NCBI GenBank assembly: GCA_004020875.1 | Contig: SAPZ01000007.1 | Coordinates: forward strand, 217,728-281,727 | Length of the DNA stretch: 64,000 nt | From: Mesorhizobium sp. | GTDB lineage: Bacteria > Pseudomonadota > Alphaproteobacteria > Rhizobiales > Rhizobiaceae | Direction: 5' to 3' | Position numbers and translations under genes: made by a program | The notes under the pieces: model-generated | What the model was told of the DNA's origin: nothing | The model's database searches: none | Seen by the model: the letters and a program-made list of their open reading frames with translations, nothing else | Part shown: one piece after another, positions 1 to 64,000 of the stretch | Layout of the letters: the number at the start of each line of letters is the position of its first letter | Position numbering within the stretch: the stretch's first letter is position 1

Positions 1-193
1 TGATAGGGTGCTGCGTGGCGTGGAAATGCTTTGTCGCGTGGCGGTTGGGCGAGTCGTCGCAGCAGCCGACATGGCCGCAGCCGCGGCAGAGCCTCAGATG
101 CACCCACCAGGAGCCACTCTTCAGGCATTCCTCACAGCCCAGCGCACTCGGCGTGACCTTTTTGATGTCCCTGGTGTGCCTGCATTCATCCAT
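1..193 (-). CDS. UBP-type zinc finger protein (partial, runs off left edge)
   Basis: The first 64 residues of a small Cys/His-rich protein are visible; the 3' end lies outside the window. Cysteines at about 4, 20, 23, 36, 39, 44 and 45 and histidines at 41, 52, 56 and 58 fit the zinc-ligand pattern of the UBP (ubiquitin hydrolase-like) finger, including the CRGCGHVGCCD core. Bacterial stand-alone UBP fingers are often encoded beside thioredoxin-reductase-like flavoproteins, as here: the ATG lies 27 bases after the stop of the flavoprotein gene, so the two probably form an operon. The role in bacteria is not established; a redox-partner or protein-binding role is inference. Confidence 0.75.
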   Translation of the reverse strand, partial: MDECRHTRDIKKVTPSALGCEECLKSGSWWVHLRLCRGCGHVGCCDDSPNRHATKHFHATQHPI

Positions 194-220
194 CGCGGGT
201 TCCTCGTCGGTACGGCCTGG

Positions 221-1891
221 TCATTCGTTGGCGGCGGCGGCGCCGTTCCGCGCCAGATAGGCATGCAGCGCCGCGACCACCTGCGCGCCCTCGCCGACGT
301 CGGCCGCCACCCGCTTGGTCGAGCCGCAGCGCACGTCGCCTATGGCGAAGACGCCGCTACGGCTCGTCTCCATCAGCCCGTGTCCCGGCGTCGTGTCCGG
401 TCCGGTGCGCACGAAACCCTTGGCGTCCAACGCCACATTGCAATTCGCCAGCCAGTCGGTGTTCGGGTCGGCGCCGATGAACAGGAAGAGGTGGTGGATG
501 GCGCGCTCCGTCTCCTCGCCGGTTGACCGGTTCCGCCAGCGCAGCGTTTCCAGATTGCCTTCGCTGCCCTCCAGCGCCGCGACCTCGGTCTCGGTCAGCA
601 CCTCGATGTTGGGCTGCGCCGCAATCCGCTCGACCAGATAGCGCGACATGGTGGCGTCGAGGCTGCCGCGCCGCGCCAGCAGCGTCACTTTGCGCACCTG
701 GCTCGCCAGATAGACGGCCGCCTGCCCGGCCGAATTGCCGGCGCCGACCAGCGCCACCTCCTGCCTCTGGCAAAGCCTGGCCTCGATCGGCGACGCCCAG
801 TAATGCACCGAGGTCCCCTCGAACTGCGCCAGGTTGGCGATGTCGAGGCGGCGGTAGCGCGCGCCGCTGGCGATCACCACCGCGCGTGAGCGCACGCTCT
901 CGCCGTCGCCGATGGCAAGCTGGTAGCGGGCGCCGTCGCCGGCGTCGTAGAGCAGCTTCGCCTCGTCGGGGATGACCATCTCCACACCGAATTTCTGCGC
1001 CTGGTTGTAGGCGCGCGCCATCAGCGCCATGCCGGTGATCCCGGTCGGGAAGCCGAGATAGTTCTCGATGCGGGCCGAGGCGCCCGCCTGCCCACCGAAG
1101 GCGCGGCAGTCGAGCACGATGGTCGACAGCCCTTCGGAAGCCGCATAGACAGCTGCCGCCAGCCCTGCCGGCCCGGCGCCCACGATCGCCACGTCATAGA
1201 TCTTCTCGGCATCGATCGGCCGCAGCAGGCCGACGCAGCGGGCAAGCTCGTTCTCGCCCGGATTGTGCATCAGCTTGCCGTTCGGGCAGAGCACGATCGG
1301 CAGATGGTGCGGATCGATATGGAACCGCTCGATCAGCGTTTTCGCGCAGGGGTCGGTGTCGGAATCGAGAGCACGATGGGGAAGCCCGCTGCGCCGCAAA
1401 AAACCTTGCAGCCGCAGCACGTCGCCATTGCCTGGAGGGCCGATGACCACCGGCCCGCTGGCGCCGCTTTCGAGCAGCCCGACGCGGCGCAGGATCAGCG
1501 CCCGCATGACGCGTTCGCCGAGATTGGCCTCCTGCACCATCAGGTCGCGCAGCCGCTGCGAGGGAATGACGATCGCCTCGACCGGCTCGACCGCCTCGGC
1601 ATTGACCAGCGACGGTCGGTTCGACAGCTGCGCCAGCTCGCCGACGAAATTGCCCGCGCCATGGGTGATGATCGGCTCCGGCCGTCCGAGCCCGCCGGCC
1701 TGGGTGATGGCGACCTTGCCCGACAGGATGAGGATCACGCCGGGTGAAACCCTGCCGGCCGTCACGATATGATCGCCGGCGGCGTAGGCGCGCGCTTCGC
1801 CGAACCGGCGCATGCGCTCGATATCCCCGTCGGTGAGGACGGGAAACATCTGGTCGCGGCGGGCGGCGATGGCAGGGCTGACGGAAGGCAT
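221..1891 (-). CDS. cNMP-binding domain / thioredoxin-reductase-like FAD oxidoreductase fusion
   Basis: 556 residues. A cyclic-nucleotide-binding (CRP-like) domain occupies about 15-135, a thioredoxin/glutaredoxin-like linker follows (about 145-220), and a two-Rossmann pyridine nucleotide-disulfide oxidoreductase module fills about 230-545, with VGAGPAGLAAAVYA for FAD, VGAGNSAGQAAVYLA for NAD(P)H and the late FAD motif FAIGDVRCGSTKRVA. The CxxC redox disulfide that thioredoxin reductases carry just before the NADPH motif is absent: the region reads SVHYWASPIEA. It is therefore a TrxR-fold enzyme that cannot use the classical dithiol mechanism. The likely partner is the UBP zinc-finger protein downstream. 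Electron acceptor and ligand of the cNMP domain are unknown. Confidence 0.85.
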   Translation of the reverse strand: MPSVSPAIAARRDQMFPVLTDGDIERMRRFGEARAYAAGDHIVTAGRVSPGVILILSGKVAITQAGGLGRPEPIITHGAGNFVGELAQLSNRPSLVNAEAVEPVEAIVIPSQRLRDLMVQEANLGERVMRALILRRVGLLESGASGPVVIGPPGNGDVLRLQGFLRRSGLPHRALDSDTDPCAKTLIERFHIDPHHLPIVLCPNGKLMHNPGENELARCVGLLRPIDAEKIYDVAIVGAGPAGLAAAVYAASEGLSTIVLDCRAFGGQAGASARIENYLGFPTGITGMALMARAYNQAQKFGVEMVIPDEAKLLYDAGDGARYQLAIGDGESVRSRAVVIASGARYRRLDIANLAQFEGTSVHYWASPIEARLCQRQEVALVGAGNSAGQAAVYLASQVRKVTLLARRGSLDATMSRYLVERIAAQPNIEVLTETEVAALEGSEGNLETLRWRNRSTGEETERAIHHLFLFIGADPNTDWLANCNVALDAKGFVRTGPDTTPGHGLMETSRSGVFAIGDVRCGSTKRVAADVGEGAQVVAALHAYLARNGAAAANE

Positions 1892-1990
1892 GAGCGGACC
1901 GTAGCGTTATGGCCGCCGGGTTTGAAGGGGTTTGTTGGAGGACTGGCCGGAAGGAGAGGTGCGGGCGCGGCTTCGTCGTTCAAACGGCCT

Positions 1991-2485
1991 CTACCTGATT
2001 GCCTCACGCAGATCGGCGAGAGAGATCACCAGCGTCATGGGATCGAGGGGCGAGGGGTCGAATCCCAGCGCCGTGTAATAGCTTCGCGCTTCGTCGGAGA
2101 CGGCGTGAGCCAGGATGCCGCGGATGCCGAGCGAACCTGCCGCATTCATCACTCTGCGTGCTGCATCCTGGACGAGCACCCTGCCGATTCCCTGCCGCTG
2201 AACGGAAATGTCGATTGCGAGGCGGGCAAGAATTGCCACCGGGATCGGACCGGGCATGGTGCGCCGGAACCGGCCCGGCACACGGCTGGCAATGACGCCG
2301 CCCGAAGCGAGCGCGTAGTAGGCGACAACCTTGTCGTCCTCGCAGGCCACGAAGGTACGTGTCGCGCCACTGTCCTGGTTGGCGAGCGCTCGACGCTTGA
2401 TCCAGTCATCCGACGCCGCGGCACCGGATGAAAAAGACGAAAAATCGTGGCCATGATCCAGCGGTACGGGTGCCTGCAGCCTCAC
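1991..2485 (-). CDS. GNAT-family acetyltransferase, TacT-type toxin
   Basis: 164 residues of GNAT fold with the acetyl-CoA pyrophosphate loop QRQGIGRVLV in motif A and the C-terminal YYTALGF segment. It lies directly after a DUF1778 gene and begins with GTG inside that gene's stop (4-base overlap), the standard arrangement of TacA-TacT type II toxin-antitoxin pairs. TacT toxins acetylate the amino group of charged tRNAs and block translation; that activity is inferred from family and context. The overlap implies translational coupling so that antitoxin is made first. Confidence 0.82.
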   Translation of the reverse strand: MRLQAPVPLDHGHDFSSFSSGAAASDDWIKRRALANQDSGATRTFVACEDDKVVAYYALASGGVIASRVPGRFRRTMPGPIPVAILARLAIDISVQRQGIGRVLVQDAARRVMNAAGSLGIRGILAHAVSDEARSYYTALGFDPSPLDPMTLVISLADLREAIR

Positions 2486-2772
2486 TTGGCTTCCCAGGGC
2501 AGCGGCGCGTTCATCAGTTTGGACAGTCCCTCGTTCGACTTGGCCGGCGCGTCGAGCAGGACAAGGAACTCGGCATAGGCGTCCGGTGAAGCCTTGATAA
2601 GCGTGCGCTCGAGCAGCGTGTCCTCAGCCATACGCAGGGCGGCGTCGAGGATGAAATCCGTTCGGGTCTTGCCAAGCGTGCGCGCGGCTTCGTCGATCAG
2701 GCCGCGCTCCTCGGGCCTGATGCGCATGTTCAGCGTGGTTCTCCTCGAAGCGTCCGGCGATTCGTGCTTCAT
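2482..2772 (-). CDS. DUF1778 ribbon-helix-helix antitoxin (TacA-like)
   Basis: 96 residues. The N-terminal part (about 12-50) with RTTLNMRIRPEE followed by two helices matches the DUF1778 ribbon-helix-helix DNA-binding domain; the C-terminal tail ending near PLPWEAK would be the toxin-binding segment. It is first in a two-gene operon with the GNAT toxin. Such antitoxins neutralise the acetyltransferase and repress their own promoter. A 17-base inverted repeat overlapping a perfect TATAAT box lies about 20 bases upstream and is the probable operator. Confidence 0.85.
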   Translation of the reverse strand: MKHESPDASRRTTLNMRIRPEERGLIDEAARTLGKTRTDFILDAALRMAEDTLLERTLIKASPDAYAEFLVLLDAPAKSNEGLSKLMNAPLPWEAK

Positions 2773-2792
2773 TGTTTCAGAGTAGTAGCCTG

Positions 2793-2811
2793 TAATGACG
2801 TTGTCATTATA
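2793..2811 (-). promoter_or_regulatory. Toxin-antitoxin operator overlapping a -10 box
   Basis: TAATGAC and GTCATTA form 7-base arms around GTT (2793-2809). On the minus strand the right part reads TATAAT (2811-2806), a perfect -10 element placed to drive the DUF1778 gene whose ATG is at 2772. Repressor binding here would block polymerase. No convincing -35 hexamer is visible. That the RHH antitoxin binds this site is inference. Confidence 0.6.
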
Positions 2812-3140
2812 ATGAGATCAGTTTTAACTGTGGCAGAACGAATGTAGATGTTTCAAAAATGGCGTTCTCTGAACGGTATAGACAAGGTATGTGTGTATGG
2901 CAACTCGCATACTCCAATGAAAGCCTACTAGGGCGACGCAGTCATTACCATATAAATCGGACTGATACGCGTCATATTAGACATTACTGAATTACAATAT
3001 GGCTAAAGCGCCCGATGAGACTCAAGATACATTGCAAGGATAACGGTCGTAATAGAATATTAACTTTTTCGATTAAGGTCTTCAAAAGTGTTTCTGTATA
3101 GTTTGAGCGCGTCACTAACGGGCAACGAGGATATCGCAAA
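2812..3140. other. AT-rich intergenic stretch
   Basis: About 330 bases between the divergent antitoxin and pilin genes. The composition is clearly more AT-rich than either flank, and I see no open frame worth calling. It must carry the promoter of the Flp pilin gene; TATAGT at 3097-3102 is a possible -10 element but has no good -35. The low GC suggests foreign origin or a long regulatory leader. Confidence 0.5.
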
Positions 3141-3332
3141 ATGCTCAAACTGATTACGCGGTTCAAGAATGACGAATCCGGCGCCACGGCTATCGAGTAC
3201 GGCCTGATCGCGGCGCTGATCGCACTGGCAATCATGGTCGGCGCCAGCTCGCTCGGCGGAGCGCTGAACACCAAGTTCAAGCTGATAGCCGACTGCGTCA
3301 AGGACCCCAAAGCCACTGGATGTCCGACATAA
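3141..3332 (+). CDS. Flp/Fap-type class IVb pilin subunit
   Basis: 63-residue Flp family pilin. After a short charged leader, the prepilin peptidase site lies between G and ATAIEYGLIAALIALAIM, giving the invariant Glu at +5 and Tyr at +6 of the mature pilin, followed by one hydrophobic helix. A C-terminal cysteine pair (C53 and C60) could form a disulfide. Flp pilins are the structural subunits of tight-adherence (Tad) pili. No tad/cpa assembly genes are adjacent, so this copy depends on a locus elsewhere. GAGG lies about 10 bases before the ATG, and a strong terminator follows the gene. Confidence 0.92.
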   Translation: MLKLITRFKNDESGATAIEYGLIAALIALAIMVGASSLGGALNTKFKLIADCVKDPKATGCPT

Positions 3333-3364
3333 CTTCTGTCCACGTGTTACGGCACGGGCTTCGG

Positions 3365-3392
3365 GGCCGCCTTCGGGCGGCCTGTCTTTTTT
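3365..3392 (+). terminator. Rho-independent terminator after the Flp pilin gene
   Basis: GGCCGCC and GGCGGCC form a perfect 7-base-pair stem around a TTCG tetraloop, followed by TGTCTTTTTT. It lies about 30 bases after the pilin stop. Confidence 0.85.
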
Positions 3393-3535
3393 GCGGCGTC
3401 GAAAAGTAGCGCGGCGCGACCGCATGGCGTTGGCTGAGTAGGACTGAACCGCAACCGTTCGAATAGGCGTTGCGGATACTCTTCGCTCTCGGAACTCCAG
3501 GATGGCCTGCCATCCGAAGCTCGAAGAGCGAAGGA

Positions 3536-3620
3536 TGGTGCCCAGAAGAGGACTCGAACCTCCACTCCTTGCGGAACACGGACCTGAACCGTGCGCGTCT
3601 ACCAATTCCGCCATCTGGGC
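3536..3620 (-). tRNA. tRNA-Leu (anticodon CAG)
   Basis: The minus strand folds as a class II tRNA. The acceptor stem GCCCAGA pairs with TCTGGGC, the D-loop holds AATTGGTAGACGC, the anticodon stem-loop is CACGG-TTCAGGT-CCGTG with CAG in the centre, a long variable arm follows, and the T-loop reads GGTTCGAGTCC. The discriminator base is A and the CCA end (3538-3536) is encoded. It reads CTG codons, the dominant leucine codon in this GC-rich genome. Confidence 0.96.
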
Positions 3621-3768
3621 TGGTGGGCGCTCATGTAAGCGGGCAAACGATACGTGTCAACGCGCTTTTTTCGTAAGCGCCTACGCCGGATAGGTGAGGC
3701 TCCTGCTTCGCTTCGAGCCGGGACGAGATAATCGCCGAAGCTGACTGCCCCTCATCCGCCTGCCGGCG

Positions 3769-3797
3769 CCTTCTTCCCGTATAGTGACGGGAGAAGG
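3769..3797 (-). terminator. Hairpin downstream of gpmA
   Basis: CCTTCTTCCCGT and ACGGGAGAAGG pair around ATAGTG with one unpaired base in the stem. The hairpin lies just past the gpmA stop. There is no strong T-run on the minus strand, so it could stabilise the mRNA end or be part of an intergenic repeat rather than a true intrinsic terminator. Confidence 0.45.
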
Positions 3798-3807
3798 AAG
3801 CTGCTCC

Positions 3808-4428
3808 TCACCCCTCCAGCACTTCTTTCTTCGCCACGGTGGAATCGGCATTGAGCTTGTAGATGACCGGCACGCCGGTGCCGAGCTCGAGCTTGACGAT
3901 CTCCTCGCCGCTCTTGCCGTCCAGCGCCATGATCAGCGCGCGCAGCGAATTGCCGTGCGCGGCGACCAGCACCGTCTCGCCGCGCAGCACATGCGGCTGC
4001 ACCTCGTGCAGGTAATAGGGCCACACGCGCGCGCCCGTGTCCTTCAGGCTTTCGCCACCTGGCGGCGCGATGTCGTAGGAACGGCGCCAGATATGCACCT
4101 GCTCCTCGCCCCATTTCTTGCGCGCGTCGTCCTTGTTGAGACCGGAGAGGTCGCCATAGTCGCGCTCGTTGAGCGCCTGGTCGCGGATCGTCTTGAGCTC
4201 GCCCTGGCCGACCACGTCGAGGATCAGCTGGCAAGTCTTCTGCGCCCGCTGCAGCGCCGAGGTGTAGGCGATGTCGAATTTCAGGCCGCGCGCCTTGAGC
4301 TTTTCGCCGGCCGCCAGCGCCTCCGCGGTGCCCTGCTCGGTCAGGCCGACATCGCGCCAGCCGGTGAACAGGTTCTTCAGGTTCCATTCGCTCTGGCCGT
4401 GGCGCACGAGCACGAGAGTTCCCGACAT
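3808..4428 (-). CDS. gpmA: 2,3-bisphosphoglycerate-dependent phosphoglycerate mutase
   Basis: 206 residues, the length usual for alphaproteobacterial GpmA. The histidine phosphatase signature [12 protein letters not shown] is at residues 4-15, followed by [11 protein letters not shown] and a second catalytic histidine region [14 protein letters not shown] near the C-terminus. The enzyme interconverts 3- and 2-phosphoglycerate in cytosolic glycolysis and gluconeogenesis. I chose the ATG at 4428 over an in-frame ATG 8 codons upstream because AGAGGAG sits 6 bases before it. It is last in a run with the ABC exporter and dapB genes; the 77-base gap to dapB contains a repeat remnant. Confidence 0.95.
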
Positions 4429-4446
4429 GTCAGCTCCTCTGGGGTT

Positions 4447-4490
4447 GAGCAATTCGAACGGTTTCCGCCCTGAATTGCGTAAGAAGGAAA
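4447..4490. repeat. Degenerate copy of the GAGCAATTCC dispersed repeat
   Basis: GAGCAATTC, CGGTTTCCG and GAATTGCGTAA occur in the same order as in the fuller copies at 8437-8556 and 57283-57382, but the middle is shortened. It fills the dapB-gpmA gap. Confidence 0.55.
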
Positions 4491-4505
4491 TGGTTCAGGC
4501 TCGTG

Positions 4506-5327
4506 TCAGCTCAGGCCGAGCACGTCCCGCATGGAATAAAGTCCGGGCTTCTTGCCGCGCGCCCAAAGTGCCGCCTTGACCGCGCCGCGCGCGAAGATCG
4601 CCCGGTCCTCGGCGTGGTGGGAGAGCGTGATGCGCTCGCCGGTGCCGGCAAGGATCACGCTGTGGTCGCCGACGACGGAGCCGCCGCGCAGCGTGGCGAA
4701 GCCGATCGAGCCTGCCTTGCGCACCCCGGTATGGCCGTCGCGCACCTTGACGCTGTTGCCGGCAAGATCGATGCCGCGTCCCCTGGCCGCCGCCTCGCCG
4801 AGCAGCAGCGCCGTGCCGGACGGCGCATCGACCTTGTGGCGGTGGTGCATTTCCAGAATCTCGATGTCGAAATCCTCCGGGTCGAGCGCCTTCGCGGCCT
4901 GCTCGACCAGCACCGCCAGAAGGTTGACGCCGAGGCTCATATTGCCGGATTTGACGATCGTCGCATGGCGCGCGGCGGCGGCGATCCTGGCATTGTCCTC
5001 GGCCGAGCAGCCGGTGGTGCCGATGACATGGACGATGCGCGCCTGCGCGGCATAGCCGGCGAATTCGACGCTCGCCGCCGGCGCGGTGAAATCGAGCACG
5101 CCGTCGGCCTTGGCGAAGGCCGGCAGCGGATCGTCGACGATCGGCACGTTGATGATGCCGATGCCGGCAAGCTCGCCGGCATCCTTGCCGAGATGGGGGG
5201 AGTCCGGCCGCTCGACCGCGGCGGCGACGCGCGCGCCGGGCATGGTGTGGATGGCGCGGATCAGCGTCTGGCCCATGCGGCCCGCGGCGCCCACCACGAC
5301 CAGGCCCATATCGCCGGCTTCGCTCAT
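4506..5327 (-). CDS. dapB: 4-hydroxy-tetrahydrodipicolinate reductase
   Basis: 273 residues. The N-terminal dinucleotide-binding motif [14 protein letters not shown] is at about 10-23, and the family signature [16 protein letters not shown] with catalytic His-Lys lies near the middle. DapB reduces 4-hydroxy-tetrahydrodipicolinate with NAD(P)H in the diaminopimelate route to lysine and peptidoglycan. Its ATG overlaps the stop of the upstream ABC transporter gene by 4 bases, so translation is coupled; gpmA follows. No functional link among the three genes is obvious beyond co-transcription. Confidence 0.96.
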
Positions 5328-7195
5328 GCGCTTCTCCTGACGGTCTTCTTGGCGCGGCTGCGCGGCGCCGGAGTTTGGCCCGAAGTCTGGCTTGCCTTGG
5401 CGTCGTCGACAAGCCCCAGCCCTTTCTTGCCCTGGATCCGGTGGAAGCGGGCATAGATGCCGTGCGGGTCGGCCATCAGCGTCGCATGCGTGCCTTCCTC
5501 GACCAGCCTGCCCTCTTCCAGCACGATGATATGGTCGGCATTGACCACCGTCGACAGCCGGTGTGCGATCACGATCGTCGTGCGCCCTTCCATGACGTGG
5601 GTCAGCGCCTCCTGGACACGCGCCTCGGCCTCGTTGTCGAGCGCCGAGGTCGCCTCGTCGAGCAGGAGGATCGGCGCCTGGCGCACGATGGCGCGCGCGA
5701 TCGACACGCGCTGGCGCTGGCCGCCGGACAGCGTCGAGCCGCCTTCGCCGACCGGCGTGTCGTAGCCTTGCGGCTGCTGGCGGATGAACTCGTCCGCCGC
5801 CGCCAGCTTCGCCGCCTGCTCGATCTCGGTGTCGGTCGCCGACAGCCGGCCGAAGCGGATGTTGTCGCGGATCGTGCCCTCGAACAGGTAGGGCGCCTGC
5901 GCCACATAGGCGATCGATTGGCGCAGCGAATGCTTGGTCACCTTGGCGATGTCCTGGCCGTCGACCTCGATCGAGCCTTTGTCTACGTCGTAGAAGCGCT
6001 GCAGCAGCGCCACCAGCGTCGACTTGCCGGCGCCCGAGGCGCCGACGATGGCCGTGACCTTGCCGGCCGCGGCGGTGAAGCTCAGGTCCCGCAGCACGGG
6101 CGTGCCGGCGTTGTAGCCGAAGGTCACATTGTTGAAACGCACCTCGCCGGTGGTGATCTTCGCCTCGACCGCGTCGGGCGCGTCGCCCTGCTTCGGCTCG
6201 AGGTCGAGCAGCTCGTAGATCATGCGCGCGTTGACCAGGGCGCGTTCCATGCCGACCTGCGTGCGCGCCAGGCGCCGCGCCGGGTCGTAGGCCAGGATCA
6301 GCGCGGTGATGAAGGAAAACACCGCGCCCGGCGGCTGCCCGAGCACCAGCGCCCGATAGCCGGAATAGGCAAGCACGGCGGTGACGGCGAGGCCGCCCAG
6401 GATTTCGGAAATCGGCGACAGCCGCTCCGCGACGCGGGCGATCTTGTTGTTACGCTGCTCGGCTGTGTCGGCCATGATGCCGATGCGGCGCGCCAGCTCC
6501 CCCTCCAGGGTGAAGGCCTTGACGATGGCGATACCCTGCGTGGCCTCCTGCACGGACCCGTTCAGCCGCGAGTTGATCAGCACGGATTCGCGGTTGATCT
6601 TGCGCAGGCGGCGGGTGATGTAGACGACGGCCCAGATCAGCGGCGGTCCGATCAGCAGCGAGCTCAGCGACAGGACCGGATCCTGGTAGATCATCACGCC
6701 GACAAGCGCGACGAGCGAGACCGCGTCGCGGCTGATGGAGGTTAGCGTGAGCGACAGGAGATCGCGGATGCCGCCGACATTCTCGTTCACCTGAGCCGCC
6801 AGCCGGCCGGAACGGGTCTCGTTGAAGAACTCGACGCCGAGCTTCATCAGATGGTCGAAGCTGCGCTTCTGATAACGGGCGACCAGATTGTTGCCGATCC
6901 TGGCCAGCGCGACCGCCTGGCCGTAGCCGGCGAAGCCGCGCAGCACGGAGGCGCCCATGAAACCGGCGCAGATCCAGACGATCATGTCGCTGCGCCGTTC
7001 GTAGAAGATCTGGTTGATCATCGGCGCCATGATCCACGCGGTGAAGGCGGTGGTGCCGGAAACGACCAGCAGACAGACGACGGCGACCACATAGGTCCAG
7101 CGGTATTCCTTGCCGTTTTCGGCCAGGATGCGGCGCAGCACGGCGCTGACCTCGGCAGGCTGGACCTTCAGTTTGAGGGAAGTTTGAACGGTCAA
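5324..7195 (-). CDS. MsbA-like ABC transporter (fused permease and ATPase)
   Basis: 623 residues. An N-terminal type IV exporter domain with six membrane helices (about 35-335) is followed by a nucleotide-binding domain with Walker [10 protein letters not shown], signature LSGGQRQR, Walker [13 protein letters not shown] and the H-loop [10 protein letters not shown] basic tail rich in Lys and Arg closes the protein. Half-transporters of this type act as homodimers in the inner membrane and export lipids, including lipid A-type molecules, or hydrophobic compounds. The exact substrate cannot be read from sequence. It heads the dapB-gpmA run with a 4-base overlap to dapB. Confidence 0.93.
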
Positions 7196-7325
7196 ATCAG
7201 GAGCGCTTCATGGTTTCCGCGTGTCGGATGGGGCCGCGTTCGGCATCCTCTTAACGCCCTGGCTTCGGCTTGCCTATGGCCAAACTTCGCCGCGGCGGCC
7301 GATCGCCGGCCCGAACCGGGCTCGG

Positions 7326-8345
7326 TCACGCCCGCCAGTGCCGCCCCGCCGTGTTCACGCCGAACAGCGACGGTGTCCTGGCGTAGGCGGCAAGCCCAAG
7401 CAGCGCCGCCAGCGGATGGGTGATGACATAGACCGGCATCTCGCGCATCAGCGCGCTGTGCGGCGCCTTGTCCTCGAAGGCGGCGCGGAAATTGCCCTCC
7501 TTCAGCGCTGGCACGATCTTTTGCGCGATGCCGCCGGTCAGGAAAACGCCGCCTCGGCTCATGAAAACCAGCGCTAGGTCGCCCGCGGTGCGACCGAGAC
7601 AGGTGACGAAGAGCGCCAGCGCTTCCTCGGCCACCGCGTCGGTTTTGGCGAGCGCGGCGCCGGTGACCTCGGCCGGCGTCGTGAAGGGCGTCGGCTTGCC
7701 GTCCGTCCTGGCCACGGCGCGATAGACGTTGACCAGCCCGCGTCCGCACAGGATCTGCTCGCCGGAGATGCGGCCTTCCAGCTTGTCGATATGCGGGAAC
7801 ACCTCGAAGTCGCGCGACGTGCGCGGGCCGATATCCATATGCCCACCCTCGCCTGGCACCGGTATCCAGTGGTCGAGCGCGTAGATCAGCCCAGCGACGC
7901 CAAGACCCGTGCCGGGGCCCAGCACGACGCGGCTCGCATTGGGTTCCGGCGCGCCGCCGCCGATCTTTTCCATATGCTCTTCGCCGAGCGCCACCACGGC
8001 CAGCGCCTGCGCCTCGAAATCGTTGAGCACGACGACCTCGCTCAGGCCCAGATTGGCGATCATCTGCCGGGGTTTCACGACCCAGGGGCAGTTGGTAAGC
8101 GGAATCTCGTCGCCGTCGACCGGTCCGGCAATCGCAAGCACCGCCGAATTCGGCTGGATGGACGAACGGTCGAGCACCGCCGCCTGGATAGCGTCGTCGA
8201 TGGTCTTGAAATTCGCCGTCTGGACGATCTGCGGGTCGGTCGCTTCGGAATTGGCGTCGCGCACGATCGAGAAGCGCGCGTTGGTGCCACCGATGTCGCC
8301 GATCAGGACCGGAAACCGCAGTCCCTTCTCGTCTTCGCCTGCCAT
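7326..8345 (-). CDS. glk: Glucokinase (ROK-unrelated, Glk family)
   Basis: About 339 residues of the bacterial glucokinase family. The phosphate-binding motif [13 protein letters not shown] is near the N-terminus, LNDFEAQA carries the catalytic Asp, and [10 protein letters not shown] forms the second nucleotide loop. A glucose-binding EGGHMDIGP motif follows. The enzyme phosphorylates glucose with ATP in the cytosol. I prefer the ATG at 8345, which has GAGGA 12 bases upstream; an in-frame ATG at 8387 would add 14 basic residues not typical of the family. Single gene; a dispersed repeat separates it from mepA. Confidence 0.93.
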
Positions 8346-8436
8346 GCGCTTGGTCGTCCTCATTGCAGCGCGACTGCGCCGTTTCAATCGATTGACTAGC
8401 GCATGACCCCGGAAAGGGGAAGCCCGCTTGCGCCAT

Positions 8437-8556
8437 AGAGCAATTCCAGGAAAAGTGTGAGCCGTTAGGCTCGGCGCCTTCGCCGTCGCTTTCCGTCCGG
8501 AATTGCGTCAAAGCAAAGAGATAGGGCGTTTCGCCGTTTACGTGAAACGGTGAGGC
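8437..8556. repeat. Dispersed intergenic repeat (GAGCAATTCC family), copy 1
   Basis: The unit starts with AGAGCAATTCCAGGAAAAG, contains TTTCCGTCCGGAATTGCGT and ends in a CGTTTACGTGAAACG hairpin. The same sequence recurs at 57283-57382, and a decayed copy lies at 4447-4490. This copy has about 20 extra bases in its centre. It ends 1 base before the mepA stop codon. Confidence 0.85.
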
Positions 8557-8557
8557 A

Positions 8558-9640
8558 CTAGTTTCCCGGTCTAGGTCTTGGCAGCGGGATGCCGATCTTG
8601 GGCGTCGGCGCGAAAGCGCTGGCCGCCGCCGGCATCGCGGCGTTGCCGCTGGAGATCGTCTCCGCCGGCTCGCTCGGCTGCGGTTCGGCCGCGGCGACCG
8701 CGGTGGCGCTGCCGCCCTGGTAGGTCACGGCCGCCACCGACGGCGCATCCGTCGCGGCGAGCACCGCCTGGCACTCTTTCGGCAGATTGGCCATCGTCAT
8801 CAGGTCGCGGGCCTTCGGCGCATCGGGATTCTTGTTCGGCCGCCACGGCGCCTCGGTGAACCACCAGGCCAGCGGCTTGCCGCAGCCGTCATCCGCCGGC
8901 GTCGCCTCCTGCTCCTTGCAGCCCGGCGAGCCCGGCTGGCAGCCGATGCGCATGTGGAAGTGATAGTCATGGCCCCAGAACGGCCGGATCTTGCGCAGCC
9001 AGGAACGGTCGCCGGTGACCGTGTCGCAGAGCTTCTTCTTGATGCCGGGATTGACCAGGATACGCTCGACTTCCGGATAGCTCGCCGCGCGCTTGAGCAG
9101 CCTTGTGTGCGCCGGCGTCCACAGAGCGTCCTTCACCAGATGCGTCTTCTCGTCGACCATCAGCGTGGCGCTCATCGATTCGCGCTGCGCCATGGTCAGC
9201 GGCCGCTTCGGCATCGGCGTCAGCCAGACGTCCGCGTCGAGCCCGATCTGATGCGAGGCATGGCCGGTCATCATCGGTCCGCCGCGCGGCTGCGAGACGT
9301 CGCCGACCAGAAGCCCTGGCCAGCCATCGGCTACCGCGTCACGCGCGAGTTTCTCGATAAGCGCGATCATGGCCGGATGACCCCAGCGCCGGTTGCGCGA
9401 GGGGCGCATCACTTCCCAGGTCGGGCCTTCCATCGGCAGGGCGACGCCACCGGCGAAGCAGCCCTTGGAGTAGAAGCCGAAGGATTGCGCGGGCACCACC
9501 GCCGGCAGTTTCTTGGCGCCGAACAGGTCCTTGGCGCGCGGTTCGGCCGAAATCGCGGCCGCCGCCAGCGCTGCCAAGGTCACCAACGCCAGCGCGGCGG
9601 TCAGGAACGGCTTCCTATCGGGCAGTGATCGCAAGTTCAT
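8558..9640 (-). CDS. mepA: Penicillin-insensitive murein endopeptidase
   Basis: 360 residues. An N-terminal signal sequence or anchor (about 12-31, LTAALALVTLAALAAAAISA) directs it to the periplasm. The LAS metallopeptidase zinc motifs are present: HASHQIGLDAD and WGHDYHFHMRIGC. MepA cleaves D-Ala-mDAP cross-links in peptidoglycan and is not inhibited by beta-lactams. The C-terminal part beyond about 270 is Ala/Pro-rich with a closing IPLPRPRP tail, an extension not needed for catalysis and commonly seen in rhizobial homologues. It appears to be monocistronic. Confidence 0.94.
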   Translation of the reverse strand: MNLRSLPDRKPFLTAALALVTLAALAAAAISAEPRAKDLFGAKKLPAVVPAQSFGFYSKGCFAGGVALPMEGPTWEVMRPSRNRRWGHPAMIALIEKLARDAVADGWPGLLVGDVSQPRGGPMMTGHASHQIGLDADVWLTPMPKRPLTMAQRESMSATLMVDEKTHLVKDALWTPAHTRLLKRAASYPEVERILVNPGIKKKLCDTVTGDRSWLRKIRPFWGHDYHFHMRIGCQPGSPGCKEQEATPADDGCGKPLAWWFTEAPWRPNKNPDAPKARDLMTMANLPKECQAVLAATDAPSVAAVTYQGGSATAVAAAEPQPSEPAETISSGNAAMPAAASAFAPTPKIGIPLPRPRPGN

Positions 9641-9730
9641 CAGGCCGGATCCCTCTCCAGTCTATCCGTTTGCGGCACGGTCAGGCGAATAGGAACGAAT
9701 CATACCACGCCGCGCGTCCCGCATCGATTT

Positions 9731-10633
9731 TCAGCGCCTCATCGGGCTGCGCGGCGCTCCGTCCCGCCAGTTGCCCTCGGCCCACATTCGCTCCAGCGCC
9801 ACCCGATAGTCGGGGAACCGAAAACGATAGCCGGCCACCTTGATCGCCTTGTTGGCGACGCGCTTGTTCTCGCCATAGAAAGACCGCGCCATGGGCGAAA
9901 GTTGGGCGGTCTCGAAGGGAATTTCGGGCGGCGGCTCGACGCCCATCAGCCCTGCGGCGTAGGCCACGACATCCTGCGGCGGCGCCGGCTCGTCGTCGGT
10001 GACGTTGAAAATCCCGCCGAGACTGTTGTCGGCGAGCAGCCACAGCGCGCCTGCGATATCGTCGCAATGGATGCGGTTGAACACTTGGTCCTGCTTGACC
10101 AGCCGCCGCGCCGTGCCGTCCTCCAGATTGGCCAGCGCATTGCGACCCGGCCCGTAGATTCCGGAAAGCCGCAGCACCGCCACCGGCTTGCCGATCTCCC
10201 GGCCAAGCGCCAGCCATTGCTGCTCGGCCGCCACCCGCATCACCGAGCGCTTCGACACCGGCCGGCAGTCGCTGGTCTCGTCCACCCAGGCGCCGCCATG
10301 GTCGCCATAGACGCCGACGGTGGAGAGATAGGCGATCCATTCCAGCGCCGGCATCTTTTCCCGCAGCGCATCGCCGGCGGCGTTCAGCACCGGGTCGCCG
10401 GTGTCGTCGGGAGCGACCGAGACGATGAGATGCGTGGTCCTGGCGAGCGCTTCGCCGAGTTCCGGCGACGGCGCGCCGTCGAACTGCAGCGGCTCGACAC
10501 CGGCCGACCGCAGCGCCCCGAACCTTTCCGGCGCCCGGGTCGTGCCGAAGATCGGCGCATGTTGGGCGTTGGCCCGCGCGAAAGCCTTGCCCGAATAGCC
10601 GGCGCCGAAAATGAAGAAACGTCTTTCGCTCAT
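9731..10633 (-). CDS. NAD(P)-dependent epimerase/SDR-like protein
   Basis: 300 residues of extended short-chain dehydrogenase fold. The N-terminal nucleotide motif is FIFGAGYSGKAFARA (GxGxxG), followed by STVGVYGD, with the catalytic Tyr inside YGD, and RLSGIYGPGRNAL. These proteins belong to the YeeZ-like group of NAD-dependent epimerases of unclear substrate. The gene starts 11 bases after the queG stop and so is probably third in the gst-queG operon. No substrate can be assigned. Confidence 0.85.
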   Translation of the reverse strand: MSERRFFIFGAGYSGKAFARANAQHAPIFGTTRAPERFGALRSAGVEPLQFDGAPSPELGEALARTTHLIVSVAPDDTGDPVLNAAGDALREKMPALEWIAYLSTVGVYGDHGGAWVDETSDCRPVSKRSVMRVAAEQQWLALGREIGKPVAVLRLSGIYGPGRNALANLEDGTARRLVKQDQVFNRIHCDDIAGALWLLADNSLGGIFNVTDDEPAPPQDVVAYAAGLMGVEPPPEIPFETAQLSPMARSFYGENKRVANKAIKVAGYRFRFPDYRVALERMWAEGNWRDGAPRSPMRR

Positions 10634-10643
10634 CGATGAACCC

Positions 10644-11795
10644 TCAATCGGCCTCCACGGCAGATGCCGCTACCGCCAGCCATTCCTCTTGGACCGCTAC
10701 ATCGGTTTCGGTCCTCGAAACCGTGGCGGCAAGCTCGCCAAATTCGCGATCGGGCAACAGTCGCGACAGGGCCCAGATTGCCGCACCCCGCACCAGCGGC
10801 GAGGCGTCGCCGAGCAGCCCGCGCACGATCGGCGTCAGTGAAGCGTCGCCCGAATTGCCGGCAGCGATCAGCACGTTGCGAACAAAACGGTCGCGGCCGA
10901 TGCGCTTGATCGGCGAGCCAGAGAAGAAGGCACGAAACGCCGCATCGTCGAGCACCAGCAGCTCCGAAAGCTTCGGCTCGCGCAGATCGGCCCGCGCGGC
11001 AAGCTTCGCTTCGGATGCGGCGCTGGCGAACTTGTTCCACGGACAGGCGGCCAGGCAGTCGTCGCAGCCATAGATCCGGTTGCCGATCTTTTCGCGGAAT
11101 TCGCGCGGGATCGGCCCCTTGTTCTCGATTGTGAGATAGGAGATGCAACGCCGCGCGTCGAGCCGGTAGGGCGCCGGAAAAGCATCGGTCGGGCAGGCAT
11201 CGAGGCAGGCGCGGCAGGAACCGCAATGGTCGATCTCGGCCGCGTCCGGCTCGAGCTCGGCCGTGGTGAAGATCATGCCGAGGAACAGCCAGGAGCCATG
11301 CGCGCGGCTGACCAGGTTGGTGTGCTTGCCCTGCCAGCCGAGCCCCGCCGCCTCTGCCAGCGGTTTTTCCATCACCGGCGCCGTGTCGACGAACACTTTC
11401 ACGTCGCCGCCGGCTTTGGCCACGATCTTGCCGGCGATCTCCTTCAGCCGGCCTTTCATCACGTCGTGATAGTCGCGGTTTTGCGCATAGACCGAGATCG
11501 CGCCGCGGTCGGGCCTTGCGAGAATGTCGCGCGGATCATGGTCGGGGCCGTAATTCATCGCCAGCACGACGATCGAGCGCACCTCCGGCCACAGCGTCGA
11601 GGGCTCGGCTCGGCGCTCAAGCGTCTCGGCGATCCACGCCATCGAGCCGTGGAAACCGTCGGAAACGAATTCGGCAAGCCTTGCCGGCGCCAGCGGGATC
11701 GCGTCCGGGCGCGTCAGGGCGACCGCCTCGAAGCCGGCGCGGCGCGCCTCCGCCTCGATCAGCGCGCGAAGTTTTTCAGAAGTCGAGGTCCGCAT
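10644..11795 (-). CDS. queG: tRNA epoxyqueuosine(34) reductase
   Basis: 383 residues. Two 4Fe-4S clusters are bound by [15 protein letters not shown] and the later [11 protein letters not shown]; a cobalamin-binding N-terminal region and a C-terminal HEAT-like repeat segment that grips tRNA complete the family layout. QueG reduces epoxyqueuosine to queuosine at the wobble position of tRNAs for Tyr, His, Asn and Asp. The start at 11795 (MRTSTSEK) lies inside the end of the upstream gst gene, overlapping it by 20 bases, which argues for translational coupling. Longer in-frame starts would only read through gst antisense-free sequence in another frame. Confidence 0.95.
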
Positions 11796-12468
11796 AATGC
11801 GATACTGGCGACAGGCCGCGCACCCGGTCGGAAAGCAGCGGCCGGAACGACGGCCGCGATTTGACCCGCGTGTACCATTCGCGCGCGGCGCTGTGTTCGC
11901 GCCAGTCGATCTCGCCGAGATAGTCGAGCACCGAAAGCGTCGCGGCCGCCGCGAGGTCGGCATAGGTCACCTTGTTGCCGGCCAGCCAATGGCGCGTGCC
12001 GGCCAGCCAGTTGGTGTATTTCATGTGCTGGCGGATGTTGGCGCGGGCGGCGCGGATCGCCGCCGAATCGGGCGAGCCGCCGCCGGCGGTTTCCGGCATG
12101 ACCGGCTTCAGCACGCGCTCGCGCACCAGATGGCGGGTGACCTCGCTTTCGGCCTTCGCCAAGTACCAGTCGGTCAGCCGGCGGATTTCGGCGCGCTGCA
12201 TGGGGTCCTCGGCGAACAGCCGCTTGTCGCGCTTGAGCACCCCGCGCGTCTCGTCGAGATATTCGGCGATTACCATGGCGCCGACGATCGGCACGTCGCC
12301 TTCGGCGAGCAGGATCGGCAGCGTGCCTGCAGGATTCAGCGCCAGGAACTCCTTGCGGCGCGTCCACGGCTTTTCCTCGATCAGCGCCAGCTCCTCGCCA
12401 TACTCGCCGAAGGCGAGGCGCACGAACCGGCAGGTGGCGAACATGGGATGATGGAAAAGCGTCAGCAT
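11776..12468 (-). CDS. Glutathione S-transferase family protein
   Basis: 230 residues with a thioredoxin-like N-terminal domain beginning [19 protein letters not shown] and an all-helical C-terminal domain. TLPILL and the following [11 protein letters not shown] mark the glutathione-binding cis-Pro and Glu/Ser region. It would conjugate or reduce electrophiles with glutathione in the cytosol; no specific substrate is evident. First gene of a gst-queG-epimerase run. Confidence 0.9.
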
Positions 12469-12627
12469 GGTTCCGCGATGATAGGGCGCACTGGCGAATC
12501 GTTACCCGCGCCGGTAAGTCTTGGCGGCCCGTCATGCGGCCGTCACGGTGTTGCGACCTATAGGGGGACTTCCGCGCCGTGACAAGCAAGCCGTTGTCCC
12601 CATCTATCCCCGAAATCTGAGGTTGCC

Positions 12628-13434
12628 ATGGAAAGCCAGACCATCGTCGAAGCGTTGCTGCTTGGGCTTTTGGAGGGCCTGACCGAGTTCATCCCGGTGT
12701 CCTCGACCGGTCACATCCTGCTCGCGGGCCACTTCCTCGGCTTCCATTCGACCGGCAAGGCCTTCGAGATCCTGATCCAGCTCGGCGCCATCCTGGCGAT
12801 CCTCAGCGTCTATTTCGGCAAGCTCTGGCAGATGCTGGTCAAGCTGCCCAGCGACCCGCAAATAAAGCATTTCGTCATCGGCATCCTGGTTGCCTTCCTG
12901 CCGGCGGCGGTGATCGGCGCGCTGGCGCATGATTTCATCAAGACCATATTGTTCGAATCGCCCAGGCTGATCTGCATCATGCTGATCATCGGCGGTGTGG
13001 TGCTGCTCGCCGTCGACCGCATCAACTTCAAGCCGGTGCATCACAACGTCGAGCGCTTCCCGTTGAGCGTTTATCTCAAGATCGGCCTGTTCCAGTGCCT
13101 GTCGCTGATCCCCGGCACTTCGCGCTCCGGCTCCACAATCGTCGGCGCGCTGCTGATGGCCGTCGACAAGCGCGCGGCGGCCGAGTTCTCCTTCTTTCTT
13201 GCAATGCCCACCATGGTCGGCGCCTTCGCCTTCGACCTGTTCAAGAACCGCAACGTGCTGACCTCGGCAGACCTGCCGATCATTTCCGTCGGCTTCATCG
13301 CCGCCTTCGTCGCCGCGCTCATCGTGGTTCGCTTCCTGCTCGATTACGTCTCGCGCAGAGGCTACGCGCTGTTCGGCTGGTGGCGGCTGCTGGTGGGGAT
13401 CGCGGGGCTGGCGGCGTTGACGGTTTGGGGGTGA
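12628..13434 (+). CDS. uppP: Undecaprenyl-diphosphatase
   Basis: 268 residues, polytopic inner-membrane protein of the BacA/UppP family. The signatures [15 protein letters not shown] (about 18-32) and [12 protein letters not shown] (about 158-169) form the two re-entrant catalytic loops. The enzyme dephosphorylates undecaprenyl pyrophosphate to recycle the lipid carrier for cell-wall synthesis and confers bacitracin resistance. It starts 159 bases from the divergent gst gene and converges on yraN, the stops being 5 bases apart. Confidence 0.96.
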
Positions 13435-13439
13435 GACCC

Positions 13440-13817
13440 TCAATTCCTTCCATAAAACGCGTTCTCGACATGCACCGGCCAGCGCCAGGGCAGCACCGCC
13501 ACCATGTCGAAACGCATCGAAAGCCTGCCATAGTCGGGCTGGCGCGACAGCCACAAATCCGCGGCGCCCTCGATCCGGCGCTCTGATTCAGGGCCGATCG
13601 CTTCCATCGCCTCGATCAGCGTGCGGCGCGCCTTGACCTCGACGAACAGCACGAGATCGCCGCGTCTTGCAATCAGGTCGATCTCGCCGAGCCTGGTGCG
13701 GTGACGACGCGCCAGGATCCGGTAGCCTTTCAGCATCAGCGCCAGTGCCGCCAGCCATTCGCCGCGATGGCCGCGCCGATAGGCCTTGCGGCGATGACCA
13801 GCGGTGCGCTCAGCCAT
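13440..13817 (-). CDS. YraN family (UPF0102) endonuclease-like protein
   Basis: 125 residues from the ATG at 13817. The conserved motif [21 protein letters not shown] resembles the PD-(D/E)xK nuclease core (Glu-Asp then Glu-x-Lys). In many bacteria YraN is encoded beside rsmI, as here, but its role is not defined; a Holliday-junction or DNA-processing role has been suggested for the fold. An ATG 14 codons upstream is also in frame but lacks a convincing ribosome-binding site. Confidence 0.9.
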
Positions 13818-13868
13818 CTTTCTGCCTGACCATGATCTTTTCCGAAAGCCGGTGTTCATTTTTCGGGA

Positions 13869-14792
13869 TCATGGTCCGTCCTTCAGCTCGAGCAGTCGCC
13901 GGTAAAGCGCCTGCTTCTGGCCGCCGGTCATCTTCGCCGCCTCCGCTGCCGCCTTGGACGCCGGCATTTCCGCCGCCAGCGACAACAGCAGCCGGTCGAT
14001 ATCCGCCGGTTGACCTTCCACCGCCTCCGGCGGGCCGACGCAGATGACGATCTCGCCCTTCGGCGTGTCGGCCGCCGCATAATGGCCGGCCAGTTCGGCC
14101 AGCGTGCCGGTGCGCATCTCCTCGAAGGCCTTGGTCAGCTCTCGGCCGATCGCGGCTTTGCGCGCGCCCCCCAGCGCCTCGACCATGGCGCCAAGCGTCT
14201 CGACCAGCCGTCTGGGCGATTCGAAGAAGATCAGCGTCGCCGGCACCGCCTTGAAGGTTTCAAGCTTGGTCAGTCGTTGTCCAGCTTTCACGGGCAGGAA
14301 ACCGGCGAACAGGAAGGCGTCGGAGGGCAAGCCCGAGGCGGTCAGCGCCGCGAGCGCGGCCGAAGGTCCCGGGATCGGCACGACGCGGATACCTTGCTCC
14401 AGTGCCTCGCCGACCAGCCGGTATCCGGGATCGGAAACCAGCGGCGTGCCGGCGTCCGAAATCAGCGCCACGCTTTGCCCCGCCGCCAGCGCCTCGATGA
14501 GCTTCGGCCCGGCTTCCTGGGCATTGTGCTCGTGATAGGCGGTGGTGCGCCGCCGGATACCGTAGCGTTCGAGCAGCACGCGCGAGACGCGCGTGTCCTC
14601 ACAGGCGACGATGTCGGCGGCGGCCAGCGTCTCCAGCGCGCGCAGCGTGATGTCGGCCAGATTGCCGATCGGCGTCGCCACCAGATAGAGCGCCGCCGAG
14701 AGCGGCCGCGCCGCGATCTCGGTCTGTCCGATCAGGTAGCTGCGTTTGTCGCCGGTCACCGATTGCCCCTCATAACCGGCCTTGTTTGGCAT
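13869..14792 (-). CDS. rsmI: 16S rRNA (cytidine(1402)-2'-O)-methyltransferase
   Basis: 307 residues of tetrapyrrole-methylase fold. LYLVATPIGNLADIT, ACEDTRVSRVLL and ISDAGTPLVSDPGY are the diagnostic RsmI motifs for S-adenosylmethionine and substrate binding. RsmI methylates the ribose of C1402 in the 30S decoding centre. It is followed by yraN in the same direction with a 51-base gap. The N-terminal 30 residues before LYLVATPIG are longer than usual, and a later start cannot be excluded. Confidence 0.95.
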   Translation of the reverse strand: MPNKAGYEGQSVTGDKRSYLIGQTEIAARPLSAALYLVATPIGNLADITLRALETLAAADIVACEDTRVSRVLLERYGIRRRTTAYHEHNAQEAGPKLIEALAAGQSVALISDAGTPLVSDPGYRLVGEALEQGIRVVPIPGPSAALAALTASGLPSDAFLFAGFLPVKAGQRLTKLETFKAVPATLIFFESPRRLVETLGAMVEALGGARKAAIGRELTKAFEEMRTGTLAELAGHYAAADTPKGEIVICVGPPEAVEGQPADIDRLLLSLAAEMPASKAAAEAAKMTGGQKQALYRRLLELKDGP

Positions 14793-14919
14793 GGCTGGCG
14801 CCTCGTTGCAAAACGTGAGGTCGGGTTAAGGAAATCGCCATGCCTTTGCCACAGTGCGGAACGAAACCCACAGCGGCGAATTTAACCCCTGATTCCCCGG
14901 GAGGAGGCAGGACCGAACG

Positions 14920-15108
14920 ATGCCCAATCGCTTCGACATCTTCATCAGCCGACTTGAAAGCAAGACCGCCCGCGAGGGCATCCCCCCACACCCGATTGCC
15001 GCTCAGAGCGGCGGACGCCGAGACAAGGGCGATTCGAAGCCCGTGCGTCACGACGAGGCGCATGGCGAAAAGCACCGCGGCAAGCATCGCCAGAAGCACG
15101 ACGCGTAA
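14920..15108 (+). CDS. Small hypothetical protein, His/Lys/Arg-rich tail
   Basis: 62 residues starting MPNRFDIFISRLESK and ending in a basic, histidine-rich tail (HGEKHRGKHRQKHDA). GGGAGGAGGCAGG lies 10-20 bases before the ATG and could serve as a ribosome-binding site. It fills the gap between the divergent rsmI gene and a dispersed repeat. I recognise no family. Its coding status is uncertain because it is short and not coupled to any neighbour. Confidence 0.4.
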   Translation: MPNRFDIFISRLESKTAREGIPPHPIAAQSGGRRDKGDSKPVRHDEAHGEKHRGKHRQKHDA

Positions 15109-15140
15109 AGCGCCGCTCGTGAGCGCTGACGGCTCTCGCT

Positions 15141-15300
15141 TCGTCACCCTAGGGCGAAGCAAGGAGCGAAGCGACGCAGCGCAGACCCTAGGATCCATGC
15201 CGTTACATTGAAGCGTCGCTGACGGTGCCGAATTCTGCTCCGCTGCACCCTATGGCCAAAGTCACGGCATGGATTCTCGGGTCAAGCCCGAGAATGACGA
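15141..15300. repeat. Dispersed palindromic repeat (GGATCCATGCCGT family), copy 1
   Basis: The left part reads GCGAAGCAAGGAGCGAAGCG between CCCTAGGG and CCCTAGG. GGATCCATGCCGTTAC (15191-15206) is then mirrored by GTCACGGCATGGATTC (15261-15276), and the unit ends in a CTCGGG/CCCGAG hairpin near TGACGA. A related copy lies at 35820-36001 and a fragment at 21821-21844. The right end supplies the last codons of the phosphatase gene that follows on the minus strand. Confidence 0.8.
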
Positions 15301-15642
15301 ACGCGAGAGGCATTCGCCTCTTTCAAGGTATCTGCCGACCCTCACTTCCAGCAGCCGCACCAGTTCCGGATCCATGAACCCGTAGTCGTCCGGGATGTCC
15401 AGGCAGATCACCCTGGCGCCCTTCAGGCTCGCCCGGAACTTCTTCTGCAGCTTGGCGCGATGCGCCTTCTGCATGACGAAGATGATGTCGGCCCAGGCGA
15501 CCAGCTCATGCGTCAGCGGGCTGTCGGCGTCATGATTGGTGCCGGCCGATTCCACCTCGATGTCGCGGCGCTTGGAAAACACCTGCTCGGCGGTCGGGCT
15601 GCGCAGCCGGTTCTGGCTGCAGACGAAGAGGACATTCTTCAA
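15262..15642 (-). CDS. Low-molecular-weight protein tyrosine phosphatase-like protein with repeat-encoded tail
   Basis: 126 residues. The phosphatase loop CSQNRLRSP (C-x5-R-S) is at residues 8-16, and IPDDYGFMDPEL supplies the general-acid Asp region. It would hydrolyse phosphotyrosine or a small phosphoester; homologues are usually about 105-110 residues. The last dozen or so residues, including SFSGLTRESMP, are encoded by the dispersed repeat, so the native stop appears to have been replaced by one in the repeat. It starts 5 bases after the hemW stop, last in the rph operon. Confidence 0.85.
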   Translation of the reverse strand: MKNVLFVCSQNRLRSPTAEQVFSKRRDIEVESAGTNHDADSPLTHELVAWADIIFVMQKAHRAKLQKKFRASLKGARVICLDIPDDYGFMDPELVRLLEVRVGRYLERGECLSRSSFSGLTRESMP

Positions 15643-15646
15643 GAGG

Positions 15647-16819
15647 TTACCGCGCCAGATCCGCCACCACGGCGTCCAGCACGATCATGCCGGCGGTCGT
15701 GGCGCGCAGCCTTGCATTGCCGACCGGCGCCACCAGCCCTTCCTCCTGAAGCACGGAAAGCCTTGCGCTCGACAAGCCGCGCCCCGAGAGCGCCTCGTAG
15801 CGCTGCAGGTCGATGCCTTCGGCGAGTCGCAAGCCCATCAGCAGGAACTCGTCGGCCTCTTCCGCGCGTGTCAGGACCTCGCCGCCGGTGACGCCATGGC
15901 CCTTGGCCTCGACAAGATTGGCCCAGGTCTCCGGCATCCTCTCCGCTATCGTCACCGTGCGGCGGCCGTTCTCGACGAAGCGCCCATGCGCGCCCGGTCC
16001 GACGCCGACATATTCGCCATAGCGCCAGTAGGTGAGGTTGTGCCGGCTCTCGGCGCCCGGCCGGGCGTGGTTGGAAATCTCGTAGGCCGGCAGCCCGTGC
16101 GCCGCCGTCACCTCCTGCGTCAGCGCGTAGAGGTCGGCGGCATGGTCGTTGTCGGGCAACGTGAATTTCTTCGCCGCGTAAAGCGCGTGGAAGGGCGTGC
16201 CCTCCTCGATGGTGAGCTGGTAGAGCGAAAGATGGTCGACGGCATAGCCGATCGCCTGCTCCAGCTCCGCACCCCATACCTCCGGCGTCTGGCCGGGCCG
16301 CGCGTAGATCAGGTCGAAGGAGAGGCGCGGAAAGATCTCGCGCGCAAGCCCGATGGCATAAAGCGCCTCCTCGACATTGTGCAGCCGGCCGAGGAAGCGC
16401 AGGTCCTTGTCGTTCAGCGCCTGCACGCCGAGCGAGACGCGGTTGACGCCGGCGGCGCGATAGCCGCGGAAGCGCTCGGCTTCGACCGAGGACGGGTTGG
16501 CTTCCAGCGTCACCTCGATGCCGGCCGGCACCGTCCAGTTCTTCGCCACCGCATCCAGCACCGCGCCCACCGTTTCCGGCTTCATCAGCGACGGCGTGCC
16601 GCCGCCGAGGAAGATGCTGGTCACCTCGCGCGGCCCGGTGCGGGCGCGCATGGTCGCAAGCTCCGTCTCGAAGGCGCGGGCGAAGCGATCCTGGTCGACC
16701 GGCTGGTGGCGGACATGGCTGTTGAAGTCGCAGTAAGGGCACTTGGCCGCGCAGAACGGCCAGTGGATATAGACGCCGAAGCCGGGGCTGCGGTCGAGCG
16801 GTATCGTCACGGCGCTCAT
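15647..16819 (-). CDS. hemW: Radical SAM heme chaperone HemW
   Basis: 390 residues. The radical SAM cluster is bound by [10 protein letters not shown] at about residues 23-32, after [19 protein letters not shown] and the later [12 protein letters not shown] are typical of the HemN/HemW superfamily. HemW binds heme and delivers it to target proteins; it lacks evidence of true coproporphyrinogen dehydrogenase activity. The ATG at 16819 overlaps the rdgB stop by 4 bases, which decides the start over long upstream in-frame extensions. Confidence 0.94.
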
Positions 16820-17478
16820 GCTGGTCCTGATCGCACCAAATCCAATCGCGCTTCGGCGAATTTCTGGAAGGCGCGGGCGCGGTGCGAAAGCGCCGTCGTC
16901 TGGCCGGGCTTCCAGCCATGCTTTTCTTCCGCGCTCATTTCGCCAAAAGTCTTGTCGAACCCGTTGGGCAGGAAGACCGGGTCGTAGCCGAAGCCCAGCG
17001 TGCCGCGCGGCGGCCACACCAGCGTTCCCTCGGCCTCGCCGCGATAATATTCGGCTTCGCCGTCGGGAAATGCCAGGCAGATGACGGCGACGAAGCGGCC
17101 GGTGCGCCGCGCGGGTTCCGTCGCTCGGACTTCCTGCAGCGCCGTTTCCGTCTTCTGCATGGCCATGCCGAAATCCCTGCTGCCGTCCGGCTTTTCGGCC
17201 CAATTGGCGGTATAGACGCCTGGCGCGCCGGCCAATGCGTCGACGCAGAGTCCGGAATCGTCAGACAGCGCCGGCAGGCCGGTCGCCTTGGCGGCCGCGA
17301 AGGCCTTGATATAGGCGTTCTCCTCGAAGGTCGTGCCGGTCTCGTCCGGCTCGGGCAGACCGTAGTCCCTGGCGGATTTCGCCTCGAAGCCGAACGGCGC
17401 CATCAGGTCGGCGAATTCGCGCAGCTTGCCCGCATTGTGGCTGGCGACGACGATCTTCTTTCCGTTCAGAGAATGCAT
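16816..17478 (-). CDS. rdgB: XTP/dITP pyrophosphatase (RdgB/HAM1 family)
   Basis: 220 residues. [13 protein letters not shown] at the N-terminus and [12 protein letters not shown] are the substrate and metal-binding motifs of the family, and LSHRARAF closes the C-terminus. The enzyme removes non-canonical purine nucleotides (dITP, XTP) from the pool and so prevents mutations. The ATG at 17478 shares one base with the stop of the VOC gene (TGATG), and its own stop overlaps hemW by 4 bases, a tightly coupled operon. Confidence 0.95.
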
Positions 17479-17888
17479 CAGAAACCCCAGATCCTTGGCT
17501 CGGCGAACTCGATCGAATTGCCCGAAGGGTCGCGGATATAGATCGAGTGCCCGCCCTGCGGCCATTCGAAATTGCTTTCGATGGCGATGTTGCTGGCGGC
17601 GAGATGGTCGCGCCACGCAGCGATCTCTTCGGCGGTTGCGGCAAAGCAGAGATGGCCCTCGCCGGCCGTGCCATGCGGCGGCACCTTCAGGCGAGCGTCC
17701 GGCGCCGGCGGGATTTTCGTCGCCTCGGCGTTGAAGAGAAGCAATACGCCATCGCCGCAGCGGAAGAAGACGTGCCGACCCTCGACTTTGCCTAGTGGCT
17801 TGAGGCCTATGATGTCGCGGTAGAAGGTCTCTGCCTCAGCCAGATCGGTGACGTAAAGAGCCGATTCGAGGATGGCGGAAGGTCTCAT
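17478..17888 (-). CDS. VOC (glyoxalase/bleomycin resistance) family protein
   Basis: 136 residues made of two beta-alpha-beta-beta-beta modules. The start [18 protein letters not shown] and the end [17 protein letters not shown] are characteristic, with His and Glu positions for a metal site (GEGHLCF, IEFAEP). VOC proteins range from lyases to dioxygenases and antibiotic-binding proteins; nothing here fixes the substrate. It lies between rph and rdgB and is coupled to both. Confidence 0.88.
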
Positions 17889-17895
17889 AAGTACC

Positions 17896-18612
17896 CTACG
17901 CTACCGCCATCTGCTGCAGGCTCACCAGCCGCGAAATGCCCTTCTTCGCCAAGGCCATCAGCGCCGCGAACTGCTCCTCTGAGAAAGGCTCGCCCTCGGC
18001 CGTCCCTTGGATCTCGACGATGCCGCCCTTGCCGGTCATGACGAAGTTGGCGTCGGTGCCGGCCGAGGAATCCTCGAGGTAATCGAGGTCGATGACCGGC
18101 TGACCGTCATGGATGCCGCAGGAAATCGCCGCGACATGGTCCTTCAGCACCTTGGAGACGCTGACCATCTGGCGTGCTTCCATCCAGCGAAGGCAATCAT
18201 AGAGCGCCACCCAGCCGCCGGTGATCGAGGCGGTGCGGGTGCCGCCATCGGCCTGGATGACGTCGCAGTCGACGGTGATCTGCTGTTCGCCCAGCGCCTG
18301 CAGATCGACCACGGCGCGCAAGCTCCGGCCGATCAGCCGCTGGATCTCCAGCGTGCGGCCGCCCTGCTTGCCGGCTGAGGCCTCGCGTCGCATGCGCTCG
18401 CCGGTCGAGCGCGGCAGCATGCCGTATTCCGCCGTCACCCAGCCCTTGCCGGAATTGCGCATCCAGGCGGGCACTTTTTCCTCCAGGCTCGCGGTGCACA
18501 AGACATGCGTGTCGCCGAACTTCACCAGGCAAGAGCCTTCGGCATGCTTGGAGACGCCGCGCTCGAAGGAGATGGCGCGCATTTCGTCGGCTTGGCGTTT
18601 GGAGGGGCGCAT
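17896..18612 (-). CDS. rph: Ribonuclease PH
   Basis: 238 residues, the standard length. The phosphorolytic exoribonuclease signatures [27 protein letters not shown] and [17 protein letters not shown] are all present. RNase PH trims the 3' ends of tRNA precursors using phosphate. The ATG at 18612 is chosen because it gives the family N-terminus [12 protein letters not shown]. It is the first gene of the rph-VOC-rdgB-hemW-phosphatase operon and is divergent from hrcA, a conserved alphaproteobacterial neighbour. Confidence 0.96.
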
Positions 18613-18789
18613 CGAGGCTCTTTCTGTTCTTTCCCGGATTCGTCGGCGGCTTGTAGACGCATGCGCAGCACGGCGCAAAGGAAAACGCCCGCGCGACCGC
18701 GAACGCGGCACCGTGAACGCAAAAGCGGCACCGGGTTGCGCCGCTGTGGCTTAAGTCTATATCTTTTCTGAAGGAGGTTTCTCGCCGGA

Positions 18790-19887
18790 ATGAACAAACC
18801 AGTCGATCCGACGTCGCAGTCACCCGGGTTCCAGTCGCCCGTGCTTCAGTCACTCGACATGCGCTCGCGCGATATTTTCCGGCGGATTGTCGATTCTTAT
18901 CTGCGCGACGGCGAGCCGGTCGGTTCGCGCAGCCTGTCGCGTATCCTGCCCTCCTCGCTGTCGCCGGCCACCATCCGCAACGTGATGAGCGACCTCGAGC
19001 ATCTGGGGCTGATCTACGCGCCGCATGTTTCCGCCGGGCGGCTGCCGACCCAGACCGGCCTGCGTTTCTTCGTCGACGCCTTCATGGAGCTCGGCGACCT
19101 TTCCGACGACGAGCGCCGCGCCATCGAGGCGCAGGTGCGCGCCTCGGGCTCAGGCGCGACGCTGGAGCATATGCTGACCGAGGCCAGCCAGATGCTGTCC
19201 GGCATGTCGCGCGGCGCCGGCCTGGTGCTTGCCTCCAAGAACGAGGTGGCGCTGAAGCACATCGAATTCATCCAGCTCGAGCCCACCAAGGCGCTTGCCG
19301 TGCTGGTGTCGCAGAACGGCGACGTCGAGAACCGCGTCGTCGACCTCCCGGCCGGCATTACCGTCTCGCAGCTGCATGAGGCGTCCAATTTCCTCAACGC
19401 CCATATCAGGGGCCGCACGCTTGCCGAGGCGCGCGTGGAGATTGCCCGCATCAAGGACGAAACCAAATCCGCCCTCGACACGCTGTCGCAGGATCTGGTC
19501 GAGAAGGGCCTGGCGGTCTGGGCCGGCGCCGAAAGTGGACTGCCGGCGCGCCTCATCGTGCGAGGCCGCGCCAACCTGCTGGAAAATGTCACCGCCCAGG
19601 CCGACCTCGAACTGCTGCGCCATCTGTTCGAAGACCTGGAGACGCAGGACGGGCTGCTGCAGCTGCTCGACCTGGCCGAGGAAGGGCCGGGCGTGCGCAT
19701 CTTCATCGGTTCGGAGAACAAGCTGTTTTCGCTGTCCGGCTCGTCGCTGGTCGTCGCCCCCTATCGCGACAAGGACGCCCGCGTCATCGGCGCGCTCGGC
19801 GTCATCGGTCCAACAAGGCTGAATTACGCCCGCATCGTGCCGATGGTCGATTATACGGCACAGCTGATTTCGCGCATGCTGCGTTAG
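18790..19887 (+). CDS. hrcA: Heat-inducible transcriptional repressor HrcA
   Basis: 365 residues. A winged-helix domain (about 20-110) with GEPVGSRSLSRILPSSLSPATIRNVMSDLE is followed by the HrcA sensor domain, including GRLPTQTGLRFFVD and the C-terminal IGPTRLNYARIVPMVDYTA. HrcA represses groESL and related chaperone genes through CIRCE elements. AAGGAGG lies 14 bases before the ATG. No CIRCE repeat is visible at its own promoter. The grpE gene, the usual downstream neighbour in this class, is missing: a structured repeat and a 65-residue gene follow instead. Confidence 0.95.
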   Translation: MNKPVDPTSQSPGFQSPVLQSLDMRSRDIFRRIVDSYLRDGEPVGSRSLSRILPSSLSPATIRNVMSDLEHLGLIYAPHVSAGRLPTQTGLRFFVDAFMELGDLSDDERRAIEAQVRASGSGATLEHMLTEASQMLSGMSRGAGLVLASKNEVALKHIEFIQLEPTKALAVLVSQNGDVENRVVDLPAGITVSQLHEASNFLNAHIRGRTLAEARVEIARIKDETKSALDTLSQDLVEKGLAVWAGAESGLPARLIVRGRANLLENVTAQADLELLRHLFEDLETQDGLLQLLDLAEEGPGVRIFIGSENKLFSLSGSSLVVAPYRDKDARVIGALGVIGPTRLNYARIVPMVDYTAQLISRMLR

Positions 19888-19897
19888 GTGTATCGAT

Positions 19898-20020
19898 ATT
19901 CAGGTGGGGCCGGCCTGCGAACGACGGCTTCCTGCGCTTCCGGTGCTCACGTACTTTAAGTAAAGTACGCTCCGCTCCGGTTCTCGGAAGCCACCGTTCT
20001 CGACTCGGGCTGATCTGAAT
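19898..20020. repeat. Structured intergenic element with imperfect terminal inverted repeats
   Basis: ATTCAG (19898-19903) and CTGAAT (20015-20020) are the outer ends of arms about 35 bases long that also share GGCTTCC/GGAAGCC. The centre holds a tight hairpin, GTACTTTA-AG-TAAAGTAC (19951-19968), followed by GCTCCGCTCCGGTTCTCG. The same central block recurs at about 35690-35720 inside another element. It lies directly after the hrcA stop. Confidence 0.7.
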
Positions 20021-20063
20021 CTCGCCACACCTAGGGTCGCGGCAGCTGCAGAGGGAGAAAAAA

Positions 20064-20261
20064 ATGGCGTTGGAAGCAATCAAGGCCCAGATCGACCTCC
20101 TGCTGCAGGAAATGATCAACCAGCCCGAGGACGACCGCGAGATCCAGGAGCAGCTGCGCGAGAAATTGCGGGAACTCCGCGCCATGGGCCTGCCCTTGCC
20201 GGCCGATCTCGTCGAGTTGGAAAAGCGCCTCGACGACGACCTGGACGCGGAAGAGGCCTAA
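20064..20261 (+). CDS. Conserved small hypothetical protein, helical and acidic
   Basis: 65 residues with a heptad-like pattern of Leu/Ile and many Glu, Asp and Arg (for example QEQLREKLRELRAMG), suggesting a two-helix hairpin or short coiled coil. GAGGGAGAAAAAA precedes the ATG as ribosome-binding site. Codon use matches the flanking genes and the ORF is isolated between two intergenic elements. I cannot assign a function. Confidence 0.65.
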   Translation: MALEAIKAQIDLLLQEMINQPEDDREIQEQLREKLRELRAMGLPLPADLVELEKRLDDDLDAEEA

Positions 20262-20373
20262 GCCGGCGGCCTGCATCCGTGTGCGCATGCTTCTCTTTTA
20301 GGACGTTTGCCCAATATCTCCTGTCTGCGGCGTCCGATCAATCTGGGCGCGTCGACAGATGACGGAGGACAGC

Positions 20374-21714
20374 ATGAAGGGGATCGCCGGCCTTGCGGGC
20401 CTCGCGCTGGTTCTTGCCACGGGTGCCTTTGCGCAGCAGGCCGATCAGCCGCTGCTCAGCGGCGAAAAGGCCTTCGGCGACTGGAAGGCCGACCGCCCGG
20501 GCGTGCGCCGGCTGCTGAAGCCTCAGGATATGCAGAAGCCCTATGCGACGGAGTCCGCCTCGAATGGCGGCGGCGTCACCGATCGTCCCGAGGACGCGAA
20601 GCCAAAGCTTCCGCCGGGTTTCTCCGCCGAACTGGTAGCATCGGGTATCGACAGTCCCCGCGTGGTGCGTGTAGCGCCGAACGGCGACCTCTTCGTCGCC
20701 GACAGTCGCGCGAACCAGGTCCGCGTCTATCGCCTGGCCGAGGGCAGCGCGAAGCCAGCCGAGACGTCGATCTTCGCCAGGGGCCTGACGCGACCCTACG
20801 GCATCGCCTTCTATCCGCCGGGCGACAAGCCGCAATGGGTCTATGTGGCCAACAGCAACAGCGTCGTGCGATTCCCCTACCGCAACGGCGACCTTGAGGC
20901 CTCCGTCAAGCCGGAAACCATCGTCGCCAAGATTCCCGCCAACCACCACTGGACACGCGACATCGCCTTCTCGCCCGACGGCAAGACGCTCTATCTGTCG
21001 GTCGGCTCCGGCTCCAACATCGCCGAGGATATGGGGGCGAAGCCGAAAGGCGGCATCGAGGCGTGGGCGAAATCGCAGCCGCTCGGCGAGGCTTGGGGCC
21101 CGGAGCAGGGCCGCGCCGATGTGCTCGCCTTCGACCACGACGGCAACAATCGCAGGACGGTCGCCACCGGCCTGCGCAACTGTTCCGGCATGACCGTGCA
21201 GCCGGTGACAGGCGCGCTTTGGTGCGTCGTCAACGAGCGCGACGAGCTCGGCGACAACGTCCCCTTCGAATACGCGACCGCTGTAAAGGACGGCGCCTTC
21301 TATGGCTGGCCCTGGTATTATATCGGAGACAATGAGGACCCGCGCCATAAAGACGCGCGGCCCGACCTTGCGGGCAAGGTCACGATGCCCGACGTGCTGA
21401 TCCAGGCGCATTCTGCGCCGCTCAACATCGCCTTCTACGACGGCGGCAATTTCCCGGCTGACTATAAGGGCGACGCCTTCGTCACCTTGCACGGCTCGTG
21501 GAACCGCGACGCTCGCACCGGCTACAAGGTGGTGCGGCTGCGGTTCAAGGACGGCAAGCCGACCGGCGAATATGACGACTTCGCCACCGGCTTCGTCATT
21601 GCCGACGACGCGGTCTGGGGCCGCCCGGTCGGTGTCGCCGTGGCAAAGGATGGCGCGCTGATCCTCACCGAGGACGGCAACGGCACCATCTGGCGCATCA
21701 CTTATGGCGGGTAG
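20374..21714 (+). CDS. Periplasmic sorbosone/glucose dehydrogenase-like beta-propeller protein
   Basis: 446 residues from the ATG at 20374, preceded by GGAGG at 5 bases. An N-terminal signal peptide (GIAGLAGLALVLATGAFA) is followed by a six-bladed propeller of the PQQ-dependent sugar dehydrogenase superfamily: SPRVVRVAPNGDLFVAD, RDIAFSPDGKTLYLSVG, ISTCLS-like NCSGMTVQPVTG and FVTLHGSWNR. Members oxidise sugars or aldehydes such as sorbosone with PQQ. No PQQ synthesis genes are nearby, so cofactor and substrate are inferred from family only. The gene seems to stand alone. Confidence 0.82.
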   Translation: MKGIAGLAGLALVLATGAFAQQADQPLLSGEKAFGDWKADRPGVRRLLKPQDMQKPYATESASNGGGVTDRPEDAKPKLPPGFSAELVASGIDSPRVVRVAPNGDLFVADSRANQVRVYRLAEGSAKPAETSIFARGLTRPYGIAFYPPGDKPQWVYVANSNSVVRFPYRNGDLEASVKPETIVAKIPANHHWTRDIAFSPDGKTLYLSVGSGSNIAEDMGAKPKGGIEAWAKSQPLGEAWGPEQGRADVLAFDHDGNNRRTVATGLRNCSGMTVQPVTGALWCVVNERDELGDNVPFEYATAVKDGAFYGWPWYYIGDNEDPRHKDARPDLAGKVTMPDVLIQAHSAPLNIAFYDGGNFPADYKGDAFVTLHGSWNRDARTGYKVVRLRFKDGKPTGEYDDFATGFVIADDAVWGRPVGVAVAKDGALILTEDGNGTIWRITYGG

Positions 21715-21820
21715 CTCCCGACCGAGGGGTCCGAACGTTGCCGTTGTCGAAAGACAAGGCATTCCTGCTCATTCCATGAAATCAGCGCAAACGCTGGCGA
21801 TTGGCTGAAGCCTCCCAGCC

Positions 21821-21844
21821 CCTTGCTCCGCCCGTGGATGACGA
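21821..21844 (-). repeat. Fragment of the GGATCCATGCCGT-family repeat
   Basis: CTTGCTCCGCCCGTGGATGA is the reverse complement of the left end of the copy at 35820. Only this end is present. The surrounding gap (21715-22011) shows nothing else beyond the upstream region of the LysE-type gene. Confidence 0.6.
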
Positions 21845-22011
21845 GGTTGCGCCGCTTCGGCCAATCGCCAAGGCATGCCGCCCGGAAACCGGCTCCTGTT
21901 GCCGTTGGCGCAACAAATCTCGCCGCGAGGGAATTACCAGTGACCGGGCGCCATGATAAAAGCCCGCGCCTCTCGCTCCCTTCGGGGAATCATACGCCGG
22001 GCCCTAAAACC

Positions 22012-22629
22012 ATGACACTCACCGGATTCCTCGCTTACAGCGCAGCCCTCGGCGTCGCTGCCGCCATTCCAGGCCCCGGCGTCACGGCGCTGGTCGCCCG
22101 CGCGCTCGGCTCCGGCTTCCGCTCGTCGCTTGCCATGTCGTTCGGCCTGATGCTCGGCGACCTCACCTATCTCACCGCCGTGGTGCTCGGGCTCGCCTTC
22201 GTCGCCCAGACCTTCGGCATGGTCTTCCTCGCCATCAAATGGGCCGGCGTCGCCTATCTCACCTTCCTTGCCTGGCGCTTCTGGACCAGCGGTATCACGC
22301 CCGAGACCGTCGAGGCGCGGAAGGCCAAGGGTGGGCTGGTGTCGAGCTTCATCGCCGGGCTGACGGTGACGCTCGGCAATCCCAAGACGATGATCTTCTA
22401 TCTCGCCATCACGCCGACCATTGTCGACCTGAGGACGATCACCCTCGCCGACTACGCCATCCTCGCGGCGCTCACTGTGGTGGTGCTGTTCGTCGTGCTG
22501 GTGCCTTACCTGGCGTTGGCCGCGAAGGCACGCTGGTTCCTGAAATCGCCGCGCGCGCTGAAGGTGCTGAACCGCACCGCCGCCGGCTTTATGATGGGGG
22601 CGGCGGCCGCGATCGCGGCCCGCCAGTAG
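22012..22629 (+). CDS. LysE family translocator
   Basis: 205 residues with about six hydrophobic helices. The N-terminus carries the family motif AAIPGPGVTALVARALGSGFRSS, and LTVTLGNPKTMIFYLA is the second conserved loop. LysE/RhtB proteins export amino acids or related metabolites across the inner membrane. The start at 22012 gives the typical length; longer frames read into a repeat. A hairpin pair follows the gene. Confidence 0.9.
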   Translation: MTLTGFLAYSAALGVAAAIPGPGVTALVARALGSGFRSSLAMSFGLMLGDLTYLTAVVLGLAFVAQTFGMVFLAIKWAGVAYLTFLAWRFWTSGITPETVEARKAKGGLVSSFIAGLTVTLGNPKTMIFYLAITPTIVDLRTITLADYAILAALTVVVLFVVLVPYLALAAKARWFLKSPRALKVLNRTAAGFMMGAAAAIAARQ

Positions 22630-22637
22630 GCTCCGAT

Positions 22638-22704
22638 GTCAGCTGTTCCTGGATTTCAGCCAAACCATTCCTGAAACCGCTGACGGCGGAAAATGCATTT
22701 CCGC
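22638..22704 (+). terminator. Hairpin pair after the LysE-type gene
   Basis: GTCAGC/GCTGAC (22638-22643 and 22679-22684) enclose TTTCAG/CTGAAA, and GCGGAAA-ATGCA-TTTCCGC follows at 22686-22704. A short T-run (GCTTTTGA) comes after. Termination is plausible but not certain. Confidence 0.4.
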
Positions 22705-22819
22705 TGCGGCGCGCTTTTGAGCAACCGCCCCACTCGGATATTTTGGATCGTCGGCCTATCTTGCCCGGCTGAAAGCCCTATTCTGTTTTGCATGTGACAT
22801 TGCCCTGGGAGCGAACCAA

Positions 22820-23800
<981 letters not shown>

Positions 23801-23969
23801 GCGCGCCCAAGAACCGGTTCGCGCTGTCCCGCCGGCGTCGCGGCCCTTACGTGGCAGCTTTCGGGCTGGACTGTTCAAAATGCGCCTGTGGCAAGCAGGC
23901 CCTGGCTTGAGGCAGGTGCCGCTTCAGGCTCATATCACCGCTGGCCTTGATCGGCCGGCGGGAGGATTC

Positions 23970-24599
23970 ATGTACAAGCTCTATACGCGCCCGGGCAGCG
24001 GCGGCTTCGTCGTCGAGGCGGCGCTCGCCATGGCCGGCGTGCCCTTCGAGCAGATCGACGTGCCCAAGAAGGATCCGGCCGATCCGGCCTTCCTCGCCAT
24101 CAGCCCGCTGAACCAGGTGCCGGTGCTGACGCTGCCGGACGGTCATTCGCTGACCGAATCGGCCGCGATCTGCATCCTGCTTGCCGAGCGTCACCCCGAG
24201 GCGCATCTCGCGCCGGAAGCGGGTTCGCCCGGTCGCGCCGATTTCCTGCGCTGGATGACCTTCATGTCGTCGGTGCTATACCCGGCGGTGCTGCGGCTCT
24301 ATTACGCCCACCGCTATACCGCGGATGGCGCTGCTCTGCAGCCGGTGAAGCAGGCGGCGGTCGCCGAGATGGATCGCGGCTTTGCGATTCTTGACCGGGC
24401 GTTGGCCGGCCGTGACTGGCTGGCAGGCGACACGCTCTCGCTCGCCGACATCTACCTCGTCATGCTGGTGGCATGGCATCCCGGGGTCGAGAGAGCGCGC
24501 AGCGCCTGGCCGAACATCGAACGCCTGTGGGCGAAGCTGCGCCAGCACGACCTCATGCGCAAGCTGAACGCCTCGCACGAGATGTGGCCCGAGGCCTAA
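23970..24599 (+). CDS. Glutathione S-transferase family protein
   Basis: 209 residues: thioredoxin-like domain starting MYKLYTRPGSGGFVVE, with NQVPVLTLPDG (cis-Pro) and LTESAAICILLAE (glutathione-binding Glu-Ser), then a helical domain with DWLAGDTLSLADIYLVM. GGAGG sits 4-8 bases before the ATG and decides the start. It is a detoxification-type enzyme of unknown substrate. Its stop overlaps by 4 bases the convergent sigma-factor gene. Confidence 0.9.
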   Translation: MYKLYTRPGSGGFVVEAALAMAGVPFEQIDVPKKDPADPAFLAISPLNQVPVLTLPDGHSLTESAAICILLAERHPEAHLAPEAGSPGRADFLRWMTFMSSVLYPAVLRLYYAHRYTADGAALQPVKQAAVAEMDRGFAILDRALAGRDWLAGDTLSLADIYLVMLVAWHPGVERARSAWPNIERLWAKLRQHDLMRKLNASHEMWPEA

Positions 24600-25842
24600 C
24601 TCCCGACAAGCTTCGCCTTCTCGCCCTGCAGGAAGCGGCGCAGCGCCGGGTCGCGCTCGAGGCCGATCGCCCGGTCGTAGGACTGGGCCGCCTGCTTTGT
24701 ATTGCCGAGCCTGGCCAACAATCCGGCGCGCGCGGCCCAATAGGGCTGGTAGTCCTGTAGCCGCCTGTCATCGCCCAGCACATAGAGCGCCGCCAGCCCG
24801 GCTGTTGCACCCTCGGTTTCCGCGATCGCCACCGCGCGGTTGATCGCCACCACCGGTGAGCCGGCTACGGAAAGCAGCGCGTCGTAAAGCTGGCGGATGG
24901 CCGCCCAGTCGGTGCCGCTGCCGCGCCGGCGCGCCGTGTGGGCGGACTGCACGGCGGCTTCCAGCTGGTAGCGGCCGATGATGCCCCTTTGCGCGGCGCG
25001 CACCAGCAGGGCTTCCGCCTCGTCGATCAGGCGGTCGTCCCAGAGCACGACATCCTGCTCGGCCAATGGCACGAAATCCCCTTGCGGGCCGCGCCGTGCC
25101 GAGCGGCGCGCCTCGGCGAACAGCATCAGCGCCAGGAGTCCCAGCGCCTCCGGCTCGTCCGGCATCAGCGAGGCGATGAGCCGTCCAAGCCAGATGCCTT
25201 CGGTGGCGAGATTGCGCCGGCGGCTGTCGGTGCCGGTCGCATCCGACCAGCCCTCGGCGAAGGTGGCGTAGATCGCCTCGAGCACCGCGCCCAGCCGCCC
25301 GCCAAGCTCCGCCTGCTCCGGCACGCGAAATGGGATTCCGGTCTCCCTGATACGCGCCTTGGCCCGCACCAGCCGCTGGCCCATCGTCGCCGGCGAGACC
25401 AGGAAGGCCGAGGCGATGGTCGCGGCGTCGAAACCGAGGATCGTCTGCAGGATCAGTGGCGCGCGCACGCTGGTGTCGATAGCCGGATGGGCGCAGGCGA
25501 ACATCAGCCGCAACCGGTCGTCGGGCAGCTCCTCGCTGCGAATGCGCGCCTCCATCTCCTCGGCAATAGCTGCAGATGATCGCGCGCCGCCTCGCCGGTC
25601 AGCCGCCGCCGCACGGCGTCGACGTCGCGCCGGCGCGCCACCGCGAGCAGCCAGGCTTCCGGCTGCTCCGGCACGCCGGTCCGCGGCCAGCGCTCCAGCG
25701 CGGCCGCGAAGGCATCGGCCAGCGCGTCCTCGGCGCCGGCGACGTCGCGGGTGCGCGCCGCCAGCCAGGCGACCAGCTTGCCGTAGCTGCGCCGGGCGGC
25801 CGCTTCGGCCGCCGCCCGCGCGATCCCCGAGCGATCGTCCAT
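24596..25842 (-). pseudogene. ECF42-type sigma factor with C-terminal TPR extension, frameshifted
   Basis: The N-terminal sigma region 2 is encoded from the ATG at 25842 (SYGKLVAWLAARTRDVAGAE, ending DHLQL), while regions 3-4 and a long helical C-terminal extension lie in a different frame from about IAEEMEARIRSEELPDDRLR (downstream of 25568) to the stop at 24596. Restoring one base at about 25567/25568 joins them as LQL-IAEEMEAR. The extension contains the NRAVAIAETEG motif of ECF42 sigma factors, which carry TPR-like tails. The gene follows a YCII protein by 6 bases, the classic ECF42 partner arrangement. A real mutation would disable the factor; a consensus error is equally possible. Confidence 0.8.
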
Positions 25843-25848
25843 CGCGGG

Positions 25849-26220
25849 TCACTCCGCGGCGGCGGCGTACTCTGCCATTTCCCAGATAGGCCGCACCTCG
25901 ACCGTCCCGGTGGAGGACGCGGGACAGCGCGCACCCCATTCGATGGCCGTGTCGATGTCGGCCGCCTCGATCATGTAGAAGCCGGCCAATTGCTCCTTGG
26001 TGTCGGCATAGGGGCCGTCGAGCACATTGGTCTTGCTGCCGGCGAGCCGCACCGAGGTGGCCGCCTGGGTCGGGCGCAACCGCTCGCCGGCGATATAAGC
26101 GCCGGATTTCTTCAGCGCCTCGGTGTAGGCGCCATAGGCCGCGAGCACCTGCTGGGTCTGCTCCTTCGGCGCATTCGCCATCGCGGCTTCGTCATTGTAG
26201 ATCAAGAGCATGTATCGCAT
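25849..26220 (-). CDS. YCII-related (DGPF-type) protein
   Basis: 123 residues of the YCII dimeric alpha-beta barrel fold starting RYMLLIYNDEAAMA and carrying LDGPYADTKEQLAGFYMIEA, a variant of the DGPF motif (DGPY here). These proteins are co-encoded with ECF42 sigma factors and are thought to be part of the same regulatory unit; an enzymatic role is not proven. It lies 6 bases before the sigma gene. Confidence 0.9.
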   Translation of the reverse strand: MRYMLLIYNDEAAMANAPKEQTQQVLAAYGAYTEALKKSGAYIAGERLRPTQAATSVRLAGSKTNVLDGPYADTKEQLAGFYMIEAADIDTAIEWGARCPASSTGTVEVRPIWEMAEYAAAAE

Positions 26221-26308
26221 GGTCTTCTCCGTTTCTTGAAGGCCGCGTCGTTGCGTGCCGACCTATGTCGCGCGGCATCGGCCGATTTCGACAAGCGCCG
26301 GAAAATTT

Positions 26309-26709
26309 TCATCCGTCGCGAGATTTGGCAAGGATCTGGGATTTGACCCCGTTGTCGTAGAGCCAGTCGCGCAGCGGTCGCGGCAGGATGGGAAGCGCTT
26401 TCGTCGCGCGCCACGGCCAGCCGAGCGCGGACATGGCCGCGATGAAACTGTCGAGCTTGGTGAAGGTGACGCCGTCGACGATGGCAAGGTTGCTGTCGTA
26501 ATCGTCGGTCGGCAGGCCGTGCCGGCGAAAAAGCGACTCGCCGAGCGGCGATTGCGCCGCGGCGAAGCGGAAGCGTTTTCCCGGTCGAGCTTGGGGATGA
26601 GCTGGACGAAGCCCGAGCAGAACACGCAGATGCCGTCAAAGACGATCAGCGCCTGGGGGGCGTCATAGGTTTGGCGCGGTAAGGTGGGACTTTCGGGCAG
26701 GTCGGTCAT
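26309..26709 (-). pseudogene. DCC-type thiol-disulfide oxidoreductase (DUF393), frameshifted
   Basis: From the ATG at 26709 the frame reads LIVFDGICVFCSGFVQLIPK, with the DxxCxxC motif of DUF393/DCC proteins, and continues to LDREN. The rest of the family (KRFRFAAAQSPLGESLF, then LPTDDYDSNLAIVDG, ending in WLYDNGVKSQILAK) is in another frame to the stop at 26309. Adding one A to the AAAA run at 26576-26579 gives LDREKRFRF and restores one protein of about 133 residues. Members are probable redox proteins of unknown substrate. Confidence 0.8.
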
Positions 26710-26760
26710 GGCGGCCCTGGCTGCTTATGTCTTCAGACATTAAGCCAGCCGGCGGCGGCG

Positions 26761-26886
26761 TCAAAGTCGCGGCGTTGTCGCACGCCAGTTGGCGGCGAGC
26801 ACAAGGCGCTCGGCGCGATAGGTGGTGGCGCGCTGGTCGGCGGCCGGCCGGCAGATGCGGCTATGGTGGGCGCGCTCGCGAGTCAT
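26761..26886 (-). CDS. Possible small protein (41 residues)
   Basis: ATG at 26886 starts 2 bases after the stop of the next small frame. The sequence contains ATTYRAERLVLAANWRATTP. It shares a TYR-x-ER segment with the neighbouring 48-residue frame, which hints at related small proteins, but both are short and could be chance. No family recognised. Confidence 0.3.
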   Translation of the reverse strand: MTRERAHHSRICRPAADQRATTYRAERLVLAANWRATTPRL

Positions 26887-26888
26887 GA

Positions 26889-27035
26889 TCAGTTCGCGCT
26901 GACGCCCAGCGAGTTGCCGCGACGGGCGCAGGCCGGCCCCGGGCCGCGCATGTAATAACGCTCCGGCCGATAGGTCGGCGCCACGAATTCGCGAATGGCT
27001 GCGGCGTAGCCTGTAATGTGATTCCAGAAGTTCAT
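26889..27035 (-). CDS. Possible small protein (48 residues)
   Basis: Starts MNFWNHITGYAAAIREF and contains PTYRPERYYMRGPGPACARR. A purine-rich AGGGACC is about 10 bases upstream of the ATG at 27035. It lies between a broken DCC gene and the DUF892 locus. Tandem placement with the 41-residue frame suggests a small operon, but evidence is limited. Confidence 0.35.
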   Translation of the reverse strand: MNFWNHITGYAAAIREFVAPTYRPERYYMRGPGPACARRGNSLGVSAN

Positions 27036-27318
27036 TTCAGTTGGTCCCTGTCCCGCTTTCGGATGTCCCTTCCGAATTGTTTGAGAGCATAGCGTCGAGG
27101 CGTGAATAGTCGGTGAACGTGATGTTAATTTCTGGTCCGAAAGTCGTTGCATCGTGGCCGGATTGCGGCTGATTCGCGGTGTTTCGGTGCCTTTCGTCGC
27201 CTTTCCGCGCCGTGTGACTTTTGCATCACATATGTTTCGTTCCGATGTCGCTTGGGCGCGCTTCCGTTTCACGTTCGTCCGACGGCAGGAAATTTCCTTT
27301 CGCATGGTCGGCCCGGCA
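27036..27318. other. Intergenic region before the stress block
   Basis: About 280 bases divergent between the small minus-strand frames and the DUF892 gene. Slightly AT-richer than its flanks near 27100-27240. Apart from the upstream region of the small frames I see no gene or clear repeat. Confidence 0.4.
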
Positions 27319-27343
27319 GGAACCTGTCACGGAAGCCGACGTT
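27319..27343 (+). promoter_or_regulatory. EcfG-type general stress promoter upstream of the DUF892 gene
   Basis: GGAAC (27319-27323) and CGTT (27340-27343) are separated by 16 bases, matching the alphaproteobacterial EcfG/RpoE2 consensus GGAAC-N16/17-CGTT. The start codon lies about 90 bases downstream. Confidence 0.75.
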
Positions 27344-27434
27344 GACCCGGCAAGGCCGGGAGCGAACCCGGCCGCGTTGACGGCTGTCCGCCGCGCAACT
27401 TCCCGACAATGCGAAACATGGAAAGGCAACCGCC

Positions 27435-27941
27435 ATGGGCTTCTTTTCGAAAGACATCAAGACGCTGGACGATCTCTTCATCCATACACTGCGCGACATC
27501 TATTATGCCGAGAAGCAGATCGAAAAATCGCTGCCGAAGATGATCGACAAGGCGACCGATCCGCAGTTGAAAGCCGGCTTCGAGAAGCATCTCACGCAGA
27601 CCAAGGGTCACATCGAGCGGGTCGAGCAGGTGTTCGAGCTGCATGGCGTCAAGGCAAAGACCGTCAACTGCCCGGCCATCGACGGCATCCTCGCGGAGGC
27701 CGACGAGGTGAGCGGCGATGTCGACGACAAGGAGGTCCTCGATGCGGCGCTGATCGCCTCGGCGCAGGCCGTCGAGCACTATGAGATAACGCGCTACGGC
27801 ACGCTGATCGCCTGGGCCAAGCAGCTCGGCCGCAGCGATTGCGCCAATGTGCTGGCCAAGAACCTCAAGGAAGAAGAGGCGACCGACCGCAAGCTGACCG
27901 AGATCGCCGAAAGCAAGGTCAACCTTCAGGCGGCAGAATAG
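27435..27941 (+). CDS. DUF892 ferritin-like protein (YciE/YciF family)
   Basis: 168 residues forming a four-helix ferritin-like bundle. DLFIHTLRDIYYAEKQIEKSL opens the family domain, with metal-ligand type Glu and His residues (AEKQI, TKGHIERVE, EHYEITRYG). Members are induced by general stress in many bacteria; iron or oxidative-stress protection is inferred. The EcfG-type promoter upstream and the adjacent Ku/LigD genes place it in a stress-response block. Confidence 0.9.
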   Translation: MGFFSKDIKTLDDLFIHTLRDIYYAEKQIEKSLPKMIDKATDPQLKAGFEKHLTQTKGHIERVEQVFELHGVKAKTVNCPAIDGILAEADEVSGDVDDKEVLDAALIASAQAVEHYEITRYGTLIAWAKQLGRSDCANVLAKNLKEEEATDRKLTEIAESKVNLQAAE

Positions 27942-27983
27942 GCTCACGATAAGGCCGGCGCGTGGCGTCGGCCCTCCCGTCCG

Positions 27984-28009
27984 GGAACCGAAGCGGCGCT
28001 CAGGCCGTT
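27984..28009 (+). promoter_or_regulatory. EcfG-type general stress promoter upstream of ku-ligD
   Basis: GGAAC (27984-27988) and CGTT (28006-28009) with a 17-base spacer fit the EcfG consensus. The Ku start codon is 45 bases downstream, so the element is well placed to drive the ku-ligD operon. Confidence 0.7.
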
Positions 28010-28053
28010 TCGGTTTGTCCGATGTTGTCCCGATGCTGCAAGGAGTGTTCGTC

Positions 28054-28914
28054 ATGGCGCCGCGCCCCGCCTGGAGCGGTTATCTCAAGCTTTCACTGGT
28101 CACCTGCGCCATCCAACTGAGCAACGTCGTCACCCACGCCGAAAAGGTGTCCTTCCACATCCTCAACCGCAAGACCGGCAACAGGGTCCGGCGTGTCTAT
28201 GTCGACCAGAAAAGCGGCAAGCCGCTGGAAGAGGATGAGGAGGTCAGGGGTTTCGAGGTCGGCAGGGACGAATTCATCCGCATCGAGGACGAGGATATCG
28301 AGGCGGTCCAGATCGAATCGTCGCACACGCTCGATCTCGACGGCTTCGTCGACAAGGCTTCGATCGATCAGGTCTATCTCGACACGCCCTATTACGTCTC
28401 GCCGGCAGACAAGGTTTCGGAGGAGGCCTTCGCCGTCATCCGCGATGCGCTTGCGGAGAAGAAAATGGCCGGCTTGGCCCGCATCGTGCTCTATCAGCGG
28501 GAGCGCCCGGCGATGATCGAGCCGTTCGGCAAAGGCATGCTGCTGACGACGCTGCGCTACGGAGACACCGTGCGCGACGCGTCCGGCGTGTTCGCCGACA
28601 TCCAGTCCGCGAAGCTGGACGGCGAGATGGTCGGGCTGGCCGAGAATATCATTGACAAGAAGAAGGCGAAGTTCGACCCGGCCAAATTCAGGGATCGCTA
28701 TGAAGAATCGCTGCTCGAGCTGGTCCGTTCCAAGAAGGCCGGCAGAAAGGCGCCGAAGGCCAAGGCATCGCCGAAACCGTCCAACGTCGTTAATCTGTTC
28801 GACGCGCTGAAGAAGAGCCTCAGTGCCGACGACGGCAAAGCCGGCAAAACTTCGTCAAAGAAGGCGCGACGGCCAAGGGCCAAAGCGGCGGCGTCGAAGC
28901 GTAAATCCGCATAG
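28054..28914 (+). CDS. ku: Non-homologous end-joining protein Ku
   Basis: 286 residues from the ATG at 28054, which has AAGGAG 9 bases upstream. The bacterial Ku core is clear: WSGYLKLSLVTCAIQL, KVSFHILNRKTGNRVRRVYVD, YYVSPADKVSEEAFAVIRDA and MLLTTLRYGD. A lysine-rich C-terminal tail (from about 225) fits the LigD/DNA-interaction extension. Ku homodimers ring broken DNA ends and recruit LigD. The ligD gene starts 12 bases after its stop, and an EcfG-type promoter precedes it. Confidence 0.95.
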   Translation: MAPRPAWSGYLKLSLVTCAIQLSNVVTHAEKVSFHILNRKTGNRVRRVYVDQKSGKPLEEDEEVRGFEVGRDEFIRIEDEDIEAVQIESSHTLDLDGFVDKASIDQVYLDTPYYVSPADKVSEEAFAVIRDALAEKKMAGLARIVLYQRERPAMIEPFGKGMLLTTLRYGDTVRDASGVFADIQSAKLDGEMVGLAENIIDKKKAKFDPAKFRDRYEESLLELVRSKKAGRKAPKAKASPKPSNVVNLFDALKKSLSADDGKAGKTSSKKARRPRAKAAASKRKSA

Positions 28915-28926
28915 GGGAGTGGCGGC

Positions 28927-31422
28927 ATGGCGAGCCTCGAACAATATCACGCCAAGCGCGATTTCAAGAAAACCGCCGAGCCGGCCGGCAAGGTGAAGCA
29001 CGGCAAGCAGGCCGGCGGTATCTTCGTCGTCCAGAAGCATGCCGCCACGCGGCTTCATTACGATTTCCGGCTGGAACATGACGGCGTGCTGTGGAGCTGG
29101 GCGGTGACGCGTGGCCCGAGCCTCGATCCGCATGAGAAGCGGCTTGCCGTGCATGTCGAGGACCATCCGATCGACTATGCGTCTTTCGAGGGCACCATAC
29201 CAAAGGGCCAATATGGCGGCGGCTCGGTCCTGGTCTGGGACGAAGGCAGATGGACACCGGACGGCGATCCGGCCAAGGGCATGAAGAAGGGACATATCGA
29301 TTTCGAGCTCGAAGGCCAAAAGCTCAACGGTCGCTGGCATCTGGTCAGGCTGAGGCCTCGCCCCGGCGAGAAGCGCGACAACTGGCTGCTGATCAAATCC
29401 GACGACGCCGCCGCCCGGCCGGGCGAGGACATTCTGGTGGAGGAGCCGCGTTCGGTCAAATCCGGCCTGACCATCGAAGAAGTTGGCGGGGGCAAGGCCG
29501 CCAAGGGGCACAAACCGAAAGTCTGGCAGTCGAACAGACCTGCCAAAGCCAAGGCCGGCCAGGCCCGGCGGCTCGAATTCATCGAGCCGCAGCTGGCGAC
29601 GCTGGAGAAGGAAGCACCCACCGGCGACGACTGGCTGCATGAAGTGAAATTCGACGGCTACCGCATGCAGGCGCAGATCGAAGGCAGCGAGGTCAGGCTG
29701 CTCACCCGCGCCGGCCTCGACTGGACCGGCAAATTCGAGGGGCCGGTCACCGCTGCGCTGGCCAAACTGAAATGCCGCGACGCCATCATGGACGGCGAGG
29801 TCGTGGTGCTGGCCGACAGCGGCGTGTCGTCGTTCCCGCTGCTGCAGGCGGATCTCTCGGCCCACAGTGCCGACCGCTTCGTCTATTATGTGTTCGATCT
29901 GATGCGCCTCGACGGCGAGGATTTGCGCCGCGAACCGCTGGTCGAGCGCAAGCAGGCGCTGGCTGAGCTGCTCGGCGAGCAGCCCGAGAATTCGGCGCTG
30001 CGCTTCAGCGATCATTTCCACGAGCCCGGCAAGGTCATGCTGCAGCATGTCTGCCGCATGGGTCTCGAAGGCGTGGTGTCGAAGCGCGCCGACGCGCCCT
30101 ATCGCAGCGGGCGGGGGCTCACCTGGATCAAGTCGAAATGCACGCTCCGGCAGGAATTCGTCATCGGCGGCTATCTGCCTTCGGACAAGAGCGGGCGGGG
30201 CGTGCGCTCGCTTCTCGTCGGCTATTATGAAGGCGGCAAGCTCAACTACGCCGGCCGTGTAGGCACCGGCTTTTCCGGCAAGGTGCTGACGGATTTGAAG
30301 AAGAAGCTCGATCGCCTCGAGGCGAAGACATCGCCTTTCTCTGCGGCGGTGCCGAAGGGCAAGGGGCTTACCTTCGTCAAGCCCGAGCTTGTCGGCGAGG
30401 TGGAGTTCCGCAGCTGGACATCCGACCGTATAATCCGCCACGCTTCGTTCCAGGGGCTTCGCGAGGACAAGCCGGCGGAGGAAGTCGTGCAGGAAAAGCC
30501 GATGAAGGCCGAGAGCGAAGCAAAGCCGAGCGCAAAGGCGCCGTCAAAACCCCCGGCCGGAGCGGCGAAGACCTCGATAAAACTCTCGCATCCCGACAAG
30601 CTGTTGTGGCCCGACGAGGAGGTCTCGAAACAGGACCTGCTCGAACACTACGCTTTGGTGTGGCCGCGCATGGAGCAGTTTGTCGTAAACCGGCCGCTGA
30701 GCCTTGTGCGCGCGCCCGACGGCATCCACGGCCAGCGCTTCTTCCAGAAACACGCCTCGCCCGGCATGAGTGACAAGATCGCCCGCATGAAAGATCCGAC
30801 CGATGGCGAGGAGATACTCTACATCAAGGATTTCGACGGGCTGGCGGCGCTGGTCCAGTATGGCGTGGTCGAGGTGCATATCTGGGGCTCGACGATCGAT
30901 GAGCTGGAAAAGCCCGACCAGATCATCTTCGACCTCGATCCGGACGAAGGCATCGATGTCGGCAAAGTGCGTGAAGCGGCGCTGGACATCCACACGCAGC
31001 TCGACGAGCTGTCGCTGCCCAACCTGGTCAAGACCTCGGGTGGCAAGGGCTATCACGTTCTGGTGCCGCTGAAGCCCTCTGCCGAATGGGACGCTGTCAA
31101 GGATTTCGCCCATGATTTCGCTCGCGCGTTGGAGCAGGCCGCGCCCGACCGCTACACGGCGACCTTGTCGAAGAAGGCGCGCACCGGAAGAATCTTCGTC
31201 GACTATCTGCGAAACGGCCGCGGCGCGACCACGGTCGCGCCCTATTCCTCGCGCGCCAAGAAGGGCGCGACGATATCGATGCCGGTGACCTGGCCGGAGA
31301 TCGACAAGGGCCTTGCGCCGAATGCCTTCCCGCTTGGCGATGCTTCCACGCTGGCTCAGCTGAAGAAGGCCGATCCGTGGAAGGAGTTCTTCAAGCTGGG
31401 GAAGGCGTTGAAGCGGAGTTAA
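28927..31422 (+). CDS. ligD: Multifunctional DNA ligase D for end joining
   Basis: 831 residues with domains in the order phosphoesterase (about 10-190, FVVQKHAATRLHYDFRLE), ATP-dependent ligase (about 215-530, adenylation motif EVKFDGYRMQ) and primase-polymerase (about 545-830, IIFDLDPDEGI with the catalytic Asp pair, TSGGKGYHVLVPL). A Lys/Ala/Pro linker separates ligase and polymerase. It processes and seals double-strand breaks with Ku. The two genes form one operon. Confidence 0.96.
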   Translation: MASLEQYHAKRDFKKTAEPAGKVKHGKQAGGIFVVQKHAATRLHYDFRLEHDGVLWSWAVTRGPSLDPHEKRLAVHVEDHPIDYASFEGTIPKGQYGGGSVLVWDEGRWTPDGDPAKGMKKGHIDFELEGQKLNGRWHLVRLRPRPGEKRDNWLLIKSDDAAARPGEDILVEEPRSVKSGLTIEEVGGGKAAKGHKPKVWQSNRPAKAKAGQARRLEFIEPQLATLEKEAPTGDDWLHEVKFDGYRMQAQIEGSEVRLLTRAGLDWTGKFEGPVTAALAKLKCRDAIMDGEVVVLADSGVSSFPLLQADLSAHSADRFVYYVFDLMRLDGEDLRREPLVERKQALAELLGEQPENSALRFSDHFHEPGKVMLQHVCRMGLEGVVSKRADAPYRSGRGLTWIKSKCTLRQEFVIGGYLPSDKSGRGVRSLLVGYYEGGKLNYAGRVGTGFSGKVLTDLKKKLDRLEAKTSPFSAAVPKGKGLTFVKPELVGEVEFRSWTSDRIIRHASFQGLREDKPAEEVVQEKPMKAESEAKPSAKAPSKPPAGAAKTSIKLSHPDKLLWPDEEVSKQDLLEHYALVWPRMEQFVVNRPLSLVRAPDGIHGQRFFQKHASPGMSDKIARMKDPTDGEEILYIKDFDGLAALVQYGVVEVHIWGSTIDELEKPDQIIFDLDPDEGIDVGKVREAALDIHTQLDELSLPNLVKTSGGKGYHVLVPLKPSAEWDAVKDFAHDFARALEQAAPDRYTATLSKKARTGRIFVDYLRNGRGATTVAPYSSRAKKGATISMPVTWPEIDKGLAPNAFPLGDASTLAQLKKADPWKEFFKLGKALKRS

Positions 31423-31552
31423 CTGGCGCAACAAGCGTCGCGATCCTTCGCCCCCCTCTGTACTGCCGGACATCTCCCCCGCTTTGTCGACGCTATGCAC
31501 ATATCATCTGTGACTGGCGTACCTGATCGACCTGAGGCTTGATTGCCACGTG

Positions 31553-31684
31553 GTTCCCCCAATCCGTCGCTGCTTCGCAGCGCCACCTTTCCCCCCTCCG
31601 GAGGGAAAGGAAGGGCGCCTTTCCTCTACCCCGTCGATCGGGGGAGAGGTGGCTCGGCGAAGCCGAGACGGAGTGGGGGTCGAC
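31553..31684. repeat. Intergenic inverted-repeat element (RIME-like)
   Basis: The left arm (CCCCCAATCCGTC, GCTTCGCAG, GCCACCT, TCCCCC) is matched in inverse order by the right arm (GGGGGAGAGGTGGC, CGGCGAAGCCGAG, GACGGAGTGGGGG). The element fills the convergent gap between ligD and the ArsR-type gene; the rest of the 31423-31753 gap shows nothing else. Confidence 0.75.
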
Positions 31685-31753
31685 CAGCGCTGCATTGGAC
31701 AATACATGCGCCAGGCTGCCATGCTTTCCCGCCAGCACCAAGAGATTGTCCGC

Positions 31754-32428
31754 CTAGGACAGAAACACCCTCTCAAATTCTTGCCTGCCCCTCGGCGAGA
31801 ACACCACGGCGCGGCTATCCTTTTCGCGGCGGGCCCATTTCTCGGCGATGATCTTGTCGAGGATGGCGGCGCCCAGCATGCCGGCGAGATGCGAGCGCCG
31901 CACGCTCCAGTCGAGGCAAGCGCGGCACACCGGCCGCCGGGCCTTGGCATGGGTCTCGATGCCGAGCGCGGAAAAATGCGCCGCGCCGGAAGATGACAGC
32001 CGGATCTCGTTGTCCTCGCGCAGCAGAAGTTTCCTGTCGAAGAGTCGGTCGAGCATCGCAACGGCCTGCTCGCCGGCGAGGTGGTCGTAGCAGACCCGCG
32101 CCACGCGCATGGCCGCATCGCGCGGACCGGGCCGCGCCCGTCTCGGGCCGACCGCTTCGGCTACGCCGATGATCGCCTCGATCATGCTGGCCACTTGCGC
32201 ACTGGCCAGCCCGTAATAGCGGTGGCGGCCCTGGCTGGCCAAGGTCAGCAGGCCGCCCTCCATCAGCTTGGACAGATGCGAGGAAGCGGTGGGCAGTGAC
32301 ACGCCGGCTTCGAGCGCCAGCTCCGACGCCGTCAGCGCCGTGCCGCCCATCAGCGCGTTCAGCATGTTGGCACGGGCCGGGTCGCCGATCAGGCTGGCGA
32401 TGCGGGCAATATCGGGTCCTTCACGCAT
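31754..32428 (-). CDS. ArsR-family winged-helix regulator
   Basis: 224 residues. The N-terminal winged helix (about 5-90) has IASLIGDPARANMLNALMGG and the recognition helix VSLPTASSHLSKLMEGGLL. The C-terminal half contains a CRACLDW motif and no typical ArsR metal site in the first domain, so it may respond to an organic ligand. It is divergent from the NIPSNAP/ABM pair at 32596, which it probably controls. Confidence 0.9.
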   Translation of the reverse strand: MREGPDIARIASLIGDPARANMLNALMGGTALTASELALEAGVSLPTASSHLSKLMEGGLLTLASQGRHRYYGLASAQVASMIEAIIGVAEAVGPRRARPGPRDAAMRVARVCYDHLAGEQAVAMLDRLFDRKLLLREDNEIRLSSSGAAHFSALGIETHAKARRPVCRACLDWSVRRSHLAGMLGAAILDKIIAEKWARREKDSRAVVFSPRGRQEFERVFLS

Positions 32429-32595
32429 AGTTCGATCTTTATCGAAGCATTCCCGTCAGGCAAGCACTATTCTGGGACCATCTCAAGCAGCCCAGGCAAA
32501 CACTCCTGACAGGAGAATGCCTAGCACAATGACGGAAGCGATGTTTCCACCGGGATCGAACGGTCGTCGTCTACAAGCCAACCGAGGAGACCTAT

Positions 32596-32964
32596 ATGAC
32601 AATCACCTGCTTCATCCGCTACGAGATCGACCCGTTCGGCAAGGCGGCCTTCGAGCAATATGCGCGCGCCTGGGGCCAGGCCATTCCGCGCTGCGGGGCC
32701 GATCTGATTGGCTATTACGCGCCGCATGAAGGCTCGGCCACCACGGCTTACGGCGCCTACAACATCGAGAGCCTCGCGGCCTATGAAGCCTATCGCGCCC
32801 GGCTTGCGGCCGACCCCACGGGCAAGGCAAATTACGAGTTCGCCAGGCGCGAGAAGTTCATCTTGAAGGAAGATCGCGTCTTCCTGAAGCTGGTGTCAGG
32901 GCCGCACGGTCCAAGGCAGCTCTTTCGCACCGACTTGACCGTCAAGGAAGGAATAGAGGCATGA
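32596..32964 (+). CDS. NIPSNAP family protein
   Basis: 122 residues of ferredoxin-like dimeric alpha-beta fold. It starts TITCFIRYEIDPFGKAAFEQY, and GCAD-like GADLIGYYAPHEG and FLKLVSGP are conserved in NIPSNAP proteins. Biochemical function is not known for bacterial members. Its stop overlaps the following monooxygenase-like gene by 4 bases, and it is divergent from the ArsR regulator. Confidence 0.88.
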   Translation: MTITCFIRYEIDPFGKAAFEQYARAWGQAIPRCGADLIGYYAPHEGSATTAYGAYNIESLAAYEAYRARLAADPTGKANYEFARREKFILKEDRVFLKLVSGPHGPRQLFRTDLTVKEGIEA

Positions 32965-33305
32965 TCGCTGTCATCTTCGAGGTCGAGCCGGCGGAAGGAA
33001 AGCGCGATGCCTATCTCGGCATCGCCGCCGAGCTCAGGCCGCCGCTTGAGAGCATCGACGGCTTCATCTCGGTCGAGCGCTTCCAGAGCCTGACCGACCC
33101 GAAGCGCGTGCTGTCGCTGTCCTTCTGGCGCGACGAGGAAGCGGTGAAAGCCTGGCGCAACACCGAGGAGCATCGCCAGGCGCAAAAGGCCGGGCGCGGC
33201 GGCATCTTTGCCGGCTACCGCCTGCGCATCGCCCATGTCGTGCGCGATTACGGGCTGACGGAAAGGGCCGAAGCGCCGGAGGATAACCGCGCGTCGAACG
33301 GATGA
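32961..33305 (+). CDS. Antibiotic biosynthesis monooxygenase (ABM) family protein
   Basis: 114 residues with the ABM fold: AVIFEVEPAEGKRDAYLGIA, FISVERFQSL, LSLSFWRDEEAVKAWRN and HRQAQ. ABM proteins include cofactor-free oxygenases and heme-degrading enzymes, but most, like this one, have no known substrate. Translationally coupled to the NIPSNAP gene; the pair probably forms an ArsR-controlled unit. Confidence 0.88.
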   Translation: MIAVIFEVEPAEGKRDAYLGIAAELRPPLESIDGFISVERFQSLTDPKRVLSLSFWRDEEAVKAWRNTEEHRQAQKAGRGGIFAGYRLRIAHVVRDYGLTERAEAPEDNRASNG

Positions 33306-33426
33306 GCTTCTTCCGCGATCGGAGGAGACACGGAGAAGGCCTATAATCACAAACCGGTGAAGCTTGTAACGAAGCGATCCGCGGCGGCGAAATGGGAGCA
33401 TGACCCCGCTACGGAGATTGCTTCCC

Positions 33427-34113
33427 ATGACCGGATTGAAGACAGGCCTGCTCGCCGGCGCGATGCTAGCCGCCACGATCGGTGCCGCGGCCGCCCAGCC
33501 GCTGACCGTGGTCGAGCTGTTCACCAGTCAGGGCTGCTCGTCCTGTCCGCCAGCCAATGCCAACCTGATCAAGGTCAAGGACCAGCCGGGCGTGCTGGCG
33601 CTGTCGTTCAACGTCACCTATTGGGACTATCTCGGCTGGAAGGACACGTTCGGCCGCAAGGAATTCACCGATCGCCAGGTGACCTATGAGTCGCCGCTCG
33701 GCCGGGACGGGCCGTTCACACCGCAGGCGGTGGTGAACGGCAGCCATGACGCCGTGGGCGCGGGGCCGGGCGAGATCCAGGGCCTCATCGCCAACAGCGG
33801 CCATCCGCAAGGTCCGGAGCTTTCGCTCGGGCAGGGCAAAGTCAGCATCGGCGCCGGCAAGGCACCAGGCGGCGGCGCCGATGTCTGGCTGGTGCGCTAC
33901 AACAGAGGCGTCGTCGAAGTGCCTGTGGCGCGCGGCGAGAATACCGGCCGCACGCTGCCCCATGCCAATGTCGTGCATGCGCTGACAAAACTCGGCAGCT
34001 GGAACGGCGAAGCGACGACGCTGCCGCTGCCGGCGGCCAGCGGCGGCTTGAGCACCGCCGTGCTGGTGCAGGCGCCGCGCGGCGGTCCGATCCTGGCTGC
34101 CGCCGCCAACTGA
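33427..34113 (+). CDS. DUF1223 secreted thioredoxin-like protein
   Basis: 228 residues from the ATG at 33427. A signal peptide (LLAGAMLAATIGAAAAQ) is followed by VVELFTSQGCSSCPPANANL, the CxxC thioredoxin-like motif of the DUF1223 family, then VTYWDYLGWKDTFG. It is likely periplasmic. A redox role is inferred from the fold; no partner is evident. An ATG 9 codons upstream is also in frame but has a poorly spaced ribosome-binding site. Confidence 0.88.
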   Translation: MTGLKTGLLAGAMLAATIGAAAAQPLTVVELFTSQGCSSCPPANANLIKVKDQPGVLALSFNVTYWDYLGWKDTFGRKEFTDRQVTYESPLGRDGPFTPQAVVNGSHDAVGAGPGEIQGLIANSGHPQGPELSLGQGKVSIGAGKAPGGGADVWLVRYNRGVVEVPVARGENTGRTLPHANVVHALTKLGSWNGEATTLPLPAASGGLSTAVLVQAPRGGPILAAAAN

Positions 34114-34202
34114 TCTTTCTTTCCCTTCGCGCGGGGCCGCATGGGCGGCAACGCTTCACCAAGGCCCGCATCTGCGCGCGCCAAAACCAAGGAGACTACC
34201 TG

Positions 34203-34529
34203 ATGACCAAGTTCCTCACGCTGCCGGCTCTGACCCTCGCGCTTTCCGCCGCCGTCTTCGTTGCCGGCGCCCGTGCCGACGACACGACCAACGCCATGAA
34301 GCCAGCCAATGCGATGGCGACCGATGCCATGAAGCCGGCGACGGACGCGATGAAGCCGGCCGACGCCATGAAGCCCGACGCGATGAGCACTGAGGCGATG
34401 AAGCCGGCCACGGATGCGATGAAACCTGCGGATGCCATGAAGCCCGCGACGGATGCGATGAAGCCTGCAACCGACGCCATGAAGCCGGCGACGGACGCGA
34501 TGAAGCCGGCGGATGGCACTGCTCAGTGA
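34203..34529 (+). CDS. Secreted low-complexity protein with DAMKPA repeats
   Basis: 108 residues. A signal peptide (LPALTLALSAAVFVAGARA) is followed almost entirely by repeats of six to seven residues: ATDAMKP and ADAMKP, about ten units. AAGGAG precedes the ATG. The layout recalls the small exported MxKDx-type repeat proteins of proteobacteria. The function is unknown; Met/Lys richness could suit metal or surface binding. Confidence 0.75.
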   Translation: MTKFLTLPALTLALSAAVFVAGARADDTTNAMKPANAMATDAMKPATDAMKPADAMKPDAMSTEAMKPATDAMKPADAMKPATDAMKPATDAMKPATDAMKPADGTAQ

Positions 34530-34539
34530 GGTGAGTTTG

Positions 34540-34700
34540 GCACGCCCCCTCAGCCGGATTGCCAACCGAATTGCGAAGAGCAATTCGGGGCAATCCGACC
34601 TATCCCCGGCGGGGTAGAGGAGGCGGTCGGCGCCGACGCTATCTCTTCTCCCCTCGGGGAGAAGGTGGCCGCGAAGCGGCCGGATGAGGAGGGAGCGACG
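34540..34700. repeat. Intergenic structured repeat region
   Basis: Contains CCGAATTGC-GAAGA-GCAATTCGG (9-base stem) and TCTCCCC-TC-GGGGAGA, and its ends CCCCCTCAGCCGG and CCGGATGAGGAGGG are roughly inverse. It resembles rhizobial mosaic elements. It separates the repeat protein gene from msrA. Confidence 0.6.
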
Positions 34701-34788
34701 TCGGCGATTACACACCGCCGCACGGCAAAGTGAGAACCCCGTGGCGGCTCGGTTCGTATATAGTGGACCTACAACAAGGAGACCCAAC

Positions 34789-35526
34789 ATGACCGGCATT
34801 GAAAAGAAAGCCGCGCGGCGGCCATTCCTTGCCAAAGGGGCGCTGGCGGCGCTGGTGCTGAGCGCGGCCGCGGCCGTCTTCTGGCAGAGCCCGGCCCGCT
34901 CGGCCGAGGACGCGGTGGTGATCCCGCCGCCGGCAATGGACGAGAAGGCGGCGAGCGGCACCGAGAAGGCGATCTTCGCCGGCGGCTGCTTCTGGGGCGT
35001 GCAGGGCGTGTTCCAGCACGTCAAGGGCGTCAGCAAGGCGGTGTCCGGCTATACCGGCGGCAGCGCCGAAAATGCCGTCTACGAGGTCGTCGGCACCGGC
35101 CGCACGGGCCATGCCGAATCGGTCGAGATCACCTACGATCCGTCGAAGGTCACCTACGGCCAGCTCCTGCAGGTCTATTTCTCGGTCGCTCACAACCCGA
35201 CGCAGCTCAACTACCAGGGGCCGGATTCAGGCACGCAATACCGCTCCACGATCTTCGCCGAGAACGACGAGCAGAAGAAGGTCGCCGAGAGCTACATCGC
35301 CCAGCTCGACAAGGCCAAGGTGTTTCCCAAGCCGATCGTCACCACCCTGGAGACCGGCAAGACCTTCTATCCGGCCGAGGACTACCATCAGGATTTCCTG
35401 ACGCTGAACCCGACCTATCCTTATATCGTCTACAACGACTTGCCGAAGATCGAGAACCTCAAGGCGCTGTTCCCCAAGCTCTACAGCGAGAAGCCGGTGC
35501 TTGTGCTGGCCTCCAGCAAGAGCTGA
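34789..35526 (+). CDS. msrA: Membrane-anchored or secreted peptide methionine sulfoxide reductase A
   Basis: 245 residues from the ATG at 34789 (AAGGAG 7 bases before). A basic N-terminus and hydrophobic helix (about 16-31) direct it out of the cytosol. The active site GGCFWGVQGVF holds Cys67; EYCRQY-type regions are replaced by TQYRSTIFAEND and GTGRTGHAESVE. It reduces the S-form of methionine sulfoxide in oxidised periplasmic proteins. Cys67 is the only cysteine in the protein, so there is no internal resolving cysteine. A structured element begins right after the stop. Confidence 0.93.
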   Translation: MTGIEKKAARRPFLAKGALAALVLSAAAAVFWQSPARSAEDAVVIPPPAMDEKAASGTEKAIFAGGCFWGVQGVFQHVKGVSKAVSGYTGGSAENAVYEVVGTGRTGHAESVEITYDPSKVTYGQLLQVYFSVAHNPTQLNYQGPDSGTQYRSTIFAENDEQKKVAESYIAQLDKAKVFPKPIVTTLETGKTFYPAEDYHQDFLTLNPTYPYIVYNDLPKIENLKALFPKLYSEKPVLVLASSKS

Positions 35527-35766
35527 GAGACCGTTTGGAAATTCTACTCCGGCGGCCATCTGGTGGCGGTTTCTGCGCTTCTGCAGCGCCGCGCGTCCTC
35601 TTGGACGCGCAAAGGTCGCTGCAGTATTTTGCTTGGCGCATGATCCTTTCCGAAAATCGATTTCGATTTGCGGGGTCGTGCGCAGGCTCACGTATTTCAG
35701 TACGCTCCGCTCCGGTTCTCGAAACCACCACCAGATGGCCGCCGGAGCGAATTCCGAAACGGTCTC
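35527..35766. mobile_element. MITE-like element with about 46-base terminal inverted repeats
   Basis: Arm 1 (35527-35573) begins GAGACCGTTTGGAAATTC and arm 2 (35721-35766) ends GAATTCCGAAACGGTCTC. Both contain CGGCGGCCATCTGGTGG or its complement. The roughly 147-base centre has no open frame but includes hairpins and the GCTCCGCTCCGGTTCTCG block shared with 19898-20020. It begins on the base after the msrA stop codon. No transposase is encoded; mobility would need a partner in trans. Confidence 0.7.
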
Positions 35767-35819
35767 CGGGCCGGCCGGTTCCCATGTGCCTTGGAGATTG
35801 GCCGGGACGCCCCGTGGCT

Positions 35820-36001
35820 TCGTCATCCACGGGCGGAGCAAGGAGCGAAGCGACGCGCGCAGACGCGAGGATCCATGCCGTGACTTTGACGTGCCGCGGC
35901 GGTGAGGATTCTGCGCCGTTTGTACCCATCGACCAATTCCACGGAATGGATTCCAGGGGCGCGGCGCCGCTTCACGGCTGCCCCGTCCAGGAATAACGAG
36001 G
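35820..36001. repeat. Dispersed palindromic repeat (GGATCCATGCCGT family), copy 2
   Basis: TCGTCATCCACGGGCGGAGC, GCAAGGAGCGAAGCGACGC and GGATCCATGCCGTGAC are followed by CCACGGAATGGATTCC in inverse, as in copy 1 at 15141-15300. The rest of the gap up to the phospholipase D-like gene (36002-36266) is moderately AT-rich near 36040-36100 and shows no clear feature. Confidence 0.75.
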
Positions 36002-36266
36002 TTCGGGCGGCCTTAGCCAATCCCCGACGTTTGCGTTTGCTGGCAAACAGAACGCAGTGTGAAGCAGTTCATAGAGTTATACTTGATGCTGCAAAACATT
36101 GACGGTCGATCGTCTGCCGCCACACAATCATCGCCGCTGTCCTTTCGAATGTTCTGTTTCAACTGATCCGGGCCTCGCGTCCGGCGCGGGTTTTGTGGGC
36201 TGTATCGATGGGCTCGCCATGCCGGTGCTGCATGGGCAGGAACGATGGATGGGGGAGGAACGACAG

Positions 36267-37970
36267 GTGACCGTCAGCATAAAGGTTTCCGTCTACACCA
36301 ATGGCGACGACGCTTTCGTCGCCTGGGCACCGAGCGAGTTCATCGCGGGATGCCGGGGTTTCCTGCTCGAGCGCGGCCGCAAGGTCGGCGCGACCGAGAA
36401 GATCGACCCGGTGGAGAACCGCGTCGGCTTCACTAGGGACAAGCCGAAATCGGGCGACCACCGGCCGTCCGACGTTTGGCCGTTCCAGCGGTTCAACTGG
36501 ACCGACCACGCCGCCGATGTCGGCAATGTCGTGCGCTACCGGGTGACCGCGATGATGAGCGCCGGACCCGGCAAGCCGCTGACCAAGGGCGTGACGAGCG
36601 ACTGGACGGACTGGACGACGCTTGCCACCGACGCCGGGGGCGGCTTTTCCTGCTACTTCAACCGCGGACTGGTGTTGTCGCAGTTCGTCGCCCGCTACAT
36701 GGCCAAGAACAGGCTGACGCCCGCGGCCTTCAAGAAGAGCCTGCAGACCAATGGCGACGCAAAATTCCGCGCATTCCTGGAAGGCGATCTCGGTCTGCGG
36801 ATGGTCGGGCTGACGCAAGGCGCCGGCGACGAACTGCATGCCGCGCTCTACGAGCTCGGCGACGCGACGCTGGAGACGGCGTTGATCGGGCTCGGGCCGC
36901 GGCTCCATCTCATCCTCGCCAATGGTTCCGATAAGAGCGGCGACGGCAACAAGGCGGCGCGCAAGAACCTCAACGATCACGGAATCGCGACCGTCGACCG
37001 GATGCTGAAGTCGAAAGGCCTCGGCCACAACAAGTTCGTGGTCGTGTCCGAAGGCGGTGAACCGAAGATGGTGTGGACCGGCAGCACCAATTGGAGCACC
37101 ACCGGCCTCTGCACGCAGGTCAACAACGGGCTGCTGATCGAGGACGCGGCGGTCGCACAGCATTTCCGCAAGCATTGGGAACTGTTGAAGGACGCCTCCC
37201 CGCCGAAGACCGACCCGGCCAATTTCACGCCGGCGCTGATGGCCGACAACGACGCGCCGAAAACCTTCACGGTCGGGACGGCCAAGACGACCGTCTGGTT
37301 CACCCGCACCTCGAACGGGGCCGACATGGATGCGCTGCGCGACGTTATCACCTCGGCCAGGCAGGCGGTGCTTTTTTTGATGTTCACGCCGGGCAAGCAG
37401 GGGCTGCACACGCTGGCCGGGCAAAGGGCTCGGGAAAAGGGCATGTATGTGCGCGGCGTGGTCTCCACGCTGAGCGCCGACGAGGGCGGCACCGAGCAGA
37501 ACTTCCTCGATATCGACCTGGTGAGCAGCGACCGGACATTCACGCCCGACCGCTACGCGGTGGCGCAGCCGCAAGGCCTGGATGCGCCCCTCGGGCCATG
37601 GATCGCCGAGGTCAACCGGCGGCAGTTCCTGTCGCAGATCGGCCACGCCATCGTGCACTCGAAGATCCTGGTCACCGACCCGCACTCGAAGGATTGCGTG
37701 GTGGTGACCGGCAGCCACAATTTCTCGGCGCCGGCGAGCCAGAAGAACGACGAGAACATGGTCATCGTCCGCGGCCACAGCAAGCTTGCCGCCGCCTATG
37801 CCACCTATGCGATGTCGGTCTACAGCCACTACCGCTACCGCTCCTACATCCGCGAGATGCAGGCGCAGGGCAAGACGCCGTGGAGCTACCTGGACGACGA
37901 CGACCAGTGGCTGAAGACCGAGCTCCGGACCAAGGCGCAGGAGATCGCGTTCTGGACGGAGCAGGGTTGA
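36267..37970 (+). CDS. Phospholipase D-like domain protein
   Basis: About 567 residues from a GTG at 36267 that has GGAGG 9 bases upstream; in-frame ATGs at 36249 and 36099 are alternatives. The N-terminal 130 residues form a beta-rich domain (VSVYTNGDDAFVAWAP). Two HKD modules follow. The second is complete (HSKILVTDPHSK, then VVVTGSHNFS). In the first, HNKFVVVS has Ser where the Asp should be, though TGSTNWS is intact. PLD proteins hydrolyse phosphodiesters in lipids or nucleic acids. Substrate and location are unclear; no signal peptide is evident. Confidence 0.85.
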   Translation: MTVSIKVSVYTNGDDAFVAWAPSEFIAGCRGFLLERGRKVGATEKIDPVENRVGFTRDKPKSGDHRPSDVWPFQRFNWTDHAADVGNVVRYRVTAMMSAGPGKPLTKGVTSDWTDWTTLATDAGGGFSCYFNRGLVLSQFVARYMAKNRLTPAAFKKSLQTNGDAKFRAFLEGDLGLRMVGLTQGAGDELHAALYELGDATLETALIGLGPRLHLILANGSDKSGDGNKAARKNLNDHGIATVDRMLKSKGLGHNKFVVVSEGGEPKMVWTGSTNWSTTGLCTQVNNGLLIEDAAVAQHFRKHWELLKDASPPKTDPANFTPALMADNDAPKTFTVGTAKTTVWFTRTSNGADMDALRDVITSARQAVLFLMFTPGKQGLHTLAGQRAREKGMYVRGVVSTLSADEGGTEQNFLDIDLVSSDRTFTPDRYAVAQPQGLDAPLGPWIAEVNRRQFLSQIGHAIVHSKILVTDPHSKDCVVVTGSHNFSAPASQKNDENMVIVRGHSKLAAAYATYAMSVYSHYRYRSYIREMQAQGKTPWSYLDDDDQWLKTELRTKAQEIAFWTEQG

Positions 37971-38129
37971 GCCTTCTCCCCGTTTGACGGGGCTGTGGCC
38001 GACGCCGCCTCTCCGACTGCCGCGGTCATCCGACTGTTCAGAATTGTCAGGAACAGCGGCGATTGGCGGTTGCTTCGGGCGGCATCCGACCTATATCAGG
38101 TCACCTTTTCCAGCCGGCCGTTTTTCAGC

Positions 38130-39056
38130 ATGTCATCCATCATCTCGATCTCCGGTGTCACGAAAACCTATGCCACCGGCTTCAAAGCGCTGAAGGAAAT
38201 CAATCTCGACATCGAGCGCGGCGAGATCTTCGCGCTGCTCGGGCCGAACGGCGCCGGCAAGACGACGCTGATCTCGATCGTCTGCGGCATCGTCAACCGC
38301 TCGTCGGGCAGCGTCACGGTGGATGGCCATGACATCGGGCGAGACTATCGCGCCGCGCGCAGCCTGATCGGACTGGTGCCGCAGGAACTCACCATCGACG
38401 CCTTCGAGACGGTCTGGGCGACGGTGAACTACAGCCGCGGCCTCTTCGGCAAGGCGCCGAACAAGGAGTTTGTCGAGAAGGTGCTGCGCGACCTGTCGCT
38501 CTGGGAGAAGAAAGACTCCAAGGCGATAACGCTGTCGGGCGGCATGAAACGCCGGCTGATGATCGCCAAGGCGCTGTCGCACGAGCCGCGCGTGCTGTTC
38601 CTCGACGAGCCGACGGCCGGCGTCGACGTCGAGCTGCGCCAGGACATGTGGGCGATGGTCAGGCGCCTGCGCGAGGACGGCGTCACCATCATCCTCACCA
38701 CGCATTACATCGAGGAAGCCGAGGCGATGGCCGACCGCGTCGGCGTCATCAACAAGGGCGAGATCATCCTGGTCGAGGGCAAGGCCGAGCTGATGCGCAA
38801 GCTTGGCCGCAAGCAAATGACGCTGGAGCTGCGCGCGCCGCTCGCGGCCGTTCCGGATGGGCTTTCCAGCTATCCATTGGAGCTGTCCGCCGACGGTAGC
38901 CAGCTCACCTACACTTACGACAACCAGAGCGACCGCCCGGGCGTCGCCTCGCTGATCCGCGACCTCGAGGCGGCCGGCGTCCAGTTCCGCGATCTCGATA
39001 CCAAGAACAGCTCGCTCGAAGAGATCTTCGTCAATCTTCTGAGGCAAGAGCCATGA
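38130..39056 (+). CDS. ABC-2 type transporter ATP-binding protein
   Basis: 308 residues. Walker [13 protein letters not shown], signature LSGGMKRRL, Walker [13 protein letters not shown] and the switch His in [10 protein letters not shown] are complete. A C-terminal 80-residue extension is typical of NodI/DrrA-like exporters. It powers the permease encoded next, whose ATG overlaps its stop by 4 bases. The substrate may be a drug, polysaccharide or lipid-linked compound; it cannot be fixed here. Confidence 0.93.
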
Positions 39057-39832
39057 ATCTTCGTGCGGCCCCCAATTTTCGTGCGGTATGGGCGATCTAC
39101 CGGGTGGAGATGGCGCGCGCCTTCCGCACGGTGCTGCAGAGCATCATCTCGCCGGTCATCTCGACATCGCTCTATTTCGTCGTCTTCGGCTCGGCCATAG
39201 GCTCGCGCATCAACGAGATCGACGGCATTGCCTACGGCGCCTTCATCGTGCCGGGCCTGATGATGCTGTCGCTCTTGACGCAGTCGATCTCGAATGCCTC
39301 CTTCGCCATCTATTTCCCCAAATTCGTTGGCTCGATCTATGAGCTGCTGTCGGCGCCGGTTTCCTATTTGGAAATCATCATCGCCTATGTCGGGGGCGCC
39401 GCGACCAAGTCGATCATGCTTGGCCTGATTATCCTCGCCACCGCGGCGTTATTCGTGCCGCTCAGGATCGAGCATCCGTTCTGGATGATCGCCTTCCTGG
39501 TGCTGACCGCGGTGACCTTCAGCCTGTTTGGCTTCATCATCGGCATCTGGGCGAAGACTTTCGAGCAACTGCAGCTGGTGCCGCTGCTCATCGTCACGCC
39601 GCTCACCTTCCTCGGCGGCAGCTTCTATTCCATCCACATGCTGCCCGGCATCTGGAAGACGGTCACGCTGTTCAACCCGGTCGTCTACCTGATCAGCGGG
39701 TTCCGCTGGAGCTTTTACGGCAAGGCCGACGTCTCGGTCGGCGTCAGCCTCGGCATGACGCTGGTGTTCCTGGCCATCTGCATCGCCATCGTCGCCTGGA
39801 TTTTCAAGACAGGCTACCGGCTCAGGAACTAG
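39053..39832 (+). CDS. ABC-2 type transporter permease
   Basis: 259 residues with six hydrophobic helices, including [21 protein letters not shown] and the re-entrant region [16 protein letters not shown]. It resembles NodJ/YadH-type exporters. It assembles with the preceding ATPase in the inner membrane. No accessory gene follows; a convergent enzyme gene ends 39 bases downstream. Confidence 0.92.
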
Positions 39833-39870
39833 CTCCTTTCCCCCCCTCCCCGGCGAGGAAAACGCCTGCC

Positions 39871-40908
39871 TCAGATCGCCTTGGTCAGGCGCAGCAGCCC
39901 CAGCATCTCCACGAAGGTTCCTTTACGGAACGCGATATAGGTCGGCTCCTCGACACCATGGAAGCGGCGCTTGAAAGCCGCCTGACCCTGCAGGTTGAAG
40001 CGCGAGCGGTTGACCCAGCGCGAGTGGTAGGCGCGCTGGAAGGTGCTGCGCCAGAAATCCGATTCGGCAAAGCCGCTGGGCTCGATGTCGAGCAGCGGCG
40101 AGAGACCGAGGGTCACCGCCGAAACGCCTTCCTCGCGAAAGCGGTCGACTGCGAATTTGGTCAGGCCGATCTCGGCATGCGGCGTCGCGTCGACCTGCTT
40201 GCGTTTGAAGGAGGTGGTGTAGCCGAAGACCTTGCCGTTGCGAAACAGGGGGTCGAAATCAAGGATGGCGAGCAGCCGGCCCTCTGGGCTGTGCAGGACG
40301 AAGCGGCGCATATCGGCCTCGGGCAGGGGCGAAAAGCGACGGTTGAGGAAGCCCATCTCCCAGCGCTTGATGATGCGTTCTTTGCGCCAATCGGCGGAAA
40401 GCTGCATGATCTCCTCGACCGGCATGTCGCCCGTGCTCTCGGCAACGACAAATCCCTTCTTCGCCAACCAGCGCTCGGAATAGCGCACCGTCTCGTTGCG
40501 CTTGCCCGAAAAATCATGCTCCGGCAAAAGCAGCCTGGTGTCCATGCCGAGTCGGTTGACCTTGTAGCCGAGACCGGCGAGCACCTTGGCCGTGTCGGCG
40601 CCGATCTGGACGAACCAGGGGCCGCGGGCCGCTTCGACGAAGCGCCTTATATAGGCCGGGCGGTCGGCCGGGTCGGCCACCGGATCGCCCAGAGCGAAAT
40701 GACGGCTCATCTTGGTGCCGAAGGCGATATAGCCGTCGCCGTCGCTGAAATAGGACAGTTTCTGCTGCACGGCGGTCGAATAGGCGAGCGAGAAATCGCC
40801 GTAACGGCGCACCAGCGCCAGGCGTTCGGCATCCGTCAAGTCGCGCCGCGGCACTTTGGGCGCCACGGCGTCGAGAAGCCTGTCGAAATAGATGCGCAGG
40901 GGCGCCAT
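39871..40908 (-). CDS. DUF2156 (phosphatidylglycerol lysyltransferase-like) protein without membrane domain
   Basis: 345 residues made of two GNAT-like lobes of the LPG-synthase C-terminal family: LTDAERLALVRRYGDFSLAY, YIAFGTKMSRHFALGDPV and FALLGLSP-like VTLGLSPLLDIEP, closing with FRKGTFVEMLGLLRL. MprF/LpiA proteins fuse this domain to a flippase to put aminoacyl groups from tRNA on membrane lipids. Here the flippase part is absent, so it could be a soluble aminoacyl-tRNA transferase. Target lipid unknown. It is divergent from a MarR regulator. Confidence 0.85.
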   Translation of the reverse strand: MAPLRIYFDRLLDAVAPKVPRRDLTDAERLALVRRYGDFSLAYSTAVQQKLSYFSDGDGYIAFGTKMSRHFALGDPVADPADRPAYIRRFVEAARGPWFVQIGADTAKVLAGLGYKVNRLGMDTRLLLPEHDFSGKRNETVRYSERWLAKKGFVVAESTGDMPVEEIMQLSADWRKERIIKRWEMGFLNRRFSPLPEADMRRFVLHSPEGRLLAILDFDPLFRNGKVFGYTTSFKRKQVDATPHAEIGLTKFAVDRFREEGVSAVTLGLSPLLDIEPSGFAESDFWRSTFQRAYHSRWVNRSRFNLQGQAAFKRRFHGVEEPTYIAFRKGTFVEMLGLLRLTKAI

Positions 40909-41070
40909 GAGCTCCGCGTGCCAAGAATGGATGACCTGCCGCCCTCAGGTCGCGAATCGCTGGCGGCCGCTGCCGGCCACATCGCGTCAGCGCGATATAG
41001 GATGCAATTGACGGGGAATGAAGGGCAAACCTCCGCAAGCCGTCGGTATCGGCGCCCTGCGAGCACCTGG

Positions 41071-41111
41071 TTGACTGTTCCATGCAATGTTATATATCAA
41101 GTTATCGATAT
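41071..41111 (+). promoter_or_regulatory. Promoter with inverted repeat upstream of the MarR-type gene
   Basis: TTGACT (41071-41076) and TATATC (41093-41098) are spaced by 16 bases as -35 and -10. ATATC-N8-GATAT (41094-41111) overlaps the -10 and could be the MarR autoregulatory operator. The MarR start is at 41126. Confidence 0.5.
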
Positions 41112-41125
41112 CTGGCGAGCGAGCT

Positions 41126-41611
41126 ATGGAAGACATTCTGCGATCTCTCGGCTTTCTCTGCCTCGGCAGCCGCATGAAGCGCATGGGCGAGCAGTTGCAG
41201 GCCGATACGCAGCGAGTGCTCGACCGCCTCGACCTGCGCATCCAGTCGAGCCAGTACCCGCTGCTCGCCGCGCTCGACAGGCTGGGGCCGCTGCCCGTCG
41301 GCGAGCTGGCGCTGTCGCTCGGCGTCGCGCAGCCGGGCGTGACGCGCAGCGTGGCGCTGCTTGCCGAGTTGGGGCTGGTGGAGGTCAATTCTTCGGATGA
41401 TGACCAGCGGCGCAGGATCGTTTCGCTGACCGGCAACGGCAAGCGGCTGGTCGAACGGGCGAAACGGGACATCTGGCCGAGCATCGAAAATGCCGTCGCG
41501 GATCTGTGCGCCGATCTTTCCGGGCCGCTGCTAGACCAGCTTGCCGCCATCGAGGATCGGCTGGCGGAGACGCCGCTCAACCGTCGCGCCGAAAGGTTCG
41601 CCACGCCATGA
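41126..41611 (+). CDS. MarR-family transcriptional regulator
   Basis: 161 residues from the ATG at 41126. The winged helix contains YPLLAALDRLGPLPVGELALSLG, the recognition helix VAQPGVTRSVALLAELGLV and the wing DDDQRRRIVSLTGNG. MarR dimers usually repress a neighbouring transporter or enzyme gene and respond to small ligands. Its stop overlaps the acetyltransferase gene by 4 bases, so the two are co-expressed; the DUF2156 gene is divergent. Confidence 0.9.
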   Translation: MEDILRSLGFLCLGSRMKRMGEQLQADTQRVLDRLDLRIQSSQYPLLAALDRLGPLPVGELALSLGVAQPGVTRSVALLAELGLVEVNSSDDDQRRRIVSLTGNGKRLVERAKRDIWPSIENAVADLCADLSGPLLDQLAAIEDRLAETPLNRRAERFATP

Positions 41612-42288
41612 AGCACATGCTCGACCGCCCCGTCTGGAGCGCGCTAGAAACGCGGCAAAGGACATTCGCTGAGGGTGACGATCTCGCGCGCCGGTACCGG
41701 CCATCGATCATTCCGTTCGCCGCCACGGCAACCGACGATCCGGAAAGCCTGCACGCGCTCGCTAGGCTCGTTCCCGCTGGCGAGACCGTCATCCTGGCTC
41801 AGGCCGACGGCATCGTCCTTCCGCCGGCGCTTGTCGCGACGATGACCGCCGACGCCGTGCAGATGATTGCCGAGCAAGCCTTGCACACGGTCGCCGACCC
41901 TCGGATCGAGCAATTGATGCGGCAGGACGCGGCCGAGATGCTTGCGCTCGCCTCGCTGACGAAACCTGGCCCGTTCACGCTCGAAGCCTTGAGCCTCGGT
42001 GAATTCTGGGGCGTGAAGATCGACGGCAGGCTGGCCGCGATGGCCGGCGAGCGCATGAAGCAGCCCGGCTATTCGGAACTCAGCGGCGTCTGCTCGCATC
42101 CGGATTTTCGCGGCGGCGGTCTTGCCAGGCTGTTGTCGCTGTTTGTGGCCAACCGCATCATGGCGCGCGGCGAGGTGCCATATTTGCACGCCTTCGCCAA
42201 CAACGCCGCGGCGATAAAGCTTTACGAGTCGATCGGCTTCCGGCTGCGCAGCGCGATGAACATCGCGGTGGTTCAGCGGGCGGGGTGA
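41608..42288 (+). CDS. GNAT-family N-acetyltransferase
   Basis: 226 residues. The N-terminal half is a family-specific segment and the GNAT motifs are in the C-terminal half: LSGVCSHPDFRGGGLARLLSL for acetyl-CoA and FANNAAAIKLYESIGF. Substrate unknown. It is coupled to the MarR regulator and probably modifies the compound sensed by it, an inference from gene order only. Confidence 0.88.
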   Translation: MKHMLDRPVWSALETRQRTFAEGDDLARRYRPSIIPFAATATDDPESLHALARLVPAGETVILAQADGIVLPPALVATMTADAVQMIAEQALHTVADPRIEQLMRQDAAEMLALASLTKPGPFTLEALSLGEFWGVKIDGRLAAMAGERMKQPGYSELSGVCSHPDFRGGGLARLLSLFVANRIMARGEVPYLHAFANNAAAIKLYESIGFRLRSAMNIAVVQRAG

Positions 42289-42336
42289 GACGCGACGTCG
42301 GGGGGCTCCGCCAACCCCGACGCCGAGTCCGCAAGC

Positions 42337-44333
42337 TTAAACCGCGATCTTGCCGCCGCCCTGCTTCGTGATCGCAACGACGGACGGCCGCACCGGCATG
42401 TCCGGCTTGAAGTCCGGCCAGCGGGTCGACGGATCCTCGTAATAGGACGGACGGCCAAAGCCTTCCCAGTCCTCGCCGCCGTCACCCGGATGCTGGACGG
42501 CGACGAAAGCCGTCTGGTCATCCGGCGCGAAGAGCGGGCCGCACATTTCGGCGCCGATCGGCACGCGGAAGAACAGCTTTGATGTCGCCCGCGCCGCGCC
42601 TTCGGTGTCCACCGCCCACAGGCCATCGGTGCGGCCGGTGGCCTTCGGGCCCTGGCCGTCGGTGGCGACCCAGAGGCGTCCGGCAGAATCGACGGCGCAA
42701 TTGTCCGGCATGCCGAACCAGCCATGGGCGCTGGTCGCCGTCGAGAAGGTGGCGCCGACATCGGCAACGGAAGGATCGCCGCATTTCAGCAGCACTTCCC
42801 ACTTGCCCTTGCTGGCGGCGAAATCGCCGGCGTCCTCAACGATCTCGATGATATGGCCGAAGGCATTGGAAGCACGCGGGTTGGCGGCGTCGATCTGTTC
42901 GGCCTTGCGCTTGGAATTGTTGGTCAGCATGACATAGACCTTGCCGTTGCCGGCATTGGGCTGAATGTCTTCCGGCCGGTCCATCTTGGTGGCGCCGAGC
43001 AGGTCAGCAGCGCGCCGCGTCTCAATGAGAACGTCGGCCTGGGACGCAAAGCTATTCTCAGCCGTCAGCGGGCCTTGGCCAAAGACGATCGGCATCCACT
43101 CGACCGAGCCGTCCTCGGCGAATTTCGCCACATGCAGCGTGCCGTCGTCGAGCAGGTTCATGTTGGCGGCGCGGTCGTTGGGGTTGAACGTGCCGGCGGT
43201 GACGAATTTGTAGACATAGTCGAAGCGCTCGTCGTCGCCGAGATAGAAGACGACGCGGCCGTCCCTGGCGACGATCGACTCCGCACCCTCGTGCTTGAAG
43301 CGGCCCATGGCGGTGCGCTTCCTCGGTGTCGAGGTCGGGTCGTTGACGTCGACCTCGACGATCCAGCCGAAACGGTTCGGCTCGTTCGGCTCCTTGGTGA
43401 GGTTGAAGCGCTCGTAATGCGCGCCCCACTCATAGGCGCCTTCCGGTATGCCGAGGCGCTTGTAATTGGCGGCTTCCCTGTGGCCTTGCGGCAGCTCGCC
43501 AGAGAAATAGCCGTGGATGTTCTCTTCGGCCATCACATAGGTGCCCCAAGGCGTCACGCCGCCAGCGCAATTGTTGAGCGTGCCGATAACCTTGGTGCCG
43601 GAGGGGTCGGCATTGGTCTTGAGGCGGTCATGACCGGCGGCTGGGCCGGAGATCGCCATCTCGGTGGTCGACATGATGCGGCGGTTGAGCTTGCCGTCGC
43701 GCATCACCTGCCATTTGCCGCCTTCCTTGCGAATCTCGACGATGGTCCCGCCATGCGCGGCCATCTCGACATCAACCTGCTCCTTCGAGAGCGGCGCGAC
43801 CTCGGCGGCTTTCTTGCCGTCCTTCTCGACGATCGAAACGATGCCGGGGAACATCAGATGCGGGTTGGTGTATTCGTGGTTGACGACCAAAAGCCCGTGC
43901 TCGGCCGAGCCGTCGATCGGGATGTAGCCGACATAGTCATTGTTGTAGCCGAACTGTTTTGCCTGAGCCTCGGCCGACTGCTTCAGCGGATCGAAGACCG
44001 GCGAATCGGCAAACAGCGGATCGCCCCAGCGCAACAGCACGTCGGCATCATAGCCGGGCGCGACATGGTGCTTGTCGTCGATGCCGGCCTCAAGCTCGTC
44101 GAATTGAAAGCGGAGCCTTCCGCCGCGCGCGACTCGTCGGCGGCGACCAGCGCCAGCGGGCTGACGGTGGCGGCAATGGCCGAGATGGCCAGCGAGCCCA
44201 TGAGAAAGCCGCGGCGCGAGAAGCGCGCGGCAATGATCTCGCCCATGGTGCGGTTGTCGGTCGGGTTGACGGGAGGACCGTCATTTTCCTCGAGCTGGCT
44301 GGTGCGGAAGCGGGTTTCAGGGGTCGCGGTCAT
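42337..44333 (-). pseudogene. phoX: PhoX-family phosphatase, frameshifted near the N-terminus
   Basis: A Tat signal (RFSRRGFLMGSLAISA) at about residues 38-53 is read from the ATG at 44333, in frame up to GSAFN. The remainder (FDELEAGIDDKHHVAPGYDA, then LLRWGDPLFADSPVFDP to GGGKIAV) is in another frame. Adding one base at about 44103-44105 gives a continuous protein of about 665 residues. PhoX enzymes (DUF839) are Ca/Fe-dependent periplasmic phosphatases exported by Tat and used under phosphate starvation. NNCAGGVTPWGTYVMAEEN is the conserved core. If the missing base is real, the mature enzyme is lost. Confidence 0.85.
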
Positions 44334-44393
44334 AGTGTTCCTCTGGCTTATTGAGGTGGCTTGAGCTGGACCTTCAGACCCCTAAAGCGCGCC

Positions 44394-44411
44394 GATCACA
44401 TTTTCGTGACA
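44394..44411 (-). promoter_or_regulatory. Candidate PHO box upstream of phoX
   Basis: On the minus strand TGTCA and TGTGA begin 11 bases apart (TGTCACGAAAATGTGATC), as in PhoB-binding direct repeats, with one mismatch in the second unit. It lies about 60 bases before the phoX ATG. PhoB control fits the gene's role but is not proven. Confidence 0.4.
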
Positions 44412-44549
44412 TCGGCGGGATCGATCGTGGACAATTGTTTGCCCGGGCGTCCAAGGCGCTGCCGCTCCCCGCAGCCTGTTCGCTGCCGGATCGGCTTGAC
44501 GCTGTGGCGTGCTTCGGGAACAAGAGCGCCGGCGAGAACCTGCAAAGGG

Positions 44550-44897
44550 ATGGCAAAAGTGAGTTTCTGGGGACTGGCGCAGCTCGGTATTTCGACCGTG
44601 ATGTTCCTGCTGGCGGCGATGGCCGCCAAGCAATGGGGCCTGGCGCCGAGCCTGGTCAAGCTACTTGTGACGCTGGCGCTCTATACGGCCGGCAACCTGA
44701 TCATGCTGAGGTTGGTGCGCGAATTCGGCATGTCGGTGGCATTCAGCCTGTCGGCAGTGATCCAGCTTGTCGCGGTCAATGTCGTGGCAGTCGCCTTTTT
44801 CGGCGAACGGCTCAATGCGTTCCAGTCGACCGGCATGGTGCTGGCGATCGCCGCCGTCGCCCTGATCACGCTCGGGCCCTATATGCAGAAGCTCTAA
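44550..44897 (+). CDS. Four-helix EamA/SMR-like transporter half
   Basis: 115 residues with four hydrophobic helices; FWGLAQLGISTVMFLLAAMA, then NLIMLRLVREFGMSVAFSLS, and a conserved FFGERLNAFQSTGMVLAI loop. Such short drug/metabolite-superfamily proteins act as dimers. Substrate unknown. It is followed 14 bases later by a PAP2 gene, so the two may share a transcript. Confidence 0.8.
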   Translation: MAKVSFWGLAQLGISTVMFLLAAMAAKQWGLAPSLVKLLVTLALYTAGNLIMLRLVREFGMSVAFSLSAVIQLVAVNVVAVAFFGERLNAFQSTGMVLAIAAVALITLGPYMQKL

Positions 44898-44911
44898 CCC
44901 TCGAGTCTTCC

Positions 44912-45622
44912 ATGAAGCCATCCGTCGGAGCGCTGTTTGCCAAGATCGAATTCCCCCTGCTTCTGGCCGGGCTGGTGATCGCTGGCGGGCTGTGGGGTTT
45001 CGAAGAATTGATGGAGGTGGCGCGGGCCACGACGCCGCATGGCTTCGACACCGAGATCCTGCTTGCCTTCCGCCATGCCGGGCAGCCGGATAGCCCGATA
45101 GGTCCGCTTTGGCTGCAGGGAGCCATACGCGACGTCACCTCGCTTGGCAGCACCGTCGTGCTGGTGCTGATCACGACCGCGACGATCATCTACCTGCTGT
45201 TGATCCGCAGGCCTTCGACCGCGCTGTTCGTGTTCGCGGCGGTGGCGGGCGGGCAAGTGCTTTCCACCTTGCTCAAGCTCGAGATCGACCGTCCCCGGCC
45301 GGACCTCGTCTCGCACCTGGCCACCGAAACGTCGCTGTCCTTTCCAAGCGGACACGCCATGCTATCGGCGGTGACCTATCTGACGCTCGGCTCTTTGGCC
45401 GCGCGCTTCCTTCCGGATCGCCGGACGAAAATCTACGTGCTTTGCCTTGCCGTGCTGATCACCGTGCTGGTCGGCACCAGCCGCGTCTATCTCGGCGTGC
45501 ACTGGCCCTCCGACGTGCTTGCCGGCTGGTGCGCGGGCTTCGCCTGGGCCATGCTGTGCTGGCTCGCGGCACGCCTGTTGCAGCGGCGCAAAGTGGTGAC
45601 AGACAGCGACATCGATGGTTGA
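44912..45622 (+). CDS. PAP2-family membrane phosphatase
   Basis: 236 residues, about six membrane helices. The three acid-phosphatase motifs are present: KLEIDRPRP (K-x6-RP), FPSGHAM and SRVYLGVHWPSDV. PAP2 enzymes dephosphorylate lipid phosphates such as phosphatidic acid or undecaprenyl diphosphate at the outer face of the inner membrane. It follows the SMR-like gene closely. Confidence 0.9.
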   Translation: MKPSVGALFAKIEFPLLLAGLVIAGGLWGFEELMEVARATTPHGFDTEILLAFRHAGQPDSPIGPLWLQGAIRDVTSLGSTVVLVLITTATIIYLLLIRRPSTALFVFAAVAGGQVLSTLLKLEIDRPRPDLVSHLATETSLSFPSGHAMLSAVTYLTLGSLAARFLPDRRTKIYVLCLAVLITVLVGTSRVYLGVHWPSDVLAGWCAGFAWAMLCWLAARLLQRRKVVTDSDIDG

Positions 45623-45698
45623 AACATTTAAAATGATGCTTGAGATATTGTAATCTTTAAAATACACATCTTTCGTTTTTCAGAAGAAGGTTCAGCCG

Positions 45699-45959
45699 AT
45701 GATCACTGCCGCACAGATGCGTGCCGCGCGGGCGTTGACCGGCATCGACCAGAAGACGCTCGCCGAGCGCGCCGGCGTTTCCCTGCCGACGATCCAGCGC
45801 ATGGAAGCGAGGGAGGGCGTGGTCAGGGGCGTAGTCGACACGCTGATGAAGGTCATCCAGGCGCTCGACGAGGTCGGTGTGGAGCTGATCGGCGAGAACC
45901 ACGCCAGCGAGCGCGGCGGCAGGGGCGTGCGCCTTAAGGCGCAGAACCCGCAAGGTTAG
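45699..45959 (+). CDS. XRE-family helix-turn-helix protein
   Basis: 86 residues. MRAARALTGIDQKTLAERAG and VSLPTIQRMEAREG form the Cro/C1-type helix-turn-helix, followed by a short C-terminal segment VGVELIGENHASERGG. A 76-base AT-rich leader lies upstream. Such small regulators often control a nearby gene or belong to addiction modules; no toxin partner is adjacent here. Confidence 0.85.
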   Translation: MITAAQMRAARALTGIDQKTLAERAGVSLPTIQRMEAREGVVRGVVDTLMKVIQALDEVGVELIGENHASERGGRGVRLKAQNPQG

Positions 45960-45981
45960 GCTGCCGGCCTGGAAGACCGCC

Positions 45982-46902
45982 TCACATCGCCGCTTCGATC
46001 GGCTCGGCAAGCTTCGGATTGGCGCGCGCCGCGATCAGGCAGCCGGCGACGATGAGGCATGCGCCGGCAAGCGTGGTCCAGGCCAGCTTCTCGCCGAAGA
46101 GGAACCAGCCAAGCGCGATCGCCCAGATAAAGGCGGAATATTCGGTCGGGATCAGATATTGCGCTTCGGCGCGGGCATAGGACCAGCTCATCAGGAACTG
46201 CCCCGCGAGCGACAGCAGCGCTACCCCGGCCAAGGGCAGCCAGAGATCTCCCGGCAGCGCAACCGCGAGCCAAGGTGCTGCGCAACCAAGGATGATCCCA
46301 ACGAAGAGGTTCTGGAACAGCATGATCTCGACCGGCTTGGCCAATAGAGCCTGCTGCCGGGCTAGTACTAGATTGTAGCCGTAGAACACCGTCGATGCGA
46401 GCACCGCCGCCGTGCCGAGCACGGCATCCTGTGAATAGCGTTCCCGCCCGAACTGCCCGGACAGGATGATCGCGACGCCGGCGATGCCGGCAAGCGACGC
46501 CCACACGGCCTGCCGCCGAATGCGCTCGCCCAGCAGTAGCGCGGCGAGGAAGAGCGCAAACAGCGGCGCGACGAAGCTCAGCCCGATCGCCTCGGCGAGC
46601 GGCAGCCTGGCGAGACCCCAAAAGAACGAGACCAGGACGACGCCGACGATTGCGGCGCGCAGCGCGTGCAGACCGAGAACCGGAAGCACCGGTCTCGAGC
46701 GCGGCCCCGCCGACCAGGCAGCGCCGGCGACCAGGGTCGCGACCATGCTGCGCCACAGCAGCGTGTTGTAAACGCCGACCGCGATGACCAAGGACTTCAT
46801 CGCCGCGTCCATCCCCGAAAGCAGGAAGATCGCCAGCGCGCAGACGAGCACCGGGATGGTCGGGGCGCCGTCCAGGCTGGAGGTCTTCGCGGCATCGCTC
46901 AT
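45982..46902 (-). CDS. EamA-family (DMT) transporter
   Basis: 306 residues with ten predicted membrane helices in two EamA repeats. FLLSGMDAAMKSLVIAVGVY opens the first and LIPTEYSAFIWAIALGWFLFGEK marks the second. The start at 46902 removes a 45-residue N-terminal region without membrane character. It exports or imports an unknown metabolite. Confidence 0.88.
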   Translation of the reverse strand: MSDAAKTSSLDGAPTIPVLVCALAIFLLSGMDAAMKSLVIAVGVYNTLLWRSMVATLVAGAAWSAGPRSRPVLPVLGLHALRAAIVGVVLVSFFWGLARLPLAEAIGLSFVAPLFALFLAALLLGERIRRQAVWASLAGIAGVAIILSGQFGRERYSQDAVLGTAAVLASTVFYGYNLVLARQQALLAKPVEIMLFQNLFVGIILGCAAPWLAVALPGDLWLPLAGVALLSLAGQFLMSWSYARAEAQYLIPTEYSAFIWAIALGWFLFGEKLAWTTLAGACLIVAGCLIAARANPKLAEPIEAAM

Positions 46903-47052
46903 GCCAGCCGGATATCCCGGAGCGAGCAACTGAACCAGATGGCAGAGCCGTCGATATGCCGGTCCAATCCCGATCGGCGAAATTCGAAACGCCGGCGGGA
47001 CAGAGGGGGTGTGAAGCAACGTGACGCTATGTTTCAAAATCGCTCCGCATGC

Positions 47053-47913
47053 TCAATCCAGTGACAGCGCCACCACCTCGCCTTCGCCCATCAGCGGCAC
47101 GAAGATCTTTTCACCGTCCGTGCCGATATCGGCGCTGCCCGGCTTGAACTGCGCCATGGCCGTCGGCTTGCCGTCGGGCCTGTAGCTGTAGAGCGTGCCG
47201 GTCATGTAGGCGGTGGCGTAGATGGTGCCGCCGATGGCGATGACGCCGTCGAGATCGGCGAAGTTTTGAGCGCCGGGCAGCGGCGTGATCCTCTTCGTGG
47301 CGAGGTCGACCGACAGCAGGCCGCCGGGCTCGGCGGTGCTGAAATCGGCCTTGTTGATGCCCTTGCCCCACGAGGCGACGATCAGCCTGTCGCCATCGGC
47401 GAATACGCCATTGGGCGAGGCAAGCAGCGGGTCCTTGACGAACAGCTCCGGGCTGTCGCCGTCGATGCGGTAGATCGTGTCGGCCAGCATGTCGCTGACA
47501 TAGACCTTGCCCGCATCGTCCTGCGTCATATCGTTGAGGAACCCAGAACCCGGCACGTCGATGGTCTCGACCAGCCTGCCGCTGGAGAGATCGACGACGC
47601 GGACCTTGGTGATGTCGGCGGCGTAGAGCCTGCCGCCGGCGATCGCCATGCCCTTGGGGGCGTCCATGCCGTCCACCCAGTGGCGGGCGATGACCTTGCC
47701 GTCCATCGACAGAAGCGACAAATAGCCATTACCGTCCGCCGCGCCGGGATCGCCGACGATGTTGGAGACGACGATGCGGTTGTGGGCGGTATCGACAAGC
47801 GCGGATTCCGGCTGTTCGAAGCCGGTGGCGCGCCAGAGCTCGCCGGCCTGCACAACCGGAGCCCCCGCGATGCCGGCGATGGCGATGACGGTCGAAGCGA
47901 TGAGGGTCTTCAT
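47053..47913 (-). CDS. Secreted SMP-30/NHL-like beta-propeller protein
   Basis: 286 residues. A clean signal peptide (TLIASTVIAIAGIAGAPVVQA) precedes a six-bladed propeller of the gluconolactonase/YVTN type: GNGYLSLLSMDGKVIARHW, GGRLYAADITKVRVVDL, SPNGVFADGDRLIVASWGKG. It is likely periplasmic. A lactonase or sugar-binding role is possible but not shown. AGGAG is 6 bases before the ATG. It is divergent from an XRE regulator that probably controls it. Confidence 0.82.
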   Translation of the reverse strand: MKTLIASTVIAIAGIAGAPVVQAGELWRATGFEQPESALVDTAHNRIVVSNIVGDPGAADGNGYLSLLSMDGKVIARHWVDGMDAPKGMAIAGGRLYAADITKVRVVDLSSGRLVETIDVPGSGFLNDMTQDDAGKVYVSDMLADTIYRIDGDSPELFVKDPLLASPNGVFADGDRLIVASWGKGINKADFSTAEPGGLLSVDLATKRITPLPGAQNFADLDGVIAIGGTIYATAYMTGTLYSYRPDGKPTAMAQFKPGSADIGTDGEKIFVPLMGEGEVVALSLD

Positions 47914-47984
47914 GGTGCTCTCCTGTGGTGACAGGGGAGAGAGCTAGATTTTTCGATACTTTTCGGGAAGTCGGATCGACGCTA

Positions 47985-48001
47985 GTATCGCTTATCGATA
48001 C
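47985..48001. promoter_or_regulatory. Palindromic operator between the propeller and XRE genes
   Basis: GTATCG-CTTAT-CGATAC is an inverted repeat with 6-base arms; a further CGATAC half-site lies at 47954-47959. It sits midway between the two divergent starts, fitting shared control by the XRE protein. Confidence 0.5.
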
Positions 48002-48027
48002 GAAATCGCGCGAACGAGGTGCATTCC

Positions 48028-48813
48028 ATGAATGGTCCGATCTTCGAGGCGCTGAAACGGACGTTGAAGGCCAAGGGCCTGACCTATCGCACGTTGGCCC
48101 AGCGCATGGGCATTTCCGAGCCGACGGTGAAGCGCATCTTCCATGAGCGGAATTGCAAGCTCGACCGGCTCATGGAGATCTGCGCCGCGGCGGACGTCGA
48201 GCTGGAGAACGTGCTCGGCGCGATGAACAGGGGGCCGGGCCCGGCCAATCGTGTTTCACCGGAGATCGAGCGCCGGCTGGCGGCGCGGCCGGCTTTGCTT
48301 TTTGTCTTCATCATGCTGTCGGAGAAATTCACGCCCCAAGGCATCATGCGCTCGCAAGGCCTGAGTGAAGCCTCGATGTTCCTCTATCTGCGCGACCTCG
48401 AGGAGCTAGGCCTGGTGGCGCTGGGGCGTGGCCTGTCGGCAAGGCTGCTCGTCGACACACCGATCCAGTGGGATTTCGAAGGGCCGCTGAAGCCGCATTT
48501 CGAAATGACCAACAAGAATTTTGTCGGCTGGGCAATCGGCCATATGGAACAGGCCGCGACCTTCATCAGCTTTTCCCGGCGCATGCGGCCGCAAACCGCC
48601 GAGATGCTGCGGCGCGAGGCCGACGAGCTCGCCGAACGCGCCCGGCTGCTCGCCCATCACGACCAGCACACCACGCCGGAGGACCAGCTCACCGGTTACA
48701 AATGGACCTTCGCCTTCGGCGCGACGCCCTTTCCCGCGATCATGCCGATCGGCCCGCACCCGCGGGATGCCGGAGCAAAGGCGGCGAAGGAGAAACGGGC
48801 GCTGCCGGCGTAG
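48028..48813 (+). CDS. XRE-type regulator with large C-terminal domain
   Basis: 261 residues from the ATG at 48028 (GAGG 8 bases before; an in-frame GTG lies 9 bases upstream). The N-terminal helix-turn-helix reads KGLTYRTLAQRMGISEPTVK. The C-terminal 180 residues show a second winged-helix-like region (QGLSEASMFLYLRDLEELG) and an unidentified ligand domain. It probably regulates the divergent propeller gene through the GTATCG palindrome. Confidence 0.85.
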   Translation: MNGPIFEALKRTLKAKGLTYRTLAQRMGISEPTVKRIFHERNCKLDRLMEICAAADVELENVLGAMNRGPGPANRVSPEIERRLAARPALLFVFIMLSEKFTPQGIMRSQGLSEASMFLYLRDLEELGLVALGRGLSARLLVDTPIQWDFEGPLKPHFEMTNKNFVGWAIGHMEQAATFISFSRRMRPQTAEMLRREADELAERARLLAHHDQHTTPEDQLTGYKWTFAFGATPFPAIMPIGPHPRDAGAKAAKEKRALPA

Positions 48814-48822
48814 TGCTTTCCC

Positions 48823-48852
48823 CTTCTCCCACAAGGCCCACAAGGGGAGAAG
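48823..48852. terminator. Hairpin between convergent genes
   Basis: CTTCTCCC and GGGAGAAG pair around a 14-base loop, 10 bases after the XRE gene and 13 before the CHAD stop. It could terminate both strands, though no long T-run is present. Confidence 0.45.
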
Positions 48853-48864
48853 TTAAAGGCGGCG

Positions 48865-49797
48865 TCACGCCGCTTTCGCTTCTTCCTGCGGGGCGGCGAG
48901 GTCGTCGCGCGCCTTGCGAGCCAATCTTTTGGCCGAGCGTTTCGGGCTGTCGCCGAAAAGCTCGGCGGCGTCGGCAAGGCAGGCCTTGGTCAGGCTCTTT
49001 TCGGAGCGCTTCAAGAGCTTGCGCAGAAGCTTGGTCTCATCGGCGGGGCCGAGCGGCTCGCCCTCGGCGTCTTGCAGCGCGCGCATGACGAAGACGTCAT
49101 GCAATTCGCCAAGCTGCTCGCCGAGCTTATCGACCGCCTTGCGGCGCGCCTTGATCGGCGTTGGCCACAGGCGGCCGAGCAGGGACAGATGCATGGAATG
49201 CGTCTTGGCCGCCTTGCGCAGGTCGTGAAAGTCAGTGTCCTTGCCCCGGGACGCCGCCTTGTCCAGCGCCTTCTTCGCACGCCGCAAGGTGGCGCGGGCG
49301 CCGTCGGCCAATATGTCGGCGGCCTGTTCCGGCTGATCGGGAAGCGAAAGCCTGTCGATGCGCTCCAAGCCCTCGCGGCAGGCGGCTATCGCCGCATTGA
49401 TGGCGGCGTCGAGGCCGGGGCCTGCATGGACCTCATGCTGGCGCAGTACCAGCCGGTCGCGCACGGGGTCCAGGCCGCCGCGGGCCGATTGTTCCGGAGA
49501 GGCATCGGCGAGACGATCGACGGTCTCGATCAAAGCGGTCGCCTCGCGAGGGCCGGCCAGCAGCGCCGACACCTGCTTGTAGCATTCGTTCTCGGTCTGG
49601 CAGAACGGTTCATCTCCGGAACGAACCAGGCGCAGCAAGGCGCGCACGCCTTTCAGCCGTTTGCGGCATTTATGCAGCCCCTGCTCCGGTTTCTCGCGCG
49701 CTGTCTCGAGATGGCCGATGGCCTTGCCGATCTCGTCGGCCAATATGCGCCTGACCTCGCCGGTCAGCGGCAAGCGCGGATCGATGCGGAAGCTCAT
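48865..49797 (-). CDS. CHAD domain protein
   Basis: 310 residues, entirely alpha-helical, rich in Arg, Lys and His. GLHKCRKRLKGVRALLRLVR and DFHDLRKAAKTHSMHLSLLG carry the conserved histidine/arginine positions of CHAD domains, which bind polyphosphate. It is coupled to the CYTH gene by a 4-base overlap, and the two domains are fused in other bacteria, so they likely work together on polyphosphate or triphosphate substrates. Confidence 0.92.
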   Translation of the reverse strand: MSFRIDPRLPLTGEVRRILADEIGKAIGHLETAREKPEQGLHKCRKRLKGVRALLRLVRSGDEPFCQTENECYKQVSALLAGPREATALIETVDRLADASPEQSARGGLDPVRDRLVLRQHEVHAGPGLDAAINAAIAACREGLERIDRLSLPDQPEQAADILADGARATLRRAKKALDKAASRGKDTDFHDLRKAAKTHSMHLSLLGRLWPTPIKARRKAVDKLGEQLGELHDVFVMRALQDAEGEPLGPADETKLLRKLLKRSEKSLTKACLADAAELFGDSPKRSAKRLARKARDDLAAPQEEAKAA

Positions 49798-50267
49798 GCG
49801 GCGATCTCCGGTATCCCCCCGAGGGCCAGCGACGCGTTGTAGAATCTCGACTCGCCGGTGACCTCGCGACCGAGCCAGTCGGGCAGCATTTCGTCCGATA
49901 CGTCCTCCGGCGTCTCCAGCTCCGCGATCACCAACCCCGCGAGCTTGCCGTCGAAAACGTCGACTTCATAGAGATAGCCGCGGTGTCTAACATGGTGGCG
50001 TGTCTTCTCGATGACACGTCCGATGGCAAAGGCCATCAATTCCTCGGCCTCGGCAAGCGGGATCGAATATTCGAATTCGTCGCGCTCGCGCGCCCTGACG
50101 CCGAACTTCAGCGTCAGCTTGGCGGAGCGCCCGTCGCTGATGCGAACGCGCACGGTGCGGCCCGGCTGGGCGGCGACATAGAACTGGCGAATGCGGATCT
50201 CCGCCTCGACCTCGTCGCGCCAGGCGGAGCTGGAGACCAGGAACTTACGCTCGACTTCCTTGCCCAT
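49794..50267 (-). CDS. CYTH domain triphosphate-tunnel protein
   Basis: 157 residues. The ExExK signature EVERK is at residues 4-8, and VRVRISDG, AKLTLKFG and EYSIPLAEAEEL line the tunnel. CYTH enzymes hydrolyse inorganic triphosphate or make cAMP; for a stand-alone 157-residue protein beside CHAD, triphosphatase activity is most likely. It is first in the pair. Confidence 0.92.
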   Translation of the reverse strand: MGKEVERKFLVSSSAWRDEVEAEIRIRQFYVAAQPGRTVRVRISDGRSAKLTLKFGVRARERDEFEYSIPLAEAEELMAFAIGRVIEKTRHHVRHRGYLYEVDVFDGKLAGLVIAELETPEDVSDEMLPDWLGREVTGESRFYNASLALGGIPEIAA

Positions 50268-50323
50268 GGCCGCGCACTAAAGCCTGTAGGGGTCGGGAAG
50301 GCAAGCCGGCTCGGAGGTCAAAA

Positions 50324-50350
50324 TTGACTTTAATCAATCGATTGATTAAA
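50324..50350 (+). promoter_or_regulatory. 22-base palindromic TetR operator with -35 box
   Basis: A perfect palindrome spans 50329-50350, centred on ATCGAT with arms reading TTTAATCAATC. TTGACT (50324-50329) abuts it as -35, and TTAAAC at 17-base spacing is a weak -10. The ATG of the TetR gene is only 9 bases after the palindrome and has no ribosome-binding site, so the mRNA may be leaderless. Autorepression is inferred. Confidence 0.7.
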
Positions 50351-50358
50351 CACTGGCC

Positions 50359-51063
50359 ATGGAAAAGCGATCAAGTGCAAAAAGGCAGCAGCGCGAGGCC
50401 ACCACCGCCGATCAAACACGCGCGGCGCTGGTGCACGCGGCGCTCAAGCTGTTCGGGCGGCAGGGTTTCGACGGCACGTCGACGCGCCAGATCGCGGCGG
50501 AAGCCAAGGCCAATATCGGCTCGATCGCCTATCATTTCGGCAGCAAGGAAGGCCTGCGCGCCGCCGCCGCCGACTTCATCGTCGAAACCATCCAGGGCAT
50601 CGCCGGCGAGGTGCTGGGCGGGGCCCAAGCCACCGCGCCGGCAAATCCGGAAGCCGCGAGAGCACAGCTCTTCGCCGCGCTGGAGCGGATGGTGGGCTTC
50701 GTTGTCGTCAGTCCGCAGGCCGGCGAGATCGTACAATTCGTACTTCGCGAGCTTTCGCACCCGACGGCCGCGCTCGATCGCATCTATGGCGGCGTCTTCG
50801 AGCCGACGCACCGGCGGCTGTGCCAGATCTGGGAGCAGGCAACCGGCGAGCCGGCCGAGAGCGAGGCAACCCGGCTCACCGTTTTCACAGTGATCGGCCA
50901 GGTCATCTATTTCCGCATCGGTCGCGAAGCGGTGATGCGCCGGATGGGCTGGCGTGAGATCGGCGAGGAAGAGGCCGCCAAGGTGGTGGCGGCCACAACC
51001 GACAACCTCAGGGCAATGCTGGCGGCACGCAGGCCAGCCACCGGCAAGAAGGGCAAATCATGA
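50359..51063 (+). CDS. TetR-family regulator with CecR-like C-terminal domain
   Basis: 234 residues. The TetR helix-turn-helix is ALKLFGRQGFDGTSTRQIAAEAK plus IGSIAYHFGSKEGL (written here in parts). The C-terminal domain resembles DUF1956, as in E. coli CecR (YbiH), which controls the ybhGFSR HlyD/ABC genes. The same gene order (regulator, HlyD, ATPase, permease) follows here with 4-base overlaps at each junction. Confidence 0.9.
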   Translation: MEKRSSAKRQQREATTADQTRAALVHAALKLFGRQGFDGTSTRQIAAEAKANIGSIAYHFGSKEGLRAAAADFIVETIQGIAGEVLGGAQATAPANPEAARAQLFAALERMVGFVVVSPQAGEIVQFVLRELSHPTAALDRIYGGVFEPTHRRLCQIWEQATGEPAESEATRLTVFTVIGQVIYFRIGREAVMRRMGWREIGEEEAAKVVAATTDNLRAMLAARRPATGKKGKS

Positions 51064-52013
51064 GCTTTCTCTGTTCGCTGCCGCTCGCGGCCCAGCTGTT
51101 CGGCGCCTGCGCGCCGGCAGCCCCTCTGGCCGTGGGCTATGTCGAGGGCGAATATGTGCTGATGGCGCCGATCGAAGTGGCGCAGGTGGCGACGGTGACG
51201 GTGAGGCGCGGTGACCGCGTCGAGACCGGCGCGGCGGTGGCGACGCTTGAAGATGCCGATGCCAGGATCGAGGTGGGGCAGGCCGAGGCCGCGCTGGCGC
51301 AGGCGCAGGCGCAGCTTGCCGACCTGCAGGTCGGCAAGCGTCCAGAAGAGATCGCCGTGCTCAAGGCCGAGGTCGACATGGCGAAAGCCCAGGCCGCCGA
51401 CGCCAAGCGCAAATATGACCGCGCCAGCGACCTCTATAAGCGCGGCACCGGCACACAGGCCGATTACAACACCGCCTCGGCCTCGCTGGAAACCGCCAAT
51501 GCCCAGGTCGGCCAGGCGGAAGCCAATCTCGCCGTCGGCAACCTGCCGGCGCGGCCCGAAACCATCAAGGCCGCCGACAACCAGGTCAAGCAGGCGCAGT
51601 CCACCCTGCGACAGGCGCAGTGGCGGCTGTCGAAGCGGGTGCTGACGGCGCCCTCGCCCGGCCGCGTCAACGACGTCATCCGCAATCCCGGCGACACGGC
51701 CGGGCCGACCGCGCCGGTGATATCGATGCTGCCGGACGGCGCCGTGAAGCTCAGCGTCTATGTCCCCGAAAGCGCGTTCTCGTCTGTCAAGGTCGGAACC
51801 GGGCTCAATGTCCACTGCGATGGCTGCGGGGCGGGGCTGAAGGCGCGCGTCAGCTATGTCTCGCCCGATCCCGAATTCACCCCCCCGGTGATCTACTCGC
51901 TCGAGAACCGGCAGAAGCTGGTCTATCTCGTCGAGGCGCGGCCGGAAGGCGATGCCGGGCCGTTGCAGCCGGGCCAGATCGTCGATGTCGATCTTGCGGA
52001 TATCGGGCAATGA
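51060..52013 (+). CDS. HlyD-family membrane fusion protein
   Basis: 317 residues. A hydrophobic N-terminus is followed by a biotinyl-lipoyl-like half (PIEVAQVATVTVRRGDRVE), a long alpha-hairpin with repeated AQAQAQLADLQVG and QAEANLAVGNLPARP, and a beta-barrel closing with PLQPGQIVDVDL. It would bridge an inner-membrane ABC exporter to the outer membrane. It resembles YbhG. Starts in the stop of the TetR gene. Confidence 0.92.
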   Translation: MSFLCSLPLAAQLFGACAPAAPLAVGYVEGEYVLMAPIEVAQVATVTVRRGDRVETGAAVATLEDADARIEVGQAEAALAQAQAQLADLQVGKRPEEIAVLKAEVDMAKAQAADAKRKYDRASDLYKRGTGTQADYNTASASLETANAQVGQAEANLAVGNLPARPETIKAADNQVKQAQSTLRQAQWRLSKRVLTAPSPGRVNDVIRNPGDTAGPTAPVISMLPDGAVKLSVYVPESAFSSVKVGTGLNVHCDGCGAGLKARVSYVSPDPEFTPPVIYSLENRQKLVYLVEARPEGDAGPLQPGQIVDVDLADIGQ

Positions 52014-52930
52014 ACGCCATCGACGTCCGCGGCCTGGTCAAGCGTTTCGGTGACAAGACGGTCGTCGACCATGTGACGATGACAGTCGCCGAAGGCGAGA
52101 TCGTCGGCTTCCTCGGGCCGAACGGCTCGGGCAAGACGACGACCATCCGCATCATGTGCGGGCTGCTCACGCCGGACGAGGGCGATGGCACGGTGCTGGG
52201 ATTCGACATCCGCACCGACGCGCTCAAGATCAAGCGCGAGGTCGGCTACATGACGCAGAAATTCTCGTTCTACGAGGATCTGACGATCGGCGAGAACCTC
52301 GAATTCGTGGCGCGGCTCTACCGGCTGAAACCGGTCGAGCAATATGTGGCGAGGACGCTGGAAGAACTCGGCCTGGCGAGCCGCCGCAACCAGTTGGCCG
52401 GAACGCTTTCCGGCGGCTGGAAGCAGCGGCTGGCGCTGGCGGCCTGCATCATGCACAAGCCGAAGCTGCTTCTGCTCGATGAGCCCACCGCCGGCGTCGA
52501 CCCGAAGGCGAGGCGCGAGTTCTGGGACGAGATCCATCGCCTCGCCGGCGGCGGCCTGACGGTGCTTGTGTCCACCCATTACATGGACGAGGCCGAGCGC
52601 TGCCACCGCATCTGCTACATCTCCTACGGCAAGATGCTTGCCACCGGCACGGTCGACGAGGTGGTGAGGAATGCCGGGCTGACGACGTTCGTGCTGCATG
52701 GGCCGCGGCTCGACCAGGTGGCCGCGGCCCTGCAGGGCCGGCCGGGCGTCGACCAGGTGGCGCCGTTCGGCGCGACGCTGCATGTCGTCGGTTCCGACAA
52801 GGCGGCGCTGGAAAAGGCGCTTGCCGACGTCGAGAACGAGCACAAGGACGTGACGGTGACGCCGGGCGAGACCAGCCTCGAGGATGTGTTCATCCAGTTC
52901 ATGTCCGGCTCGAAGGACAATATGGCATGA
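52010..52930 (+). CDS. ABC transporter ATP-binding protein (YbhF-like half)
   Basis: 306 residues. Walker A LGPNGSGKTTTI, signature LSGGWKQRL, Walker [13 protein letters not shown] and STHYMDEAERC are complete. E. coli YbhF carries two such modules; here there is one. It is coupled to the HlyD gene and to the permease by 4-base overlaps. Drug, cation or lipid export is the likely role by analogy. Confidence 0.93.
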   Translation: MNAIDVRGLVKRFGDKTVVDHVTMTVAEGEIVGFLGPNGSGKTTTIRIMCGLLTPDEGDGTVLGFDIRTDALKIKREVGYMTQKFSFYEDLTIGENLEFVARLYRLKPVEQYVARTLEELGLASRRNQLAGTLSGGWKQRLALAACIMHKPKLLLLDEPTAGVDPKARREFWDEIHRLAGGGLTVLVSTHYMDEAERCHRICYISYGKMLATGTVDEVVRNAGLTTFVLHGPRLDQVAAALQGRPGVDQVAPFGATLHVVGSDKAALEKALADVENEHKDVTVTPGETSLEDVFIQFMSGSKDNMA

Positions 52931-54063
52931 ACGCGGTCTTCTCCTTCGCCAGGCTGGGCGCGCTGCTCATCAAGGAGTTCATCCAGATGCGGCGCGACCG
53001 CATCACCTTCGCCATGATGCTGGGCGTGCCGCTGATGCAGCTCGTGCTGTTCGGCTTTGCGATCAACAACGACCCGAAGAGCTTGCCGGCGGCGCTGGTG
53101 GCGACCAGCAGCGATCCCTACACGCGGGCGATGGTCTCGGCGCTGCAGACCACCGGCTATTACCGCTTCGACCATGTCGCGCAAAGCGCGGCGGAAGCCG
53201 AGTTCCTGATGGCGCGCGGCGACGTCTCCTTCGTCGTCACCATTCCCGCCGATTTCGCGCGCCGCGTCGAGCGCGGCGACAATCCACAGATCCTGATCGA
53301 GGCCGACGCCACCGACCCGTCCGTCGCCAGCGGCGCCATCTCCACGCTCAGCACCGTTGCCGGCCAGGCGCTGCTGCGAGCACAGGGCACCCAGGACGTT
53401 GCCAGGGAAGCGGCGCGCGGCCAGCTCGATGTCGTCGTGCACCGGCGCTACAATCCGGAAGGCGTCTCGCAATACAACATCGTGCCCGGCCTGCTCGGCG
53501 TCATCCTGCAGATGACCATGGTGATGATGACGGCCATGGCGCTGACCCGGGAAACCGAGCGCGGCACGATGGAAAACCTTTTAGCCATGCCCTCGAGCCC
53601 GCTGGAGATCATGCTGGGCAAGGTGCTGCCTTACCTCGTGGTCGGCGCCGTGCAGGTGGTGGTGGTGCTGGTGGCGGCGAAGCTCCTGTTCGGCATCCCC
53701 TTCGTCGGCAGCCTGACGCTGCTGCTCTCCTCGGTGCTGGTCTTCGTGCTTTCGCTGGTTCTGCTCGGCTATACGATCTCGACCATGGCCCGCTCGCAGA
53801 TGCAGGCCATGCAGCTGACCTTCTTCTTCTTTCTGCCGTCGCTGCTGCTCTCCGGCTTCATGTTCCCCTATCGCGGCATGCCGGGCTGGGCGCAGACCTT
53901 CGGCGAGATCTTTCCGCTGACGCACTTCCTGCGCATCACCCGCGCGGTCATGCTGAAGGGCGCCGAGCTGCCGGAGGTTGCGACGGAAATCGGCTGGCTG
54001 GCGGTGTTCGTGGCGCTGTTCGCCGGCGTGGCCCTGGTGCGGTTCAGGCGTACGCTGGATTAG
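52927..54063 (+). CDS. ABC-2 permease (YbhS/YbhR-like)
   Basis: 378 residues. One membrane helix near the N-terminus, a large extracytoplasmic domain (about 50-170) and five helices in the C-terminal half with SGFMFPYRGMPGWAQTFGEIFPLTHFLR, quoted in parts of the family signature. It is the only permease in the operon, so it would act as a homodimer, whereas E. coli has YbhS and YbhR. Its 3' end overlaps a convergent hypothetical gene by 20 bases. Confidence 0.92.
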   Translation: MNAVFSFARLGALLIKEFIQMRRDRITFAMMLGVPLMQLVLFGFAINNDPKSLPAALVATSSDPYTRAMVSALQTTGYYRFDHVAQSAAEAEFLMARGDVSFVVTIPADFARRVERGDNPQILIEADATDPSVASGAISTLSTVAGQALLRAQGTQDVAREAARGQLDVVVHRRYNPEGVSQYNIVPGLLGVILQMTMVMMTAMALTRETERGTMENLLAMPSSPLEIMLGKVLPYLVVGAVQVVVVLVAAKLLFGIPFVGSLTLLLSSVLVFVLSLVLLGYTISTMARSQMQAMQLTFFFFLPSLLLSGFMFPYRGMPGWAQTFGEIFPLTHFLRITRAVMLKGAELPEVATEIGWLAVFVALFAGVALVRFRRTLD

Positions 54064-54484
54064 GCCGACGTGAATACAAGGCGCGGAAGAAACCGTCCCG
54101 GTATCTGTCGAACTTGAGCGCGGCCCAAGCGGAGATAACGATCTCTTCGTCGGTGACGGCTCGTCTGTACTCCTTTGTTTTCCTCACGCCACCGTCCTTC
54201 AGGATCTCGTCAGGCCTGGTCAATTTCGGAGTTCCGTCCGAGAAATATATATACATATAGGCAAAGAGCGCCAGATAGCGCTTGCCAATTGATTCTGTGT
54301 GAATCTCGATAGCCTGAACTGCCTCTTGGACGGCCTCGAATGATTTTGAGCGTTGTGCTCGCTCCAAGCGGACGAACCGTAGGAATAGACCTTTGTCGGT
54401 AAGGGTGAGATTTCCATCGGGTGTATTTTTCACCCCGTGGCTGATTAGTTTTTTCTTCGTGGCAAGGTAGATCGAAAGAGCCAT
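54044..54484 (-). CDS. Hypothetical protein, lower GC
   Basis: 146 residues from the ATG at 54484 (a TTG 11 codons upstream is possible). Lys-rich N-terminus (LATKKKLISHGVKNTPDG), a Tyr-rich stretch YLALFAYMYIYFSDG and a C-terminal EEIVISAWAALKFDRYRDGF. The base composition is more AT-rich than the neighbours, suggesting acquisition. It overlaps the 3' end of the convergent permease gene by 20 bases. I recognise no family. Confidence 0.6.
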   Translation of the reverse strand: MALSIYLATKKKLISHGVKNTPDGNLTLTDKGLFLRFVRLERAQRSKSFEAVQEAVQAIEIHTESIGKRYLALFAYMYIYFSDGTPKLTRPDEILKDGGVRKTKEYRRAVTDEEIVISAWAALKFDRYRDGFFRALYSRRPNPAYA

Positions 54485-54584
54485 AGGTTTGCTCGAACCG
54501 CGCTGTTCGTGCTGCAAAGGTTTTCAAAACACGCGCCAACCAAATACCCACGTACTCTTGGTTTGTCTAATTGGAGGGTGCTTG

Positions 54585-55562
54585 TTACGCCGCGGCCATG
54601 ATCCCGGCATAGGTGCTGAAATCGACATTGCCGCCGGAGAGAACGACTGCAACAGTTTTGCCCGCCAGGTCGATCTCGCCGGATGACAGCGCGGCAAACG
54701 CCACGCAGCCGCCGGGCTCGACCACAAGCTTGAGATAGGCCATGGCGTCGCGCATCGCCTGGGCAGCGGCCTCGTCGGAGACGGCGATGGCGCCGGCGAG
54801 ATTTTTGCGGTTGATCTCGAAGGTGATGGCGCCGGGCTCGGCGGTGAGCAGCGCGTCGCAGATCGAGCTGTAGCCAGGTTCGTTCGCGACCCTTTCGCCC
54901 TTGGCCAGCGAGCGGCGCGTGTCGTCGAAATGCTCCGGCTCGACCGCCCAGACTTGCGTGCTGGGCGAGGCGTCCTTCACCGCGACGGAAACGCCGCTCG
55001 ACAGGCCGCCGCCGCCGCAAGGGATGATGACGGCGTCGAGCGCCACGCCGAGCACTTTCGCCTGCCGCATCAACTCCAGCCCGATCGTGCCCTGGCCGGC
55101 GATGATGGCCGGATCGTCGAATGGTGGCACCAGCGCCATGCCTTGTTCGATATAGGGGCGAACGACCGTCATGCGATCCTCCTTGAAACGGTCGAACGTC
55201 ACCACCTCGGCGCCCATCCTGCGGACATTGCCGATTTTCATCGGCGGCGCGTCGGCCGGCATCGCGATCACCGCCCTGACGCCGAACATGGCGGCCGAGG
55301 CCGCCACGCCCTGCGCATGGTTGCCGGACGAGAAGGCGACGACGCCGCGCCCGCGCTCTTCCTCGCTCAGCGTCGACAATTTGTTATAGGCGCCGCGGAT
55401 CTTGAAGGAGCCGGTGCGCTGCAGCGTCTCGGGCTTGAACAGGATGCGGCCGCCATGGCGCCTGTTGAGCTCCGGCGATTCGATCAGCGGCGTTTCGACG
55501 ATCAGGCCGGAAAGCCGCTCGGCGGCGGCGCGGATGTCCAGGATGCCGGGCAGGGTGGTCAT
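54585..55562 (-). CDS. Threonine/serine dehydratase (PLP-dependent)
   Basis: 325 residues of PLP fold type II. LQRTGSFKIRGAYNKL has the Schiff-base lysine, SSGNHAQGVA the substrate loop and IPCGGGGLSSGV the PLP phosphate loop. There is no ACT regulatory domain, so it is of the catabolic or racemase-like type rather than biosynthetic IlvA. It deaminates threonine or serine to keto acids. The ATG at 55562 gives the family length. Confidence 0.9.
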   Translation of the reverse strand: MTTLPGILDIRAAAERLSGLIVETPLIESPELNRRHGGRILFKPETLQRTGSFKIRGAYNKLSTLSEEERGRGVVAFSSGNHAQGVAASAAMFGVRAVIAMPADAPPMKIGNVRRMGAEVVTFDRFKEDRMTVVRPYIEQGMALVPPFDDPAIIAGQGTIGLELMRQAKVLGVALDAVIIPCGGGGLSSGVSVAVKDASPSTQVWAVEPEHFDDTRRSLAKGERVANEPGYSSICDALLTAEPGAITFEINRKNLAGAIAVSDEAAAQAMRDAMAYLKLVVEPGGCVAFAALSSGEIDLAGKTVAVVLSGGNVDFSTYAGIMAAA

Positions 55563-55681
55563 GGTGCGGGCCTTGCGAAAGAACGGGATCGCCCATGGTG
55601 CACGGAAAAGGCCGGCGCGCGCCAACGAAAAAATGTGATGGGGACAAGTTGGCGATGATGACGACGGCGGCGGAACTGCTG

Positions 55682-55704
55682 ATCTCCCCACGCAATGGGG
55701 AGAT
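55682..55704. repeat. Short hairpin in the gap before the dehydratase gene
   Basis: ATCTCCCCA-CGCAA-TGGGGAGAT has a perfect 9-base stem. It lies between the stop of the 55797 gene and the dehydratase start and has no T-run. It may be a fragment of a dispersed repeat. Confidence 0.5.
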
Positions 55705-55796
55705 TGGCAGTTTCCGCGCCGGCGCCATTCGCCTCAAAGCACCATGCTAGCGATTTTGCCTGTGAGGACCTCTTCTGATCCCCTGCCGGCGCCCGC

Positions 55797-56120
55797 TCAC
55801 CCCAGCAGCGTGGGCGTCCGCTTCTTGCCGCCGAGCTTGCGCCAGGTGTTGAAGCGGTGGGTGGCGGCGGCGAAGGATATCTTCATCTGCTGGGAAACCG
55901 TGTAGCGCGACTTGCCTTCGTCGAACATGCGGTAGCAGCACTCAGCACCCTCCTCGGTCAGCTTGCCGTCCGGCGTCTTGTTGTGCGGGTTGGCCGGGTC
56001 GAACTTCTCGAGCTGCTCTAGGACGAGGCCCCTCAGGCGCTGCAGGTCGGCCTCGATGCCGGCGATCAGATCGAGCACCGGCTTGGCATCGAATGCGTGC
56101 GGCGTCTTCTTCTCCGTCAT
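55797..56120 (-). CDS. Conserved hypothetical protein with helix-turn-helix-like end
   Basis: 107 residues. VLDLIAGIEADLQRLRGLVLEQ is a probable helix, and SRYTVSQQMKISFAAATHRFNTWRK resembles a DNA-binding helix pair. It looks like a rhizobial family of unknown function. It is divergent from mbfA with a 181-base gap. A regulatory role is speculative. Confidence 0.65.
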   Translation of the reverse strand: MTEKKTPHAFDAKPVLDLIAGIEADLQRLRGLVLEQLEKFDPANPHNKTPDGKLTEEGAECCYRMFDEGKSRYTVSQQMKISFAAATHRFNTWRKLGGKKRTPTLLG

Positions 56121-56242
56121 TCCGTCGGTCTCCTTCGATTCCAGCTGTTATCGGCAATATAGGCAAACATTCGGTAATAATGAAGAGTTGGACAGCGCCG
56201 CGCCGATCACGCTTTCTGGCGCGTCGCTTGTGCCGTGCGCAA

Positions 56243-56289
56243 TTGACGGCCGCGAGCCAAGATCCTAGTTTAGAACCATTCTAAACTAG
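56243..56289 (+). promoter_or_regulatory. mbfA promoter with Irr-type (ICE) palindrome
   Basis: CTAGTTTAGAA-CCA-TTCTAAACTAG-type arms of 11 bases (56265-56275 and 56279-56289) form a perfect inverted repeat with the TTTAGAA-N3-TTCTAAA core seen at Irr-controlled genes. TTGACG (56243-56248) and TAGTTT (56266-56271) at 17 bases fit -35/-10, so a bound repressor would cover the -10. The mbfA ATG is at 56302. Irr control is inferred from family and motif. Confidence 0.75.
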
Positions 56290-56301
56290 AGTGATCCCAT
56301 C

Positions 56302-57285
56302 ATGCTTTCTCGTGTCTTCGGCTTCGGCCGCCGTTCGTTCGATTCCTTGTCGGAACAGGAGATCCTGGCGCTGGCGATCTCCTCCGAGGAGGATGACGGG
56401 CGCATCTATCGCGCCTATGCCGATGGCCTGGCGCAGGATTTTCCGCAGTCGGCCAAGGTGTTCGAGGCCATGGCCGAGGAAGAGGACGGCCATCGCGATT
56501 CCCTCATCGAGCTGCACCGCAAGCGTTTCGGCGAGCGCATTCCCCTGATCCGGCGCGAGCATGTCAGGGGCTTTTACGAGCGCAAGCCCGACTGGCTGGT
56601 GCGGCCGCTAGGCATCGAGCATGTGCGCCGGCAGGCCGAGGACATGGAGCGGCAGGCCTACCGCTTCTATGTCGAGGCGGCCAAGCGCACCACCGACGCT
56701 TCGACCCGAAAGCTGCTGGACTGGCTGGCTGCGGCCGAACTCGGCCACGAGAATTCCGCGCATGAACTGGAGCAGAAGCACCTGCCGGGAGAGGTCAAGG
56801 AGGAGGAGGCGAATGTGGAGCAGCGCCAGTTCATCCTCACTTATGTGCAGCCGGGGCTGGCCGGGCTGATGGACGGCTCGGTGTCGACGCTGGCGCCGAT
56901 CTTCGCCGCCGCCTTCGCCACGCATGCCACGTTCCAGACCTTCCTCGTCGGCCTCGCCGCCTCGATCGGCGCCGGCATCTCGATGGGCTTCACCGAAGTG
57001 GCTTCCGACGACGGCAAGCTTTCGGGGCGCGGTTCGCCGCTCAAGCGGGGCTTGACCGTCGGCATCATGACGACGCTGGGCGGGCTCGGCCACGCGCTGC
57101 CTTACCTCATCCCCTATTTCTGGACGGCAACGATCGTCGCCGCGGTCGTGGTGTTCTTCGAGCTCTGGGCGATCGCCTTCATCCAGAACCGCTACATGCA
57201 GACGCCGTTCTGGCGCGCCGCCTTCCAGGTGGTGCTGGGTGGCGCGTTGGTGTTCGGGGCGGGCGTGCTGATCGGGAACGCCTAG
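56302..57285 (+). CDS. mbfA: Iron exporter MbfA (ferritin-like plus VIT1 domain)
   Basis: 327 residues. The N-terminal half (about 15-160) is a ferritin-like di-iron domain with repeated Glu/His ligands (EMAEEEDGHRDSL-type, written MAEEEDGHRDSL). The C-terminal half is a VIT1-like membrane domain with AGLMDGSVSTLAPIFAAAFA and GISMGFTEVASDDGK. In Agrobacterium and Bradyrhizobium MbfA exports iron and protects against iron and peroxide stress, under Irr control; the palindrome upstream agrees. The stop codon lies within the start of a dispersed repeat. Confidence 0.95.
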   Translation: MLSRVFGFGRRSFDSLSEQEILALAISSEEDDGRIYRAYADGLAQDFPQSAKVFEAMAEEEDGHRDSLIELHRKRFGERIPLIRREHVRGFYERKPDWLVRPLGIEHVRRQAEDMERQAYRFYVEAAKRTTDASTRKLLDWLAAAELGHENSAHELEQKHLPGEVKEEEANVEQRQFILTYVQPGLAGLMDGSVSTLAPIFAAAFATHATFQTFLVGLAASIGAGISMGFTEVASDDGKLSGRGSPLKRGLTVGIMTTLGGLGHALPYLIPYFWTATIVAAVVVFFELWAIAFIQNRYMQTPFWRAAFQVVLGGALVFGAGVLIGNA

Positions 57286-57382
57286 AGCAATTCCAGGAAA
57301 AGTGTGAGCGGTTTTCCGTCCGGAATTTGCGTAAAAACAAGGAGGTAGAGCGGTTCACCGTTTCCGTGAAACGGTGAACCGC
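57283..57382. repeat. Dispersed intergenic repeat (GAGCAATTCC family), copy 2
   Basis: Starts TAGAGCAATTCCAGGAAAAG, whose TAG is the mbfA stop, continues with GTTTTCCGTCCGGAATT and ends with GTTTCCGTGAAAC flanked by GCGGTTCACC and GGTGAACCGC. Same family as 8437-8556. Confidence 0.85.
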
Positions 57383-57395
57383 GCTGCACCGCGCC

Positions 57396-58511
57396 CTACT
57401 GCGTCAGCACCGTTTCCGACGGGCGCTGGTTGTAGTCGCATTTGCCGGTGGTGGTGTAGAAGAAGTCGGCGTTGCTGACATCGGCAGGCACCGGGTTGCC
57501 GCCGTCTTCCCAGGCCTGGTAGCCGGGCTGGCCGCAGGGCACGGCGGTGAAGATGTTGACGGTCTGGCCGGTCGCAACCTCCGGCATGTTGGTGGTGCTG
57601 GCGCCGATATAGAGGCGGTTCGAGGTGGCGGGATCGTCCGACCGCAGCGTCGTCGGATTGCCCGAAGGCACCTTCATCTCCAGGTAAAGCTTGTCCATCT
57701 GGCTGACGTCGATCACCGCGCCGGCGCCATTGGCGGGATAGAAGGTGTCGGCGCAAGAATAGTTGGTACCGTATTGATCGGTCTGGATCACTGATCCGGC
57801 GGGCAGGTTTTTCTGGAGGGACTTCAGTGTGCCGGTCGTGCACACCTGCTTTTGCACCACCGTGCTGGTGGACCCGTTGATGGTGCTCACCGTGGTCGTG
57901 CCGTAGCCCTTCGGATCGCCATAGCCGTTATAGCTATAGCTGATCGTCATCAGCGGCCTGGCCACCGTGTCGCCGAACTTGGTGCCGTAGAGGGTCATGG
58001 TCTTTGCCCAGTAGCCCGACACCTTCGTCACCTTGAAGGTGGACTGCACCAGCGCCGGCGTCTTGCGCACCGCGGAGGCGACGCCGACCTGCACCGTGTT
58101 GATGCGGGCGATCTGCATGAAATTGGTCGGCATCGGATAGCTGGCCGTGGCGGCGAAGGTCGCCGAGCCGTCAGCGGCGACGTTGACGCTGGTGAGCGTC
58201 GCCGTGCCTTGCCCGCTATTGGCCACATAGGCCTGCTGCAGCGCAGTCTGCCGGTCTCCCAGCGATGTGGTGGTGGGCAGCGTGGTGATCGAGATGATCG
58301 CGGCGTCGAGCGCGTTCTGCATGTCGCTGCGGGTCGTCACCGCCGAGGTGTAGTCGACCGAAAAGCCGACTGCCGTCACCAGCGGGATCGTCAGCAGCAC
58401 CATCATCGGCATCATCGAGCCATCGCGGCTGGCAAGGAAGCGCCTCGCCGCTCCGGCCACCCCGGCCGGGCTGAACTTTCGAACTGAACTGGGCATTCTT
58501 TGGGCCTTCAT
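57396..58511 (-). CDS. TadG-like pilus assembly / TadE-like protein
   Basis: 371 residues from the ATG at 58511 (an in-frame ATG 5 codons later is possible). An N-terminal hydrophobic helix (MMPMMVLLTIPLVTAVGFSV, about 33-52) follows RFLASRDGS, the layout of TadE/TadG pseudopilin-like proteins, then DYTSAVTTRSDMQNALDAA. The large remainder is extracytoplasmic, with four or more cysteines. It may help assemble Flp pili, for which an orphan pilin lies at 3141. Other tad genes are absent from the window. Confidence 0.8.
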   Translation of the reverse strand: MKAQRMPSSVRKFSPAGVAGAARRFLASRDGSMMPMMVLLTIPLVTAVGFSVDYTSAVTTRSDMQNALDAAIISITTLPTTTSLGDRQTALQQAYVANSGQGTATLTSVNVAADGSATFAATASYPMPTNFMQIARINTVQVGVASAVRKTPALVQSTFKVTKVSGYWAKTMTLYGTKFGDTVARPLMTISYSYNGYGDPKGYGTTTVSTINGSTSTVVQKQVCTTGTLKSLQKNLPAGSVIQTDQYGTNYSCADTFYPANGAGAVIDVSQMDKLYLEMKVPSGNPTTLRSDDPATSNRLYIGASTTNMPEVATGQTVNIFTAVPCGQPGYQAWEDGGNPVPADVSNADFFYTTTGKCDYNQRPSETVLTQ

Positions 58512-58661
58512 CGTCACGTCATCGAGCCGGTTACCATCCGCGCGCGGAGCATGCCCTAAAGCGGTGGATGAATGTTTAAGCGCATTTGAATGCTTTGTGA
58601 GTGGGATACAGCTAACCCCCGCCGCTTGCCCCTCAACCCCGCCCCTGCTAAAGCGCGCCGC

Positions 58662-60442
<1,781 letters not shown>

Positions 60443-60467
<25 letters not shown>

Positions 60468-62551
60468 TTCGGAAATTCTTCATTGATCCAACGACTTATG
60501 ATGTCTTGGTCAATGAAATTGTCGCTGCTCTTCATGATTGCGCTGTACTGCTCGTAGTTAAGATTCTCATCGGATGAGATATCGAGAGAAACGGCTGTCG
60601 GAAAAGGAACGCCGCTCTCTTCAAAAGACTGATAGTCTCGGGAGAAGAACCACATCGGAAGGCGGCCGCATAATATGCTATAGTCAAGACTCGCAACTTT
60701 CATCTCGACTGCGATATCTTGAAGAGCCATCAGGACTTGGGGGAGCGTAAATTCTGCTGCTCGTAGGAAGTTCAGGCCATCATCGATTTCGATCTGAAAT
60801 TTCAACGGGTCCGCCGATCGACTCAGCTCTTCCAAAAACTCCCTTATGGATGATGCGGATCGAAGTCTGGTGGCGTAGAAGGCTGCCTGCCGTCCAGATC
60901 TGATATTGTGCTTGGAGAAATCCAAGTGCCTCCAAATCAGGTCAAAGGTCGCTTCCATCTCATCAAACGACCCCTGGCCGCTCCACGCCACCAAAGGATC
61001 CTGGCTCCTATCGGCCAGTTCCTCGGCAAGATTATTCAAACCATCAATCCCATACCTTGCCCAGCGCCGAAGCAGGTCAGGCGACAAACTGCTTCGTCTA
61101 AGCAGGCTGTCACGCCTCCTCCCGGCGCTGGGTCCGAGAACGTCCACCGGCATACTCGCGATTATTTCGTCCGGAGCATTGTCAAAGCCGTTAAAAAGCG
61201 GAATCTCAACTTCTAGGTCCTCACCGAGGGGGGCGTCTCCAAACAGGAAAACCTTTCCAATAAAATGCTGAAACATTCGGCCAGCTCGACCTTTGATATT
61301 GTCAAAAGTAAATCTATCAAGTTTGTCGGTGCTAATATAATTGTCGTATATAATTACATTCTTTGCCTTCGTATTGACCCCTTCTATCATGGACGACGTA
61401 CAGAGTATGTTATCGATAAGCCCGTCGTTGAAAAGAGCGATTTGATATTGAGCCAAGGCTCTTGGTATTCGTCCGTGGTGTATGCCGACGCCATGTTCAA
61501 GGCAGTCGGCTAGTATCCACTGGGAATGATAATTTTGACGAACCCACTCCGCGAGCTCCAATGCGTGCTTCCGTCCCTTTAATTTCGACGCACGAATGGC
61601 TTCGATACCGCATTTGTAGGTCGAGCGCGGGGACCGCAGGTAAACGAGGGTTTGTTGGCTCTTGACGGCATCCAGAACATTCAACAGTCGATCTGTCTTA
61701 GACTCACCTTTGTCGAGGTGAACGCGCTCTATATCAACTGCAACGGGGGAAAAGTCCGATTTCAAAAAAGGCAGAGATGTCGCGCCACTTTCTTGGTCAT
61801 TCACTGAGGATATTGATGGGCCAAGAAGATAAACCTGTCTAGCCCGCTTTGAGTAGGTTGACATAACATTATTGAGTGAGGCGGAACGTTCATCACCTCG
61901 TTTCAAATCGAGTTTATAAAACTCATCGATTATGAAAAGGTCGACCTCCCCGATGTCCTCTCTCTGCTCGATGCGTTCTTGCGTTCCCAAAAAAATGACT
62001 CGATCGTGCGCGCGTATCTCCGTCCCTTTTGTAATTATCTGATACTCGCGAAAAGCTGGCTTAATCCGTCGTCTATATTCGTCGAGAAGCGCCAAAGTGG
62101 GCACCACAATGACCACAACAAGTGGATGGCGCATGCGAATCGTTACGTCGACCAACAGGCTCTTTCCAAAGCTGGTGGGTGCAGACAGTATAAGTGAATT
62201 GCCCTTGAGCAGGTAACCTAGAGCGCCAACCTGTGCCTTATGGAAGATGATATTCGGGAAATCGGGCAGACTCATGCAATTGCGAACAAGACTATTCGCC
62301 CCCTCGGCCTTGGAGTCTATATAGGGATACAATCCTGCGAACCGGAGTACGTCGTCTATCATATCGCTCGAGCCGTCGAGCGAACGAGAGATATGGTCTC
62401 GTCTCGCAACCAGTCGCACAATCAGATCGAGAGCGTCGGCCTGTGCCGGGGAATTGTGCCAAAACCTGTGGGCAAAGTCGATTAAGTCAAACGCATCCGA
62501 GCCTGTGATTGCATCTGACTGCAGAAGGGATCGCGCCTCGTTGAGATTCAT
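60443..62551 (-). CDS. hamB: Hachiman-type SF2 helicase HamB
   Basis: 702 residues from the ATG at 62551, which overlaps the hamA stop by 4 bases (ATGA); an ATG 9 codons upstream is less likely. SF2 helicase motifs are clear: motif [10 protein letters not shown] (about 123-131), Ia VVPTLAL, motif [10 protein letters not shown] (DEFY, about 207-214), motif [11 protein letters not shown] and motif [13 protein letters not shown] long C-terminal domain of about 250 residues follows. With a DUF1837 nuclease upstream this is the HamA-HamB pair, in which the helicase senses DNA and releases the nuclease. GC content is well below the genome average, so it was probably acquired. Confidence 0.88.
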
Positions 62552-63297
62552 GCGAAGGCGCTCAGCTTCGTAGCCCAAACACCATCGAATGTATCTTTGT
62601 TATTAAGCGGCACATACAGGAAAACGAAATCTAGATTATGCCCATGAGCGGCTTGTACCTTGGAGGCAATTTCGGCAAGTTCGACAGTTACGGAATTTAG
62701 ATAGTCGGTGGGGAGCTCGCCTACGGTGGTAATTTTCGTATCCGACGCAATGAAGACCGGGACGACCATCCGTGAAATTATTTCATCAAGATTAGTATCC
62801 TCGTGGAACAACCACTGCAGTTTGTCAAAGTGCGGGCTAGATCGCGATATTTTCGGTCCAATAAGGGACTTGCGCTCGGTAAGTATTCCACTGTCGATAT
62901 GATCGTTAAGGCTCGCGATAGCTTTCTGGATCGCGGTTGACCGTTTCGAGAAGAATTTCGACTCACCCAGCCACAGCTCCAATTCGCCTGATTCGTCCAC
63001 CCGAATGTGGACTATATCGAAGCCGGTCACAGCATCTCGGCTTCGCATCTTGTAACGAAGTCGTTTCACCAACTGCTCCGTGTGGAAGTCACGACTCAGA
63101 ATCTTATGGGCTAAAAGTTCTCCGATTTCTCCACCGGAAGATGGGTTATTGGGATTAGTGAAAAATGGAATCGATTTTTCCAAGGTCGAGTAGGGAGATA
63201 GAACGCTAAGGTCGGCGATCTCTTCCTCGGTTAATACGAATTCCGGTAAACTATCCAGAATGAGCTTGACCAATTTCTTGGCTCTCCATTTGGACAT
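62548..63297 (-). CDS. hamA: Hachiman-type DUF1837 nuclease HamA
   Basis: 249 residues of the DUF1837 (HamA C-terminal) family. SSGGEIGELLAHKIL (54-68), GFDIVHIRVDESGELELWLG (92-111) and ESKFF (112-116) give a PD-(D/E)xK-like nuclease core with Asp94, Glu112 and Lys114. HamA is held inactive by HamB and degrades DNA once phage attack is sensed. Low GC like hamB. Only about 38 bases separate its ATG from the left end of an IS3 element, so its natural promoter region may be interrupted. Confidence 0.88.
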   Translation of the reverse strand: MSKWRAKKLVKLILDSLPEFVLTEEEIADLSVLSPYSTLEKSIPFFTNPNNPSSGGEIGELLAHKILSRDFHTEQLVKRLRYKMRSRDAVTGFDIVHIRVDESGELELWLGESKFFSKRSTAIQKAIASLNDHIDSGILTERKSLIGPKISRSSPHFDKLQWLFHEDTNLDEIISRMVVPVFIASDTKITTVGELPTDYLNSVTVELAEIASKVQAAHGHNLDFVFLYVPLNNKDTFDGVWATKLSAFA

Positions 63298-63398
63298 CTC
63301 GTAACCAATACAGCATGCAACCGAGGGCGGCGTCTGACCTTGCCCCTGCGATCTAATCCGGTTTGAAGTTCGTTCTGGCCCATCGAGAGGACCAGGAC

Positions 63399-63665
63399 AT
63401 GAAGCGCAGCCGCTTCTCTGAAGAGCAGATCATCGGAATTTTGAAGGAGCATGAGGCCGGGGTCTCGGTCGCCGATCTGTGTCGCAAGCACGGCGTCAGC
63501 GATGCTTCGATCTACAACTGGAAGGCCCGCTTCGGCGGGATGGATGTCTCCGAGGCTCGGCGACTGAAGGCGCTGGAGGACGAGAACACGCGGCTGAAGC
63601 GGCTTCTGGCGGACGCCATGCTCGACAATGCCGCGTTGAAGGATCTCGTGGGAAAGAAATGGTGA
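63399..63665 (+). CDS. IS3-family transposase OrfA
   Basis: 88 residues: MKRSRFSEEQIIGILKEHEA and DLCRKHGVSDASIYNWKARFG form the helix-turn-helix, followed by a leucine-zipper-like LKALEDENTRLKRLLADAML. It is complete and binds the element ends. OrfB starts 4 codons before its stop in the -1 frame, as usual for IS3 elements. Confidence 0.92.
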   Translation: MKRSRFSEEQIIGILKEHEAGVSVADLCRKHGVSDASIYNWKARFGGMDVSEARRLKALEDENTRLKRLLADAMLDNAALKDLVGKKW

Positions 63666-64000
63666 CGCCCGCGGCGAAGCGGAAAGCTGTCGCTCGCCTG
63701 AAGGAAGGCTTCGGGATGAGCGAACGGCGGGCGTGTAAAGCCATCGGCTGTTGCCGCATGACGGTTCGCTACGAGACCTGCAGGCAGGACGACCGCGAGG
63801 TTCGCGAGCGGATGAAGGCGATCGCGCAGGAGCGTCGCCGGTTCGGCTACCGGCGTCTTCTCGTGATGCTGAGGCGGGAGGGCCTGGTCGTGAACCACAA
63901 GAAGCTGTTCCGGCTCTATCGGGAGGAGAAGCTCGCCGTCGCCGCCGTGGCGGCCGCAAGCGGGCGATCGGGACCAGGGCGCCGATGCTGGTGCCGCTGA
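63659..64000 (+). pseudogene. IS3-family transposase OrfB (partial, frameshifted)
   Basis: Begins MVTPAAKRKAVARLKEGFGM and continues to LFRLYREEKLAV. After about 63940 the expected RRRGGRKRAIGTRAPM is found one base out of frame, so one C seems to be missing in GTC-GCC. The DDE catalytic domain lies beyond the window. Whether the element is active cannot be judged. Confidence 0.8.

Follow-up and report, generated by a model that had tools for sequence, protein, structure and literature searches.

A Hachiman hamA-hamB Pair After lepA in a Mesorhizobium Genome, with hamA Truncated by an IS3-Family Element

Gene Content of the Locus

The window, by which we mean the whole 64,000-nucleotide stretch of Mesorhizobium contig SAPZ01000007.1 analyzed here, carries close to its right end two adjacent genes on one strand, as membership in Hachiman demands. 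The upstream gene is a hamA remnant (62548..63297, minus strand) that encodes 249 amino acids from the first available start codon, and the downstream gene is hamB (60443..62551, minus strand), which encodes a Ski2-like SF2 helicase of 702 aa without an internal stop. The stop codon of hamA and the start codon of hamB are joined in an ATGA at 62548..62551 (minus strand), which is the 4-base overlap between nuclease and helicase given in a preliminary description of this DNA. In its listed open reading frame hamB opens with a TTG at 62578 and would have 711 aa; the likelier start is the ATG inside the overlap, at 62551. At its other end hamB converges on lepA (58662..60467, plus strand; 601 codons when counted from the ATG that begins MTTPLDH, within a listed frame that starts at 58590). 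The two 3' ends overlap by 25 bp (60443..60467), and the last codons of HamB (QSPILSA and the stop) are antisense lepA.

Profile searches of both proteins against the HamA and HamB models, proposed as a check in that description, returned significant matches. HamA matches PADLOC HamA1 at 1.5e-60 over profile positions 30-276 of 279 and Pfam PF08878 (DUF1837) at 4.5e-37, while HamB matches PADLOC HamB1 at 2.1e-183, HamB2 at 5.2e-174, and the Pfam DEAD and Helicase_C families. Against NCBIfam, HamA had no match, and HamB matched helicase models only weakly, at 8.5e-11 for the best of them. The pair is not a chance assignment, because the profile E-values reach 1.5e-60 and 2.1e-183; with the fold matches, these profiles bear out the HamA-HamB pairing, and we conclude that the locus is a genuine Hachiman pair. 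The DUF1837 nuclease contains the expected GFD (residues 92-94) and GESK (residues 111-114; 62956..62967, minus strand), the latter paired with D94 at 63016-63018. The D-E(X)K nuclease residues D94, E112, and K114 are thus retained, and these together with G111 are invariant in 37 of 37 aligned proteins (36 relatives and the window).

The composition is lower in GC than the chromosome, as had been remarked: hamA and hamB stand at 0.475 and 0.496 against 0.64 for the whole window, and at third codon positions at 0.54 and 0.55 against 0.92 for lepA. HamB is present at E 1e-25 in 3 of 146 congeneric genomes, the window's included, and its absence at that threshold from the other 143 joins the low GC in supporting an acquired origin. 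Five congeners give weaker matches (1.2e-17 to 2.5e-5), and across the class HamB is found at 1e-30 in 3 of 385 genomes. Relatives also occur in 71 plasmid records, all below 60% identity, and in four phage records.

The Helicase and Its Relatives

HamB contains the motifs TSFGKS, DEFYK, and GRAGR. Walker A GKS (residues 129-131; 62159..62167, minus strand) and motif II DEFY (residues 209-212; 61916..61927, minus strand) are invariant in nine of nine diverse relatives, as are G421, R422, G424, and R425 of motif VI GRAGR (residues 421-425; 61277..61291, minus strand), so that the SF2 motifs are indeed intact. DEFY had been presented as a departure from DEAH/DExH. This reading is rejected: DEFY is the subfamily's normal motif II, and its invariance in the nine relatives rules it out as a sign of divergence. 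DEFYK is likewise found in 88 of 88 surveyed helicases (the best 80 of 446 relatives, eight others, and the window, minus L143), a count in which one of the two search patterns itself held DEFYK. The length of about 700 residues was correctly given and is the usual one within the subfamily. The ECOR31 HamAB complex (PDB 8VX9; PMC12278908) differs on both points: its HamB has DEGH, and the HamB chain in the solved structure has 1174 residues. Sequence similarity between the window and ECOR31 is very low (E 0.12 for HamA).

Among solved chains, the window helicase is nearest to AbpB (8zue_B, 2.8e-83 versus 1.3e-6 for ECOR31 HamB, 8vx9_B), which raises the question of whether the pair belongs to the AbpAB branch rather than to Hachiman proper. 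In E. coli AbpAB (PDB 8ZUE; PMC10732053), AbpA combines a HamA domain that is inactive with an additional nuclease domain at its N-terminus. The window partner is a standalone HamA of 249 aa, made up of the HamA domain only, and has an intact GESK active site. We surveyed partners by a search for related loci with an alignment of nine HamB proteins, from which the best 80 of at least 446 relatives were taken; the same search with HamA alone found nothing. These 80 loci, eight others, and the window gave a quick tree of 88 helicases of at least 600 residues, with L143 (helicase ORF of 413 aa) left out of the tree, 23 viral-contig loci left out of the survey, and no partner in reach at L174. In this survey of the best 80 of 446, 73 partners are standalone, and GExK is present in 72 of them, the remaining one (L154) keeping ExK with D for G. 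The other 13 partners are fused and AbpA-like (L163, L168, L171, L181, L186, L188, L196-L198, L014, L018, L020, and L021), and none of the 13 keeps GExK. A single branch of the quick helicase tree (support 99) sets all 13 apart from the rest, the window included, although the terminal branch of the window is itself long (1.19, the median being 0.24). The window HamB sits instead with six relatives that have standalone partners and come mostly from named alphaproteobacteria (support 99 in the same quick tree); its long branch could reflect poor sampling or relaxed constraint. A test for an AbpB-type helicase finds AbpB as the nearest solved relative and yet places the window outside the AbpA-fused clade. 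The window's partner also lacks the fused domain and keeps GESK. We consider membership of the AbpAB branch extremely improbable and treat the pair as Hachiman.

The distribution of the fused partners would fit one replacement of the nuclease. Why AbpA has a HamA domain that is inactive is a point that Tuck et al. term enigmatic. The survey bears on this point, as a shared branch together with loss of GExK is what one replacement event predicts.

The 5' End of hamA

A complete HamA chain, as in working systems, is not what the window encodes. Its HamA has 249 aa, whereas all 73 standalone partners in the survey of the best 80 of 446 have at least 279. The reading frame of hamA stays open upstream of the start at 63297, without an in-frame ATG, GTG, or TTG, up to an insertion sequence that begins at 63335. 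In 36 of 36 aligned relatives, residues precede an invariant W-R, with a near-invariant C eight residues and a near-invariant E four residues before the W. The stranded coding remnant in the window (63298..63334, minus strand; 12 in-frame codons) carries both the C (-8) and the E (-4), and this upstream frame, ACCIGYEMSKWR, aligns with ACCAGFELQVWR of the congener G451, C and E included. If the listed starts of L123 and L129 are taken as the reference, the neighboring DNA has lost some 18-25 codons more, and translation would yield a protein about 33-38 residues too short. We conclude that hamA is 5'-truncated by the insertion sequence.

One could argue that HamA is naturally short and that the insertion sequence merely lies upstream of an intact gene starting at 63297. 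The ATG there is the first in-frame start, and the match to the Pfam HamA model begins at position 1 of the model. Set against this, none of the 73 standalone partners in the best-80-of-446 survey is shorter than 279 aa, the in-frame sequence upstream is similar to the G451 protein and retains both near-invariant residues, C and E, and the sole shorter relative seen elsewhere (L022, 226 aa) adjoins an IS21 transposase. We therefore disfavor a naturally short HamA and hold it to be very unlikely, and we return to truncation as the reading that we follow below.

Structure prediction suggests what was lost. An AlphaFold2 model of the full-length relative L129 places strands at residues 18-23 and 28-33, in blocks of mean pLDDT 94-97, and the missing N-terminal segment is predicted from this model to be a beta hairpin. 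The model of the window HamA has pLDDT values of 66-86 across its first 60 residues. Aligned to HamA of ECOR31 (8vx9_A), it begins at chain residue 28, whereas the full-length relative begins at residue 1; the window hamA hence lacks the part equivalent to ECOR31 HamA residues 1-27. The segments that hold the active site and the helices that face HamB are retained.

The L022 locus, on Roseomonas mucosa plasmid pTT14-3, holds at 2324-4212 a second Hachiman pair with a shortened hamA, here beside the IS21 transposase, and a hamB that is also shortened and lies beside transposase genes. This pair looks as if it was broken by insertion sequences.

The Insertion Sequence and Its Genomic Context

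The sequence that cuts hamA is the left part of an IS3-family, ISRle4-like element (63335..64000, plus strand), inside which the contig, 281,727 nucleotides long, ends together with the window. Over 95% of a 703-base query it is 97.2% identical to a copy on a Mesorhizobium plasmid, and it shares 79.9% identity with an annotated ISRle4-family copy. A 16S rRNA search of the window's genome found no match, and it is the matches of this element that point to Mesorhizobium as the probable genus. Its first transposase ORF (63363-63665, plus strand) matches Pfam HTH_Tnp_1 at 2.4e-26. The same ORF is matched at 3.7e-32 by the PADLOC model PDLC02590, labelled DrmC; false DISARM calls could possibly arise from IS3 transposases in this way.

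The contig stops 666 bases into this multi-copy element, and an assembly artefact near the contig end, with the real hamA intact, has to be weighed for that reason. The junction itself, however, falls within the contig, at a left end (63335) that is common to independent copies, namely contig C62 of the window's genome and three plasmid copies. The 170-aa membrane-protein gene that borders this site in congeners was not found in the window's genome, though the same search found it in 46 of 61 genomes, and the next conserved block is found on a different contig, C44, where synteny extends to about position 7587; both observations are consistent with a real rearrangement. We give very little credence to an artefact. 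These observations suggest that a deletion or rearrangement linked to the insertion sequence removed the hamA 5' end and the membrane-protein gene.

Tracing the right ends of the element through the contigs of the window's genome did not recover the missing 5' end of hamA. Two contigs, C50 and C35, begin with such right ends. C62 and C35 share GTCC and are therefore probably the two sides of one copy, so that C50 may, by elimination only, be the far side of the copy in the window. C50 shows no matching duplication and runs, as read by eye, into an IS256-like transposase. In the locus taken from this contig (L070) the transposase occupies 346-1560 and is followed by two large genes at 2123-8383, which look, when read by eye, like a type III restriction-modification system.

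Proposed History and State of the Locus

Taken together, these results suggest the following history. A Hachiman module was acquired at a variable site directly after lepA, and the ISRle4-like element later inserted into, or caused the deletion of, the 5' end of hamA. In this strain hamB is intact and hamA keeps its active site, but the native start of hamA is gone along with its upstream side, and the shortened product misses a conserved N-terminal segment. We regard this account, with a disabled or strongly impaired system as the likeliest present state, as well supported and probable. The preliminary description had proposed an acquired Hachiman system; its family and its acquired origin stand, but the intactness that it implied does not, since the IS3-family element now stands in place of the hamA 5' end and upstream side.

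How an intact pair would act can be judged by homology. In ECOR31, according to PMC12278908, HamB surveys DNA and senses damage or phage-associated 3' ends, and it activates the D-ExK nuclease of HamA, which destroys all cellular DNA. By analogy, this nuclease-helicase mode of action would carry over to intact relatives of the window pair. It is conceivable, but rather unlikely, that translation from the ATG at 63297, or transcription derived from the insertion sequence, still supplies truncated HamA and that the pair defends the cell, perhaps weakly. A consensus scan of 63200-63900 found no sigma-70-like promoter, and no obvious ribosome-binding site is seen by eye ahead of 63297. In addition, the predicted N-terminal hairpin is gone, and the neighboring helices are modelled with lower confidence. 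The damaged state that we favor means that the locus is not to be counted as a working defense, even though HamA and HamB both match the Hachiman profiles. It appears to be a naturally occurring case of a defense module switched off by an insertion sequence and, as such, a damaged but otherwise ordinary representative of a known system; the site after lepA is of greater interest.

The Variable Site After lepA

A match to lepA, the left border of this site, was found in 59 of 61 sampled genomes, the window's included, and of the other 58, 52 loci were read (G007, G013, G014, G024, G459, and G462 are outside the count). Tiles within lepA have mean identities of 91-96% in all 12 congeneric loci tiled, and upstream of lepA matches to the individual tiles are present in 8-11 of the 12. 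The DNA similarity to the window stops at the lepA 3' end in every one of these 12 large loci, with no match in any of them beyond the tile at 60300-60499. The right border is the gene for the 170-aa membrane protein, which is present at a threshold of at least 70% identity in 42 of the 52 loci read, four of the 42 being only partial. In these 42 loci the two border genes lie 154-4241 bp apart; the 38 intervals with clean borders span 197 to 4240 bp, with a median of 2.4 kb. The interval exceeds 1 kb in 37 of the 42, and its median GC is 0.51 (range 0.48-0.65). Variable and mostly low-GC cargo is seen in loci L053-L062, L072-L074, and L082-L121, and in the window from 60468 onward.

The arrangement resembles cDHS1 and cDHS2 of P. 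aeruginosa, where, according to PMC10250203, fixed core genes flank exchangeable defense modules. The sites described there have medians of 26 kb and 6 kb against 2.4 kb for the 38 lepA intervals, and the lepA site differs further in its lepA border and in holding usually one to three ORFs. We found no description of a defense hotspot at lepA in the paper listings searched, subscription papers and preprints being outside that search.

Of the 42 bordered loci, four have no ORF of at least 150 aa, and L086, which has the same cargo as L057, was left unscanned; the remaining 37 have at least one ORF that was scanned. L098, whose border match is weak, was also scanned, and matched, but stands outside the 37. 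At a PADLOC threshold of 1e-6, and with a library that includes generic models (methyltransferase, TIR, ATPase), 22 of 50 cargo ORFs gave a match (6, 6, 5, 2, and 3 in five batches of ten; L098 supplied two of the 50), compared with 0 of 10 other ORFs of the window used as a control. Counted by locus, 16 of the 37 have a match and 21 have none at 1e-6. The matched cargo includes PD-Lambda-5, LmuB, a methyltransferase, DRT UG13a, PDC-S28, PDC-M57 with a SIR2-type protein, an OLD-like ATPase, a methyltransferase with NsnA/REase, and HamAB, as well as a ThsA/LmuA-like SIR2, a SIR2/pAgo-associated protein, a methyltransferase with REase, a further methyltransferase, two near-identical TIR proteins, and an Avs5-like protein. 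Pfam adds SIR2/nSTAND (L058), NACHT (L116), and a Panacea antitoxin domain (L057). Some cargoes are shared closely between a few pairs of loci (L057/L086, L058/L108, L074/L091, L107/L114, and L098/L101), and the loci are consequently not all independent. Elsewhere at this site, the L062 interval, made up of ATPase fragments, holds an ORF that by eye is transposase-like.

HamAB is the cargo of one matched locus, where it is intact and about 35% identical to that of the window. This congener, G451 (L087), also carries Hachiman directly after lepA, in the same orientation, with the ATGA coupling and low GC, and its HamA is standalone with GESK; unlike the window protein, it has 308 aa and includes the N-terminal part. 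The G451 pair is uninterrupted. Because its HamB is 34.8% identical to the window HamB and falls in a separate supported clade, the lepA site was probably reached twice. That all congeneric Hachiman pairs sit at lepA is nevertheless rejected: the G478 pair has no lepA match within 16 kb. It lies beside two short ORFs that read, by eye, like pieces of a tyrosine recombinase.

Displaced partial copies of the lepA 3' end (121-257 bp) lie downstream of the intact gene in 3 of the 52 loci (L072, 4194-4328; L073, 4538-4794; L074, 8906-9026). The fragments in L072 and L074 are closer to the lepA of other species than to their own, whereas that in L073 is about equally close to its own. In L073, sequence that directly follows lepA in several other loci comes after the displaced copy instead. 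These fragments are suggestive of cassettes that arrive joined to a lepA 3' end and anchor by homology, with a mixed outcome of the ancestry test. As a tentative model, plausible but somewhat short of probable, the lepA 3' end would be a genus-wide landing site for small defense cassettes, usually one per genome. Each cassette would arrive with a foreign lepA 3' end that anchors by homology and displaces the old end downstream, needing no integrase, and the two unrelated Hachiman pairs would have come in this way independently. The interval is short, is easily found in congeners, and differs in cargo among most of them, which makes it a compact place in which to seek anti-phage systems; it also suits the study of how single modules are swapped.

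Two further features of the window lie away from this site. The GC content falls to 0.58 in 2001-4000, around a tRNA-Leu (CAG) gene at 3536-3620, and this region is a possible integration site. A LigD gene at 28927-31422, in which Pfam identifies ligase, phosphoesterase, and primase-polymerase domains, adjoins a stretch of slightly lower GC.
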